From a virus, in the IMG/VR virus record IMGVR_UViG_3300034072_000464, positions 1 to 44,003 of that record: DNA of 44,003 bases; one strand, written 5' to 3'. Below, in pieces: positions 1 to 44,003 of the stretch. A program made the position numbers and the translations under genes. A model generated the notes under the pieces. The model was not told where the DNA came from. It did no database searches and worked only from the letters and a program-made list of their open reading frames with translations. The stretch's first letter is position 1; every line of letters starts with the position of its first letter.

Positions 1-47
1 AAGCTGACGCTCACAATCGCGGAAGGACCCGCCACATTGGCAGTCAC
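1..47 (-). CDS. partial ORF running off the left edge
   Basis: A GTG at 47 begins a frame that stays open for 15 codons to the window edge. It follows the end of the RusA gene by 26 nt, and a GGAG lies just upstream. Only the N-terminus (MTANVAGPSAIVSVS) is visible, so no function can be given. By position it would be the next gene of the leftward early operon, before the terminase genes if the genome is circular. The start is weakly supported because the ribosome site spacing is short. Confidence 0.25.
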   Translation of the reverse strand, partial: MTANVAGPSAIVSVS

Positions 48-73
48 CACTCCGGCGGTGCTCTTCCTGCGCC

Positions 74-484
74 TCACGCTGCCCCCACTGTCTCAATCAC
101 CACGTGCGTACCCGCGTGCTCGTTGTACGCCTTCATCGCAAGCAGCGTGCTCACGTTCGTGTCATCGCCAATCACTGGCTGCAACGCATCGAGCACGGCC
201 TTGGCAATGTTGTCTACGTCTGGCCTTGGCAGCTTGGGCGCAGTCGCTTTGACGCCACGCTTTGTCATGTGAGACTTTGGGCGAGAGAAAAAGGCGACGA
301 CTGTGACCGCAATCGGGTCATCGCTTGGCGTCACGCCGGCTTCACGTGCGGCGGCCTCGAGCTGCTTGCGATAGGCGTGAACCGGGTGCTTTGCTGGCAC
401 ATAAGCCCGAGCGAACCCGCCACGTGACGATACGCGGGCCCGCGGTTGCGGCACTGGGTCGCCTAGCACGATGAACTCGGTCAC
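74..484 (-). CDS. rusA: RusA-family Holliday junction resolvase
   Basis: A 136-residue protein that should cut Holliday junctions made during phage recombination and replication, as RusA-family endonucleases do. The central stretch PRPDVDNIAKAVLDAL, followed by IGDDTNV, is the family signature: its aspartates form the metal-binding active site of the RusA dimer. The length matches the family's usual 120-140 residues. The start is GTG at 484, sharing its G with the TAG stop of the small upstream ORF. A longer reading from 652 is the shadow of neighbouring genes. It is last in the early recombination/replication operon, which also carries a Sak4-like recombinase and an SSB-like protein. Confidence 0.9.
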   Translation of the reverse strand: MTEFIVLGDPVPQPRARVSSRGGFARAYVPAKHPVHAYRKQLEAAAREAGVTPSDDPIAVTVVAFFSRPKSHMTKRGVKATAPKLPRPDVDNIAKAVLDALQPVIGDDTNVSTLLAMKAYNEHAGTHVVIETVGAA

Positions 485-606
485 TAGTCGCCCTCCTGGT
501 CCAACAACCGCGCCGTCAGCTCGGCAATCTGCGCCTGCATCTTGGCAACCTCGGCCAGCAGCTTTTCGATCTCGGCACGGTGCAGGCTTCGCTCGTAGTC
601 GGTCAT
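484..606 (-). CDS. 40-residue coiled-coil small protein
   Basis: A 40-residue ORF starting at ATG 606. Its ATGA overlaps the stop of the replication gene, and its own TAG shares a base with the GTG start of rusA. This double overlap strongly suggests real, translationally coupled expression. The sequence is one long amphipathic helix with regular leucine, isoleucine and alanine spacing (IEKLLAEVAKMQAQIAELTA), typical of a short coiled coil. No family is recognised. It could be an accessory to either flanking gene, or simply a translation-coupling peptide. Confidence 0.6.
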   Translation of the reverse strand: MTDYERSLHRAEIEKLLAEVAKMQAQIAELTARLLDQEGD

Positions 607-1448
607 GACGCCTCCTGTAACGCGGCCAACGCCTTGGCCTTGGTCGCCTCAAACCTCGCTAGGTCGTCGCCACGCCATTCTCGCGGCGGCGCCGGCTCAT
701 CGATGCCCCGTGTCGCCGGCCGGCCGGCCTTGCCGGCCTTGCCGTTGTCGTACTGGCCACCCAGCACGTTAGTGACGAACCCGTCGCCCATGAACTGCGG
801 CAGCGTCACCGGGGTCTCGAAGTAGCGGCAGCCCGCAAGCCTCGGGATCGCCTCTAGGGCCGCCTTGAGCCATTCCGGATCATCTGCCACGCCTTCCCGG
901 CCCTTGGGCGGCGTGTGCGGCTTCCAGGGCCGCCCGTGGCCCTTGTTCCAGGCCGCCCGCAGGGCATCGAACTGCGCAGCATCTCGCGGAGGAGGAGGAT
1001 CTTCTTCTCTATCTAATCTCCTCTCCTCTGGTGCGCCGAAAGCGCACGGGTGCGTGCGCTTTTTGCGCACGGGCGCGTGCGCCGCCGGCTCCGGGTGTTT
1101 TTCCCGGCTTTCTGCGGCTCGATTGCGGGCGGCAGCTCGCTCCTTGGCAGATTGAGAGAACCGGCGATCCCAGCCAGAGACAGCAACGGTTCCATCCTGC
1201 TCGTCGAACTTCAGCCACCCGACAGACTCGACAGCCTGCCAGAAATCGATCGTTCCGCCGCAGACACGACATAGCCGAGGGGGGGTCATTTTGGCCCGGC
1301 CGTCTTCGCAGTGCAGGCTGGCCCAGCCCCACAAGCGAAACAGCCGAAACACCACGACCTCGACAGGCTCGCCCGTCAGGTCAATCAGTTCTTGGACCTC
1401 GGGCTTATCAGGCAGCCCGATGTCGAGTGCTAGCCATTCACCGGCCAT
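603..1448 (-). CDS. putative phage replication initiator / replisome organiser
   Basis: A 281-residue protein. Residues 1-100 (MAGEWLALDIGLPDKPEVQELIDLTG, then VVVFRLFRLWGWA and VGWLKFDE) look like the N-terminal winged-helix domain of phage replisome-organiser proteins, in which a small folded domain reads DNA and a flexible tail contacts host replication proteins. A basic, Ala/Arg/Glu-rich linker follows (about 100-150). A C-terminal region with PEWLKAALEAIPRL and LPQFMGDGFV resembles other phage primosome-like proteins. The ATG at 1448 has a strong GGAGG. It lies between a nuclease-like gene and the small coiled-coil/rusA pair. No helicase motif is present, so loading of a host helicase is inferred. 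Confidence 0.6.
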   Translation of the reverse strand: MAGEWLALDIGLPDKPEVQELIDLTGEPVEVVVFRLFRLWGWASLHCEDGRAKMTPPRLCRVCGGTIDFWQAVESVGWLKFDEQDGTVAVSGWDRRFSQSAKERAAARNRAAESREKHPEPAAHAPVRKKRTHPCAFGAPEERRLDREEDPPPPRDAAQFDALRAAWNKGHGRPWKPHTPPKGREGVADDPEWLKAALEAIPRLAGCRYFETPVTLPQFMGDGFVTNVLGGQYDNGKAGKAGRPATRGIDEPAPPREWRGDDLARFEATKAKALAALQEAS

Positions 1449-2010
1449 TCTGGCCTCCTAAGTTGCCGGCGTACCATTCGGTTATTGCTTCAACAACAAC
1501 GTCGCGAGGCACGAACACGCATTCGCTTTCCCATCGCTGCGATCCGCGTTCGCTCTTCTGCTTGCGCGTGCGGTAGTCAAGCTTCCATTGCTGCCAGTTC
1601 ATGCAAAACACCGCACATAGCGGGAGAAACGGCACAAGGAAAAACCTGCCCGTATCTTTCCATACCCAAAGCACCCACTCGCACACCTTTTCTTTGTCTC
1701 GAGTCCAGCCAATGCTGGAACCAACTACTGACCACGTTTCGAGAGCTAAATCGTCATTGCCAAACGCGATACAGTCCTTCTCCCGCATCTTCACGTCTAC
1801 GCCTACTGATCTGCCGCAAGACAAAGTCGCAATCCAATCAACACCAGTGCGGTCGGTTTCTGCGTCTGTCTCTTTCGCCCACAGGCAGCCAGGCAGTCGC
1901 AGCTTCAGGATTTCGTTAACGTCACACGACTCTATGATGCCCTTGGAAGCAACAAGCTTTTGGCCAAAGGAATACACGTTCTCTTGCCAGTGATCTGTAA
2001 AGGAAATCAT
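1438..2010 (-). CDS. unknown protein, possible PD-(D/E)XK nuclease-like fold
   Basis: A 190-residue protein starting at ATG 2010, where ATGA overlaps the stop of the ParB-methyltransferase gene. It overlaps the next gene by 11 nt. The stretch TGVDWIATLSCGRSVGVDVKMRE has an acidic residue followed about 13 residues later by V-D-V-K, the spacing seen in restriction-endonuclease-like folds. The C-terminal half is rich in Trp and basic residues. The nuclease idea rests on this one motif; I do not recognise the family. Its position directly after a DNA adenine methyltransferase makes a restriction-like or DNA-processing role possible. Confidence 0.5.
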   Translation of the reverse strand: MISFTDHWQENVYSFGQKLVASKGIIESCDVNEILKLRLPGCLWAKETDAETDRTGVDWIATLSCGRSVGVDVKMREKDCIAFGNDDLALETWSVVGSSIGWTRDKEKVCEWVLWVWKDTGRFFLVPFLPLCAVFCMNWQQWKLDYRTRKQKSERGSQRWESECVFVPRDVVVEAITEWYAGNLGGQNGR

Positions 2011-3200
2011 TTGCCATTTTCTCCCCAAGTGACCCAGCCCGGGCGACTAGACCGAGAAAACATCTCGATGTAAGGCCCTGGGCTGCAAGACTCAACAAGC
2101 TCAAGAAACGACGGTGGCTTGCTGCTGTGGCCACCGTTACCGCGATCGGCCTCAAAAACGGTGCCAACGTCCTTTCGCTTGAGGGGCTGGCTTCCCTTGA
2201 CGCCGAATAAGACGTGCTCTGTCTGGCCGCGAAAGTAGTTGCCCATCCCGAAGTGCGGCTTCACCCATGTGATCGCGGTGATGTATCGAAAGCCCCACGC
2301 CTCAAGCAAGCGAAAGCCCTTCGGCAGCGACCTGTTCGTGATCCACAGGTAGATATGGCAGTCATCGTCTGCAAGGCCGCCAACGTCGAGCTGCTCCAGC
2401 TGCTCAATTGACATCGTGCTGTAGTCGGGCCTAGCGCGTCCTAGTTGGTCTTGGTCGCCTTCGTCGCCCCAGTCCCAAGGCGGGTCGATCACGATGGTGG
2501 CGAACTTGGCATCCGCCACTGCGGCAGCCTGGTCCGGCTCAGGCACGGCGGCGATCTTCTTCCGGTTCTCTTCGCGGCGGGCCTCGCGGGCGGCCTCCTT
2601 GTCCGCCCTGCGGACCTGCCGGTAGGCGGTGGATATGCCGATGTCGCCGGCCTTAGCCTGCTCCCAAAGGTCGGGGCGCTTTTCTCGGACCTGCTCCGCC
2701 ATCGCCACCTGGCCGACCGATGTCTTGGCTGCCTTGGCGATCTCCTTACGCGTGTCCACCGGCTCAGAAAAGGTTTTGTCACTTGGTGACACAACCTTTT
2801 TGTTTCCGCGGCCAGTCTTTTTGCCTTCCTCGACCTTTTTGGCCTTGCCGATAGACAACAGGTCGGCCTTGTTGGCTAGTTCTATTTCGATTCGCCAAGC
2901 AGGCGTTAGGTTTCGCCGTCCGCCTTGGTTTTCTCGCATCCAAATGCGTGCCTCCGCCTTGGATGCAAACTTCTTTTCGACCACGTCAAACGGCAGGCCC
3001 AAGCGGGTGCATATCTCGTAGCGGTTGTGGCCATCGACCAACGTCATCTTTCCCTTACACGGCCAGACAACGAGCGGGTCGCGTGCGCCGCCGTGATCGA
3101 CGATCAACTGCTCAAGCTTTTCGCGCTCGTCAGCTGCCAGCTCAGGAAGGAGGCTGGCAAACTCTGCGTCAATTTCGATGTCTTCAAAAACCTGCGGCAT
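2007..3200 (-). CDS. ParB-like / MT-A70 N6-adenine methyltransferase fusion
   Basis: A 397-residue two-domain protein. Residues 1-100 form a ParB/Srx-like domain (LVVWPCKGKMTLVDGHNRYE, with the diagnostic V-D-G-H-N-R). Residues 100-220 are helical and basic and may be a KorB/ParB-like DNA-binding section. Residues 225-397 are an MT-A70-family adenine methyltransferase with catalytic DPPW at 239-242, then ITWVKPHFGMGNYFRGQTEHVLFG and a C-terminal PYIEMFSR. The family transfers methyl from SAM to N6 of adenine in DNA. The start is ATG 3200 with an ideal AAGGAGG; upstream Met/Leu codons have no such site. It likely protects phage DNA or marks replication sites. The fusion is known in phages. Confidence 0.9.
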   Translation of the reverse strand: MPQVFEDIEIDAEFASLLPELAADEREKLEQLIVDHGGARDPLVVWPCKGKMTLVDGHNRYEICTRLGLPFDVVEKKFASKAEARIWMRENQGGRRNLTPAWRIEIELANKADLLSIGKAKKVEEGKKTGRGNKKVVSPSDKTFSEPVDTRKEIAKAAKTSVGQVAMAEQVREKRPDLWEQAKAGDIGISTAYRQVRRADKEAAREARREENRKKIAAVPEPDQAAAVADAKFATIVIDPPWDWGDEGDQDQLGRARPDYSTMSIEQLEQLDVGGLADDDCHIYLWITNRSLPKGFRLLEAWGFRYITAITWVKPHFGMGNYFRGQTEHVLFGVKGSQPLKRKDVGTVFEADRGNGGHSSKPPSFLELVESCSPGPYIEMFSRSSRPGWVTWGENGK

Positions 3201-3282
3201 AAATGCCTCCTTGCGTAATAAACTTTCCATTCCGCCCCGCCGCGCTGAAGCGGCGCCGTGCCTATCACGAGGGCGGCTACTG

Positions 3283-3675
3283 CTAAAGCATCCGGAAGAC
3301 AGCAACGTCTCCTTCAGTGTCGGTTAGCTCGCAGTCGTACGATCCGCCTTCTGAAAGGCAGAGCGATGTAAGCAGGCTTTTATCAACCGCAAATCGCACG
3401 GTCGCGTCGCCTGACTTTTTTCCACCTGCGCTAAGACGATTTCCCGTTTCGTCCGCAACGCGACGCAGCGTCCACTTCATGTTGGTGTCGTCAAAAGTTG
3501 CTCGGACAAGATCGCCAACAAGCCACCTCATTCGTTTCATGACCGCACAGTTGACGCGAATCCCAATCGAAAACCGCTCACCCCCCGTTTCTGCCGTCGC
3601 GTAAACACGAAGGTCAGATTTTTCTCTGGGGCCCCTGCCGCCCTTGCTTCGCCTGCAAAACTCAATCACTGCCAT
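3283..3675 (-). CDS. hypothetical protein of the early operon
   Basis: A 130-residue protein with a good AAGGAGA site before ATG 3675. The N-terminus is basic (RRSKGGRGPREKSD), followed by a beta-rich body (DLRVYATAETGG; LVRATFDDTNMKWTLRRV; ATVRFAVDKSLL; YDCELTDTEGDVAVFRML). The pattern of short strands and repeated valine/arginine pairs suggests a small beta-barrel nucleic-acid-binding protein, but no family is recognised. It lies between a winged-helix gene and the methyltransferase gene, separated from the latter by 82 nt that contain a short GC-rich hairpin (around 3238-3255). Confidence 0.65.
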   Translation of the reverse strand: MAVIEFCRRSKGGRGPREKSDLRVYATAETGGERFSIGIRVNCAVMKRMRWLVGDLVRATFDDTNMKWTLRRVADETGNRLSAGGKKSGDATVRFAVDKSLLTSLCLSEGGSYDCELTDTEGDVAVFRML

Positions 3676-3727
3676 TTCTTGTCTCCTTTGCTTTTACGTG
3701 ACAGGTCACCAATCCTCGGCCGCACGT

Positions 3728-4060
3728 CTACGCAGACGCCGCCGTTGCTTGCCAAACATTCGCCTTACGCCCGCTCGCCGTCGCCCTGGTCCCACTCAAC
3801 CGGATCATGCCGATCTTCTGTAGCTCGATCCGCCGGGGCCTCTCTGTGTTCGCATTCATCGCCAGCGCCGCCGCGATCTCCTCGTCGGTGGCACCGTCGG
3901 GTCGTGAACGCAGGTAGCGGTAGATCCGCAGCCGGTCGCCGGTGAGCTTGGCCGGCGTCAGCGACGCTGCAACGGCGCGGCTCGTCTCGCTGTGACGCTG
4001 TGCCGGGGGGGGCATAAACAGCGGCAGCACGGCCTCGGCCTGTGGGCAGTAGTCGCTCAT
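3728..4060 (-). CDS. winged-helix DNA-binding protein
   Basis: A 110-residue protein with an AAGGAGG site before ATG 4060. Residues 40-90 (DRLRIYRYLRSRPDGATDEEIAAALAMNANTERPRRIELQKIGMIRLSG) read as a winged helix-turn-helix: a first helix, a DEEIAAAL helix, a recognition helix with basic residues, and a beta wing with the G-x-x-R-x-T that ends these domains. Such small phage proteins act as transcriptional regulators or replication accessories. It sits in the middle of the early operon, so an internal regulatory role is possible. Its target cannot be read from the sequence. Confidence 0.7.
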   Translation of the reverse strand: MSDYCPQAEAVLPLFMPPPAQRHSETSRAVAASLTPAKLTGDRLRIYRYLRSRPDGATDEEIAAALAMNANTERPRRIELQKIGMIRLSGTRATASGRKANVWQATAASA

Positions 4061-4087
4061 GATTCAAACCTCCTTGTATTGGCCCTG

Positions 4088-4228
4088 TCACGCCGGGCCG
4101 GCGGTCTCGTCACCATCGGTGGTAAGGTGCCGTGGCCGAGACTGCGGGTGTTTGACCGACCGCCCGCTGCGGTGCCCGTAGCCGCCGATGTCCGGCAGCG
4201 GCCGCCAGGGCTGGCGTGTGTCAATCAC
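4088..4228 (-). CDS. possible 46-residue small protein
   Basis: A GTG at 4228 overlaps the stop region of the upstream gene (AGTGATTGA) and opens a 46-codon frame that fills the otherwise empty 160 nt before the winged-helix gene. GGAGG lies three bases upstream, closer than usual. The peptide is basic and rich in Arg, Pro and Gly (TRQPWRPLPDIGGYGHRSGR). The coupling-type start and the dense packing of the operon favour it; unremarkable composition and tight spacing count against it. Confidence 0.35.
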   Translation of the reverse strand: MIDTRQPWRPLPDIGGYGHRSGRSVKHPQSRPRHLTTDGDETAGPA

Positions 4229-4481
4229 TGGCCTCCGCTGGTGGGCGTGGGTCGTGAATCTTTTCTTTAACGTTCATTCCAAGTCGCTCACGCAGTTCGT
4301 GAATCTCAGACATCAGCTGACGCCTCTCGCGCCAGTTTGCGGCGTTTTCGTGACCCTGCCGTGCCACCCACGCCGCCATCTGCGGACGATGCAGCCGCCG
4401 CAGCTCGGCGACGATGTCATCGGTGCAGCGGAACGTGTCATCCGGCGTCTCTCGCACCGGCGGGTGTGCGTATCTGCTCAT
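4221..4481 (-). CDS. hypothetical protein
   Basis: An 86-residue protein starting at ATG 4481, whose ATGA overlaps the stop of the previous gene; GGAGGTGG precedes it. It is mostly helical and charged (DDIVAELRRLHRPQMAAWVARQGHENAANWRERRQLMSEIHELRERLG), with a probable C-terminal coiled-coil segment at about residues 45-70. No family is recognised. Its tight coupling to the neighbours around the SSB-like gene suggests a replication or recombination accessory. Confidence 0.65.
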   Translation of the reverse strand: MSRYAHPPVRETPDDTFRCTDDIVAELRRLHRPQMAAWVARQGHENAANWRERRQLMSEIHELRERLGMNVKEKIHDPRPPAEASD

Positions 4482-4765
4482 GTCGCCACCACCTCCTTCG
4501 CCCGCTTGAGCGCCGCCTCGTCTCGCAGCTTCTCGGCTTGGCGTAGCAGCTGCTCGCCGCGGCTAACGATCTCGGCCGCCATCGCCTCCATCGCGTCGGC
4601 CTCGGTCGCGTGCCACTCGTCACGCTCGTCGACGTAGACCTTCTGGCCGACCTTCACCATCTCGACGCCGTTTAGCGTCACCACTTCGGCAAACCGCATG
4701 TACCAGCTGAGCCCGTCTCGAGCGTTAACCGTGCTGGTCGTCTCGCACTTGTAGACACGTGCCAT
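4478..4765 (-). CDS. hypothetical protein
   Basis: A 95-residue protein. The start is ATG 4765 with TAGGAGG eight bases upstream; the longer reading from 4888 is an upstream shadow. The first half is beta-rich (RVYKCETTSTVNARDGLSWYMRFAEVVTLNGVEMVKVGQKVYVDE), the second half is a long charged helix (ATEADAMEAMAAEIVSRGEQLLRQAEKLRDEAALKRAKEVV). I know no named family. It starts 10 nt after the stop of the SSB-like gene and shares an ATGA with the next gene, so it belongs to the same transcript. Confidence 0.7.
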   Translation of the reverse strand: MARVYKCETTSTVNARDGLSWYMRFAEVVTLNGVEMVKVGQKVYVDERDEWHATEADAMEAMAAEIVSRGEQLLRQAEKLRDEAALKRAKEVVAT

Positions 4766-4775
4766 GTCGCACCTC

Positions 4776-5261
4776 CTAGAACGGAATGTCATCGGGAAAC
4801 TGATCCTCGACCGGCTCCTTCGCCGGCTTCGCTGGCCTCGCCGGCAGATCGGGCAGCGGCTTTTTGTCGCCGTGGAACCGCTCCACACGCACGTATTCCT
4901 TGCCGCTCTTGCCGATGCCGACCACGGTCTCGATCGAGACCCACTTGCCCTTCAGCTGGTCTTCATCCCACGGGTCGGGCGGCGTCGGCCTGGCTACGCC
5001 GGCCGAACGGCAGACCGCCTCGATCTTGGCCCGCCGGTCGACGGGCACGCTCTCCCAAACCCGCTTGTAGCCAGCAACGTCGATGCCAAGCAGGATGTAC
5101 GTGCCCTCGGCGTTAAGTTGGTTCTCGGCCCACTTCGCCGTCTTGATCGCCACGTAGTTGATCTCGCCAGCGTGGCGTCCGTCCGGCACCATCGGCAGAT
5201 CGGCCTGCGCCGGCTTCTCGCCGTTGCTCTCGTCAGTCGTCCAGGAATCAAACGTCAGCAT
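4776..5261 (-). CDS. SSB-like / phage single-strand-binding accessory protein
   Basis: A 161-residue protein starting at ATG 5261 (GGAGGTG upstream). The body holds beta-strand stretches (AGEINYVAIKTAKWAENQ; GTYILLGIDVAGYKRVWESVP; KGKWVSIETVVG; EYVRVERFHG). A Pro/Lys/Ala linker follows, then a final acidic tip DDIPF, which copies the DDxPF tail by which bacterial SSB proteins dock partner enzymes. It lies just downstream of a Sak4-like recombinase, as SSB-like proteins often do in phages. The tail is direct evidence; the OB-fold of the body is inferred from strand pattern and context. Confidence 0.65.
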   Translation of the reverse strand: MLTFDSWTTDESNGEKPAQADLPMVPDGRHAGEINYVAIKTAKWAENQLNAEGTYILLGIDVAGYKRVWESVPVDRRAKIEAVCRSAGVARPTPPDPWDEDQLKGKWVSIETVVGIGKSGKEYVRVERFHGDKKPLPDLPARPAKPAKEPVEDQFPDDIPF

Positions 5262-5463
5262 CGCTCTGCACCTCCGGTCTGTGGTTCTCGCCAATCCTGG
5301 CCACCGGTCCGCCGGCGCCGTTTCTCAACTCGTCGATCTCGGTGAGCGCCTGCCGATAGTGCAGGTCGCCCGTGCGGTAGGCGTCGATGACTCGGCCGAT
5401 CTTCTCGACCACCTCGGTCATCCGCTTTTTCGCCGTCCACGGCGGCTCGTCATGCCACGGCAT
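5248..5463 (-). CDS. small hypothetical protein between recombinase and SSB-like genes
   Basis: A 71-residue protein with an AGGAGG before ATG 5463. It overlaps both neighbours by 14 nt. Apart from the Trp-rich N-terminus (MPWHDEPPWTAKK), it is one charged helical region (MTEVVEKIGRVIDAYRTGDLHYRQALTEIDELRNG). No family is recognised. Its strict sandwiching between the recombinase and the SSB-like gene suggests a mediator or regulator of strand annealing, but nothing in its sequence proves this. Confidence 0.65.
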   Translation of the reverse strand: MPWHDEPPWTAKKRMTEVVEKIGRVIDAYRTGDLHYRQALTEIDELRNGAGGPVARIGENHRPEVQSDADV

Positions 5464-6367
5464 TGGCGGCCTCCTGGCCGGCGTCGACCGGCTCGATCTG
5501 GTCGTGGCGGGCGTTGACCTCGTCGGTCAGCTTCGACCACTGGTCGGTCTCGATCGTGCCCACGCTGAGTAGCTGGTCGATGCGATCGGTGATGGCCCCC
5601 AGCTTCTTGACCGTCGTCGCCGCCGCGATCGTGTCGCGGATCTTCTGCAGCAGCGGCGAGGCCTGGGGCGCCACCGCCTTGCCGCCGGCCAGCCATTCGG
5701 ACAGCTGCTTGCCGGTCTTCTCGGTGATCGGCTTCGGGTCGCCGGTGAAAAGGCCGGTGCGGTCCTTGCTCACGGTCGCATAGTGGCCGTCGTGGATGAT
5801 GTCGAGCACGCATGTGAACTCGTATTCCAGCCCGTCGCGGGCTTCGAGCTTCATGCCCAGCTTCGTCACCTTCTTGCGGCCGCCATCGTCGACCTGGGCA
5901 GTCTCGGTCTTGCTGCGGCCGGTGCAGATCACGTGGGCCGACGATCGAAGGATGGCGTCGACAAACGCACGCCACCGGGGGGTGATTTCCGAAAAGGCCG
6001 ACCACGTGTTGCCGCGGAACTTCGCCTTCGCAATATCGTCGACAAGCTCAAGGCAGCCGCCCTTGCCGCTCCAGCAATGCGTCACGCTGTCGATGACGAT
6101 CACGTCATAGCCGGCCTCTTCGCAGGCGTGAATCGCCTCGATGTACCGCTCAGGCGTGAATGGCGGCTTGAGATCGACTACGTCGAACTCGTGCAGCTGG
6201 TCGTACAGATCGCTGCTGCCCTCCTCGGTGTCGATGACCACCGTCCTGCCGCCCAAGCCCTTGGCCAGCAGCAGCCCGGAATAGGTCTTGCCGCCGCCGC
6301 TCGGGCTCGTCAGCAACAGTCGCAGCTTGGTGGCCGATCGCTTGGCCTTACGAATCGAGATTCCCAT
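5450..6367 (-). CDS. Sak4-like RecA-fold recombinase ATPase
   Basis: A 305-residue AAA_24/Sak4-type protein of the RecA superfamily that promotes single-strand annealing or strand exchange in phages. Walker A is SPSGGGKT (21-28). Walker B is VIVIDS (89-94), followed by VTHCW. A strand ending in HVICTGRSK fits the sensor-like RecA core, and LEARDGLEYEFTCVLDI is the usual late core element. Residues 230-305 form a helical C-terminal extension (LLQKIRDTIAAATTVKKLGAITDRIDQLL). The ATG at 6367 lies inside the end of csrA (20-nt overlap). With the SSB-like protein and RusA it gives a complete recombination set. Confidence 0.88.
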   Translation of the reverse strand: MGISIRKAKRSATKLRLLLTSPSGGGKTYSGLLLAKGLGGRTVVIDTEEGSSDLYDQLHEFDVVDLKPPFTPERYIEAIHACEEAGYDVIVIDSVTHCWSGKGGCLELVDDIAKAKFRGNTWSAFSEITPRWRAFVDAILRSSAHVICTGRSKTETAQVDDGGRKKVTKLGMKLEARDGLEYEFTCVLDIIHDGHYATVSKDRTGLFTGDPKPITEKTGKQLSEWLAGGKAVAPQASPLLQKIRDTIAAATTVKKLGAITDRIDQLLSVGTIETDQWSKLTDEVNARHDQIEPVDAGQEAANAVA

Positions 6368-6584
6368 CGCGTGTTTCCTCCTTCTCCTTGCGCTTCACAC
6401 TCCGCCACACCTCATGGCGGTACACATCGACCTCGTCGGGGCAGTCGATGCCGAGCTTCACGCGGTCGCCCTCGATCGCGATCACCACGATCTCGATCTG
6501 GTCGTCAAGCCAATCCTTGACCGCGGCGATACCGCGACCGGGCAAGACCAGCGACTCAGATTCCTTCCGTGAAAGGCAAAGCAT
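6348..6584 (-). CDS. csrA: CsrA/RsmA-family RNA-binding translational regulator
   Basis: A 78-residue protein matching CsrA along its length: MLCLSRKESESLVLP at the N-terminus (cellular CsrA: ML-L-T/S-R), the central strand VVIAIEGDRVKLGID, and the conserved PDEVDVYRHEVW, which contains the RNA-contacting arginine of the family's V-x-R-x-E-I segment. A charged C-terminal tail follows. CsrA dimers bind GGA motifs in mRNA leaders and block or stabilise translation. Nearly every gene in this phage has a GGA-containing ribosome site, so it could act on phage or host messages. It is the third to fifth gene of the early operon, just before the recombinase, with GGAG upstream of ATG 6584. Confidence 0.92.
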   Translation of the reverse strand: MLCLSRKESESLVLPGRGIAAVKDWLDDQIEIVVIAIEGDRVKLGIDCPDEVDVYRHEVWRSVKRKEKEETRDGNLDS

Positions 6585-6683
6585 CGACTACTCCGTGTCA
6601 TTGACCGGCCGCTCGCAATCCCTTGGTCGCGGCCGGTAGAAACCATCCGTGGCGGCCGACGATCCGTCGCCGGCACCGCTCCG

Positions 6684-6977
6684 TCACTTGTCTGCAGATA
6701 CCGGCTCGGCCGACGACTCAAACCAGCAGTCGGCCAGTACGTGTTCGTCGGCCTTGAGCACCAACGCGTCGATCGCCGCATAGGCGGTTCGCAGCGTCGA
6801 GTAGGCCCGCGTCAACTCTTGCCGCAGCCGCACGGCGTCGGCCTTGTGTTCGTCGAGCACGATCCGGTGGGCATCGATCGCTGCCGATCGTGCCGCCTTC
6901 AGGTCTGCGACCTCCTCTTGCAGCCGCAAAATCTCGCGATTGGCCGCAGCCAAGGCACGTGTGTTAAAGATGTCCAT
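6684..6977 (-). CDS. coiled-coil hypothetical protein
   Basis: A 97-residue protein starting at ATG 6977 with AGGAG upstream. It is almost wholly helical, with a long heptad-like run (ALAAANREILRLQEEVADLK, then DEHKADAVRLRQELTRAYSTLRTAYAAIDALVL). A short non-helical end carries a single cysteine and tryptophan. A structural coiled coil is the only thing the sequence supports. A possible 29-codon GTG ORF between it and csrA was considered and not kept. Confidence 0.65.
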   Translation of the reverse strand: MDIFNTRALAAANREILRLQEEVADLKAARSAAIDAHRIVLDEHKADAVRLRQELTRAYSTLRTAYAAIDALVLKADEHVLADCWFESSAEPVSADK

Positions 6978-6982
6978 CTGTC

Positions 6983-7225
6983 CTAGCTCCTGGTGGCGTC
7001 CTTATCGATGAAGATGCTCTGGCCGGATTCCGCCCGGCGTCGCATCTCCTCGACCTTTGCAAAGCTCCCTGGCCTCGCCGACGTTGGCGGTGCCGCATCC
7101 ATCACCGCGATGACCTCGCGGCGAATGTCAGTCAGTTCGTCGATCGCCACGCCGAGCGAGTCGTGAAGCAGCGTGGGGTCACCAGCTGCGGCCCGTGCGA
7201 CGTGGAGATTGCCTTCATTACTCAT
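6983..7225 (-). CDS. small hypothetical protein of the early operon
   Basis: An 80-residue protein. The start is ATG 7225, whose ATGA overlaps the stop of the upstream gene; the far longer open frame back to 7906 runs in the wrong frame through that gene and the promoter region and is rejected. Residues 1-45 are helical (PTLLHDSLGVAIDELTDIRREVIAVMD). The C-terminus SFAKVEEMRRRAESGQSIFIDKD looks like a conserved phage motif of unknown role, with a charged helix followed by a short strand. Confidence 0.65.
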   Translation of the reverse strand: MSNEGNLHVARAAAGDPTLLHDSLGVAIDELTDIRREVIAVMDAAPPTSARPGSFAKVEEMRRRAESGQSIFIDKDATRS

Positions 7226-7611
7226 CCCGCCCGCCCTCTTCGGGTCGCCGTAGACTCGGACGACGTGGCAGAGGGCCGCATGTGCCCGTACCACGCGGTG
7301 CAGCCATCCGCGGAGTTGGAAGCCAACGTGACCACCGATGCGGGTACGACGGTTGGAGTCCACTCGCCGTTGCTGTAGACCGACCGCCGCCGCCGCTCGC
7401 TGTCCGACCACGCGCGCTGGATCTCGGCGCACCTCTGCTTGATTTCCAGCGGCGTTGGATCGGCCACTGTCTCCGTGCAATACAGGCGGTAGTACCGCTC
7501 TTGCAGCACCTCGAGCGGGATCTTTGTGAGCTTTTGCACGGCGTCGACGGTGTACCCGCGAGCCCGCCAGCTGCGTAGCAGCGTGTCCGATACGTCCTTC
7601 CAGGCCTGCAT
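7222..7611 (-). CDS. conserved phage hypothetical protein, first gene of the early operon
   Basis: A 129-residue protein from ATG 7611. Residues 1-45 hold a helical segment with HTH-like character (WRARGYTVDAVQKLTKIPLEVLQERYYRLY). Residues 46-75 hold a conserved-looking block (ETVADPTPLEIKQRCAEIQRAWSDSERRRR), followed by a low-complexity Ser/Thr-rich tail. The Arg-rich PTPxEI...RAWSxxERRRR block recurs in phage small proteins as far as I recall, without a known role. It lies about 110 nt downstream of the leftward promoter and its palindrome, so it is probably the first gene made after infection. Confidence 0.65.
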   Translation of the reverse strand: MQAWKDVSDTLLRSWRARGYTVDAVQKLTKIPLEVLQERYYRLYCTETVADPTPLEIKQRCAEIQRAWSDSERRRRSVYSNGEWTPTVVPASVVTLASNSADGCTAWYGHMRPSATSSESTATRRGRAG

Positions 7612-7699
7612 CCGTTGCTCCTCGTGTTGCGGCGGCCGCGCTTGTGTTGGCTTTCCGTGCCACGCTGCCGCCTCGTCCTTCGGTCAAGTCTGCGGTGTT

Positions 7700-7711
7700 G
7701 AACACGTGTTC
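7700..7711. promoter_or_regulatory. palindromic operator candidate
   Basis: GAACACGTGTTC is a perfect 12-bp palindrome, and it is preceded by GTGTT so that GTGTTGAACACGTGTTC contains two overlapping inverted repeats. It lies about 10-25 bases downstream of the predicted start point of the leftward promoter, where a bound repressor would block early transcription. No other perfect copy was noticed in the window, and no CI-type repressor gene is evident, so the binding protein is unknown (the excisionase-like protein or a host factor are options). Confidence 0.5.
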
Positions 7712-7727
7712 ATGCCGCGTAAGGGGG

Positions 7728-7755
7728 AATGTATCCAGCTTGCTGTACAGGTCAA
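7728..7755 (-). promoter_or_regulatory. leftward early promoter candidate
   Basis: On the minus strand, TTGACC (complement of 7750-7755, five of six to the -35 consensus) is followed after 16 bases by TACATT (complement of 7728-7733, four of six to the -10 consensus). It points at the early operon, whose first gene begins at 7611. A palindrome overlaps the likely start of the transcript. Confidence 0.5.
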
Positions 7756-7804
7756 CAGTAGGGTTTGTGAGGGTTTTTTGAGAGACAACCTTGGTCCATC
7801 GTTG

Positions 7805-7832
7805 TTTACGGTCGTTAACTACGCAAGACCAA
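7805..7832. repeat. direct repeat copy 1 near integrase/excisionase
   Basis: This 28-bp stretch matches 7954-7981 in the same orientation at about 20 of 28 positions; both end in GCAAGACCAA. The 149-bp spacing is roughly 14 helical turns. Repeats like this beside int and xis are often arm-type integrase or excisionase binding sites. Confidence 0.4.
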
Positions 7833-7953
7833 AAACGCCGGCTGACAACAGGCGAACCAGCACCAAAAGAATCTCGATCCATACGTCGGTGTTCATGGCT
7901 TCGCATCCTTGCTTCGTGTCACTGGGCTCAGCCCACGACGGGCGAACTCTAAG

Positions 7954-7981
7954 TTACTGATCGTAAACTTGGCAAGACCAA
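7954..7981. repeat. direct repeat copy 2 near integrase/excisionase
   Basis: Second copy of the imperfect 28-bp direct repeat (see 7805-7832), ending in the identical GCAAGACCAA, 27 nt downstream of the end of the excisionase-like gene. Confidence 0.4.
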
Positions 7982-8008
7982 CTTTGGATTTTTTTCGAGC
8001 AGGCTAAA

Positions 8009-8236
8009 TCACCGGCGTTTTTTGGTGATTTTTGCGGCCTTCTTGGCCTGGTGGATGCGAGCGCGGGTCGTGACCTCGATCTCGGCCGCATCCTTGCGGG
8101 CGATGGCCCACGACCGCCCGACCTTTCTGGCCGGCAGCTTTCCGGCATTGATGAGGCGGCAGATATAGACCTTTGAGCAGCCGACGATGTCGGCCACTTC
8201 AGCAGGAGAGAGAAGGTCGTTGCCTGAGTCCGCCAT
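8009..8236 (-). CDS. excisionase-family helix-turn-helix protein
   Basis: A 75-residue protein with a MerR-type HTH_17/excisionase domain: LSPAEVADIVGCSKVYICRLINAGKLPARKVGRSWAIARKDAAEI. It shows the usual order of helix 1, the GCSKVYICRLI recognition helix, then a short wing (KVGRSWAI) and the R-K-D-A final helix. Such proteins bend DNA at attachment sites to favour excision, or act as small repressors. The C-terminus is very basic (ARIHQAKKAAKITKKRR). It is divergent from the integrase, separated by about 200 nt, the normal xis/int arrangement. A longer overlapping open frame is a shadow. Confidence 0.8.
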   Translation of the reverse strand: MADSGNDLLSPAEVADIVGCSKVYICRLINAGKLPARKVGRSWAIARKDAAEIEVTTRARIHQAKKAAKITKKRR

Positions 8237-8357
8237 GAGGTCAGCCTATTCCGCAGAAAACGCAGGGTCCAAACAAATCCGTTGACATCGGCCGAAGAGC
8301 CGCCGTACCGTTCATCGTCAGTCATCATGTCCAGCGGATGGGGTTCCCCTGGACTTG

Positions 8358-8368
8358 CGTACAGTACG
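8358..8368. promoter_or_regulatory. palindrome in the int-xis intergenic region
   Basis: CGTACAGTACG is an 11-nt palindrome centred on A8363, about 70 bases before the integrase start. The 8237-8439 interval also has a TTGACA at 8282 without a fitting -10. This region is the most likely place for the integrase promoter and possibly attP, but no strand-exchange core can be named without the bacterial attachment sequence. Confidence 0.3.
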
Positions 8369-8439
8369 AGACTGTAGATACTGGCTAACACCGGTTGCGG
8401 AAGGGAGTTTGCGGCCGGCCAGGACACAGGAGACCGGCC

Positions 8440-9354
8440 ATGCTGCTCAAAGATTTCTTGCACGACCGCTACGCGCCCTTGCACCAGCTGTCAGACCGCA
8501 CGGTAGCGCTCTACCTGCAGTCGATCGCCCGGTTTGGCGAGCACCTAGGCCACGAGCCGAGCCTTGACGACCTTGACGACCTGATCGTGAGCCGCTTCCT
8601 GCGGGACCGGTGTAATACCAAGGTGTTTGGCCGGACGCCCATTAGTCGACACTCGGTTAAGAAGGACCGCACGCAGCTGGTGGCCATGTGGACGCTGGCG
8701 GCCAAGAAACGACTCCAGAAGGCCGATGGCAGTGTCGTCGAGTTTCCGGCCCTGCCGCCCTTTCGCGTGCCAGAGAAAGCCCCCCAGGGCTACTTGGTGG
8801 ACGAAGTGCGACGCCTGATCGCCGACTGCCACAAGTTTCGCGGCGTCACCGGCAGACGGCCGAAGCCACGGGCGTGGTTTTTCTCGACGCTATACCTGAC
8901 CCTCTGGCAGACCGCCGGTCGGATCGGCGAGGTGATGGCGGCCACCTGGGGCGACGTGGATTGGCAGCGGGGGGTCATTCGGTTTCGGGCCGAGACCAGG
9001 AAGAAACAGACCCGCGACATCGAGCGGCCGCTTTCGCCCGATCTGCTTGCGATGCTGGCCAGCCACCAAGGCCCGCCTGCCGAGCCAATATGGGACTGGG
9101 AGCGTCTGCCGACCACGATCTACCTGCACCTGCGGCGGCAGTGCAATCGGCTCGGCATCAAATGCCGGGGCTTTCACGGCTTCCGCAAAGCTGCCGCCTC
9201 GTACTACCAGGCCGCGGGCGGCGCCGCCCATGAGCTGCTTGACCATCACGACCAAGGCGGCCTGGCCAGAAAGCATTACCTCGACCCTCGGATCGTGGGC
9301 CACGGGCCGTCCGCCCTCGACCGGTTGCCGAAGATTGATGTGACGGGAACGTGA
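8440..9354 (+). CDS. int: tyrosine recombinase / phage integrase
   Basis: A 304-residue site-specific recombinase that would insert and, with an excisionase, remove the phage genome. Residues 1-90 form a SAM-like core-binding domain (LKDFLHDRYAPLHQLSDRTVALYLQSI). The catalytic domain shows R161 (TAGRIGEVMAATWGDVD), H246-x-x-R249 (HGFRKAAA), H269 and the nucleophile Y280 (ARKHYLD). The start is ATG 8440 with ACAGGAG upstream; the longer frame from 8395 has no ribosome site. It is one of only four plus-strand genes and shows that the phage is, or was, temperate. Confidence 0.95.
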   Translation: MLLKDFLHDRYAPLHQLSDRTVALYLQSIARFGEHLGHEPSLDDLDDLIVSRFLRDRCNTKVFGRTPISRHSVKKDRTQLVAMWTLAAKKRLQKADGSVVEFPALPPFRVPEKAPQGYLVDEVRRLIADCHKFRGVTGRRPKPRAWFFSTLYLTLWQTAGRIGEVMAATWGDVDWQRGVIRFRAETRKKQTRDIERPLSPDLLAMLASHQGPPAEPIWDWERLPTTIYLHLRRQCNRLGIKCRGFHGFRKAAASYYQAAGGAAHELLDHHDQGGLARKHYLDPRIVGHGPSALDRLPKIDVTGT

Positions 9355-9420
9355 CGGCTGTTCAGTTTTCGCCACACCGTCCCCGCCGTAGGGTGATGGC
9401 ACCACCCAAGGAGAACGGAA

Positions 9421-9642
9421 ATGGCTGATACTCAAGATGTCCGCGGGCACGTTACGACAGAGAACACGAAGAAGGCGCTCAAGCTGCAGAAGGTGATTGG
9501 CGTCATTGCGCTCATAGTTGGAATTTGCTTGACGTTTTTCAGTGAATCACAGCCATACTCAGGAGCTGGAATGTTTACCAGTTTTATGGCGATTGTCTGG
9601 ATCGGAATTGTCAACTTCCGCATCTGGTGGGAGCACGGATAA
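9421..9642 (+). CDS. small two-helix membrane protein
   Basis: A 73-residue protein with AAGGAG upstream of ATG 9421. Two hydrophobic stretches are clear: VIGVIALIVGICLTFF (about 25-41) and MFTSFMAIVWIGIVNFRIWW (about 51-70). The N-terminus is polar. Small membrane proteins beside the integrase are often lysogeny genes (superinfection exclusion or host surface change), but a holin cannot be excluded. No family is recognised. Confidence 0.75.
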   Translation: MADTQDVRGHVTTENTKKALKLQKVIGVIALIVGICLTFFSESQPYSGAGMFTSFMAIVWIGIVNFRIWWEHG

Positions 9643-9651
9643 GAAGCCACT

Positions 9652-9678
9652 GGTCCAACAGGTCCAACCGGTCCACAT
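9652..9678. repeat. three tandem 9-bp units (GGTCCAAC-type)
   Basis: Three successive 9-base units start GGTCCA (GGTCCAACA, GGTCCAACC, GGTCCACAT) in the 128-nt gap between two rightward genes. On the minus strand the run would encode GPVGPVGPV, like the collagen repeats of this phage, but there is no gene there. It may be an iteron-like site or a relic. Confidence 0.4.
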
Positions 9679-9770
9679 GGCAAAAAGTTTTTCTGCGTCT
9701 GCGGTTGACCGCGCGCCGATGGATGGCAAAGATGCACTCGGTTCACAAACCAATCAGAGGAGACGAGACC

Positions 9771-10052
9771 ATGTGGCAGGAAGTACCAAGCACGCCAGCC
9801 GACCAGCTCATCGCTGCGATGGAGATCTACCGCAAGTCACCCGCCGTCGTTCGTGATGCCGTCGCGGCGACGCTGCTCGGGTTCGACACGCCGGCCAGCT
9901 ATGACCGCCTTGAGCGGCTTGCCATCCGCGAAGGCGTGGCGTCGTTCGAGCAGTCGAAGCTTGATGACGTAAACCGCAACGTGACTGCGGTGCTCGGGAG
10001 CCTGCGAAAAGCAGGGTTTAGTATTGCTGAGTCTTCAAGCAGAACAGCTTGA
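9771..10052 (+). CDS. hypothetical protein upstream of the PLP enzyme
   Basis: A 93-residue protein starting at ATG 9771 with AGAGGAG ten bases upstream; the longer frame from 9627 runs through the membrane-protein gene's end and has no site. It is helical and soluble (PADQLIAAMEIYRKSPAVVRDAVAATLLGFDTPASYDRLERLAIREGV). Its last 29 nt overlap the TTG start of the PLP enzyme, so the two are probably made together. No family is recognised. Confidence 0.65.
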   Translation: MWQEVPSTPADQLIAAMEIYRKSPAVVRDAVAATLLGFDTPASYDRLERLAIREGVASFEQSKLDDVNRNVTAVLGSLRKAGFSIAESSSRTA

Positions 10053-10962
10053 CCCGATTGAAGAAATTGACGGGTATTTGGTCAAGCGTGGCGATGCGTT
10101 CCGGCTCGGTCCACACGTCGGGTCAAAGGTGCGGCAATGCCTGCACGTCGTTGGTGGCCAGCTAGACCAAATATCGAACCAGCACAACAACGGGATCTGC
10201 ACTGGCGCCGGCCTGCCATCACCACAGACCGCCATCGTTGCAGGCGTGGCAAAGCACTTTGGCTTGAGGTGTGCGGTCACGACGCCTTGGTTTCCCGACG
10301 GCCTGCGTGATGTCAACCGCATCAATGCCAGCCTGGCACAGCTTGAAGGCGCGGCGGTTTATGGCGTCGGAAACCCAAACCCGAGCGGGTACTTGCGAGA
10401 TGTCAACGAGCTGGTGGCCGAGACGGGATTCATGCCTGTGCGGTTTGGCATGTGCGGCGACAGGGCTATGCAGCCAATCGCCAAACAGGTGGAGAACGTG
10501 CCAGACAGTGTGCGGCAGATTGTCGTTATCGGCGGCAGTGGCCTGACGGCAATCGGCATCCTGCGTGGCCTGGCTCAGCACGGGAAGCCGGTCGAAAGAG
10601 TTTATGTATGCACGCTGAGCGGCCACTACGCTTCAAACAAAAAACGATGGCACGACTCACTGCCCATCCACATGCAATACACGGGCGAAGTGGTCGAGGT
10701 TGCATCGCCCAAGCCATATCGCCACTTGATGAAGCACGCATGGCTTGACTGGACATACGAGGCGAAAGCCTGGGCGTGGATGGCTGACAACCTGACGCCG
10801 TCGACCTCAACGCTTTTTTGGGTCATCGGCACGCGCTGCTACGACACGTCTGTCATTGAGCCCATACGGTGGCACTTCACGCGGCATGAGCAGAAATTGC
10901 GGGCCGCTCGTCAGCGTAAGCGAAACACAAGCACCGGCTCGGTCTTGAGCCCGCCGCGCTGA
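10024..10962 (+). CDS. PLP-dependent enzyme, ACC deaminase / D-cysteine desulfhydrase-like (fold type II)
   Basis: A 312-residue protein resembling fold-type-II pyridoxal-phosphate enzymes of the aminocyclopropane-carboxylate deaminase group. GSKVRQ (K35) fits the G-N-K-x-R-K that holds the PLP lysine. SNQHNNGICTGAGLPSPQTA lies where the family has its substrate loop (G-G-x-Q-S-N-x-x-R). AGVAKHFGLRCAVTTP matches the A-A-x-L-G-x-x-C-x-L strand, and GGSGLTAIG (170-178) the phosphate-binding glycine loop. The usual SN-H residues are shifted, so substrate choice is probably altered. The start is TTG 10024 within the previous gene. Its 3' end overlaps the convergent DNA methyltransferase gene by 52 bp. 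A role in DNA base modification is a hypothesis. Confidence 0.7.
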   Translation: MLSLQAEQLDPIEEIDGYLVKRGDAFRLGPHVGSKVRQCLHVVGGQLDQISNQHNNGICTGAGLPSPQTAIVAGVAKHFGLRCAVTTPWFPDGLRDVNRINASLAQLEGAAVYGVGNPNPSGYLRDVNELVAETGFMPVRFGMCGDRAMQPIAKQVENVPDSVRQIVVIGGSGLTAIGILRGLAQHGKPVERVYVCTLSGHYASNKKRWHDSLPIHMQYTGEVVEVASPKPYRHLMKHAWLDWTYEAKAWAWMADNLTPSTSTLFWVIGTRCYDTSVIEPIRWHFTRHEQKLRAARQRKRNTSTGSVLSPPR

Positions 10963-11996
10963 ATGTTTGACATCGCCAGCTGCAGCCCGGCGTGCTGGTC
11001 GAAGCCCTCCTCGCCGGCCACTCGCTCTACGTCCTCCACAAGCGTCGGGTGCTGACGGGTGTCGGCGACGTTCAACAGCATCCAGCCGCGTGGCGTCAGG
11101 GCATCGGCGGCCCGCTGAATCATCGGCCGCAGAAAGCCCTCAGTCCATGCGGCAATCAGCGGATACCGATGGCAGGACTGCGTTGGCTCGTTGCTATACA
11201 CCTCGGTGCGGCCATAGGGCGGCGACGTGAAGACCAGGTCAAACTCCCGCCTTGGCGGCTCGTAGTCCTCGGCCGGCTTTTTTACGACGCTGCAATCGGT
11301 GCTGGTCAGGTGGGCCAAGTCTCGGGCCATTGCCTTGAGCCCTTGCGAGGTTTGCGTGGAGGGCTCACAGCAGACGTATCGCTCGACTCTCTTGCTGGCA
11401 ATCGCTCCCAGCATTCGCCCTCCCCAGCCGCCGCATGGGTCCCACGTCGCACCGCGGCAGAATCGGTCGTAGATGGCGGCGGCCGCCGTCGGCCGGAAGT
11501 TGCTGACCCGCTGCACGCCGGTTGCCCTGCCGAGCGATTTCCGCAGGTCGCTGGCCGACATATACGGTCCATCGGCGTCGACGCTGTAGCCGCCTGTGCG
11601 GTGGTTGTGCGGGATGCCCTTGGCGATTGCAGCCCGCAGTCGGTCTTCGTCATCCCACGCATCCATAACCGGTCGCTGGCAGCCACACTTCACGCTCCAG
11701 TGATGCGGGTGGTAATGCCAGCACAACCCGAGCCCGTGGGTGCTGATGCCGATGATGCCATCGGCAATCAACCTAGAACGGTCGTAGGCCGTGAGTTCGC
11801 TAAACCGGCAGAGCTTGTCCGCACGCGAAAGGCGAAAATGCGGAAAGCCATCTGCCTGGGCTCGCTTGGCAATCTGTGCGACCACGGCATCCTGCTCTGC
11901 CTGCGGCATGGCCTTCCATTCGGCGAGGCTGACAACGTGGTCGCAGCGACCGCCCTTTCCCGTGAACCGCCCGAGGCTGTCGACGGCACTACTCAT
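10911..11996 (-). CDS. DNA methyltransferase (N6-adenine/N4-cytosine type, SPPY motif)
   Basis: A 361-residue protein starting at ATG 11996 (ATGA overlap with the upstream gene's stop). Residues 90-110 carry clustered Cys and His (LCWHYHPHHWSVKCGC), a possible zinc site. FRPTAAAAIYDRF then leads into a SAM-binding motif (WDPCGGWGGRMLGA, 185-198), and a strand FDLVFTSPPYG gives the catalytic SPPY at 258-261. A late strand, GWMLLNVADT, completes the Rossmann core. Motif order I then IV places it with alpha/gamma-type amino-methyltransferases. Target bases cannot be read. It is the last gene of the leftward late transcript and faces the PLP-enzyme gene, with overlapping 3' ends. Confidence 0.8.
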   Translation of the reverse strand: MSSAVDSLGRFTGKGGRCDHVVSLAEWKAMPQAEQDAVVAQIAKRAQADGFPHFRLSRADKLCRFSELTAYDRSRLIADGIIGISTHGLGLCWHYHPHHWSVKCGCQRPVMDAWDDEDRLRAAIAKGIPHNHRTGGYSVDADGPYMSASDLRKSLGRATGVQRVSNFRPTAAAAIYDRFCRGATWDPCGGWGGRMLGAIASKRVERYVCCEPSTQTSQGLKAMARDLAHLTSTDCSVVKKPAEDYEPPRREFDLVFTSPPYGRTEVYSNEPTQSCHRYPLIAAWTEGFLRPMIQRAADALTPRGWMLLNVADTRQHPTLVEDVERVAGEEGFDQHAGLQLAMSNIQRGGLKTEPVLVFRLR

Positions 11997-12376
11997 GCCT
12001 TCCTCGCCGCGTGTATCGCCTGCCGGATCACCTGCCGATGCTCGGCACTCTCCAGCCAAAACATCGCGACCTCATCCACCACTCGCTCGAGCAGTATCGC
12101 GTTGGCGGTCTCGACGTTGCGGGTGAGCCCGTACCGCCACTCGATGTATTCGCGGGCCCGTGCCTTGACCAAGATCGTCAAACGGTAGAACGTCTCGCCA
12201 GCCCGCCAGCTGCTGCTCCTGGCCAACAGGCTTGCCCAGTCGGACGGCCAGACACGCAGCACGGCGTCGACGATGGCGTCGGTCACCTCGGGCATGAGCG
12301 TAGCCGGCTCGCCGATGCAGCGGCGGATCGTCGTGCGGATGCTGCCAAGATGTTCCACCGCAGGCGCGTCGCTCAC
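11993..12376 (-). CDS. hypothetical protein upstream of the DNA methyltransferase
   Basis: A 127-residue protein. The start is GTG 12376, placed by GGGAGG upstream and by its position 2 nt after the previous stop; the longer frame from 12442 is a shadow of that gene's end. It is helical (EVTDAIVDAVLRVWPSDWASLLARS; ETFYRLTILVKARAREYIEWRYGL; AILLERVVDEVAMFWLE). No family or motif is recognised. Its ATGA overlap with the methyltransferase points to co-translation. Confidence 0.65.
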   Translation of the reverse strand: MSDAPAVEHLGSIRTTIRRCIGEPATLMPEVTDAIVDAVLRVWPSDWASLLARSSSWRAGETFYRLTILVKARAREYIEWRYGLTRNVETANAILLERVVDEVAMFWLESAEHRQVIRQAIHAARKA

Positions 12377-12378
12377 CG

Positions 12379-12738
12379 CTACCTCCCGCCCGCAGGCCGG
12401 GCCGGTAGAACAGGCGCGAGCGACGCGCCGGGGGCGGGGCAACGGCCGTCAGGACAGGTCGCCCGATTCAGCGTCGCCTTGCACTTGCACGTCGGCGGGC
12501 ATGGGCACGCGGTCCGGTGGCCGTCGCCGTGGACGATGTAGCCTTTGCCGCCGCACTCGTTGCAGCAGCCGCCCGGCTTTGGCTGCGGCCCTGGCTCGGG
12601 CTCTGGCGTGGGCTTGGCGTCGGTCGCGAGCGATGCGTAGGCCGCCGCGACTGCAGCAGCTGCCCGAGGTGCCTCGCGGTCCAGTGCGACCGGGTCGGCG
12701 GCGAGTGACGCGAGCCATGCCAGAAATGCCTGCCACAT
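12379..12738 (-). CDS. cysteine-rich zinc-ribbon-like small protein
   Basis: A 119-residue protein starting at ATG 12738. It has three parts: a hydrophobic N-terminal helix (MWQAFLAWLASLAA), an Ala-rich then Pro/Glu-rich linker (PTPEPEPGPQPKPGG), and a C-terminal section with about ten cysteines in 45 residues (CCNECGGKGYIVHGDGHRTAC, then CPCPPTCKCK and CPDGRC). CxxCGGxG is the DnaJ-type zinc-binding unit. With the N-terminal helix it looks like a membrane-tethered metal-binding domain. It sits next to other anchored proteins of the lysis/envelope module. No exact family is recognised. Confidence 0.65.
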   Translation of the reverse strand: MWQAFLAWLASLAADPVALDREAPRAAAAVAAAYASLATDAKPTPEPEPGPQPKPGGCCNECGGKGYIVHGDGHRTACPCPPTCKCKATLNRATCPDGRCPAPGASLAPVLPARPAGGR

Positions 12739-12740
12739 GG

Positions 12741-12989
12741 CTACCACCCCCTGCCGTGGTCGAGAAGCGGTTGACCGTCCTTCGTGGCGATGTGCTCGGG
12801 CTGCGGCTCGGGCTTTGGCGGCTCTTCGGCAATCAAAGAGACCCACAACAGCGTCTTGGCCGCGCGGGCGATCCACTTAAGCACCGGGCGGTTGTCGAGC
12901 GGCGCGGGCTTGTCGGGCTTGCTGTTGCCGCCGCTGTACCAGCCCACGCAGAGGCAGACAAAACAGATGATGAGCGTCTTACGGTCCAT
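12741..12989 (-). CDS. small membrane-anchored protein
   Basis: An 82-residue protein starting at ATG 12989 (CGGAG upstream, 11 nt inside the end of the peptidase gene). The N-terminus MDRKTLIICFVCLCVGWYSGG is a signal-anchor or signal peptide. A Lys/Pro linker, a second hydrophobic patch (WIARAAKTLLWVSLIAEE) and a Pro-rich tail follow. It could be a holin-like or spanin-like component, but its single clear anchor fits better an inner-membrane protein that supports the neighbouring peptidase. Confidence 0.6.
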   Translation of the reverse strand: MDRKTLIICFVCLCVGWYSGGNSKPDKPAPLDNRPVLKWIARAAKTLLWVSLIAEEPPKPEPQPEHIATKDGQPLLDHGRGW

Positions 12990-14037
12990 TCGCTACGGTC
13001 TCCGGGCGAGGTGGGAATGGCATCAGCCAGTTGCCGTGGTGCAAGTCGCGAAAGCCGAAGCCGTCGATGCTGCCCACGGCGAACGAATCGCCAGCCGAGA
13101 GCATCCGGTCGGCGGTAGCCTTCTCGACCCAGAAGGAGCCGTCAGGCATATCGTCGGGCCAGCGCGGGCCGCCCACGTAGGACGGGCCCCAAGAGTTAAG
13201 GCACAGTAGGCCGGGGCGGTTGCCGTAGCGCACGCCGATGAAGCACATGCAGTGTGCCCACGTGCCCGACGCTTGGCAGAATCCGGCAGCGTCGCGAACA
13301 CTGGTAAATCCGACCATAGAGCAGACAACGACCGGGAAACCAGACTCTATTGCCGCGCTGGCCTCGGTCCACGTGCGGACCAGCGAGACGTACTTGGCCG
13401 GGTGAGCCTTGGCCTCGGCATCCAGCTTTCCCTTGTCACCCTCGCCACCGTTGCCCCAGTTGCCCCAGTCCTTCGCCCGCTTGCTGCTGTAGTTCGTCAG
13501 GTCGTGCCCGCCGACGGGCTCGCGATAGATCACGCCCCAGTCACGCGACCACCTCGCCGCAGCGGCGCCGTAGCTGCCGTCGCTCCACCCGCCACCTCCC
13601 TCGGGCTTGTTGCGGGCCTCGACTCGCGAGCCGCCGTAGATGCTCTCAGTAGCCGGTGCGATGGGCGGCTCGGGCAGCCGGCCGAGATCCCAGTCGACCG
13701 CCTGAGCAATCCAAATCCCATGAGCCCAGCCCCACGAAACGCAGTCGCCGATTCCCTGGCTGCCGACGACAAACGGCTTGCCGTAGCGGGCTTGGTGGGC
13801 ACGGTAGAGCGGCCGATACAAAAACGTGTCGACGCCCTTGGCCTCGCGAATCGCTTCGGCTCCCGCCTGGGCAAAGAGCGGCTCGTCTAGCTCCTGCAGG
13901 AACTGACGAACGCCGTCTGGATTCGGCGTGTAGCCGAAGTTTTCCTTGGGCGCCGGCACCGGCACGTAATAGAGAGCCAGCACAACCGCCGCAAAGACTA
14001 GGATGCCAGCGGCTAGGGCGCGTTCACTTCGTAGCAT
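12979..14037 (-). CDS. membrane-anchored papain-like (C1-type) cysteine peptidase
   Basis: A 352-residue protein. Residues 8-24 form an N-terminal membrane anchor (AAGILVFAAVVLALYYV). The rest has the papain order of catalytic residues: Q94 and C99 (VGSQGIGDCVSWGWAHG, like Q-G-x-C-G-S-C-W), H262 (SGTWAHCMCFIGVRYG) and N281 (CLNSWG, the family's N-S-W-G). A disordered Gly-rich loop lies at about 140-200. Papain-type enzymes hydrolyse peptide bonds. In this block of anchored small proteins it is likely exported and acts on the envelope, perhaps as a lysis or entry factor; host specificity is unknown. The start overlaps the previous gene by 14 nt. Confidence 0.8.
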   Translation of the reverse strand: MLRSERALAAGILVFAAVVLALYYVPVPAPKENFGYTPNPDGVRQFLQELDEPLFAQAGAEAIREAKGVDTFLYRPLYRAHQARYGKPFVVGSQGIGDCVSWGWAHGIWIAQAVDWDLGRLPEPPIAPATESIYGGSRVEARNKPEGGGGWSDGSYGAAAARWSRDWGVIYREPVGGHDLTNYSSKRAKDWGNWGNGGEGDKGKLDAEAKAHPAKYVSLVRTWTEASAAIESGFPVVVCSMVGFTSVRDAAGFCQASGTWAHCMCFIGVRYGNRPGLLCLNSWGPSYVGGPRWPDDMPDGSFWVEKATADRMLSAGDSFAVGSIDGFGFRDLHHGNWLMPFPPRPETVANGP

Positions 14038-14476
14038 CTTCGCAAGCCCTCGCGACGGCTCGGTATGTCGTCACCCACTTCGCCCGCTGGTCCTTGTCGA
14101 CCGGGCCGCCACCGACGCCGATCTGCTCATCGAGGTAGTCGTGAATCGCCTTTCGCACGTGCGGCTGACGGTCGCCGATGCTCACGCCACGCATCCGGCC
14201 CTCGCGGGCGGCGACACGCAGGTCATCCATCTGAATGCCCGTCTTCAGCCGGGGTCCGGGTAGGTTGCCGTCCCACTCAATGACGGCGGCGATCTCGTCG
14301 CACAGGGCGGCCAGGGTCGCGGCGTCATCGGCTGCCGTAGGGCCGACAAAAAGCCCGCGCAGCGAGATGCCGGCCGGCTCGGGCGTAGGTGCCGGGGGGG
14401 GCGTCTTGTCGCCGCTCGCGAGCCACAGAATGCCAGCCAGCAGCACGAAGCCGCCGGCAATGAGAAGCCTACTCAT
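14024..14476 (-). CDS. membrane-anchored hypothetical protein
   Basis: A 150-residue protein starting at ATG 14476 (ATGA overlap). It has an N-terminal hydrophobic anchor (MSRLLIAGGFVLLAGILWLAS), a Pro-rich spacer (PPPAPTPEPAG) and a soluble helical domain (DDAATLAALCDEIAAVIEWDG, ending KAIHDYLDEQIGVGG and RAKWVTTYRAVARACEDA). There is no lipobox cysteine at the anchor's end. It is next to the papain-like peptidase and shares its plan of anchor plus proline spacer. No family is recognised. Confidence 0.65.
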   Translation of the reverse strand: MSRLLIAGGFVLLAGILWLASGDKTPPPAPTPEPAGISLRGLFVGPTAADDAATLAALCDEIAAVIEWDGNLPGPRLKTGIQMDDLRVAAREGRMRGVSIGDRQPHVRKAIHDYLDEQIGVGGGPVDKDQRAKWVTTYRAVARACEDATK

Positions 14477-14730
14477 GGCTTGTCACTCCCGCTGGTCAGA
14501 GCCAGCTGCAGCGTGTCGATGGCTTCCCGCTCTTCCTCGCCCAGTTCGTCGGTGGCCACCAGCCTCTTGCGGACATCTGCCAGAGCCGCCGTCGCCTCGA
14601 GGAAGCCCGGCACGCGAGGCGGCAACGGCTTTACGTCGACAGGCTCAAACGGCATCGGCGCCGGTGCCGGCTTGCCCTTGGGCCAAAACAGAATGGCCGC
14701 CGCAGCGGCGAGGAGACCGGCAATCGTCAT
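14473..14730 (-). CDS. small membrane-anchored hypothetical protein
   Basis: An 85-residue protein starting at ATG 14730 (ATGA overlap both ends). The N-terminal helix MTIAGLLAAAAAILFW is followed by a Lys/Pro-rich spacer and a charged helical tail (FLEATAALADVRKRLVATDELGEEEREAIDTLQLAL). It repeats the anchor-spacer-helix design of the next two genes, suggesting that the three sit together on the same membrane. Confidence 0.6.
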   Translation of the reverse strand: MTIAGLLAAAAAILFWPKGKPAPAPMPFEPVDVKPLPPRVPGFLEATAALADVRKRLVATDELGEEEREAIDTLQLALTSGSDKP

Positions 14731-15098
14731 GTGGAAGCCCTCACGATAGGCAACAGGGACTCAATGGCACCGGCGGTCGCGAGAAGCACCAGCTGCCGCA
14801 CGGTGGGACGCACGATCATCCAGAGCGGCCACGCGATGACGGGAACGACCTTGTCGGCGGTTTCGTCAAAGAGCATCCCGACAGCGTCGACCGCCCACTT
14901 TTTCTTTTGCTCGCCATCCACCGGAATGGTGTCGAGCGTGGCAATGACCAGCCGCAGCAACGCCACGGCAAGCTCCGCGAACTCGCTCACGGTAAGGCCG
15001 TCTTCGGCAGCCTCGCGAGCCGCCACGACAAACGCCTTGACCTGGTCTCCGAGCGTCTTGATGTCTCTTGCAGCCGAGATGGGCTTGGTGGAAATCAT
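14727..15098 (-). CDS. hypothetical protein with a hydrophobic C-terminal segment (holin-like candidate)
   Basis: A 123-residue protein starting at ATG 15098 (ATGA overlap with the previous gene). Residues 10-65 are amphipathic helices (VKAFVVAAREAAEDGLTVSEFAELAVALLRLVIATLDTI). Residues 84-115 hold a hydrophobic stretch (VVPVIAWPLWMIVRPTVRQLVLLATAGAI). It leads the anchored-protein block, where holins are often found, but no holin family is matched. Confidence 0.5.
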   Translation of the reverse strand: MISTKPISAARDIKTLGDQVKAFVVAAREAAEDGLTVSEFAELAVALLRLVIATLDTIPVDGEQKKKWAVDAVGMLFDETADKVVPVIAWPLWMIVRPTVRQLVLLATAGAIESLLPIVRAST

Positions 15099-15589
15099 GC
15101 GTGTACTCCGACGATGTAGATGTCGATGTCGCAGGCGCTTGCGCCGTTGTTCGTGATGGCCAGCACCTTGTCGCTCGCGCCGGTCGCGTAGCCGGCCCCA
15201 GGATAGGCGACGTAGAAGACGCCTTGCGGGCCCACCGTGATGGAGCCGGCCGCCAGAGCCGTCCAGCGGTTGGCCACGCTCACGCCGACCGAGATGGTGC
15301 CGGCGGTCGCCTTGTTGTAGATGGCGAGGATCTTCACCTTGCTGAATGTGTCGGTGGCCGTGCCGCCCATGAGCTGCCGCGACAACGCTCGCAGGTCGAG
15401 GCTCGTTGTGGCCGCGGCGGCAATCGTGATGGTGTCGCGCCAGTAGGCGTCGGCCTGGTCGTTGCCAGTGCCGTCAGTGAGAGCGGTCGAGAGCGCGACG
15501 GTGGTCTTGTCGACGATGGCCGTGAGGTCGAGATCCTCCGACCACGTCGGCGTCATCGTCACGCGGCCGGTGACAGAAAAAACGCTCAT
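15095..15589 (-). CDS. virion structural protein, paralogue of the next gene
   Basis: A 164-residue beta-rich protein starting at ATG 15589. It is clearly related to the protein at 15586-16113: both share ADxxxxDTxTIAAxxxxxxDLxxL followed by a strand ending in NKxTAGxxxxxGV and a closing ITNNxxxxxDIxIYxVG-type strand. This points to a tandem duplication. Thr/Ala/Val-rich, strand-dominated sequence in the tail region suggests a minor tail or fibre-tip subunit. It is tightly coupled to its paralogue (4-nt overlap). Confidence 0.65.
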   Translation of the reverse strand: MSVFSVTGRVTMTPTWSEDLDLTAIVDKTTVALSTALTDGTGNDQADAYWRDTITIAAAATTSLDLRALSRQLMGGTATDTFSKVKILAIYNKATAGTISVGVSVANRWTALAAGSITVGPQGVFYVAYPGAGYATGASDKVLAITNNGASACDIDIYIVGVHA

Positions 15590-16113
15590 AGTCCGCTACC
15601 TCCGACAGCCGTCGAGTTGCCGAAAAGGTAGAGCTCGTAGGTCAGGCTCGATGCGTTGGGATTGCTTATGTAGATGGTCGAGTTGGTATTCGTAACGACC
15701 CACGAATCGGTCGTGTTGGCGGATACGAACTCGCAGCCCGGCCCCACCTCGGCGGCGTAGACGCTCGTTGGCCGGCCGGGGTCGACGCCAAACAGCAGCC
15801 GCTTGCCGGCTGCGGTTTCCTTGTTGACCACTCGCACCAGGTTGAGCTGCCGAAACGCAAACGGCACATCGACGCCGAGGGTGCTCTGCGTCAGGTTGAG
15901 CAGGTCAATCTCCTCGACCGTGTTGGCGGCGATGGTCCGCGTGTCAGTAAAGACCAGGTCGGCCTGCCCGCTCGAGTTGCCGTCTGCAATCGTGTAGGTG
16001 CCCGATTGCGTTTTCTTGTTGGAGACGGTGCCCAGCTGCTGCGTGTCGGTGCGGTTCCACGTCAAGGTGGTGCGCAGCGTTCCCGACACGACATCCGTCA
16101 CGGTCTCTGCCAT
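15586..16113 (-). CDS. virion structural protein, paralogue of the previous gene
   Basis: A 175-residue beta-rich protein starting at ATG 16113. The matching core ADLVFTDTRTIAANTVEEID, then FRQLNLVRVVNKETAAGKRLLFGVD, aligns with its downstream neighbour. The end, STIYISNPNASSLTYELYLFGNST, matches the neighbour's DIDIYIVG end. The Asn/Thr/Ser-rich, strand-forming sequence is typical of exposed phage tail proteins. The 25-nt gap before it holds a 6-bp hairpin (CCTACG/CGTAGG). Confidence 0.65.
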   Translation of the reverse strand: MAETVTDVVSGTLRTTLTWNRTDTQQLGTVSNKKTQSGTYTIADGNSSGQADLVFTDTRTIAANTVEEIDLLNLTQSTLGVDVPFAFRQLNLVRVVNKETAAGKRLLFGVDPGRPTSVYAAEVGPGCEFVSANTTDSWVVTNTNSTIYISNPNASSLTYELYLFGNSTAVGGSGL

Positions 16114-16138
16114 GCCAGCAACCTACGCCTGCCGTAGG

Positions 16139-16735
16139 CTAGGTGGCAGGGCGTGTGGATTCGCGGCGCAGCACTTCGGCGATGATGGCATAGGCAGCCA
16201 AATCCTTAAGCGTGTCTTCGACGCCGTCGAACTCGACCCGCCCGTTGTGGCAGTAGCTCCGCAGCCGCGTCATCTTGTCGGCCATGCGGATCAGGCACGC
16301 CTTCCAGGGCTCGATACCGACCACGTCGGCGCCGTCCCTAATGTTCTTCAGGGCGTCGCTGTCGGCGCCGTAGTCCTGCGTTTTGGCCAAGTGCAGCTGC
16401 CGGATTTCCTCAATGACTTCCATGAACGCCAGCGAGCCGGGCCGCAGCTGGTCGGGCTTTGCCGCCAAGAGCCCGTCGCCCTTGAGCCGCGGCGTCGTCT
16501 TCTCCTGCCGCAGTTCCCGGTCGCCTCGCAGAATCCAATCGCTCGGGATGCTCTCGGTGGTTGTCGTTTCGACAGGTCCGCAATCAATCGTGTCGAGTTG
16601 GCTCATCAGCTCTTGCCTTTCTTTCAGGAGTCGAATCACATCTGCCGCCAGCCCGCCCTCCGAGCCGGTCCATTGTCCCTGGAAGCGTCGTGCCCGCCGC
16701 TCAACGTCGGCGAGGTAGTCGGCTGGGAGCGTCAT
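16139..16735 (-). CDS. Nmad1/DUF1599-like (MazG-type) protein
   Basis: A 198-residue protein starting at ATG 16735 (ATGA overlap). Residues 100-195 (FMEVIEEIRQLHLAKTQDYG, then ADSDALKNIRDG, IRMADKMTRLRSY, and FDGVEDTLKDLAAYAIIAEVL) match the all-helical DUF1599 pattern: K-x-x-D-Y-G, R-x-x-D-K-x-x-R, and E-D-T-L-x-D-x-x-x-Y-A. This group is related to MazG/dUTPase-type nucleotide pyrophosphatases and has been linked by genome context to nucleotide modification. The N-terminal 95 residues are helical and poorly conserved. A nucleotide-pool role fits; the exact substrate is unknown. Confidence 0.7.
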   Translation of the reverse strand: MTLPADYLADVERRARRFQGQWTGSEGGLAADVIRLLKERQELMSQLDTIDCGPVETTTTESIPSDWILRGDRELRQEKTTPRLKGDGLLAAKPDQLRPGSLAFMEVIEEIRQLHLAKTQDYGADSDALKNIRDGADVVGIEPWKACLIRMADKMTRLRSYCHNGRVEFDGVEDTLKDLAAYAIIAEVLRRESTRPAT

Positions 16736-17730
16736 GACGAGCGGATCTCCCCGCCGCTGCCGATGCGGAAGTTCTCCACGTCAAACGCGCCAGACTTGTC
16801 GACATGCACAGCAGCGAAGCCGTGGTTGTATTTGGCAAACCGCGAGTAGTCAGGGTTGAGGTCGGCCAGGCACCCGACGCTCCACGTGAAGATTTCCCGG
16901 CCGAACATGTCGGGCTCGCAGTGCCCGCTGCTGCGGTGGGAATGTCCCACTAGGACCGTGTGCAGCGTCCGCATGAATGCACCACGGGCGGGATTTACCG
17001 GAGCCGAAATGCCGTTCTTCAGTTCGTGCCCGTGTAGCACCGGCAGCTTGCCGATCATTACGGGCCGGTGCTCGCCGACGTACTCAACCTCATACTCGTC
17101 GAGCTTCAGCATCTTGGGCAGCGAAATCGACGGCTCGTCGACGAGCTCAGGAGCGTGCTGGAAAAGCCAGTGGTCGTACCTCTCTTCGTGGTTTCCCTGT
17201 TTCAGCAAAATCGGGATGTCTGGAAACTGCTTGCGTATTTGCTCAATCATCTGCCGGCAGTCCGCCATCTCTTGGCCGAAGTCTCGCTTGCGCGGGTCTT
17301 TAATCCATCGAGAGATTGAGTAGAAGTCGCAGAGATCGCCGTTGATAACGAGGCACGAAATGCCGAGCGACTTCAGGTGGTTGATTGCAGAGAGCACCGC
17401 CTTTTCTGAGTGATACGGCACGTGCAGGTCGCTGATGATTCCCACGGTGCCCGTCACGTCGAGATGCACCGGCAGGAATGGCGTGGCCTTGCTCTTCGGC
17501 ATCTCAAACATCTGCCCTGGCTTGCGGGCGGCACGCTTGACCGAGGCGAGGTGGTGCCGTTGCTTGCCGCACACGCCAAAGAAGGTGCGGATGCGAGAGC
17601 GAGCCGATTCGAGCGTGATGGCGCCGTTGCTGTCGGCCACGAGGCGACGGGCAAGCGTTCGGGCGGGCGCGTCTGGGAATCGCTTGCACAAGTCTTTCGC
17701 CATCTTAGTGATCGGGTCGGCCGGCATCAT
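16732..17730 (-). CDS. calcineurin-like metallophosphoesterase
   Basis: A 332-residue protein with all five metal-binding motifs of the family: D101-L-H103 (IISDLHVPYHSEK), GD132 (VINGDLCDF), N180-H-E (LKQGNHEERYD), H233-G-H235 (LPVLHGHELKNG) and G-H263-S-H265-R (VLVGHSHRSSG). Residues 1-80 form an added basic helical region, probably for nucleic-acid binding (ARTLARRLVADSNGAITLESARSRIR). Family members cleave phosphate esters in DNA, RNA or small molecules with two metals. The ATG at 17730 shares bases with the HExxH gene. Its place at the end of the tail genes suggests a late or packaging-time DNA or nucleotide enzyme. Confidence 0.9.
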   Translation of the reverse strand: MMPADPITKMAKDLCKRFPDAPARTLARRLVADSNGAITLESARSRIRTFFGVCGKQRHHLASVKRAARKPGQMFEMPKSKATPFLPVHLDVTGTVGIISDLHVPYHSEKAVLSAINHLKSLGISCLVINGDLCDFYSISRWIKDPRKRDFGQEMADCRQMIEQIRKQFPDIPILLKQGNHEERYDHWLFQHAPELVDEPSISLPKMLKLDEYEVEYVGEHRPVMIGKLPVLHGHELKNGISAPVNPARGAFMRTLHTVLVGHSHRSSGHCEPDMFGREIFTWSVGCLADLNPDYSRFAKYNHGFAAVHVDKSGAFDVENFRIGSGGEIRSS

Positions 17731-17996
17731 TCCTCCGTGTTGAGCAGATTCCAGTTTGCGAGAGCCGACGCCACCGCCTGCCCGATGTCGCTTACTGCCG
17801 TCTCGTCAAGATCCCAGACACGTGCGTGGACGATCTCATGCACCAAGACCTCGACCAGCTCCTGCCCGACAAGCGACTCGCAGACGCGGATGGTCTTTGT
17901 CTCGATGTTGCAATCGCCACGCCGGTCACGAAGCCGCTGCTGCAAGAGCTTCCATCGCCTGTCGCCGATGTAGAGCGTTCGCCGTCGCCGCTTCAC
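17727..17996 (-). CDS. small HExxH metallopeptidase-like protein
   Basis: An 89-residue protein. The start is GTG 17996, placed by the GTGA overlap with the glycosyltransferase stop; the longer reading from 18338 is a shadow. A basic start (MKRRRRTLYIGDRRWKLLQQRL) leads to a zincin helix, LVEVLVHEIVHARVWDLDE, with HEIVH at 53-57. The remainder is a short helix (VSDIGQAVASALANWNLL). Small phage proteins of this SprT/zincin type are common next to structural genes; some are only putative peptidases. The third metal ligand is not certain. Confidence 0.75.
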   Translation of the reverse strand: MKRRRRTLYIGDRRWKLLQQRLRDRRGDCNIETKTIRVCESLVGQELVEVLVHEIVHARVWDLDETAVSDIGQAVASALANWNLLNTEE

Positions 17997-18940
17997 GCCG
18001 TGGCCTCCGGTGCCACATTCGGTTCTACTTGCGGCGTCAACTTTTGCGATGCCACTTCCGCCCGGAGTTTCGCCATCTTCCGGCGCAGGTCGGCGGCAGC
18101 ATCCGGGGCGAAGCGGCGATTGATGATACCGGGCAGCACCTCGCCGCGCGCGATGGCGTGTTTGCCGGCGGTCGCGTGCTGAAAGACGAGCTCGCCCTTG
18201 CTGTCGTGCTGACAGATGGCCGGCTCGCGGAACACAGGATTGCGGGGCGGCATGTGATACCGCTGGCCGACCAAGTGCCATGCCAAGAGAAACGTATCCT
18301 TGTCGCCGTACACCCACTTGTAGACGTAGTCTGACCACTCATTGAGCAGGCACGTCACGTCAAGGGCTGCCAAGCTGCGGCGTCTGTTGATGACGATCTG
18401 GCCGCTCTCAAAAGGCCGTGCTGCCTTGTCTTGCTCAAGTCCGACGTTTCGCCACGCGGCCACGGGCACCCACTGGCCACGGCTGCGGGGCGGGGCGAGG
18501 TCTGGCCAGAACATCGCACCGTGCCTCTCGTAGCCGGGGTCGGCGAATAGGTAGCTCGGGTCTTTGACCGGCACGTTGTCTGCGTCGAGCAGCATCGCCT
18601 CGGCCATGTCGCAGTGCCGCAGGGCGAACGGCTTTAGCTGCCAGCCGCCAGCGGGGGCGGCTACGCCTAGATTGCTGGCCACGATGCCAGCGTCGATGAC
18701 CTCGCAGCCCTCGCCCTCGAAGAGCCGCCGCCACGTGATGTCTGCCTCTCGCGGCAGGTGCCAGATCTGGATGGGCAGCCTGCAGCCCAGTTGCCGCAGG
18801 GCGTGGACGAGGTGCCACGCAAGGCGGTCGTACAGGTCTCCGCCAGCCGGGATGACGATCCCGCGAACGTGGCGAACGGGTGGCAGGAGAAAAGGCGGCG
18901 AGTCGAGGGCAGCCGCAAGGGCCTGGCGGAAGGCGTCCAT
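17993..18940 (-). CDS. glycosyltransferase (mannosyltransferase-like, DxD)
   Basis: A 315-residue protein resembling MNN1/GT71-type and related eukaryote-like transferases. RGIVIPAGGDLYDRLAWHLVHALRQLG starts the Rossmann core. KPFALRHCDMAEAMLLDADNVPVKDPSYLF contains the sugar-nucleotide-binding D119-x-D121. MFWPDL and SGQIVINRRRSLAALDVTCLLNEWSDYVYKWVYGDKDTFLLAW are typical acceptor-side motifs. It would move a sugar from a nucleotide donor to a glycan or protein. The start is ATG 18940, 32 nt downstream of the shared 18-bp motif; no clear Shine-Dalgarno sequence. It is one of two glycosyltransferases in this genome. Confidence 0.82.
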   Translation of the reverse strand: MDAFRQALAAALDSPPFLLPPVRHVRGIVIPAGGDLYDRLAWHLVHALRQLGCRLPIQIWHLPREADITWRRLFEGEGCEVIDAGIVASNLGVAAPAGGWQLKPFALRHCDMAEAMLLDADNVPVKDPSYLFADPGYERHGAMFWPDLAPPRSRGQWVPVAAWRNVGLEQDKAARPFESGQIVINRRRSLAALDVTCLLNEWSDYVYKWVYGDKDTFLLAWHLVGQRYHMPPRNPVFREPAICQHDSKGELVFQHATAGKHAIARGEVLPGIINRRFAPDAAADLRRKMAKLRAEVASQKLTPQVEPNVAPEATA

Positions 18941-18971
18941 AGCCGGGATTTTCGGCTAGGGTGCAGCGGGG

Positions 18972-18989
18972 CCGGAGGGGGTGGGGTTA
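18972..18989 (-). promoter_or_regulatory. shared late-gene motif, copy 3 (imperfect)
   Basis: On the minus strand this reads TAACCCCACCCCCTCCGG and differs from the 18-bp motif at 24825-24842 and 37835-37852 at three positions. It lies in the 62-nt gap before the glycosyltransferase start, followed by a small hairpin (AGCCG/CGGCT). It occupies the same place relative to the next start as copy 1. Confidence 0.45.
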
Positions 18990-19002
18990 GTCAAACGGTA
19001 GA

Positions 19003-19914
19003 TCAAGTGAAAATATTCTTATCTGTCGAATCCTCTAAGTCCTTCCAGCTTTGTCGCACGACTTCAAATCCTATTAGCTCCCACACGCCTCCAATAAGAG
19101 CGCAATAAACCCACCGCTCTTGGCCGGCGTCTAGGGTTGCCAAAAAGTTATAGGCTTCAAACTGTCGTTGGTAAACAGTCACTTCGTCGTTGACGCCGTA
19201 GCGTGTTTCCCCATCATCAGTCTCCGGAATCTCGACAAATGGCTGTGCCTCTTCTATTGTCTTCTTGGATCCATTAGCCCATCCGCCTCGCACAATGCCG
19301 CGACGTATGCCTTGCTGATCGCCTAGTCTTATGATTGCCCAAGTTAAAGCATTATCGTTCTCGGTGGTTAGATCCGCCTCGTCAATGTGAACTGCCAGGC
19401 CGCCACTTGGGTAGTGCGAATGCTGAAGCCACTTTGTATTCAGGTCTGGCCGCACAAATCTTGGGAATGTTGACGGTGACGATTGCAGGTACTTGGTTCG
19501 CACCTTGCTTTTTACGATGCCAGATACGGCAACTTTTCCAATTGCTCCATCAGCAATTGGCTCGACAGCTACACCCCACGCATACGAGCCACCGGATTGT
19601 ACGCTGTTTGCGCCGCTAAGCACGGGAACGTCGTCAAATGCTTCAGTTCCCTTAAATCCATACGACTGATTCCAGATTCCGACCAAATGCACTGGTTGCC
19701 AACGTTCAATGTCAGGCGTGTTCAATGACACGCTTTCATTCCGAACGTAAACCCACGTATACGGTCGCGCAATAGCGTCAAGGTTGCCAGCCTGCACTCC
19801 CGGCCGCCTCCCCTGCACAACATCGGCCGCATCACACAAGTCGTTCCACCGGCGCGCCGATATCGCCGTGCTCAGCCGCTGGCCTTTCTCGATGCGTCCG
19901 TCGGGCTTCGCCAT
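19003..19914 (-). CDS. structural protein (tail/fibre type), unknown family
   Basis: A 303-residue protein, more AT-rich than its neighbours. The first residues (MAKPDGRIEKGQRLSTAISARRWNDLCDAADVVQGR) look like the N-terminus of a virion fibre-associated protein; strand-rich, aromatic-containing segments follow (RPYTWVYVRNESVSL; GGSYAWGVAVEPIADGAIGKVAVSG; YGVNDEVTVYQRQFEAYNFLATLDAG). No enzyme motif is seen. Its position just after tail genes suggests a baseplate or distal-tail component. The lower GC is a sign of a distinct origin. Confidence 0.65.
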   Translation of the reverse strand: MAKPDGRIEKGQRLSTAISARRWNDLCDAADVVQGRRPGVQAGNLDAIARPYTWVYVRNESVSLNTPDIERWQPVHLVGIWNQSYGFKGTEAFDDVPVLSGANSVQSGGSYAWGVAVEPIADGAIGKVAVSGIVKSKVRTKYLQSSPSTFPRFVRPDLNTKWLQHSHYPSGGLAVHIDEADLTTENDNALTWAIIRLGDQQGIRRGIVRGGWANGSKKTIEEAQPFVEIPETDDGETRYGVNDEVTVYQRQFEAYNFLATLDAGQERWVYCALIGGVWELIGFEVVRQSWKDLEDSTDKNIFT

Positions 19915-19916
19915 GA

Positions 19917-20804
19917 CTAGCTCCCGATGCCGAGTCCCGCGAAGTTTTCCTCGCGGTAGACCTGGTTGACGTAGGCGTACTTGGGTCGCTTCAGTAAATC
20001 AGACCCGTCAACCGCCGCCTCGTAGCGAATCCAAAGGTATTCGTGGCCCTTCTTCACGATGCCGCTGATTGAGCCAACGTTGATTGCCGCAGCCGTGGCC
20101 GGTCCGCTCACGCCCGTTGGGAGCCCACGATTCGGGCTGGCGATGAACTTGTAGGACAGCGACCACGGGCCGTCGCCCTTCTCCGAGTCCCACTCTTGGT
20201 TTCCGCTGCACCCTGCGAAGAGCACCTCGCCCGGCTGGAAGCTGCGGAAGGCGGCATTGTTTACCGTGCCCGTGAGCGCCGCCACGCCCTTGATGTAGGC
20301 GGCCGTGACATACGTGCTCGGCACGTCATACGTCTCGGTCCATTGCAGAGCCGGAACGATGACATCGACGCCGGCCACGCTGTCACCGTCGACGCCGATG
20401 GCCTTGTTTTGATTCGGCGCCGTCCCGGTCGCGGCGTAGCTTTCCTCGTACTCGGCCTGCGTGATGTGCTGCGAGCCGCCGCCGGTGTCGAATGACCGCG
20501 TCCGCCGCAGCGGCGCCTCTTGCTCCTCGTTGTCGGCGCCCGTCTTGGTATAGGTCGCCGTGACTTGGAAGCATTCATCGCCGATGTACTCCACCGAGTA
20601 CTGCTCGACCATGAAGGTGTAGTCGCCAATCGTGTAGAAGCGATTGGTGGAGAAAAACGTGTTGGCGTAGGCATGCACCTCGGTGTCGACGCTGGTGCCA
20701 AACGCGAGGTAGGTGACCGTGACGGTCGAGTCGGCTCGCTTTCCCTTGCGATGCAGGGTCGCGGAGCGGCTTTCAGAGGTTTCAATGAATTGGGCGACTG
20801 GCAT
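19917..20804 (-). CDS. tail/baseplate-type structural protein
   Basis: A 295-residue protein starting at ATG 20804, which overlaps the stop of the tape-measure gene (TAATG). It is strand-dominated: VTVTYLAFGTSVDTEVHAYANTFF; YTIGDYTFMVEQYSVEYIG; TATYTKTGADNEEQEAPLRRTRSF. A central stretch reads IVPALQWTETYDVPSTYVTAAYIKGVAALTG, and the end is YLWIRYEAAVDGSDLLKRPKYAYVNQVYREENF. This is typical of distal tail or baseplate hub proteins, and its place straight after the tape measure fits that. I do not recognise a named family. Confidence 0.7.
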   Translation of the reverse strand: MPVAQFIETSESRSATLHRKGKRADSTVTVTYLAFGTSVDTEVHAYANTFFSTNRFYTIGDYTFMVEQYSVEYIGDECFQVTATYTKTGADNEEQEAPLRRTRSFDTGGGSQHITQAEYEESYAATGTAPNQNKAIGVDGDSVAGVDVIVPALQWTETYDVPSTYVTAAYIKGVAALTGTVNNAAFRSFQPGEVLFAGCSGNQEWDSEKGDGPWSLSYKFIASPNRGLPTGVSGPATAAAINVGSISGIVKKGHEYLWIRYEAAVDGSDLLKRPKYAYVNQVYREENFAGLGIGS

Positions 20805-23014
20805 TAGGGCTGAATTCCTCCCCTCCCCTGCTCAGCAATCTCTGCAGTGTGCTTCGCAGTTTCTGCGGCTGCGTCTGCAATCTTTTGCTGCAGGTTTGAC
20901 CCGAATCCCATGCCGCCGATGCCGACGCTCGAGAAGGTGCCGACCGCTTCGCTTTGGCTGGCTACGGCAGCCCTGTTTTCCTCTTCTATCTTGCGGGCAC
21001 GTTCTTCGGCATCCTGGCGAGCCTTTTCCTCATCTATCATGGCTTGGAGCCACGGCGGCGCAGACAGCCCGCCACCAGGAGGAGGCAATGCAGCTGCACC
21101 ACCAGCCATCGCCGGGCCCATCTCGCCCATTTGTGGTCTCGCAGCCTCTGCGGCAGCCGCTGCTGCCCGCTTGGTATCAAGATCAGTGATCTTGCTTTCG
21201 GCCCTGGCCGTGATTTCTTGGATGCCACGCTCCAGCGCGTTGTCGCCAAGCACGCCGACCTGCGTCAGCCGCTGTCTGACCAGTTCGACCATTTCATCAA
21301 GGGCCTTTGCCGGGTCGTCGAAGCCCTTTCCTCGCGCGTTCGCCGCCGCAGCGGTTGCACGCTGACGGGCTGCGTCAAACTGCTCCTTTGTGCTGGCATT
21401 CTGCAAATCCCGAAACGCCTGGAAGGAGTCCTTCGACCGAATGCCAGCCTGACCCATGAGCGGCTTAAGACGCTGCTCAATTCCGGTCGTGGTCCCGCTC
21501 TCTGCGAGCCGCACTGCGGCAAGGTTTATCGGCCGCTGAATCGCCCGCTCGAAAGCCGCCCGCATTCGCAGAAGAGCCTCCTCGACGGCCGCAATGGCGT
21601 AGATCCATGCCTTCTCAAAGTCGCCCGAGCCAAGTGCGTCGGAAATCTTGCTGCCGACGCCCTCGGCCGTTTGCTGCAAGCCGTCGATGGCCTCTTCGGC
21701 GAATCCAGACTTCACTGCGATAAGAGCAACGCCGGCGGCGACAAGCCCGAGCGGCGACAGCACTATGGCCATTACCGAGCTCAGCAGCGTCAACGCTTTG
21801 CCTGCAGCAATCAGAGCCGCACCAAACCCAAGAATCCCTGCAGACGTTTGGGCAAAGCTGACAACGGCATCGCCGTTTTGCTTTACGAATGCCGTGAGCC
21901 CAGTGACCACGTTCTTAAGAAACTTTCCTGCTTCAAGCAGCGACGGGCCAAGGGCCTCAGTGATCGCAATCGACAGCCTCTCCAGGCTGCCCATCAGCGA
22001 CTCGCCGACGCCGGCCAGCCCACTCTGCAGCTGCCGATACTTCTCGCTGACCGGCAACGCATCCGCCATTGACTTCTTCATGCCGTCGATGCCGGTGGCG
22101 CCGGCCTCGGTCAGAATAAGCGCCGCACGGATTGCGTCGGTGCCAAAGACACGCTGGAAAACATCGTCCTTCGCCGTCTGGTCTAGCCCGGCCGTAGCGT
22201 TGCGAAGCACCTCGATCTGCTGAGCCAGCGGCAGCATGGCACCGCTCGCGTCGCGGAAAGATTCGGTCGACAGGCCAATCGACGCCAAGGCATTTGCAGC
22301 CGCATCGACAGGCGACTTTAGCTTGGCAAACATATTCTTGAGCGACGTGCCTGCATCGGAGCCCTTGACGCCGGCGTTTGCCATGAGCGCCAACGCAGCC
22401 GCCACGTCGTCGATGCCCTGGTTGCTCTGAGCGGCGACGGCCGAGACTTGCGTGAAGGCCATCGCGATCTCTTGGATCGACGTTGACGAGGCATCAGCTG
22501 CCGCCGACATGGTATTCGCAGCCCCGGCCGCTTCGACGCCGAAAACGTTCATGGCGTCGCTCATCACGACAGCCGCCTCGGCCACCGACAACTCGCCGAC
22601 CTTGGCAAACTCCAGGGCCGCCTTGCCGGCACCGCCCAGCACCGCCTCCAGCGGCATACCGGCCTTCAGAAGCTCGAGGAAGCCTTGGGCGATGGCCGTT
22701 GGCCCTGTGCCCATCGACTCGCTGAGCTGCATGGCAGCAGCGTTGATCTTGCCGATGTCCTGCGCGGTGGCTCCCGTGCTGGCCGAGATGTTCTTTAGCA
22801 CGCTCTCGAAGTTCGTGCCCTGGCGAACAGCCAACGCAATCGGCGAGGCCAGCCCGGCACCGAGGGCGGTCATCTTGCCGCCGAAGTTCGTCATCGACGA
22901 ACCGATGGACCCGATCCGCTTGTTGAGCTTGTTGAGCGCCCCGAAGAGCTTGGACGGGTCCGCACCGATCTCGACGAAGACCTTACCGAGCCGGATTCCA
23001 GATGCACTAGCCAT
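20804..23014 (-). CDS. phage tail tape measure protein (TP901 type)
   Basis: A 736-residue protein that sets tail length and is ejected with the DNA. Residues 30-330 have the TP901-type repeat content (SPIALAVRQGTNFESVLKNI, then STGATAQDIGKINAAAMQLSES; SVAEAAVVMSDAMNVFGVEA; GIDDVAAALALMANAGVKGSDAGTSLKNM). Residues 375-440 hold two membrane-prone stretches (VSFAQTSAGILGFGAALIAAG; LSSVMAIVLSPLGLVAAGVALIAV). The rest is Ala/Lys/Glu-rich coiled coil. The length suggests a tail of roughly 110 nm by the usual 0.15 nm per residue, a rule-of-thumb estimate. ATG 23014 lies inside the end of the frameshifted chaperone. Confidence 0.95.
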   Translation of the reverse strand: MASASGIRLGKVFVEIGADPSKLFGALNKLNKRIGSIGSSMTNFGGKMTALGAGLASPIALAVRQGTNFESVLKNISASTGATAQDIGKINAAAMQLSESMGTGPTAIAQGFLELLKAGMPLEAVLGGAGKAALEFAKVGELSVAEAAVVMSDAMNVFGVEAAGAANTMSAAADASSTSIQEIAMAFTQVSAVAAQSNQGIDDVAAALALMANAGVKGSDAGTSLKNMFAKLKSPVDAAANALASIGLSTESFRDASGAMLPLAQQIEVLRNATAGLDQTAKDDVFQRVFGTDAIRAALILTEAGATGIDGMKKSMADALPVSEKYRQLQSGLAGVGESLMGSLERLSIAITEALGPSLLEAGKFLKNVVTGLTAFVKQNGDAVVSFAQTSAGILGFGAALIAAGKALTLLSSVMAIVLSPLGLVAAGVALIAVKSGFAEEAIDGLQQTAEGVGSKISDALGSGDFEKAWIYAIAAVEEALLRMRAAFERAIQRPINLAAVRLAESGTTTGIEQRLKPLMGQAGIRSKDSFQAFRDLQNASTKEQFDAARQRATAAAANARGKGFDDPAKALDEMVELVRQRLTQVGVLGDNALERGIQEITARAESKITDLDTKRAAAAAAEAARPQMGEMGPAMAGGAAALPPPGGGLSAPPWLQAMIDEEKARQDAEERARKIEEENRAAVASQSEAVGTFSSVGIGGMGFGSNLQQKIADAAAETAKHTAEIAEQGRGGIQP

Positions 23015-23405
23015 TAGGTGTTCCGAACAATCTCGCTAGGTCTTCGGGTGTCGCCTGCCGTGCCACGGGCTTGGGCTTCTTGGCAAACGGATGAAACTTG
23101 TAGGCGTCGGCGGAAGGTTTGTTTTTCGGTTTGTTGGCGTTGTAGAACTGGCAGAGCAGGTTTGCGGTGTGCCACCATTCCGCCTCTAGGCGGCCGTTGC
23201 GTGCGGCGACAAGCTCTCTGAATGTCCACTCTCCGGGATGGCATCCGATGATTCCTGCGGCCTCGTAGATGGCATCCCAGACGCTTCGAGCAGGTCGGCC
23301 GTCGTCGCCTCCGCCATCGCCTTCTCCGCCTTCGCCATCAGCTCGGCCGCCGCTTCGTCCATCTTGGCTGCCAGCAGGCCGACCATTCGCCGCAGCCGCT
23401 CGGGG
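23007..23405 (-). CDS. T-part of the G-T tail assembly chaperone, reached by -1 frameshift
   Basis: Frame B, one base behind the G gene, is open from 23405 to the TAG at 23009-23007 and has no plausible start codon of its own. Its last 90 residues look strongly coding: VWDAIYEAAGIIGCHPGEW, then TFRELVAARNGRLEAEWWHTANLLCQFYNAN, then YKFHPFAKKPKPVARQATPEDLARLFG. The R-E-L-V...W-x-H-T-A...L-x-x-x-Y-N and F-x-P-F pieces are a recurrent phage tail-chaperone pattern, found after a G-type gene and before the tape measure. It continues from 23186-23725 through the slippery site at 23405-23411, giving a fusion of about 239 residues. The Gly-rich linker in between is probably the read-through region. 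Confidence 0.72.
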   Translation of the reverse strand, partial: PRAAAANGRPAGSQDGRSGGRADGEGGEGDGGGDDGRPARSVWDAIYEAAGIIGCHPGEWTFRELVAARNGRLEAEWWHTANLLCQFYNANKPKNKPSADAYKFHPFAKKPKPVARQATPEDLARLFGTPNG

Positions 23406-23725
23406 AAAAAATCGATAAGCTCGCCTTCCAGTGCCTTGGCACCGGCGTCAAGAGCGTCGCCACGCAGCCCGTCAAGGAACTGCTCTTTGGTGAGACCCTT
23501 GGCATTCACCTGGGCCACCAGCACGAAGTAGAGCGCTTCGGCGAGCGTGGTGTACTGCCCACGCAGCACCTGCATCGTGGTCGAAATGCTGGCCACGTCG
23601 ACGATGTCGAAGGGCTTCTTCTCGCCCTCGATGTCGACGGTGACGTTGTCCTTCACCCGCATCGCCGCGGCGACGGTCAACGCCACCTGCCACGGTCTGC
23701 CCTGGTCATCGCGAAACTCTCTCAT
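23186..23725 (-). CDS. G-type tail assembly chaperone (upstream frame)
   Basis: A 179-residue protein starting at ATG 23725 (TAATG overlap with the previous tail-tube gene). The N-terminal domain (MREFRDDQGRPWQVALTVAAAMRVKDNVTVDIEG) and the helical body (STTMQVLRGQYTTLAEALYFVLVAQVNAKGL; FLDGLRGDALDAGAKALEGELIDFF) are typical of phage tail assembly chaperones that bind the tape measure before tube polymerisation. Its last third is Ala/Glu/Met-rich. A slippery TTTTTTC in the codons for D-F-F allows part of the ribosomes to enter the T frame (23007-23405), as in lambda gpG/gpGT. Confidence 0.85.
   Translation of the reverse strand: MREFRDDQGRPWQVALTVAAAMRVKDNVTVDIEGEKKPFDIVDVASISTTMQVLRGQYTTLAEALYFVLVAQVNAKGLTKEQFLDGLRGDALDAGAKALEGELIDFFPERLRRMVGLLAAKMDEAAAELMAKAEKAMAEATTADLLEASGMPSTRPQESSDAIPESGHSESLSPHATAA
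23405..23411 (-). promoter_or_regulatory. programmed -1 frameshift slippery heptamer T TTT TTC
   Basis: On the minus strand the G gene reads GAT TTT TTC CCC; T TTT TTC is a canonical X XXY YYZ -1 slippery sequence in phase with the G frame. Slipping here joins frame A to frame B, which stays open for 132 codons to 23007. It is the only heptamer of this kind I see in the overlap. It lies 73 codons before the G stop, farther upstream than in lambda. CCCC-GAGCGGCTGCGG downstream could fold to aid pausing. Confidence 0.6.
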
Positions 23726-24072
23726 TATCTGAGCCCTGCGTAGGTGCGTCGCATCGTCACGCTAAACGTCCGCACGCCATCCAACGGCTGCGAATCGCTG
23801 ACGCTTGTCACCACGCCGGTGAAGGCAAAGCCCGTGCCCACCACGTTGAGCTCGGTGCCGGCCTCCAGGGCAGTGACAAAGTCAAAGCTGTCGTCGATTG
23901 TCTCTAGCGAGACCGTGACGCCGTAGGCGGTCGGGTAGACGTGAGAGAGCCGGGAGCCGTAGGGCACGAACTCCTGCTCAGTGACGCTCTCTTCAGCGGT
24001 CACATTGCGAACGCCGACCACGGCGTTGCCGCCGATGGTGAGGGTGCAGTCTTTGCCAAGGGTGATCGCCAC
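23725..24072 (-). CDS. tail tube-like protein, paralogue A
   Basis: A 115-residue protein with MAITLGKDCTLTIGG at the N-terminus. Its end, VVTSVSDSQPLDGVRTFSVTMRR, is one of three copies in adjacent genes of the pattern V-T-S-V-x(3)-Q/E-P-L-D-x(3)-T-F-x-V. Length and strand pattern (AVVGVRNVTAEESVTEQEFVPYGSRLSH; YGVTVSLETIDDSF; GFAFTGVVTSV) fit a major tail tube or tail-tube-related fold. It is the last of the three, directly before the G-type chaperone, the normal place of the tube gene. Confidence 0.75.
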   Translation of the reverse strand: MAITLGKDCTLTIGGNAVVGVRNVTAEESVTEQEFVPYGSRLSHVYPTAYGVTVSLETIDDSFDFVTALEAGTELNVVGTGFAFTGVVTSVSDSQPLDGVRTFSVTMRRTYAGLR

Positions 24073-24087
24073 CGGCGTCTCCTCGGC

Positions 24088-24408
24088 TTAGACCTCGCGG
24101 GCCGTGACGGTGAACGTGACCGGGCCGTCAAGCGGCTGGTTTTCAGTGACGCTGGTGACGGCGTAACCGCTGCCGGCCTGAGCCAGTGCGGTCATCACGC
24201 TGGTCGCGTCGAGGCATTCAATCTCGACCGTCTTGGTCACGAATCCGCCGGTCGCCACGCGGAAGGCCGTGGCAACACCGCTGGCACCGTTGCCGCGGTG
24301 CGTGATGTCGACGGCCTCGACCTCCTCAGTGTAGGAGACCGAAATCACGCCAGTTGCGCCGTTTGCTCCGGTCGGGCTGCCGGCGGCGTAGCCGAGAGAA
24401 ATCGCCAT
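24088..24408 (-). CDS. tail tube-like protein, paralogue B
   Basis: A 106-residue protein related to both neighbours. It starts MAISLGYAAGSPTGANGATG (a Gly-rich insertion relative to A and C), has VDITHRGNGASGVATAF where C has ADITKKGDTSRKIKKTW, and ends YAVTSVTENQPLDGPVTFTVTAREV. All parts match the shared fold. The three genes probably arose by tandem duplication; which one forms the tube is not visible. Confidence 0.72.
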   Translation of the reverse strand: MAISLGYAAGSPTGANGATGVISVSYTEEVEAVDITHRGNGASGVATAFRVATGGFVTKTVEIECLDATSVMTALAQAGSGYAVTSVTENQPLDGPVTFTVTAREV

Positions 24409-24426
24409 GTGTGTGATGCTCCGTGA

Positions 24427-24771
24427 TTAGGCGGTCTGCACGCCGCGGGTGGCCGATACGGTGAAGGTGATGATGTCGTCGAGCGGCTCCTCTTGGGCAA
24501 CGCTCGTCACCAGAAACTCAACGCCCGACAGGTTGTGACCGTTGCCGCCGTTGACGGTGATGCTGATCGAATTGCCGGCCGAACAGCCGGGGGCGTCGAC
24601 GCACGTGGCTTCGAGCGTCTGCTCAGCCCACGTCTTCTTGATCTTGCGGCTGGTGTCGCCCTTCTTCGTGATGTCGGCTTCGCCGTAGGTGGTCGTGATC
24701 GTGGCTTCGCGGACGTTGGAAATGCCCGTATAGGTCACGTCCTTTCCGAGCACGATGGTTTCGCCTGCCAT
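24427..24771 (-). CDS. tail tube-like protein, paralogue C
   Basis: A 114-residue protein starting at ATG 24771 with CCGGAG upstream. It opens MAGETIVLGKDVTYTGISN (like the MAITLGKD of A), carries ADITKKGDTSRKIKKTWAEQTLEATCVD (also seen in B), and ends FLVTSVAQEEPLDDIITFTVSATRG. It is the first gene of the trio and is preceded by a copy of the 18-bp shared motif 54 nt upstream, which suggests that expression of the trio is controlled there. Confidence 0.75.
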   Translation of the reverse strand: MAGETIVLGKDVTYTGISNVREATITTTYGEADITKKGDTSRKIKKTWAEQTLEATCVDAPGCSAGNSISITVNGGNGHNLSGVEFLVTSVAQEEPLDDIITFTVSATRGVQTA

Positions 24772-24824
24772 GTGATTTTTCTCCGGGGTCGGTGCCGGTC
24801 AGTTTCGCGCCCGTCGGCGGGCAA

Positions 24825-24842
24825 CCGCAGGGGGTGTGGCTA
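24825..24842 (-). promoter_or_regulatory. shared late-gene motif, copy 2
   Basis: Minus strand reads TAGCCACACCCCCTGCGG, identical over 18 bp to 37835-37852. Its TAG is the stop of the gp10-like gene, and a GCCCG/CGGGC hairpin follows before the tail-tube-like start. Exact 18-bp identity outside repetitive coding regions is rare in a 44-kb genome, so a binding site or processing signal is plausible. Confidence 0.5.
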
Positions 24843-25508
24843 TGGCCCGCGCAGCTGGTTGCGGAACTCTTCTGGAATCTTCTTGCGGACTGCAGCCAAG
24901 CCCTTGGCCATGTAGGGGCGGGCCTTGACGCGGAACGTGAACGAATAAATCCCGGCCTGCTCCACCTTGTCCCGGCCAACGCCAACCGTTGGCGGCGTGT
25001 TTTTAAGAACGCCCAGCACGCGCTTGCCGCGCGTCCGCCTCGCGATCGGCGAAAAGTAGACCCGGCTACTGCCCTTGCCGAACTCGTGCATCTGATTGAG
25101 CCACGGCAGGCGGCTGGGGCCAACGACCACCGATCGCGACTTGGAGTCGTAGTCGTCTTGAATGTCGTTTCGCAGCATCCCGCTTGGATTGCGGCGGGTA
25201 CGCCAGCTGGTCAGCCGATTCGGGTGCGGCACGCGAGTTATCAAGGCGATCAGGTCAAAGCCCTGCCGATTGGCGATCTTCCATTGCCTTGGCCTAGAGT
25301 TTGGCCGCCGGGCGCTGATTTGCTTTTGGCACGAATGCTTGACTCGCAGCCCGACCTTCGACAGCGCCTTCATTCGGGCCGCGCCCTCGCGCTTTTTAAA
25401 CTTTTCGATGTCCCACTTAAACTTGGTCGAGACTTGCAGCTTCCAGCCGCCAGCGCCGTCTGGCACCAGTGACCCGCGACCGGTGAGCGCAGAAATGGAA
25501 AGCGCCAT
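24840..25508 (-). CDS. HK97 gp10-like head-tail/minor tail protein
   Basis: A 222-residue protein starting at ATG 25508 with GGAGG upstream (a GTG one codon before is also possible). The sequence fits the gp10-like neck family: basic, mixed helix-strand, with GLRVKHSCQKQI early, then WLNQMHEFGKGSSRVYFSPIARR and a closing VKARPYMAKGLAAVRKKIPEEF; the A/V-R-P-Y/F-x-x-x-A-L end is characteristic. It probably sits at the head-tail interface. The high Arg/Lys content and long sequence for the family point to an added basic loop. Confidence 0.7.
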   Translation of the reverse strand: MALSISALTGRGSLVPDGAGGWKLQVSTKFKWDIEKFKKREGAARMKALSKVGLRVKHSCQKQISARRPNSRPRQWKIANRQGFDLIALITRVPHPNRLTSWRTRRNPSGMLRNDIQDDYDSKSRSVVVGPSRLPWLNQMHEFGKGSSRVYFSPIARRTRGKRVLGVLKNTPPTVGVGRDKVEQAGIYSFTFRVKARPYMAKGLAAVRKKIPEEFRNQLRGP

Positions 25509-25963
25509 CACACCTCCGGCAGTGCGTCGGCCTCAAACACGCGATACGTCACAGTGATGACCGCCCGCCACACGTTGCGATCGTTCAAGGCGTCATCCGG
25601 GTTGAGCTCGATGCTCAGCGCCTGCGGTTTGGTCACGCCGGTCGGCCACGTCACGCCGGCCCACGAATGCGTGCGGATGTAGAGCATGACGGTGTCAGCC
25701 AGGTCGATCATGCCGTCGACCTCGGCGTCGCTCTGGACGTGGCGACCGATGAACACATCAGCCGAGTAGTCGGTCTGCGTCGTGCCGCGGCTCACCCGCG
25801 AAACGTCGGCGCCGCCCGGCGTCACGAAGATGACGGGCTCGGCCATGTCGTCGACATCGACGGTGGCCCAGTTGCGGCGGTAGACCGCCGTGGTCTCGGG
25901 CGTCCACGCAACCGAATCCAAGCTGTCGGCGAGTGCGTCGGCAATCTCTCGCAGGTAGGCCAT
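25508..25963 (-). CDS. tail terminator/neck-type protein
   Basis: A 151-residue protein starting at ATG 25963 (TAATG overlap). It opens with MAYLREIADALADSLDS, has a strand region (EPVIFVTPGGADVSRVSRG), a helical stretch (SDAEVDGMIDLADTVMLYIRTH) and ends with ALNDRNVWRAVITVTYRVFEADAL. This order, size and position (just before gp10-like and tube genes) match tail-terminator or head-tail completion proteins. The longer frame from 26095 is a shadow. Confidence 0.65.
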   Translation of the reverse strand: MAYLREIADALADSLDSVAWTPETTAVYRRNWATVDVDDMAEPVIFVTPGGADVSRVSRGTTQTDYSADVFIGRHVQSDAEVDGMIDLADTVMLYIRTHSWAGVTWPTGVTKPQALSIELNPDDALNDRNVWRAVITVTYRVFEADALPEV

Positions 25964-27018
25964 TAGGCTGCTTGCGTGTGTGCGAGAATCTGACGCATCG
26001 CGGCGACGTTCGCCCGAATCCGCTCGTCTGCTGGCAATCTTTCCATAGCCTGCTCCCCGTAGAGCAGGGCCTGTGGCCGCTTGTCGAGCTCCCACGCGGC
26101 GACGCTGGCAAGGTCATACGCTCGCCCGATGGCATCCGGGTCGGTGGCGTGTGTACCAACTTCGGTACAGGCGATGGCAGACTCCGCGAACGCTAAACAC
26201 TCGACCCAGTTCTTCTGGTGGTAGCGTGCCAGTGCCAGCCTCTCCCAAGCGTCGGGCTCGTTCTCGGCCTCGGCAGCCGCCCGGTGGAGGTGGATCTCTT
26301 CGCCCGTCATCGCATACAGGCGACGCATGGCATAGGCTCGCTCAGTGACCTGCCCGCCGGGCATTCGCAGGTAGGCCGCAAACTCTGCCGCCGCCTCAGG
26401 CTTGCCGGCGTAGTCGAGCTCGCGGGCGTAGTACCACTTGGTGCGGGCGTCGTGCGGCGCCTCGCGACAGGCCACCTCGAGCAGCCGCAGGTCGGTGACG
26501 TGCTTTTTCCCTTGGTCGCGGTGGTGGTGGATGACGAGCCCGTCGGCCACCCGCTGCCGCTTCTCGCCTGTCCAGCACACAAGGCCCTCGTGGGTCGCTG
26601 CCGTCCAGCGGAAGCCCTGCCGGGCGTGGACCCTGTCGCTCATGAAGACGAGGCCCTCGCTGCCGTCTGGCTTAAACGACCAGACGTACTTGTAGCGGAG
26701 GTTGTTGACCTCGGGCGCCCACGCCTTTTCGATGGCTTCCCGCCAGCCGGGCTGCAGCCGCTCGTCGAGGTCGAGCCGCACGCACACGTCGACATCGGGC
26801 GGCACGTGGTTCATCGACAGGTTGTGGGCGTCATCCCACCGCCACGGGCAGACGTAGCCATTCACGACCGTCACGCCCAGCTGCGTCAGGATGCCCTGTG
26901 TGCCGTCAGTGCTGCCCGTATCGGTGACGATCCGCACGTCGGCGTCGGCGCATGATTCCGCCCACGCCAGAGCGTGCTTCGCTTCGTTCTTCGCCAGGGC
27001 GTAGACGGCGATCGTCAT
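25963..27018 (-). CDS. family 2 glycosyltransferase with C-terminal TPR-like repeats
   Basis: A 351-residue protein starting at ATG 27018 (ATGA overlap). Residues 1-170 form a GT-A domain: IAVYALAKNEAKHALAWAES, DTGSTDGTQ (33-41), and the metal-binding DLDE (83-86), followed by WTAATHEGLVCW and a VIHHHRDQGKK strand. Residues 190-351 are helical repeats (DARTKWYYARELDYAGKPEAAAEFAAYL; AWERLALARYHQKNWVECLAFAESA; AWELDKRPQALLYGEQAMERL), like TPRs. It resembles the SunS-type and related GTs that modify proteins. Among fibre genes it probably glycosylates a virion or host-surface protein. Confidence 0.85.
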   Translation of the reverse strand: MTIAVYALAKNEAKHALAWAESCADADVRIVTDTGSTDGTQGILTQLGVTVVNGYVCPWRWDDAHNLSMNHVPPDVDVCVRLDLDERLQPGWREAIEKAWAPEVNNLRYKYVWSFKPDGSEGLVFMSDRVHARQGFRWTAATHEGLVCWTGEKRQRVADGLVIHHHRDQGKKHVTDLRLLEVACREAPHDARTKWYYARELDYAGKPEAAAEFAAYLRMPGGQVTERAYAMRRLYAMTGEEIHLHRAAAEAENEPDAWERLALARYHQKNWVECLAFAESAIACTEVGTHATDPDAIGRAYDLASVAAWELDKRPQALLYGEQAMERLPADERIRANVAAMRQILAHTQAA

Positions 27019-27563
27019 GTGAGCACCGCCGATTCCCGCAGCCCGTCGTTGTGCCAATCGACCCGCCTGTGCCGCTCGGCGGCGAACTGCGTGACCGCCT
27101 TCTTCACCTCGGGATTGCACGTGTCGTCGGCAAGGATGGTCTTGCAGCCGGCGACCAGCCGCAGATCACGCAGGGCGCCGGCAAACGAGTGGTCGCCGTC
27201 GACATGGGCGAAGTCCGCCGGGGGAAGGCTCTTTACGTGGGCGGTGTCGACGACCACCAAGCTGGCGTCGATTGCCCAGCGTTCGACCACGCTCTGCCAA
27301 TGGGCTAGGCAGTCAAAGCTGTCGGCGTCGCAGGCACCGTCGAGGCAGAGATAGCGGGCCTCGGGTGCGGCAAGGGCAAACGAGACGAGGGAGTAGCCGC
27401 ACCGGGTGCCGATCTCAATCACCCGCTTCGGGCGAACGTCGGCACAGATAGAAGCCTTGTGATAGTAGTGGGATTCGACCCGGTCATTCAGGTCAAACCA
27501 GTCATGCGGCCGCCATGCTTCGGCGAGCGTCTTTGCCAGTTTGCTGCGAAACGACAGAGTCAT
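27015..27563 (-). CDS. SAM-dependent methyltransferase (class I)
   Basis: A 182-residue protein with SAM-binding motif I VIEIGTRCGYSLVSF (48-62) and, after a strand VVVDTAHV, an acidic HVDGDHSFAGALRDLRL (120-136). This matches the Methyltransf_24/FkbM-like arrangement: D-G-D-H is the usual metal or substrate motif. The protein is short for the fold, with no added domain. It starts at ATG 27563, 62 nt inside the propeller gene's end. Methylation of a sugar or small molecule, rather than DNA, is likely, fitting the neighbouring sugar genes. Confidence 0.8.
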   Translation of the reverse strand: MTLSFRSKLAKTLAEAWRPHDWFDLNDRVESHYYHKASICADVRPKRVIEIGTRCGYSLVSFALAAPEARYLCLDGACDADSFDCLAHWQSVVERWAIDASLVVVDTAHVKSLPPADFAHVDGDHSFAGALRDLRLVAGCKTILADDTCNPEVKKAVTQFAAERHRRVDWHNDGLRESAVLT

Positions 27564-28635
27564 TGAGAAGGCTCGCCACGTCAGCGGCCGGCACTTCCAC
27601 GAGCCACGCTTCAGCGTCCCGCACGCCGAAACTCATGACCACGTTGTCGCCGACCACCGCCAGCCCAGCGGCAAACTCAATCGCTCGCAATTCGCGAAAT
27701 GCGAACGCCGGCGACCACCGCTCCAGGCGCAAGGCATCATCCCACCAGCACAGGCGATGCTCGTAGACCCTGTGGCCGGTTGGCATGTGGGCCACTTCAT
27801 GAATCAGGCCCAGCCATCCATCGCGAAACGCGATAACCTGCCCGCCGCCGCGAAAGCCTCGGGCGAGCGGTAGAGCCGGATACCACCGCCGCATCTGGTA
27901 GGCACCTGCGACATCCGGGTCATGGTCGACCGTCACGGCGTGGCCGTCGTGGTTTGCAGCGTACAGCCATCCGCCATACTTTCCCGGCCCGGCCTCGATT
28001 GGCATCCAGTTCTTTTCGTGCTCTTGGCACTGGAGCCCGGCCAGCACACGCAGGTTGTGCAGGCTGGCGTCATCGTAGTCCAGATCCGCCGTGGCGATGC
28101 GGCAACGCCCGTCGAACGGGCTCACGTTTCGCACCGTCGCCGAGACGCCTATACCCGATTTGGTATTTCGCAACCGGCAGTCTTCCATGCCGTCGACCGG
28201 AAAATCGGTCTTGGGATAGTCGGGATAGCGGATCTGCCGCACCCGCTCGACGGTAAGGTCGGGCCGCAGGTCGACCAAGAGATTCTCGGTGCGGATGGTG
28301 TTGCCGTCGGCCTCGGGCATCACGTACCGACCGTCGACAATCTGGTAGTTCGACGACCGCACGATGGCAATGAGCCGGTCGCGGTGCTGGAGAATCGTCG
28401 GGTTGAAGAGCGACCAGCCCGGAAACACCGGCTCGATGTCAAATTGCTGGTAGCGGCAGTTCGCAAGCTCGTGGAGCGGCTGCGTGTACCACGTGCGGTT
28501 GGCTCGCACCTGGTGCTCGAGGTTGGGGTCCATAGGCTCGGACAGCAGACGCTCGCACGCCCGGCGGCCGGCTTCGAGCTCGCCGGCGTAGTAGGCACTG
28601 ACGGCGAGCGACAGAAGGTGTTGCTGGTTGGTCAC
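27502..28635 (-). CDS. GH130-like (DUF377-type) five-bladed propeller, glycoside phosphorylase/hydrolase-related
   Basis: A 377-residue protein starting at GTG 28635, fixed by the GTGA overlap with the collagen gene's stop; the extra 142 codons upstream are a shadow of that collagen frame. The sequence resembles GH130-type propellers: [37 protein letters not shown], then [18 protein letters not shown] (E-D-x-R is the family core), and [23 protein letters not shown]. The front 45 residues are helical (TPR-like). Family enzymes cleave beta-mannosides by phosphate or water; here a host-glycan or fibre-sugar role is a guess. Confidence 0.65.
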
Positions 28636-29144
28636 GACAGAAGGAACGCTACTACGCCAGGCAAGCCGCCTGCAGCTGGCCCCGTTGGGCCCGTGCTTCC
28701 GGCCTGGCCGGTGCTGCCGGTCGGCCCCGGCACAGTTGACGCTGCGCCCGTTGGGCCGGTGACTGTCGAGGCTGCCCCCGTGGCTCCGGTGGCGCCCTGC
28801 GGCCCGGTGCTTCCCGTCGGGCCGACGATGTTGCCCACGTCGTTGAACTGGCTGCCGTCCCATGCGTAGAGGCTGCCGACAGCCTGCACAATGTACGAAT
28901 CGCCGACGGCGCCCGTGTATCCGGTCGGCAGGTCGCCGACGCCGGTCACACTGCCGACGATAGCCACGCCGGCGCCGAGCGGCCCCGTGGGCCCCGGCAC
29001 AGTCGACTGAGCGCCGGTAGGGCCCGTTGGCCCGGCAATGCCGCTGCCGACCAGCTCCCACGCCTCGCCGTTCCAGCGGTAGGTGCGGCCGCCCGTGGTG
29101 GTTTCGTCATTGAGCGATGGGCCGGTTGGGAAGGTGAGTGGCAT
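28632..29144 (-). CDS. collagen-like (GPT repeat) fibre protein 3
   Basis: A 170-residue protein starting at ATG 29144. It holds two Gly-X-Y blocks ([21 protein letters not shown] and [20 protein letters not shown] on to [21 protein letters not shown]) around a small globular domain with [35 protein letters not shown]. The N-terminus [29 protein letters not shown] resembles the small modules that end phage collagen-like fibres. Collagen repeats in phages form trimeric fibre shafts. The many threonines in GPT are the type of site glycosylated in spore and viral collagens. Confidence 0.85.
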
Positions 29145-29155
29145 TGGATGGCTTT

Positions 29156-29968
29156 CTAGCTTAGCTGATACTCAATGACACTGTCGCTGGAAGTGCCGAC
29201 AACATACATCCTGCTGCCGTCTGTCTTGAAGGCAACTTTGCGTGGGCTCGTTTCCTGTGACCCCACGTCAAAACTGCGCACATAAGACGCCGATGTTATG
29301 TCCCACGCTGTTGACAATGAATACTCATTGACTGCGTCTAGCGGCCCTTGGCCGGATTGGTTTCGAACAGTCGCGTAGAGCCGCGTGCCGTCAGGCTTAA
29401 AAAATATCCCATAGCCCTCATAGTCTGGCGTCAAAAAAAAGTTGCGTTGATAAGACGCCGTCGACAAGTCCCATGCTGTGCTAAGCGAATACTCATCTAT
29501 GTCGCCATTTGCGCCACTAAGAATATAGAGCCGGGAGCCGTTGTCCCTAAAGGCGATGCTGATAGGGCTGCCGACGCCAGACACATTAATCTGGCTATCG
29601 TATGACGCCGTCGCAACATCCCACGGAGTAGACATTGCGTAATCGGCGAGCACGTCATTGCCGATCACATACATGCGCGTTCCGTCTGGCTTAAAAGCAA
29701 CGTCATAGGGGCTGGAAAACTTTGCGGAAACGCTGATGTTCTGCTGATACGATGCCGTAGATGTGTCCCACGCCGTGGACAGTGAATATTCATTGACGGC
29801 GTCGCTGCTTAAGCCAACGACATACATGCGCGTGCCGTCTGTTTTGAAAGCCACCCCTGCGGGAAGCGTTTCTTGTGCTGCCACGCTGACGCTTTGCACG
29901 TAATACGCCGAGGAAAGATTCCACGGTATTTCCCTGTTGGCCCCAAGCATCCCGACCTTGCCCCTCAT
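29156..29968 (-). CDS. five-repeat beta-propeller protein
   Basis: A 270-residue protein starting at ATG 29968 (ATGA overlap with the collagen gene's stop). It has five copies of a unit of about 48 residues ([14 protein letters not shown]...[17 protein letters not shown]). The repeated pieces are F-K/R-x-D/N-G-T/S-R-x-Y, D-x-x-x-E-Y-S-L-S-T and A-W-D-x-x-x-A-S-Y; the last is truncated. This is the layout of a beta-propeller in which each blade is one repeat. It is a likely fibre-tip or host-binding domain and is more AT-rich than its neighbours. The longer frame from 30019 has no support. Confidence 0.85.
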
Positions 29969-31083
29969 GACGACAAGTCCCCCACCACGAGCCACGTGTC
30001 GCCGGCGTAGTAGATACACGTGCCGCTAGAGAACTTTGCCCGCAGCTTCTGGCCTGGCGTGGCGTTGACTGTGACGCCCGTGGCACCTGTTACCGTGACG
30101 CCGGCCTCACCCAGCCGCGCTACGTCGACATGCGTGCCAGTCGGAAACGCGACGCTGGCGTTGGCCGGGATGATGAGATTCATCGTGCCCGTCGCGAGAT
30201 TCATCGTGACGAGCTTGCCGGCGTCGCTGAGCTGCAGCGTGTAGCCGGTGACTTGGGCGTTGATGGCTTGCGCGTCATCGAAGCCGCCGTCGGCGCCAGA
30301 TGGGCCGGTCGGCCCGACTTCGCCAGTAGGTCCGCCCGATGGGCCTGTCGGGCCGGTCACCGTTGACTGCGGCCCCGTGCTGCCGGTCGCGCCCGTCGCG
30401 CCGACTCCGCCAGTCGGGCCAGTAACGGTCGACGCCGCGCCAGTGCTGCCGGTCGCGCCGACGGCGCCCGTACTTCCTGTCGGACCCGTTGCACCTCGCT
30501 CGCCTTGCACGCCGATTTCGATGAACTGCCCGTCATAGTTGACGAAGTATTTTCCGGTGTCGGTGTCGAGCCACAGAGCGCCCTCGAGGATAGGCGTCGG
30601 TGCCGAGCCCGTGGCGTAATACTCTTGGGATCCAGTCGGGCCGGTATTGCCTTGCGGTCCCGTGACTCCAACGCCCGTGCTGCCCGTGCTGCCAGTGGGC
30701 CCCGTGACCGTCGACGGTGCTCCAGTTGGGCCCGTCACTGATGGGCCCGTGCTGCCTGTGCTTCCGGTGGGGCCGGTTACCGTCGACGCTGCGCCAGTGC
30801 TTCCGGTCGGGCCGGTATTCCCTTGGGCGCCCGTGGGGCCCGTCACCGTCGACGCTGCTCCCGTGCTGCCCGTGGGGCCTGTCACTTGCGGCCCTGTGGC
30901 GCCGGTAGGGCCGAGGTTCAAGTCAACCGGCGTGCCCCACCCGTCAAGCGTCTTCGGGCCATACAGGTCGCTATTGACCTGGTCGAGATAGAGGTCGCCG
31001 ATGTTGCCCAGCGAGCCCGTGGGCGCACCGTTGCCCGCAAGGACGGGTGACGCTCCGCCGGTCGGTAGGGAGAAAAAAGGCAT
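29965..31083 (-). CDS. collagen-like (GPT repeat) fibre protein 2
   Basis: A 372-residue protein starting at ATG 31083. Residues 1-60 are an N-terminal domain ([20 protein letters not shown], ending in [20 protein letters not shown]). Residues 60-260 are mostly Gly-X-Y repeats rich in [12 protein letters not shown], interrupted by a domain with [23 protein letters not shown]. Residues 270-372 form a C-terminal beta domain ([58 protein letters not shown]) that resembles trimerising knobs. The repeated DNA makes it a recombination hot spot. It is the largest of the three collagen-like genes. Confidence 0.88.
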
Positions 31084-31111
31084 GGGTCTCTATGTTTGTT
31101 GTGTAGCGACG

Positions 31112-31231
31112 TTACTGCGAGATCAGGAACACCAGCGTCCAGCGGGCGATCCACACGCCCAACACGCCGCCCGCCACGCCTGCGGGGAATGAGGCGAGAA
31201 CCAGCGCGGCGGCGAAGGCGTCGTTGGTCAT
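31112..31231 (-). CDS. 39-residue single-pass membrane protein
   Basis: An ORF too short for usual gene calls. ATG 31231 overlaps the TAA of the LamG gene (TAATG), and the frame ends in TAA at 31114-31112. The product is almost one membrane helix (FAAALVLASFPAGVAGGVLG, then VWIARWTLVFLISQ). The coupling and clean membrane-protein composition argue that it is real. Small membrane proteins among fibre genes might be holins, superinfection proteins or fibre-secretion aids. Confidence 0.6.
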   Translation of the reverse strand: MTNDAFAAALVLASFPAGVAGGVLGVWIARWTLVFLISQ

Positions 31232-32016
31232 TACTCTAGGTATGCCGCAGTCGGCAGGGTGATAGACCGTGCAACGCCGCGAGTGATCCGAAGATCGTCG
31301 ATGTAACCATTGAACTCTAACTTGTTTGCGTTATCGCCAAAGCGCCCGATATACATGGTTGCGCCAACATCAAACATGGCATTAGATTGCGTGGCGTTCG
31401 CCACTGTCTGCGACACGCCGTCAACGTAAATCGCAACAGACGTGCCATCCCGAACGACTGCAATGTGATGCCACGTCGCGTTGGAGAACGTGTAGGCCGC
31501 ACTGGCCGTTGTAGCGGCACTGCCACCAAACTGCACTTCGACAGAAGACCCATTGACGGTGATGTATTTTGAGCCGCCGGCGTTGGATTCACTCAGAATC
31601 ATCGCGTAGCCCGTTGGCTTTGTGGGCCAGTAAACCCAACACTCAACAGTAAATGACTGCGAAGATGACATCGCAAAATCATTGGCCGCTGACAGCCAGT
31701 CGCCAGTTCCGTCCAGCAGCAGCGATGCACCGCCAAACCTGCTTTGTGCGGTGCTGATTTTGGCGTTGCCTGCCGCCGTAAATGTTTTCGGCGTTGGGCT
31801 GGTGTCCGTGAAGGTCGTAGAGTTGTTTGCCCCGTCAAAATGTAGCAACAGCAAAACATTGTCGCGGAACGGATCGTAACTAGCGCTTGACCACGTCCCA
31901 GCCCGCTTCAACTCCTCGGCCTCACGCAGCGTCCAGATACCGCCCGCCGCAGAGTTGGTGGCTGACGCTGCCGGGGCTGGGTTGTGACCGATAAATCCGC
32001 CGCGTGGTCTGGACAT
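31231..32016 (-). CDS. LamG/concanavalin-like carbohydrate-binding fibre protein
   Basis: A 261-residue protein starting at ATG 32016. The first 45 residues (GFIGHNPAPAASATNSAAGGIWTLREAEELKRAGTW) are the kind of short linker found in tail-fibre proteins. Residues 50-255 are a LamG/ConA-like jelly-roll: VLLLLHFDGANNST, FGGASLLLDGTGDWLSAA, QSFTVECWVYWPT, ATWHHIAVVRDGTSVAIYVDG, and YIDDLRITRGVARSITLPTAAY. These are the classic LamG motifs (H-x-A-x-x-R, x-Y-V-D-G and D-D-x-R-I-x-x-G). It would bind a sugar or protein on the host surface. Confidence 0.88.
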   Translation of the reverse strand: MSRPRGGFIGHNPAPAASATNSAAGGIWTLREAEELKRAGTWSSASYDPFRDNVLLLLHFDGANNSTTFTDTSPTPKTFTAAGNAKISTAQSRFGGASLLLDGTGDWLSAANDFAMSSSQSFTVECWVYWPTKPTGYAMILSESNAGGSKYITVNGSSVEVQFGGSAATTASAAYTFSNATWHHIAVVRDGTSVAIYVDGVSQTVANATQSNAMFDVGATMYIGRFGDNANKLEFNGYIDDLRITRGVARSITLPTAAYLE

Positions 32017-32041
32017 GGTGCGCTACCGTTGTGATGTAAGG

Positions 32042-32419
32042 TCAGGAGATTTCTAGGTAGCTGCAAACGAACTCGAGGTCATTGCTCGCCGACGGCGTGA
32101 CCACGATGCTGCGGTCTTCCTCAAGCCAGAGCGGTGCGTTCTTGTCGACCACGATGACCGTGGCGTCGGCCGGCACGCTCACCGTCGAGCACAACGCCCG
32201 ACCAGTGCCGCCGCCATCGTCCTCGGCGTGCAGCTTGATCGTCACGTCAGCCGCTGAGCTGCCGTCGACGTTTGCCACGTAGAGACTGGTGACCTGGAAC
32301 GCCTTGCCGCTGGAGGCAGCGTTAGAGAGCAGCACGGTGCCGGTGGCACCCGTGACGCTGGAAAGCACCGCCGTCTTCGCGGTGATGGTTGTCGGTCCGA
32401 CGATGTTGGGGGCTGCCAT
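32042..32419 (-). CDS. small beta-rich virion protein
   Basis: A 125-residue protein starting at ATG 32419. It is strand-rich and Thr/Ala/Val-rich (TTITAKTAVLSSVTGATGTVLL; AFQVTSLYVANVDGSSAADVTIKLHA; VSVPADATVIVVDKNAPLWLEEDRSIVVTPSASNDLEFVCSYLEIS). This looks like a fibre or capsid-adhesion domain. Fold and composition, with the SSAADVTIKL and DATVIVVDKNAPLWL strands, recall phage decoration or fibre-base proteins. No family name is given. Confidence 0.65.
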   Translation of the reverse strand: MAAPNIVGPTTITAKTAVLSSVTGATGTVLLSNAASSGKAFQVTSLYVANVDGSSAADVTIKLHAEDDGGGTGRALCSTVSVPADATVIVVDKNAPLWLEEDRSIVVTPSASNDLEFVCSYLEIS

Positions 32420-32426
32420 ATCTACC

Positions 32427-33344
32427 TCATGAAAAAACGAGTGCCGCGGCGACGCTGCTCATTCCGGAACTGGGCCCCGTGGGGCCCGTGATTGATTCGC
32501 CTGTCGGGCCCGTGGCGCCGACACTTCCGGTCGCGCCAACCTCGCCCGGCGGGCCCGTCGGCCCGACGATGGATTCTCCCGAGGCACCCGTGCTGCCGGT
32601 GGGGCCTGTGGCTCCGGCCTCGCCCGATGCGCCCGTCGGGCCGGGCACCGTGGACGCGGCTCCGGTGGCACCGACTTCTCCCTGCGCGCCTGTCGGGCCA
32701 ACCTCTCCGGCCACGCCTTGCGGACCCGTGCTGCCAGTCGCGCCGACTTCTCCAGCCGGGCCAGTGGCGCCAACAGCACCCGATGGGCCAGTTGATCCGA
32801 CCTCACCCGCCGGGCCAGTGGCACCAACCTCGCCGGCCACGCCAGCGGCGCCCTGAGCGCCCGTTGGGCCGGTACTGCCGGCTTCGCCTTGCGGTCCTGT
32901 GCTGCCTTGACCTGCCGGGCCAGTTGGTCCCGTCACCGTCGACGCGGATCCCGCCTCGCCTTGCGGCCCCGTGGCACCAACTTCTCCAGCCGGGCCAGTC
33001 GGGCCGGGCACCGTCGACGCCGCGCCGGTAGGGCCGACAATCGACTCACCTTGCGGGCCCGTGGCTCCAGTCGGGCCGGGCACCGTAGATGCCGCACCTT
33101 GCGGCCCGGTGCTCCCGACGCCAGCCGGGCCAGTAGCGCCAGTGACGCCAGACTCGCCTTGCGGCCCCGTGCTGCCCACGCCTGCGGCACCGGTCGGGCC
33201 AGCAACGCCGGCCGCCTGGAAGTACGTGCCGATCTGCGAGACCGTCACCCGCTTCGTGGCTGAGCTGCTCGACATGATGAGCAGGTCTGTGCCGGTGACG
33301 CCGGTCACCGCGGGCAGGTCGCTGACGCGCTTCTGAATCGGCAT
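32427..33344 (-). CDS. collagen-like (GPT/GEV repeat) fibre protein 1
   Basis: A 305-residue protein starting at ATG 33344. Residues 1-50 form an N-terminal domain ([44 protein letters not shown]), the short module found at the N-terminus of many phage collagen proteins. Residues 51-290 are an almost unbroken Gly-X-Y run ([20 protein letters not shown], with [20 protein letters not shown] further on), then a short end ([12 protein letters not shown]). The tract is much longer than in gene 3 and has more Glu and Gln. It starts next to the connector gene (33344 shared base), so it may attach at the head or neck. Confidence 0.88.
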
Positions 33345-33766
33345 CAGTTCACCTGCAGGGGCACGACGATTTCGTCACCCTGCTCGGTGACGAGGTATTC
33401 GACATCGGTCTCGATACGCTTGCAGTGAACACGCACCGCCGTCTGGAAGGCGTCGGCGTAATGCCAGAGCGGCACGCCACGCGGCGTCACCACCTCGTAG
33501 ACGTTGCTGACGGTGCCGAACTGCTCGTAAATCTTGTCGCCACGCTGCGGCTCGCCGTAGGGCAGCTCGTCCGTCGTTATGACGAAGTCGCGGGCTTCCC
33601 ACTGCTCGATCACGCCGCTCTGGGCTTGGCTTTCAAACACGCTGCGACCCACTGTGGCCGTAAGCGTGGCCGTGTTCGCCCCCCGCACGTAGGCAATCGT
33701 CGTGCCCGCCGCACTTCTGAGTTGCGACGTAAGCCACGCGGCGCCGGTGCGAATGAGGTCGGCCAT
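33344..33766 (-). CDS. head-tail connector-type protein
   Basis: A 140-residue protein starting at ATG 33766 with GGTGGAG upstream. [40 protein letters not shown], then [40 protein letters not shown] and an [10 protein letters not shown] end are typical of small head-closure/head-tail adaptor proteins, which carry a helical front and a beta-barrel. It follows the capsid and decoration genes. Which connector it is cannot be settled here. Confidence 0.65.
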
Positions 33767-33787
33767 GCAAAACTCCACCCACGCCCG

Positions 33788-33822
33788 GCCCCGGCAGGCG
33801 AAAGGCTAAGACCTGCCGGGGC
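33788..33822. terminator. strong stem-loop downstream of the decoration gene
   Basis: GCCCCGGCAGG (33788-33798) pairs perfectly with CCTGCCGGGGC (33812-33822) around a 13-nt loop; a bulged G then lets GCCC pair with GGGC. It lies in the 77-nt gap between the decoration gene's stop and the connector's start. No T-run follows on the minus strand, so it is better seen as an mRNA-end stabiliser or attenuator than a full terminator. Confidence 0.5.
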
Positions 33823-33843
33823 GGGCGCGTTTTGGGAAGGGCA

Positions 33844-34161
33844 CTACTTGTTGAGCACCACATGCACCGTCGTGTCGGCCGCGGCGCGAGCCTTGGCCAG
33901 CTTGCCGGCGGCAACGCCGGTCGCCTCGTGGGCCACGCCACTGGTGGCGTACCACTTGATCGCGTCGCCTTGGGCACCGGTGGCACCCGTGGCGCACGGC
34001 ATCGAGAAGACGCCGTCGATCGCCAGCGAGCCCATCGCGTTGGCAGCAATCGCCACAGGAGCGACTCCCACCAGCGAACCGATCACGACCACGTCGCCAG
34101 CGGCGACAGCGGAGGCGGGCGTGTAATCAAGAACGTCGCCCTTTTGCACATAAGAAGCCAT
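33844..34161 (-). CDS. DUF2190-family capsid decoration protein
   Basis: A 105-residue protein starting at ATG 34161. ASYVQKGDVLDYTPASAVAAGDVVVIGSLVGVAPVAIAANAMGSLAIDGVFSMP is the DUF2190 pattern: V-x-x-G-D, then G-D-V-V, G-x-A, I/V-A-x-N-x-x-G-x-x-x-x-x-G-x-F. These small beta-proteins are found beside HK97-fold capsid genes and probably bind the capsid as decoration or stabilisers. A GC-rich stem-loop lies on each side of the gene, so it may be separately processed and highly expressed. Confidence 0.85.
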   Translation of the reverse strand: MASYVQKGDVLDYTPASAVAAGDVVVIGSLVGVAPVAIAANAMGSLAIDGVFSMPCATGATGAQGDAIKWYATSGVAHEATGVAAGKLAKARAAADTTVHVVLNK

Positions 34162-34198
34162 CTAGATCACCTCGTTTCTATGGTTGAAGGTTAGAAGC

Positions 34199-34231
34199 CT
34201 CGGCGGGCTGGTTGGGCCCCAGCCCGCCGAG
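34199..34231. terminator. 13-bp perfect stem-loop after the capsid gene
   Basis: CTCGGCGGGCTGG (34199-34211) pairs with CCAGCCCGCCGAG (34219-34231) around a 7-nt loop, six bases past the capsid stop. This is one of the strongest hairpins in the window. The T-run expected for intrinsic termination is missing on the minus strand, so partial termination or stabilisation of the capsid mRNA's 3' end is more likely. Confidence 0.55.
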
Positions 34232-34237
34232 TCAATG

Positions 34238-36091
34238 TCAGGACACGTCGGCCTTGATGCCGGCGAGGTACTCAGCCTTGGCCACGCCAAAGTCAAAGTA
34301 GCCACGCATCTGGACGCCGAGCGTGTTGAAGTCGGCTTCCGCCGTCTCCACGATCGGGCTCTGCACGCCGTTCAAGAACGCCACCTCCATCACCGGCAGG
34401 TCAGCCGGCGAGGCGAGGAGGTAGAAGTCGTCGACGTTGCTCAGGTAGGTCGAGGCGACCACCTGATACCGACCGGCCATCACGTTCCGCTCCGGCTGGC
34501 CGCCAGTCGCACCGCTCTGGATCAGGGACGAACCCATGATCTCGGCAGCGGCGAGCTCCTGGTCAACCGGCACGAGCAGCAGGCGGGGCTCGATGGCAAC
34601 CGGGTTGCCGTCGGGGTCCTTCAGCTTGCGGAACATCGTGGCGATGGTCTTCAGCGTCGAGATAGCCAGGGCACCCGTCGAGGTCTTCTTGTTGCCACGG
34701 GCCGTGGTGAAGAAGCTCGCGTCGTCCTGGAACTCAGTCCAGAAGACATCATTCAACTTCAGGGCACCACCGCGACCGATCCGCTGCGGCACCGCCGTCA
34801 GAGCCCCGAGGTCATCATTGATGAGGTCAGTGCGAGTGACGCTCGTCATGATGCCGTAGGTCTCGGCCGAGATGGTCCGCGACTCGTCAGACGCACCGGC
34901 GTTCTTGAGCTCGCCACCGTTGGCGACCTTCTCGAACTTGAAGCCGCCGTTGAGCCGGTAGCTGGTCAAGGTCTTGAAGTCGTTCACAGAGCGAACCGCC
35001 GAAATCTGCCGCCACGCCGACTCGACGCTGTCAAACCCGGCGAGAAGAAACTTGTTGACCGTCGAGCTCAGGATGCCCGAAATCGAGTGGGTCGCCCACG
35101 CGGCAGCCAGAATCGGCCGCAGCGTAGAAGCGGTCACCCGCCGGGGGCCGTCGTAGCGATTCGCCACGGCAGCCTGGAGCAGCACTTCGCCAAGCGAAAG
35201 CTCCCGGCGGGCCTTGTGGGCCGCCTCGAGCGTCTTCTCGTCGTAGTGCTCCTCGACATTCGGCAGCCCGCCCTGCAGGGCGAAGCTGGCCTCAATGACC
35301 TTGTCGGTCGACACGACCGGCTCGGCCGCGTGGATCGCCGGAGCCGCAGCACGCTGATTGCGGGCCGCCTCCAGATTGTCCTTGCGGATCTGGTCAAGCA
35401 CCAGCTTGGCAACCTCGTTTGCCAGTTCCGCACCGTCGCCGCCCTTGGCGTTGACCGGCAGGGATTCATTGATGGGAGCACCGCCGGCGACAACCGCCGG
35501 GGCTTCCGACTCGGCCGCGGCCTTGTCGGGCGTCGAAGTGGCGTCTTGCGCCATAGGTTCCTCCGTTGCCACCTCTTCGGCGGCGATAGAGACTGCGGTG
35601 CTACGGTCCGCGCCAAGGGTCACAAAACTGGTCTCGCGTAGCGTCGAGGCCCGTACTACTCGGACAGGCCCGACAAGGGTCTGCCCGTTTGCGGTGGTGA
35701 CTTGGTCTTCGCCAAATCGCAGATGGCGGCCGACATCGGCGCCGACACTCGCCTGCCACTCGTAGCCGGCGGCAGCCAGCGCGAGCACCTGACGAGCGGT
35801 CTCGTTGTCGGCGAGGATCTCGCCTTCGACGATGAGCTGCCCGCCCTGCACACTCGGGCGGCCTTGGCCGAGAATCGACCCGAGGGCGTAATCGTGCCCC
35901 ATGACAATCGGGATGGTGGCCGGCAGCGTCATCCCGGCCATGTCGATGACCACTGGTTCGCGGCTCCACGCCTGGCGAATCGGTGCGCCGGTGTAGGCGA
36001 CGATGCGAAACTTGGCCGGTCCGCTGGCCGCTTCGCCTTCGGCCGCCCGCAGAAACGTTACGTCAGTCGAAAGCTTGATGTTGTCACTCAT
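34238..36091 (-). CDS. fused prohead protease and HK97-fold major capsid protein
   Basis: A 617-residue fusion. Residues 1-170 hold the HK97-type prohead protease with likely catalytic H66 (VMGHDYALG), S115 (EWQASVGADV) and E153 (STLRETSFVTLGAD). Residues 170-290 are an Ala/Glu-rich scaffold-like linker (AVSIAAEEVATEEPMAQDATSTPDKAAAE). Residues 290-617 are the capsid fold (LSLGEVLLQAAVANRYDGPR; FLLAGFDSVESAWRQISAVRSVNDFKTLTSYRLNGGFKFEKV; RNVMAGRYQVVASTYLSNVDDFYLLA; GVAKAEYLAGIKADVS). It builds the shell and cuts itself during maturation. The TGATG junction with a small linking ORF points to coupled translation. Confidence 0.92.
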   Translation of the reverse strand: MSDNIKLSTDVTFLRAAEGEAASGPAKFRIVAYTGAPIRQAWSREPVVIDMAGMTLPATIPIVMGHDYALGSILGQGRPSVQGGQLIVEGEILADNETARQVLALAAAGYEWQASVGADVGRHLRFGEDQVTTANGQTLVGPVRVVRASTLRETSFVTLGADRSTAVSIAAEEVATEEPMAQDATSTPDKAAAESEAPAVVAGGAPINESLPVNAKGGDGAELANEVAKLVLDQIRKDNLEAARNQRAAAPAIHAAEPVVSTDKVIEASFALQGGLPNVEEHYDEKTLEAAHKARRELSLGEVLLQAAVANRYDGPRRVTASTLRPILAAAWATHSISGILSSTVNKFLLAGFDSVESAWRQISAVRSVNDFKTLTSYRLNGGFKFEKVANGGELKNAGASDESRTISAETYGIMTSVTRTDLINDDLGALTAVPQRIGRGGALKLNDVFWTEFQDDASFFTTARGNKKTSTGALAISTLKTIATMFRKLKDPDGNPVAIEPRLLLVPVDQELAAAEIMGSSLIQSGATGGQPERNVMAGRYQVVASTYLSNVDDFYLLASPADLPVMEVAFLNGVQSPIVETAEADFNTLGVQMRGYFDFGVAKAEYLAGIKADVS

Positions 36092-36147
36092 CAGTCGAAC
36101 TCCATGCCGGTGTCGATCTCGTCTTCTTCAAGGTCAAGCCAGTTCAC
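36091..36147 (-). CDS. 18-codon linking ORF between portal and protease-capsid genes
   Basis: A GTG at 36147 overlaps the portal stop (GCGTGA), and its TGA overlaps the next ATG (TGATG). The product (NWLDLEEDEIDTGMEFD after Met) is very acidic. Such an exact fit at both ends suggests a translational-coupling peptide or a tiny real protein that bridges otherwise uncoupled genes; composition is compatible with a short acidic peptide. Confidence 0.45.
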   Translation of the reverse strand: MNWLDLEEDEIDTGMEFD

Positions 36148-37595
36148 GCTTCGGCCTCCTCGGGCTGGTCGGCGTTGTCTTCGGGCGGCAGTGCGCCCGG
36201 ATAGTTGCCGTCTGGCAGCATGTCGATGAAGAGCCCGAGCTCCTTCATGAGCGCCACTTCGCTTGCCCGCTGGCGTAGCTCAACGTCCCACTGCTTGCCT
36301 TGCTTGGCGTATTCCGCCGCGAGCGTGGTCGTGTGCGTCTGCAGTCGCGTCTGTGCAGCGTTGGCTTCCTTGGCCGGGTCGACGTGTTCTTTGCCGTCCC
36401 ACTGCCACGCCCAGTTCCATTCGGCGTAGGGCGGCGCACCTTCTGGCAGCACGCCGGCGAGCGTGGCTTCGGCGACCCACGCGGCGAGCACGCGGTCGAG
36501 CATCACCCGCTCGAGCTCGTCACGGTAGACGCGGATGTTGCTGGCGTAGACCTGGTGGTCCATCCGGCCGCTGGCGTAGTTGTAAGACGATGAGTCGAGA
36601 GCGGCGACGTTGTAGGGCAGTTGCAGACAGCGAGCCATTTCGTTGACGATCTCACGCTTGAACATCGCGTAGGTCGACGTGGGCTGCTCGGCCTTCAGTT
36701 GCTCGAAGGTCCAGCCGTCGGGCAGCGTCACCATCGCCCGCTTCTGGATCTCCATCTCGGCAAAGGCGTCGACCTCGTCGACCTCCGCCGCCGGCGAGTT
36801 GGTTCGCAGGAAGCCGGCGAAATCTGCGGCCGTCTCGGCTGCGGCGCAGACCGCCTCGGTATAGCGCCGAAGCTGTCCGAAGAGCCGCAACGCCGGGGCC
36901 ACCTCGGCAACGCCGCGATGCTGGCCGGGCCGCGACGGCCGAAACCAGTGAATCATCGAGTCGGCCGGCACCCGCTGAAACTGCAGGTTGTTGACCCGGT
37001 AGTTGCTGCCGGGGTGGAAGTTTAAGACTTGGTAGGCAATCACGTTGCCCACGTCGTCGAACTCCAGCCCGTCAACCGTGTTGCCTTCGGGCGTGATCGT
37101 CTGCCGCATCAGCTCAGTCGGCGTCGCGACCATCTCGGCCTCGATGAGCCGTAGGTCGAGTTGCACGCCCGCGAGACGCGGGTTGTTGATCATCAGGGCG
37201 AACGCTTCGCCGTCGACCACCAGGGCCTCGCGCATCGTCCGCAACTTGCCCGGCAGGTCGACCGTCCAGCCCCAGTCATAGAAAGCCCGCTCAACCGCCC
37301 GGTCGAGGTCGTCGCTGCCGCTCTGCAGCTGCAGCCGTGGCCCGGTGCCGATCAGGTCGCTGGCCAGCGTCGAGGAGATCCCCGCGAGGTACGAGTTGTT
37401 CGCCCGCTCGTAGCGTGCCCGGTTGCGGATGCTGAGACGCACGACCGGCGAGAGAGCAGCGTCGGCCGCGAAGGCGTCAGCGTTGGACCAGTGGCGGCGG
37501 TCGTCGCCCATCTCGGCGGCGTCGTACTTCGCACGTACTGGCACAGCCACGGTTTGTGGCCGTTCCACTTTCCGGAAAATGGAAAACAGGCCCAC
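36144..37595 (-). CDS. lambda-type portal protein
   Basis: A 483-residue protein starting at GTG 37595 (MGLFSIFRK, TAGTG overlap with the small head gene). It follows the Phage_portal_2/lambda gpB plan: an N-terminal basic strand, RRHWSNADAFAADAALSPVVRLSIRNRARYERANNSYLAGISSTLASDLIGTGPRLQLQ, then RAFYDWGWTVDLPGKLRTMREALVVDGEAFALMINNPR. The crown/wing includes FHPGSNYRVNNLQFQRVPADSMIHWFRPSRPGQHRGVAEVAPALRLFGQLRRYTEA, and the late FKREIVNEMARCLQLPYNVAALDSSSYNYASGRMD. The dodecamer forms the DNA channel between head and tail. Acidic C-terminus. Confidence 0.92.
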   Translation of the reverse strand: MGLFSIFRKVERPQTVAVPVRAKYDAAEMGDDRRHWSNADAFAADAALSPVVRLSIRNRARYERANNSYLAGISSTLASDLIGTGPRLQLQSGSDDLDRAVERAFYDWGWTVDLPGKLRTMREALVVDGEAFALMINNPRLAGVQLDLRLIEAEMVATPTELMRQTITPEGNTVDGLEFDDVGNVIAYQVLNFHPGSNYRVNNLQFQRVPADSMIHWFRPSRPGQHRGVAEVAPALRLFGQLRRYTEAVCAAAETAADFAGFLRTNSPAAEVDEVDAFAEMEIQKRAMVTLPDGWTFEQLKAEQPTSTYAMFKREIVNEMARCLQLPYNVAALDSSSYNYASGRMDHQVYASNIRVYRDELERVMLDRVLAAWVAEATLAGVLPEGAPPYAEWNWAWQWDGKEHVDPAKEANAAQTRLQTHTTTLAAEYAKQGKQWDVELRQRASEVALMKELGLFIDMLPDGNYPGALPPEDNADQPEEAEA

Positions 37596-37804
37596 TAGAT
37601 GCTTCCCGGCGGAATGAACTTGTTGAACCGCAGCCCGCGCCGCTTGTTCGTGGTGCTGGCCGTGGCGGCAGCCTGGGCCGCGAGGTACTTGTCGGCCTCG
37701 ATTAGCTGCTTGAGGTCGTGCTGCTCAACCTCGCCGGCGTCAGTGCGGACACGCTGCGGCTGTACGGCGGCCGTCTCGAGCTGATTGCGGATAGAGTCGC
37801 TCAT
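37595..37804 (-). CDS. small head-joining-type protein
   Basis: A 69-residue protein starting at ATG 37804, just upstream of the portal with a shared TAGTG. The sequence is MSDSIRNQLETAAVQPQRV, then an acidic helix (TDAGEVEQHDLKQLIEADKYLAAQAA), ending KRRGLRFNKFIPPGSI. Size and position fit a gpW-like or other head-completion protein, but the family is not certain. A copy of the 18-bp shared motif lies 31 nt upstream. Confidence 0.65.
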   Translation of the reverse strand: MSDSIRNQLETAAVQPQRVRTDAGEVEQHDLKQLIEADKYLAAQAAATASTTNKRRGLRFNKFIPPGSI

Positions 37805-37834
37805 GCCCGAAAACTACGGGCCGGCAAAAGAATG

Positions 37835-37852
37835 CCGCAGGGGGTGTGGCTA
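37835..37852 (-). promoter_or_regulatory. shared late-gene motif, copy 1
   Basis: Minus strand reads TAGCCACACCCCCTGCGG, identical to 24825-24842 and three mismatches from 18972-18989. Its TAG is the stop of the membrane protein, and the start of the small head gene lies 31 nt downstream after a CCCG/CGGG hairpin. Confidence 0.5.
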
Positions 37853-37996
37853 GCGAGTCGCCACCAGATAGAGGCCGACGTTGGCGAAGGCGTAGCCGGC
37901 ATAGGCCATGCCTAGGCCGACGTTGCCACGATACGCCTGCTCAGCGGCGACGTAGAGGTATATGAGCCCGGTGATGGCGATGAGGTGACCGCTCAT
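37850..37996 (-). CDS. 48-residue membrane protein
   Basis: A short ORF starting at ATG 37996. Two hydrophobic stretches are clear: HLIAITGLIYLYVAAE and GLGMAYAGYAFANVGLYLVA, giving a helical hairpin. It follows DUF551 gene 1. A two-helix protein of this size could be a holin or superinfection exclusion protein. Its stop coincides with the shared motif. Confidence 0.65.
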   Translation of the reverse strand: MSGHLIAITGLIYLYVAAEQAYRGNVGLGMAYAGYAFANVGLYLVATR

Positions 37997-38004
37997 GCGT
38001 TAGG

Positions 38005-38020
38005 TGACGGCAGTAGCGCA
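38005..38020. repeat. 16-bp direct repeat, copy 1
   Basis: TGACGGCAGTAGCGCA occurs exactly at 38005-38020 and 38478-38493, each just past the stop of a leftward cassette gene. It brackets the DUF551 gene plus terminator segment, suggesting recombination in or out. Confidence 0.45.
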
Positions 38021-38022
38021 AC

Positions 38023-38310
38023 TTACTCAGTCCAACCGCTTGGCGGCGTTGAGTGCGGCAGCGGAAACGTCACAGGCTCGCCGCGCCTTGGCGACCTGTA
38101 CTTTTCGCCTGGCGGCGGCATCGCAGGCAGCGGCATCCAATGCGTGACCGTCTGCGGCGAGTACGGCATGTCGCCTTCTCCCCACCATTCGCCGTTTCGC
38201 AACATCGCAACCGTCAGGTAGCCGCCGCAAGCAATGAGAACGTCCTGATTGCCTTCCGGCAGACGTTCTTTGACTGGAATCCACTGGGGGAAGGCGTTAG
38301 TCTTCGCCAT
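38023..38310 (-). CDS. DUF551 protein 1
   Basis: A 95-residue protein starting at ATG 38310 (TAGGAG upstream); the frame continues back to 38412 without a site. WIPVKERLPEGNQDVLIACGGYLTVAMLRNGEWW, then VTHWMPLPAMPPP is the standard DUF551 order (W-I-P-V-x-x-R-L-P and T-H-W-M-P-L-P). These small proteins are common phage and prophage cargo with no proven role. It is paralogous to the protein at 38703-39023 and follows a strong terminator. Confidence 0.85.
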   Translation of the reverse strand: MAKTNAFPQWIPVKERLPEGNQDVLIACGGYLTVAMLRNGEWWGEGDMPYSPQTVTHWMPLPAMPPPGEKYRSPRRGEPVTFPLPHSTPPSGWTE

Positions 38311-38419
38311 AGCCTTGTCTCCTATCTCAACTAGGGGGCGGGTTAGAACCGGCGGCGGGCTGCAATCCCGTCGCCGGTTCGCATTTATACGTCGCCCAGA
38401 CAGGGGGGGCAAGTCCAGT

Positions 38420-38472
38420 AAAAAGGCCGCGTTTTGTCGTTCACTTTCGCCTCAAAAGTGAACGACAAAACG
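38420..38472 (-). terminator. intrinsic terminator for the leftward cassette
   Basis: CGTTTTGTCGTTCACTTT (38430-38447) pairs perfectly over 18 bp with 38455-38472 around a 7-nt loop. On the minus strand the stem is followed by CGGCC and then TTTTT (38424-38420). It lies after 38494-38706 and before DUF551 gene 1, so it should end transcripts entering from the right. Confidence 0.8.
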
Positions 38473-38477
38473 GACTT

Positions 38478-38493
38478 TGACGGCAGTAGCGCA
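38478..38493. repeat. 16-bp direct repeat, copy 2
   Basis: Exact second copy of TGACGGCAGTAGCGCA (see 38005-38020), directly after the stop of the 38494-38706 gene and just upstream (in transcript terms) of the terminator. Confidence 0.45.
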
Positions 38494-38706
38494 CTAGCCG
38501 GGCAGTTCCGCGTGCTTTCCAGCGTGAATGTCGCAGCGGCGAATCAAGGCTTGCAGCACTTCGACCGTTTCTTTGTATGGATCGCCTGCCTCTGCCGTGT
38601 CGCAGCGTTCCAGCCACCACTTCCGTTGCTGCTTAGTGAGTTTGAGCAGGGCTTTTGCGCGGGGGATTAGTTTGTCCATGTCTCTCTCTAAGGTGTGTAG
38701 AGTCAT
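38494..38706 (-). CDS. small helical cassette protein
   Basis: A 70-residue protein. Two starts are possible: ATG 38706, coupled by ATGA to the previous stop, or the internal MDKLIPRAK with GAGAG upstream. It is helical and basic: KLIPRAKALLKLTKQQRKWWLERCDTAEAG, then YKETVEVLQALIRRCD. A KQQRKWW stretch could contact nucleic acid or membrane. No family is recognised. Confidence 0.6.
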   Translation of the reverse strand: MTLHTLERDMDKLIPRAKALLKLTKQQRKWWLERCDTAEAGDPYKETVEVLQALIRRCDIHAGKHAELPG

Positions 38707-39023
38707 TCGGTCGGGGGTGGCGGGAGCGGCATCCAGTGGCTCACGGGACCAAACTCAGAAAAGCCCGGCAAGTGCCAGTGCGCTGGGCCAAACTTTGATT
38801 CAGGCTCTCGGTGGCCGATAAGCATGAATCCACCGTCTACGGGGTCTTCGCCGCAAGTCAGCACGCTGACGCGATCTTCCGGCAGCCGCTCGCTCACGGG
38901 AATCCAGCGTGTTTCCACCATTTTCCCGGAGTCGGCAATATGGTCGGCAGCGGCTCGCTTGCTTGCCAACGCCCGCTTTAGCGTGGAAAGCATCTGCTCT
39001 GGGGTCACTACGAGGTCTTCCAT
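38703..39023 (-). CDS. DUF551 protein 2
   Basis: A 106-residue protein starting at ATG 39023 with GGAGAG upstream (a GTG at 39050 is possible). A helical front (TPEQMLSTLKRALASKRAAADHI) precedes the DUF551 domain: TRWIPVSERLPEDRVSVLTCGEDP, then VSHWMPLPPPP. It is clearly related to the protein at 38023-38310 (shared W-I-P-V-x-E-R-L-P-E and H-W-M-P-L-P), implying cassette duplication. Function unknown; typical of phage accessory genes. Confidence 0.82.
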   Translation of the reverse strand: MEDLVVTPEQMLSTLKRALASKRAAADHIADSGKMVETRWIPVSERLPEDRVSVLTCGEDPVDGGFMLIGHREPESKFGPAHWHLPGFSEFGPVSHWMPLPPPPTE

Positions 39024-39180
39024 GTCTCTACTCTCCGTCAGTTGTGCCACTGCCCCGGCCCACTCGCCGCCTGTCGGTTTGTGTCCCGCCGCGCACGTCT
39101 CGGGGCAGCCCGCCGGCAGCCATGTTAGCGCGGATGTGGCGTCCGGCGGCTGACGGGGAGCAAAGTGTTTTGGAAGACAT

Positions 39181-39218
39181 CATTGTACACTTTTCTTGCT
39201 GTCACACCTTGTCACACC
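39181..39218 (-). promoter_or_regulatory. promoter-like site with tandem upstream repeat
   Basis: On the minus strand, two tandem copies of GGTGTGACA (complement of 39200-39208 and 39210-39218, period 10) precede GTGTACAATG (39181-39190), whose TACAAT is a five-of-six -10 element. The same GTGTACAATG is found at 40648-40657. It lies in a 160-nt gene-free gap before DUF551 protein 2. Spacing to a -35 is not ideal, so an activator at the repeats may be required. Confidence 0.4.
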
Positions 39219-39430
39219 AGCAACTCAATCAACTCATGCGGCAGTTGCTCGCGCAAGTCCTCCAGCTCATGGCGCGCCTGATCGCCCAGTTCGCCGTATT
39301 TCAGCCTTGCCCGTATCGCCTCGCGGATCGCCTCTAGTGCGATCAACGCCTCCCGGCCAGCGAGGGCGTAGCGGTGTTCGCGTTCGTCGTCGGCGTCGGA
39401 GAGATCGAATCGAAGGATCGCGGTAGCCAT
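39212..39430 (-). CDS. small acidic helical protein
   Basis: A 72-residue protein starting at ATG 39430, six nt past the previous stop. It is nearly all helix and very acidic: LRFDLSDADDEREHRYALAGREALIALEAIREAIRARLKYGELGDQARHELEDLREQLPHELIELLV. Similar small proteins with this DADDExxHRYAL opening are frequent in phages, of unknown role. Confidence 0.7.
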   Translation of the reverse strand: MATAILRFDLSDADDEREHRYALAGREALIALEAIREAIRARLKYGELGDQARHELEDLREQLPHELIELLV

Positions 39431-39436
39431 TAGTTG

Positions 39437-39631
39437 TCACTTTTCGACAGTTTGTTGCAGCCAGATCGTATGGGAAAAACGATCATATTCGATGTGTTTC
39501 GCGTATGAGTTGGGCCGGTGCCGCCGCGCGTCACGGTTTATCAGTCCGCTGCAACGACGGCACCGGCTGCATGTCAGTGGAACTATTAGGTTTTGCCGAA
39601 TGGTTGCCTCACCTTCGCTCGGTAAGGTCAT
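39437..39631 (-). CDS. possible 64-residue cysteine-containing protein
   Basis: An ORF coupled by ATGA (39631) to the stop of the zinc-ribbon gene. It contains CSRCRRCSGLINRDARRHRPNS, with cysteine pairs that could bind metal, then an aromatic helix (YDRFSHTIWLQQTVEK). The coupling and cysteine spacing support it; composition and unknown family leave doubt. Confidence 0.45.
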   Translation of the reverse strand: MTLPSEGEATIRQNLIVPLTCSRCRRCSGLINRDARRHRPNSYAKHIEYDRFSHTIWLQQTVEK

Positions 39632-40470
39632 TCCAGTTTCTCTCGGCGCGCCGGAATGGTCAGATTCCCAGTTCGTTCGTCACATGGTAGCGATTCGTCC
39701 GGCTGCGAACCGTCTGGCGTCAGCCAATCTCCGCAGTGTTCGCACGCCTCGCCGGACGGTGAGCCGCAGTCCCTTGATGGCTGGCGAAACTTCACGCCGC
39801 ATGATTCGCAACTAAAGTATCGCCAGCCACGCACAACCATACGTCCCTCTCTGATTTCAGTAGCGCACTTAGTCCGCTCCAGAAGCCCCCACAGCGTTGC
39901 CTCAATCATCGCGCACTCGCGGTCATCGTTATTCTCGCCGTACGCGTTCATCGCAGTCTGGATCGCCGCCCGCTCCGCGTCGCTGAGCGTGAACGGCGTG
40001 AGGGTGCAGTAGCGGGTCACGGTGCCGGTAACGTAGGGGCAGTCAGGCGAGCGGTAGAGCGGTGCAATCCCGTGATTTCCGGCGACCGACTCGCTAATCG
40101 CCTTCGCCTCCTCTTCGATGGCATAGACATCGTAGATGCGGTCGCCGTCAGCGAGCAGGACCGCCCACGCTACCGGCTGCTGACTCTGCATCATGTCACT
40201 CCCTTCCGCCTGTAGTGTCATTCGCAACCTCGCGTTCTCTGCGTGGAGAGCGTTCAACTCCATCTCCATGACCTTGTATGCCTCTTCCCGAGATACGCGA
40301 TCTCCAGCCTTGCGAATCTCATCCCATTCGTTCCACGCATACAACGGGACGACATTCCTCACTCTTTCGGCGAACCGTGCCAGCAATCCCTCAACCTCAA
40401 CCTTGTCGCGGCACAGTGGCATAATGCTGCCGATGCCATCCACCTCAACCCTGTATGCCGCAGGTTTCAT
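39628..40470 (-). CDS. modular phage accessory protein with two repeated domains and a zinc ribbon
   Basis: A protein of 280 residues from ATG 40470 (MKPAAYRVEVDG); GTGs farther upstream (up to 40581) give a longer but less convincing N-terminus. It has two related units: KPAAYRVEVDG...RNVVPLYAW and QPVAWAVLLADG...HGIAPLYRSP, each with an aromatic start and a closing V/A-P-L-Y, as in common phage accessory proteins. A helical piece follows (TLSDAERAAIQTAMNAYGEN). The C-terminal metal-binding section is CESCGVKFRQPSRDCGSPSGEACEHCGDW. Function unknown. It begins the cassette after the terminase. Confidence 0.65.
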   Translation of the reverse strand: MKPAAYRVEVDGIGSIMPLCRDKVEVEGLLARFAERVRNVVPLYAWNEWDEIRKAGDRVSREEAYKVMEMELNALHAENARLRMTLQAEGSDMMQSQQPVAWAVLLADGDRIYDVYAIEEEAKAISESVAGNHGIAPLYRSPDCPYVTGTVTRYCTLTPFTLSDAERAAIQTAMNAYGENNDDRECAMIEATLWGLLERTKCATEIREGRMVVRGWRYFSCESCGVKFRQPSRDCGSPSGEACEHCGDWLTPDGSQPDESLPCDERTGNLTIPARREKLE

Positions 40471-40606
40471 TGAGTCGGTCGCCGGAGCCTGGAGAGGTGA
40501 ATCGGGAGAGCATCCCGACCTAGTAGTACCGTCGTTTCCTACGGGTTCCGTTATCACGTTCACAGGCTCCAGCGACCGCACTGCACCGGTCGATCAACTC
40601 CGGCGG

Positions 40607-40639
40607 CCTCTCGCGAGGTCTTGCAAGCCCCTTGCGGGG
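40607..40639 (-). other. two adjacent GNRA-loop hairpins downstream of the terminase
   Basis: On the minus strand CCCC-GCAA-GGGG (40628-40639) and CCTC-GCGA-GAGG (40607-40618) form two four-bp stems with GNRA tetraloops, 35-67 nt past the terminase stop. They could mark an mRNA end or protein-binding element. Short stems make chance a real option. Confidence 0.3.
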
Positions 40640-40647
40640 AACGCCCA

Positions 40648-40657
40648 CATTGTACAC
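40648..40657 (-). promoter_or_regulatory. promoter-like motif GTGTACAATG, copy 2
   Basis: Same ten bases as at 39181-39190, in the 90-200 nt gap after the terminase and ahead of the zinc-ribbon gene. TACAAT would be the -10; there is no clear -35 at 17 bp. A phage-encoded or host sigma with a strong -10 requirement would be needed. Confidence 0.3.
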
Positions 40658-40673
40658 CCGTTCACAAGCACCG

Positions 40674-43600
40674 CTACGCCAGCCGTTTGACCTGAATCAC
40701 ACGCTTGCCGGTGTGGTCGGTCGGTATCGCCACCTTCTTGCGACGACGCCCGCCGGTCTCGCTGGCCACCGGCTGCACGCCCGCGATGCTCGCAGCCACG
40801 GCGGCACCGACCAGGCAGTCAAGCCAGTGATTTTCCCGGCCCGCCTTTTTCCATTCGTCGACGACGCGCCCCCGGGCCTCGGTCCGCACCGGGTACTCGC
40901 TCGTCAGATGGTCGATGAGCAGGTCGTGGTGGCCCTTGTGCAGCGTCAAAGCCTCAGGATCGCCTAGGCTCATCCGCAGCCGCCCGGCCACAAACGTCTT
41001 CCACCAGTTCGTGTCATACAACGCTGACCGGTGGTCGGTGTCGCCCAGCTTGCCGATACGCCAGTTCAGCCCGATACGGTCGCCGCGGTGCTTGCCCTTC
41101 TCGGTAATGGGCTGGCTCGACGCCCCGATGCCGCGGCCGTGGCTTGGAAGGATGACCGCGGCAAACGGCGAACGCTTGGCAAACGTCCGCACCACTTGAG
41201 TGCTCTGGCCCCAGTTGGCGTCGATGAGCAGCTGCTGCACGCGCATGGCGGCGCCGTCTTCCCGCTTCCAGTCGCGAGCCACGAGCATCTCGGCCGCCTT
41301 GGTCAGCCCGTCGTGCAATGCACCCTCAAAGCCCGTGCCGGCCGCCGCCCTCGCCAGCGTCCGCTTCGCCGATGATGCCTCAAAGAAGGAAACGCCCTGG
41401 TCAGGGTATGTGCCGTAGGCGACCACGTGCCCGCCGAATTGCTCGCCCCACGACGCCACCAGCCAGAAAAGAAGCCGCTCCTGCACGTCGATGAACGCCG
41501 TCAGCGTGTTGTGGCCGCTCGGGATGACGCCTCGCTCCAGCGGCACCGTCCGCCGCTCGAGATCCGCCTTGACCAGCTTGTCGCTCGCGATGTCATCGGC
41601 GATGGGCTGATTCATGTATTCCGCAAAAAACGCAGCCTCGCCACGGTCGATGCGGAGATTCCAGGCGTGCTGGATCGCGGTGAGCTCATCGGCGTTCTTT
41701 CGCTCAGGCCACGCCACGCGGCTGCCCTTGTCCATCTCGGCCTGGTGCTGCTGGTAGAACTCGTCTGCCTCGCCCGTGCCAACGCCGTCACGCTGCCCCT
41801 GCCGCCGCAGTTCGCCGTACTGCGCCCACAGGTCATCGGCCGGCGGCCACTCGTAGACCAGCTGCGTCCGCTCGCCTTGCCACTCGGGATGCTTGTTGCG
41901 GTCGAGAAGCCGGTCGGCGAGATCGTCCGGTCGGATGACCGTGATGGTGCAGAGGCCGCTCATCTTCACGCCCGGCCCGCCCAGGCCGAGAATGGCACCA
42001 GACAAGATCCGTTCGCGCGTCGCCACCTGCGACGGGCTGGACGCCGCTTCGTCCGTCTGCGGGTCGTCGATGAGCACCAGCTGCGGCCGGATGGTCTTGC
42101 CGTCCGGTCGCGTGTGCTTCAGCCCGCGGATGCGGCCAGTGATGCCCGCCACGCGAACGGCGGCGCCGGCCGACGGCGCGCCGGGTATCCACGGCAGCGT
42201 GATCTGGTCGGCGGTCCACTCGATATGGGTGGGCTCGCATTCGCACGTCTGCCCCTGTGCCCGGCGGGTGATGCCTTCCATCGCCCGTATCGGGTGGCAC
42301 GCGCCGGGAAAGTCTTCGGCCAGCACGTCATTGATTTCGAGGTGGCTCTTGATGCTGTCGAGCATCGCGTTGGCGATCGCCTGGTCGGAGCCGATGAGCA
42401 TCACGAACTGGCGATGGCCGTAGAGCATCGCCCAGATACACGCCCACTCCGATAGCGTGCTGTTGTGCGTTGGCACCATTCCGCGACCGCAAAGATACAT
42501 GCGGCTCGGAGAATCCACCTGCACGCACCTAACGGGAACGCTAGAAACCTTGCGGATTTCTACGATTCTCCTCGACGCTGAAACTCGTGTCTTTTCGGGC
42601 TGCCTTTGACGCGACGCCTTTCTGGTTAATGAGAAAACACGCCTGCCATCTGTGGGAGAAAAAGTGATGCGGTAGTACGGCCTGCCGTCAATCATTTTTG
42701 TTCGATAGCGTCGCTTGTAGCCAAGCGATGCAAGCAGTTCCATCACGTCATCACGGAGCCGAGGAAGTTTCGTCACGTACTCCGCGAAGCTGCCAGATTT
42801 AGAAATGCTGCCATCTGTATCCATCAGGCCACGCAGCAACTCCATCCGCGATTCTTCGCTTGCGCGCAAGTATCCCTGCGGAATGTGCTTGCTCCCAATC
42901 AGCCCAAGCCATTGCAGCCTACAAGCCAAGCTAGCGCCAGACTTTGTTGCTGTGTCATCTTGGTGGCGACTCAACAAGTTGTTGACATCGAACTCCGTGC
43001 AACCTAGGTCATCGCGGATCTTTGATCGCGACCACCCCATGGCACGCCTCTGCCGTATTTGCTGCTCAAGCGTAACGCGGTCCTCGGATGTGAAGCGACG
43101 CCCCTTGCCGATTGTGTATGAGGCTGCGTTGGCTACTTTGCTTTTGTTGCAACTGCCAATGTTTTCGTGGCGTGAAACAAGCCGCAGCATCTCATCTGCG
43201 TCCTGGTCGCCAATCGTCAGGCGGTTTGTGGCAGTGTGTCCGTCGCCGAGCCAAGCCCCAAGAATGTATGGGTGTATGTGCGAAGTAGTTTCCTTGCACG
43301 CTATCGGCTTGGCAATTGGAATCGAATAGCGAACCTCCCGCCAACCACGCTTTTCAGAAATCACAACACGGTCGACCATGTCAGCAGTCCGCAGCGTTAG
43401 CGGGTTGTGTCGACTGTATCGGTCATTGACTGTCCACAAGTGGTCGCCGCAGCATGTGATTGTCTCGCCGTCATCAAACTCGACCTCGTAGCACTCTCTG
43501 CCGTGCATCACTTCGGTAGCCGCGACCACCCTGCACTCTTGGCCTGTTTCGTCGTAAAGGCAGTCTCCGACTCGCACATCAGCCATAGTCGTCCACCCGC

Positions 43601-43946
43601 TCGGCGTCGGAAGCGGTGTTGATAGAGACAATGCCTTGCCAGATCCGCGAGGCATTGCGAATGCGAAGAGCTCGCCCTGCAGCACGGCGCGCTCGATCTT
43701 GTCGATGGCTGTCAGGTGGTCAGGCGACCACGCCAGCGGAAACGACTCGGCGCCGTAGGTCTCGCAGAAGGAGCGGAAACTCGTCTTGCACTTGGCCGCC
43801 CGCTTCTTATTCTTGACCGGCGGAATGCTGCCGATGTCGCGGCCGGCGGCTGCGACCTGACGCGACCGCTCGCCGGTGCGACGCTTGATGTCGTCGTACC
43901 GAGCCTTGGCGGCGTCGAGGCGATGCTTTTGGTCGGAGCGGGTCAA
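40674..43946 (-). CDS. terL: large terminase (TerL) with an in-frame intein
   Basis: A 1090-residue reading frame: N-extein 1-104, intein 105-495, C-extein 496-1090, leaving a 699-residue terminase. The Walker A loop (AMPRGSGK|STLSEW) is split by the intein after its lysine. The C-extein has Walker B LVLIDDPQ and then the packaging-motor coupling region (MSGLCTITVIRPDDLADRLLD). The nuclease domain starts with FIDVQERLLFWLVASWG and continues to QQLLIDANWGQS and GHHDLLIDHLTSEYP. It moves DNA into the prohead and cuts concatemers. The TTG start at 43946 has no clear ribosome site, an odd point. The small terminase is not in the window. Confidence 0.93.
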   Translation of the reverse strand: MTRSDQKHRLDAAKARYDDIKRRTGERSRQVAAAGRDIGSIPPVKNKKRAAKCKTSFRSFCETYGAESFPLAWSPDHLTAIDKIERAVLQGELFAFAMPRGSGKALSLSTPLPTPSGWTTMADVRVGDCLYDETGQECRVVAATEVMHGRECYEVEFDDGETITCCGDHLWTVNDRYSRHNPLTLRTADMVDRVVISEKRGWREVRYSIPIAKPIACKETTSHIHPYILGAWLGDGHTATNRLTIGDQDADEMLRLVSRHENIGSCNKSKVANAASYTIGKGRRFTSEDRVTLEQQIRQRRAMGWSRSKIRDDLGCTEFDVNNLLSRHQDDTATKSGASLACRLQWLGLIGSKHIPQGYLRASEESRMELLRGLMDTDGSISKSGSFAEYVTKLPRLRDDVMELLASLGYKRRYRTKMIDGRPYYRITFSPTDGRRVFSLTRKASRQRQPEKTRVSASRRIVEIRKVSSVPVRCVQVDSPSRMYLCGRGMVPTHNSTLSEWACIWAMLYGHRQFVMLIGSDQAIANAMLDSIKSHLEINDVLAEDFPGACHPIRAMEGITRRAQGQTCECEPTHIEWTADQITLPWIPGAPSAGAAVRVAGITGRIRGLKHTRPDGKTIRPQLVLIDDPQTDEAASSPSQVATRERILSGAILGLGGPGVKMSGLCTITVIRPDDLADRLLDRNKHPEWQGERTQLVYEWPPADDLWAQYGELRRQGQRDGVGTGEADEFYQQHQAEMDKGSRVAWPERKNADELTAIQHAWNLRIDRGEAAFFAEYMNQPIADDIASDKLVKADLERRTVPLERGVIPSGHNTLTAFIDVQERLLFWLVASWGEQFGGHVVAYGTYPDQGVSFFEASSAKRTLARAAAGTGFEGALHDGLTKAAEMLVARDWKREDGAAMRVQQLLIDANWGQSTQVVRTFAKRSPFAAVILPSHGRGIGASSQPITEKGKHRGDRIGLNWRIGKLGDTDHRSALYDTNWWKTFVAGRLRMSLGDPEALTLHKGHHDLLIDHLTSEYPVRTEARGRVVDEWKKAGRENHWLDCLVGAAVAASIAGVQPVASETGGRRRKKVAIPTDHTGKRVIQVKRLA
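42462..43634 (-). mobile_element. class 3 intein with LAGLIDADG homing endonuclease
   Basis: 391 residues, from A1 (ALSLSTPLPTPSGW) to N391 (MVPTHN) before extein S+1. A1 replaces the usual Cys/Ser nucleophile. The class 3 triplet is present: W67 (DHLWTV, block B), C370 (VRCVQVDS, block F) and T389 (block G, PTHN), with H65 in block B and H390 next to N391. Blocks C and E of a LAGLIDADG endonuclease are visible (YILGAWLGDG; LLRGLMDTDGSI), plus a helix-turn-helix-like insert (AMGWSRSKIRDDLGCTEFDVNNLL). The element is visibly less GC-rich than its host gene. It must splice itself out to restore the P-loop; without splicing the terminase cannot bind ATP. Confidence 0.9.
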
Positions 43947-44003
43947 AGGTGGCCAGGAGTGGGGAGGGGCGAAAAAAGGCTAAAAAACGCGCTTATTTTG
44001 GGG

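Follow-up and report, generated by a model that had tools for sequence, protein, structure and literature searches.

A gpA-like terminase of a tailed phage interrupted in its Walker A loop, very probably by an intact and mobile class 3 intein with a LAGLIDADG homing endonuclease

What kind of intein interrupts the Walker A motif (P-loop) of the terminase gene in viral record IMGVR_UViG_3300034072_000464, is it intact and mobile, and does its splicing control DNA packaging? The window (the whole 44,003-nucleotide stretch analysed, positions 1 to 44,003 of this record) contained this gene on the minus strand (Table 1). The virus was a tailed phage with a gpA-like terminase, and the insertion in the Walker A loop of this enzyme was very probably an intact mobile class 3 intein carrying a LAGLIDADG homing endonuclease.

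Interrupted terminase gene and insertion site

The ORF translation gave a 1090-aa terminase precursor, composed of a 104-aa N-extein, the intein (precursor residues 105-495, with the frame open throughout its 391 residues), and a 595-aa C-extein; translation without the intein gave 699 aa for the exteins together. The start codon was TTG (positions 43944-43946) without an obvious Shine-Dalgarno sequence, and the spliced length of 699 aa was therefore conditional; the closest intein-free allele (L030; see below) had the identical start. Assignment to the terminase family came from the Walker A motif GSGKST read across the junction, the gpA-type nuclease (Pfam GpA_nuclease match at 3e-22, plus terminase PHROG matches in the exteins), and the nearby portal/capsid genes. 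Since the window encoded a lambda-type portal, a capsid/protease protein, and a tape-measure protein, the virus was recognized as a tailed phage. The phage also encoded an MT-A70 family methyltransferase domain and a protein matching a PHROG annotated as beta-1,4-glycosyltransferase.

The translated junctions read PRGSGK^ALSLSTPLPTPSGW ... VPVRCVQV ... MVPTHN^STLSEW, with AFAMPRGSGK as the N-side flank and STLSEWACIW as the C-side flank. The original prediction of an insertion at 42462-43634 separating K104 from S+1 (GSGK^ST) was thus exact to the base, with coordinates unchanged, and sequence, Pfam, and PHROGs bore out its further statements on the +1 Ser, the LAGLIDADG domain, and the phage terminase host. 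The junction could be read in 77 relatives; the +1 residue was S or T in every one of them, and GK^[S/T] was the insertion site in 58/77. The key residues of the intein were found in the contexts CGDHLW (W67), VPVRC (C370), and PTHN (T389-H390-N391).

The terminase gene of a second contig (L002) was identical to that of the window, and this codon was occupied by the same intein in L003, L004, and L005 (62-69% identity). An assembly artefact as the origin of the insertion was ruled out by this second contig with the same allele, together with the diverged relatives.

The intein-free terminase had no close record in the phage collection searched (best rows about 29% identity). Terminase relatives were found in 46 of the 294 sampled Planctomycetota genomes, many at 50-55% identity and several within long contigs; these relatives make a planctomycete host likely for the phage, Planctomycetota being the phylum sampled. 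In one Planctomycetota genome, the terminase was likewise interrupted at this P-loop codon by a class 3 intein (L192; G149:C16:13500-18500).

Table 1. Features of the interrupted terminase gene and other genes of the window
Feature	Position	Strand	Evidence
gpA-like terminase large subunit gene, intein-interrupted	40674..43946	(-)	GpA_nuclease 3e-22; terminase PHROGs
Class 3 intein, 391 aa	42462..43634	(-)	translation; 6rix/6bs8 matches; missing from L030 and others
GSGK of Walker A motif, residues 101-104, N-extein end	43635..43646	(-)	sequence; GSGK[ST] unbroken in empty relatives
Ala1, non-nucleophilic intein residue 1	43632..43634	(-)	sequence; A in 61/79 relatives
Cys48, equivalent of the M. 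smegmatis DnaBi1 redox-partner Cys	43491..43493	(-)	74/79 close relatives
Block B C61-C62-G-D-H65, Cys62 for usual Asp	43440..43454	(-)	D in 79/93 rows, C in 6/93
Trp67, block B, W of W-C-T	43434..43436	(-)	79/79 relatives
First LAGLIDADG motif LGAWLGDG, residues 125-132	43239..43262	(-)	alignments
Extra segment between LAGLIDADG motifs, probable helix-turn-helix, residues 177-228	42951..43106	(-)	predicted helices
Second LAGLIDADG motif LRGLMDTDG, residues 267-275	42810..42836	(-)	LAGLIDADG_3 1e-9 over residues 264-329
Cys370, block F nucleophile, C of W-C-T	42525..42527	(-)	79/79 relatives; aligns with 6rix/6bs8 block F Cys
Thr389-His390-Asn391, block G (T of W-C-T, penultimate His, cyclising Asn)	42462..42470	(-)	79/79 relatives
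Ser+1, first C-extein residue, splicing nucleophile and P-loop Ser	42459..42461	(-)	sequence
Lambda-type portal	36144-37595	(-)	same window as terminase
Capsid/protease protein	34238-36091	(-)	same window as terminase
Protein matching PHROG annotated beta-1,4-glycosyltransferase	25963-27120	(-)	2e-79
Tape-measure protein	20804-23014	(-)	same window as terminase
MT-A70 family methyltransferase domain	2007-3305	(-)	PF05063, 6e-25

Class of the intein

Class 1 intein chemistry begins at residue 1, while class 2 inteins have no nucleophile at residue 1 and use Cys+1. Residue 1 of the window intein was Ala, not Cys, Ser, or Thr, from which the original prediction had excluded class 1; this exclusion stood, but class 2 inteins also have a non-nucleophilic residue 1, so that Ala1 alone was insufficient to define the class. 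Class 3 was favored over class 2 because the +1 residue was Ser rather than Cys and the W-C-T triplet was present in blocks B, F, and G (W67, C370, and T389), together with the terminal Asn (N391) and the nucleophilic S+1. A class 2 intein, in which the +1 residue would attack the N-junction directly, would likewise typically display Ala1, but it can be virtually dismissed: it needs Cys+1 and has no block F Cys nucleophile, while the window intein had Ser+1, Cys370, and a complete W-C-T, and its closest solved relatives belonged to class 3.

These relatives were recovered by a sequence search of solved structures, namely Mycobacterium chimaera DnaB1 (6rix, E-value 1e-32) and M. smegmatis DnaBi1 (6bs8, 7e-29), both of class 3, with alignments running from intein residue 1 to the final Asn. 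A1, W67, C370, T389, H390, and N391 were all aligned with their DnaB1 counterparts, and H65, W67, C370, T389, H390, and N391 were invariant among the 79 non-redundant class 3 relatives aligned. C370 and W67 were thereby placed in blocks F and B, and the proposed class 3 identity through W67/C370/T389 was supported by both the solved inteins and 79/79 relatives.

The fold agreed with this assignment. A structure model of the intein based on 69 sequences (pLDDT 94.7, pTM 0.92) was used in place of a poor five-sequence model (pLDDT 61). In Foldseek, LAGLIDADG inteins, PI-SceI among them, aligned with this model, and the Hint part of the model matched 6bs8/6rix with target TM-scores of 0.79-0.86. 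PI-SceI and other class 1 LAGLIDADG inteins (1vde and 1dq3) shared the architecture of a Hint domain interrupted by an endonuclease, at 11-15% identity; unlike the window intein, PI-SceI-type inteins follow class 1 chemistry from residue 1.

DnaBi1/DnaB1 (PMC6195587) resembled the window intein in being class 3 inteins at a P-loop site with the P-loop Ser as the +1 residue, and Ala1, W67, the block F Cys, the block G Thr-His-Asn, and Cys48 were all aligned; they differed in residing in a replicative helicase and in being mini-inteins without endonuclease. Another difference lay in block B, with Asp62 in DnaBi1 and Cys62 in the window intein: the motif D-x-x-H, which is general rather than class-defining, was replaced by C-x-x-H with H65 retained, and Cys-Cys at residues 61-62 was common to the window intein, L003, L004, and L005. 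A role in positioning of the N-terminal bond was proposed for the block B Asp (PMC6195587), and thus Cys62 may tune splicing; judged from the alignment, this replacement could slow or alter it.

Endonuclease domain, empty alleles, and mobility

Acidic residues were present in both LAGLIDADG motifs of the endonuclease domain, whose fold matched PI-SceI, PI-PfuI, and I-DmoI. Between the two motifs, residues 157-236 accounted for 80 residues in the window intein but 16-46 in most relatives. Within this wider stretch, an insert of about 50 residues (177-228) contained three helices predicted from the 69-sequence model (184-198, 203-210, and 214-222) and is probably a helix-turn-helix; matches to helix-turn-helix Pfam families were weak, sub-threshold, and confined to the relatives L003/L005. 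Several other phage class 3 inteins contained long inserts at the same place. The inteins of Synechococcus phage B23 (L057), Escherichia phage AV108 (L062), and Klebsiella phage fENko-Kae01 (L063) shared W-C-T, LAGLIDADG, and the GK^T site with the window intein, but they displayed about 30% identity, were located in other terminase families, and had a shorter endonuclease without the insert.

The closest intein-free allele (L030) was 98% identical to the spliced terminase and read GSGKST, and exactly the intein segment was missing from L030 and more than 20 other terminases. In the terminase tree, occupied alleles were interleaved with empty ones, and the supported branches required a minimum of four changes. 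No co-conversion tract was found between the window and L030, whose divergence was even on both sides of the intein. Third-position GC content (GC3) was 0.61 in the intein and 0.85 in the exteins, i.e., the intein had a foreign composition.

A homing signature at the DNA level was found between L003 and L004. Their inteins differed by one mismatch in 1173 bp, with 214/214 four-fold sites identical, while 52 mismatches (about 10%) were present in the next 534 bp of C-extein; the closest flanking mismatches lay 28 bases from the intein on its N-extein side and, on the other side, 9 bases into the C-extein. This contrast, in two metagenome assemblies, is what recent homing is expected to leave behind. 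In the comparison of the window with L003, the splicing part was 78% identical and the endonuclease core 73% identical with four-fold sites near saturation, and therefore both domains are probably under selection.

On this comparative evidence, the window intein looks intact and is probably homing-competent. A decayed intein with poor splicing or a dead endonuclease would be consistent with Cys62 in place of the usual block B Asp and with the fast evolution of the helix-turn-helix-like insert (25-45% identity), but it is highly improbable: the reading frame was full, the acidic residues were kept in both LAGLIDADG motifs, both domains were conserved, Cys62 was shared by L003/L004, which look recently mobile, and a non-splicing intein at the P-loop would destroy the packaging motor.

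Splicing pathway and control of packaging

By homology and from the P-loop position of an intact class 3 intein, splicing would proceed as follows: (i) C370 would attack the K104-A1 bond to give an internal branched thioester; (ii) the N-extein would then be transferred to S+1; (iii) cyclisation of N391, aided by H390, would release the intein; and (iv) a final acyl shift would restore GSGK-ST and yield the 699-aa terminase. In DnaBi1, the P-loop Ser has two roles, as the +1 nucleophile in splicing and as part of the ATP site of the mature protein (PMC6195587). Before splicing, K104 would be separated from S+1 by 391 residues; such a precursor should not bind ATP properly and should be without ATPase and packaging activity, and the original description of a terminase inactive until splicing is a sound expectation from the P-loop position, for which Pyrococcus horikoshii RadA, cited in PMC6195587, is a precedent. 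The endonuclease would cleave empty terminase alleles close to the conserved codons of the P-loop, and the intein would be copied in during repair.

It had also been suggested that splicing could gate packaging. The same class 3 intein would then act as a regulated switch, e.g., a redox switch through a C48-C370 disulfide: under oxidation, this pair plus Cys61/Cys62 would keep the terminase an inactive precursor, and packaging would await a reducing cytoplasm. Both C48 and the block F Cys were present, with C48 found in 74/79 near relatives and in 64/69 after leaving out those recovered with a Cys-holding search pattern, and two additional cysteines (Cys61/Cys62) were located in block B. In DnaBi1, Cys48 was called non-conserved, yet it was needed for splicing and for the redox switch, in which the disulfide between C48 and C118 (the block F Cys) forms and splicing stops under H2O2 (PMC6195587). 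Every Cys48 substitution tested in DnaBi1 abolished splicing (PMC6195587), so the conservation of Cys48 may instead be structural. Cys48 was absent from about half of the sampled more distant class 3 inteins, which also speaks against the gate, and all five terminase inteins tested spliced quickly (PMC5050341). Constitutive splicing was suggested for endonuclease-bearing class 3 inteins (PMC7891396), and close relatives such as L030 function without any intein. The published splicing data lean against a gate, and we regard regulated gating of packaging by this intein as improbable.

Cys48 was also considered as a class 3 hallmark, which was ruled out by its absence from about half of the distant class 3 inteins. 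In the control set of non-class-3 Planctomycetota inteins, position 48 was mostly V, L, T, or Y, as read from weak alignments.

Published examples exist both for class 3 inteins at a P-loop (DnaBi1) and for terminase inteins at a P-loop (TerL1-a), and the catalogue of class 3 inteins had reached 1701 by 2020. According to Kelley et al. 2016 (PMC5050341), mycobacteriophage inteins TerL1-a to TerL1-e reside, as here, in phage terminase large subunits; TerL1-a lies in the P-loop between the invariant Lys and the following Thr, and several TerL1 inteins are of class 3 with LAGLIDADG endonucleases, splicing and cutting being demonstrated. As described there, the hosts of the TerL1 inteins belong to the Terminase_1/Terminase_6 families of mycobacteriophages, unlike the gpA-like terminase of the window. 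A literature search retrieved no intein described for the gpA-like terminase family or for the probable host phylum Planctomycetota.

The window intein extends class 3 terminase inteins to the gpA-like family, with kin in Planctomycetota genomes. The intein-bearing allele together with the 98%-identical intein-free allele provides a clean natural case for the cost or benefit of a P-loop intein to a phage. The counts for Cys48 show a nearly invariant residue within this branch of the phage inteins of class 3 but not class-wide, and this distribution allows redox control of splicing to be tested outside mycobacteria.
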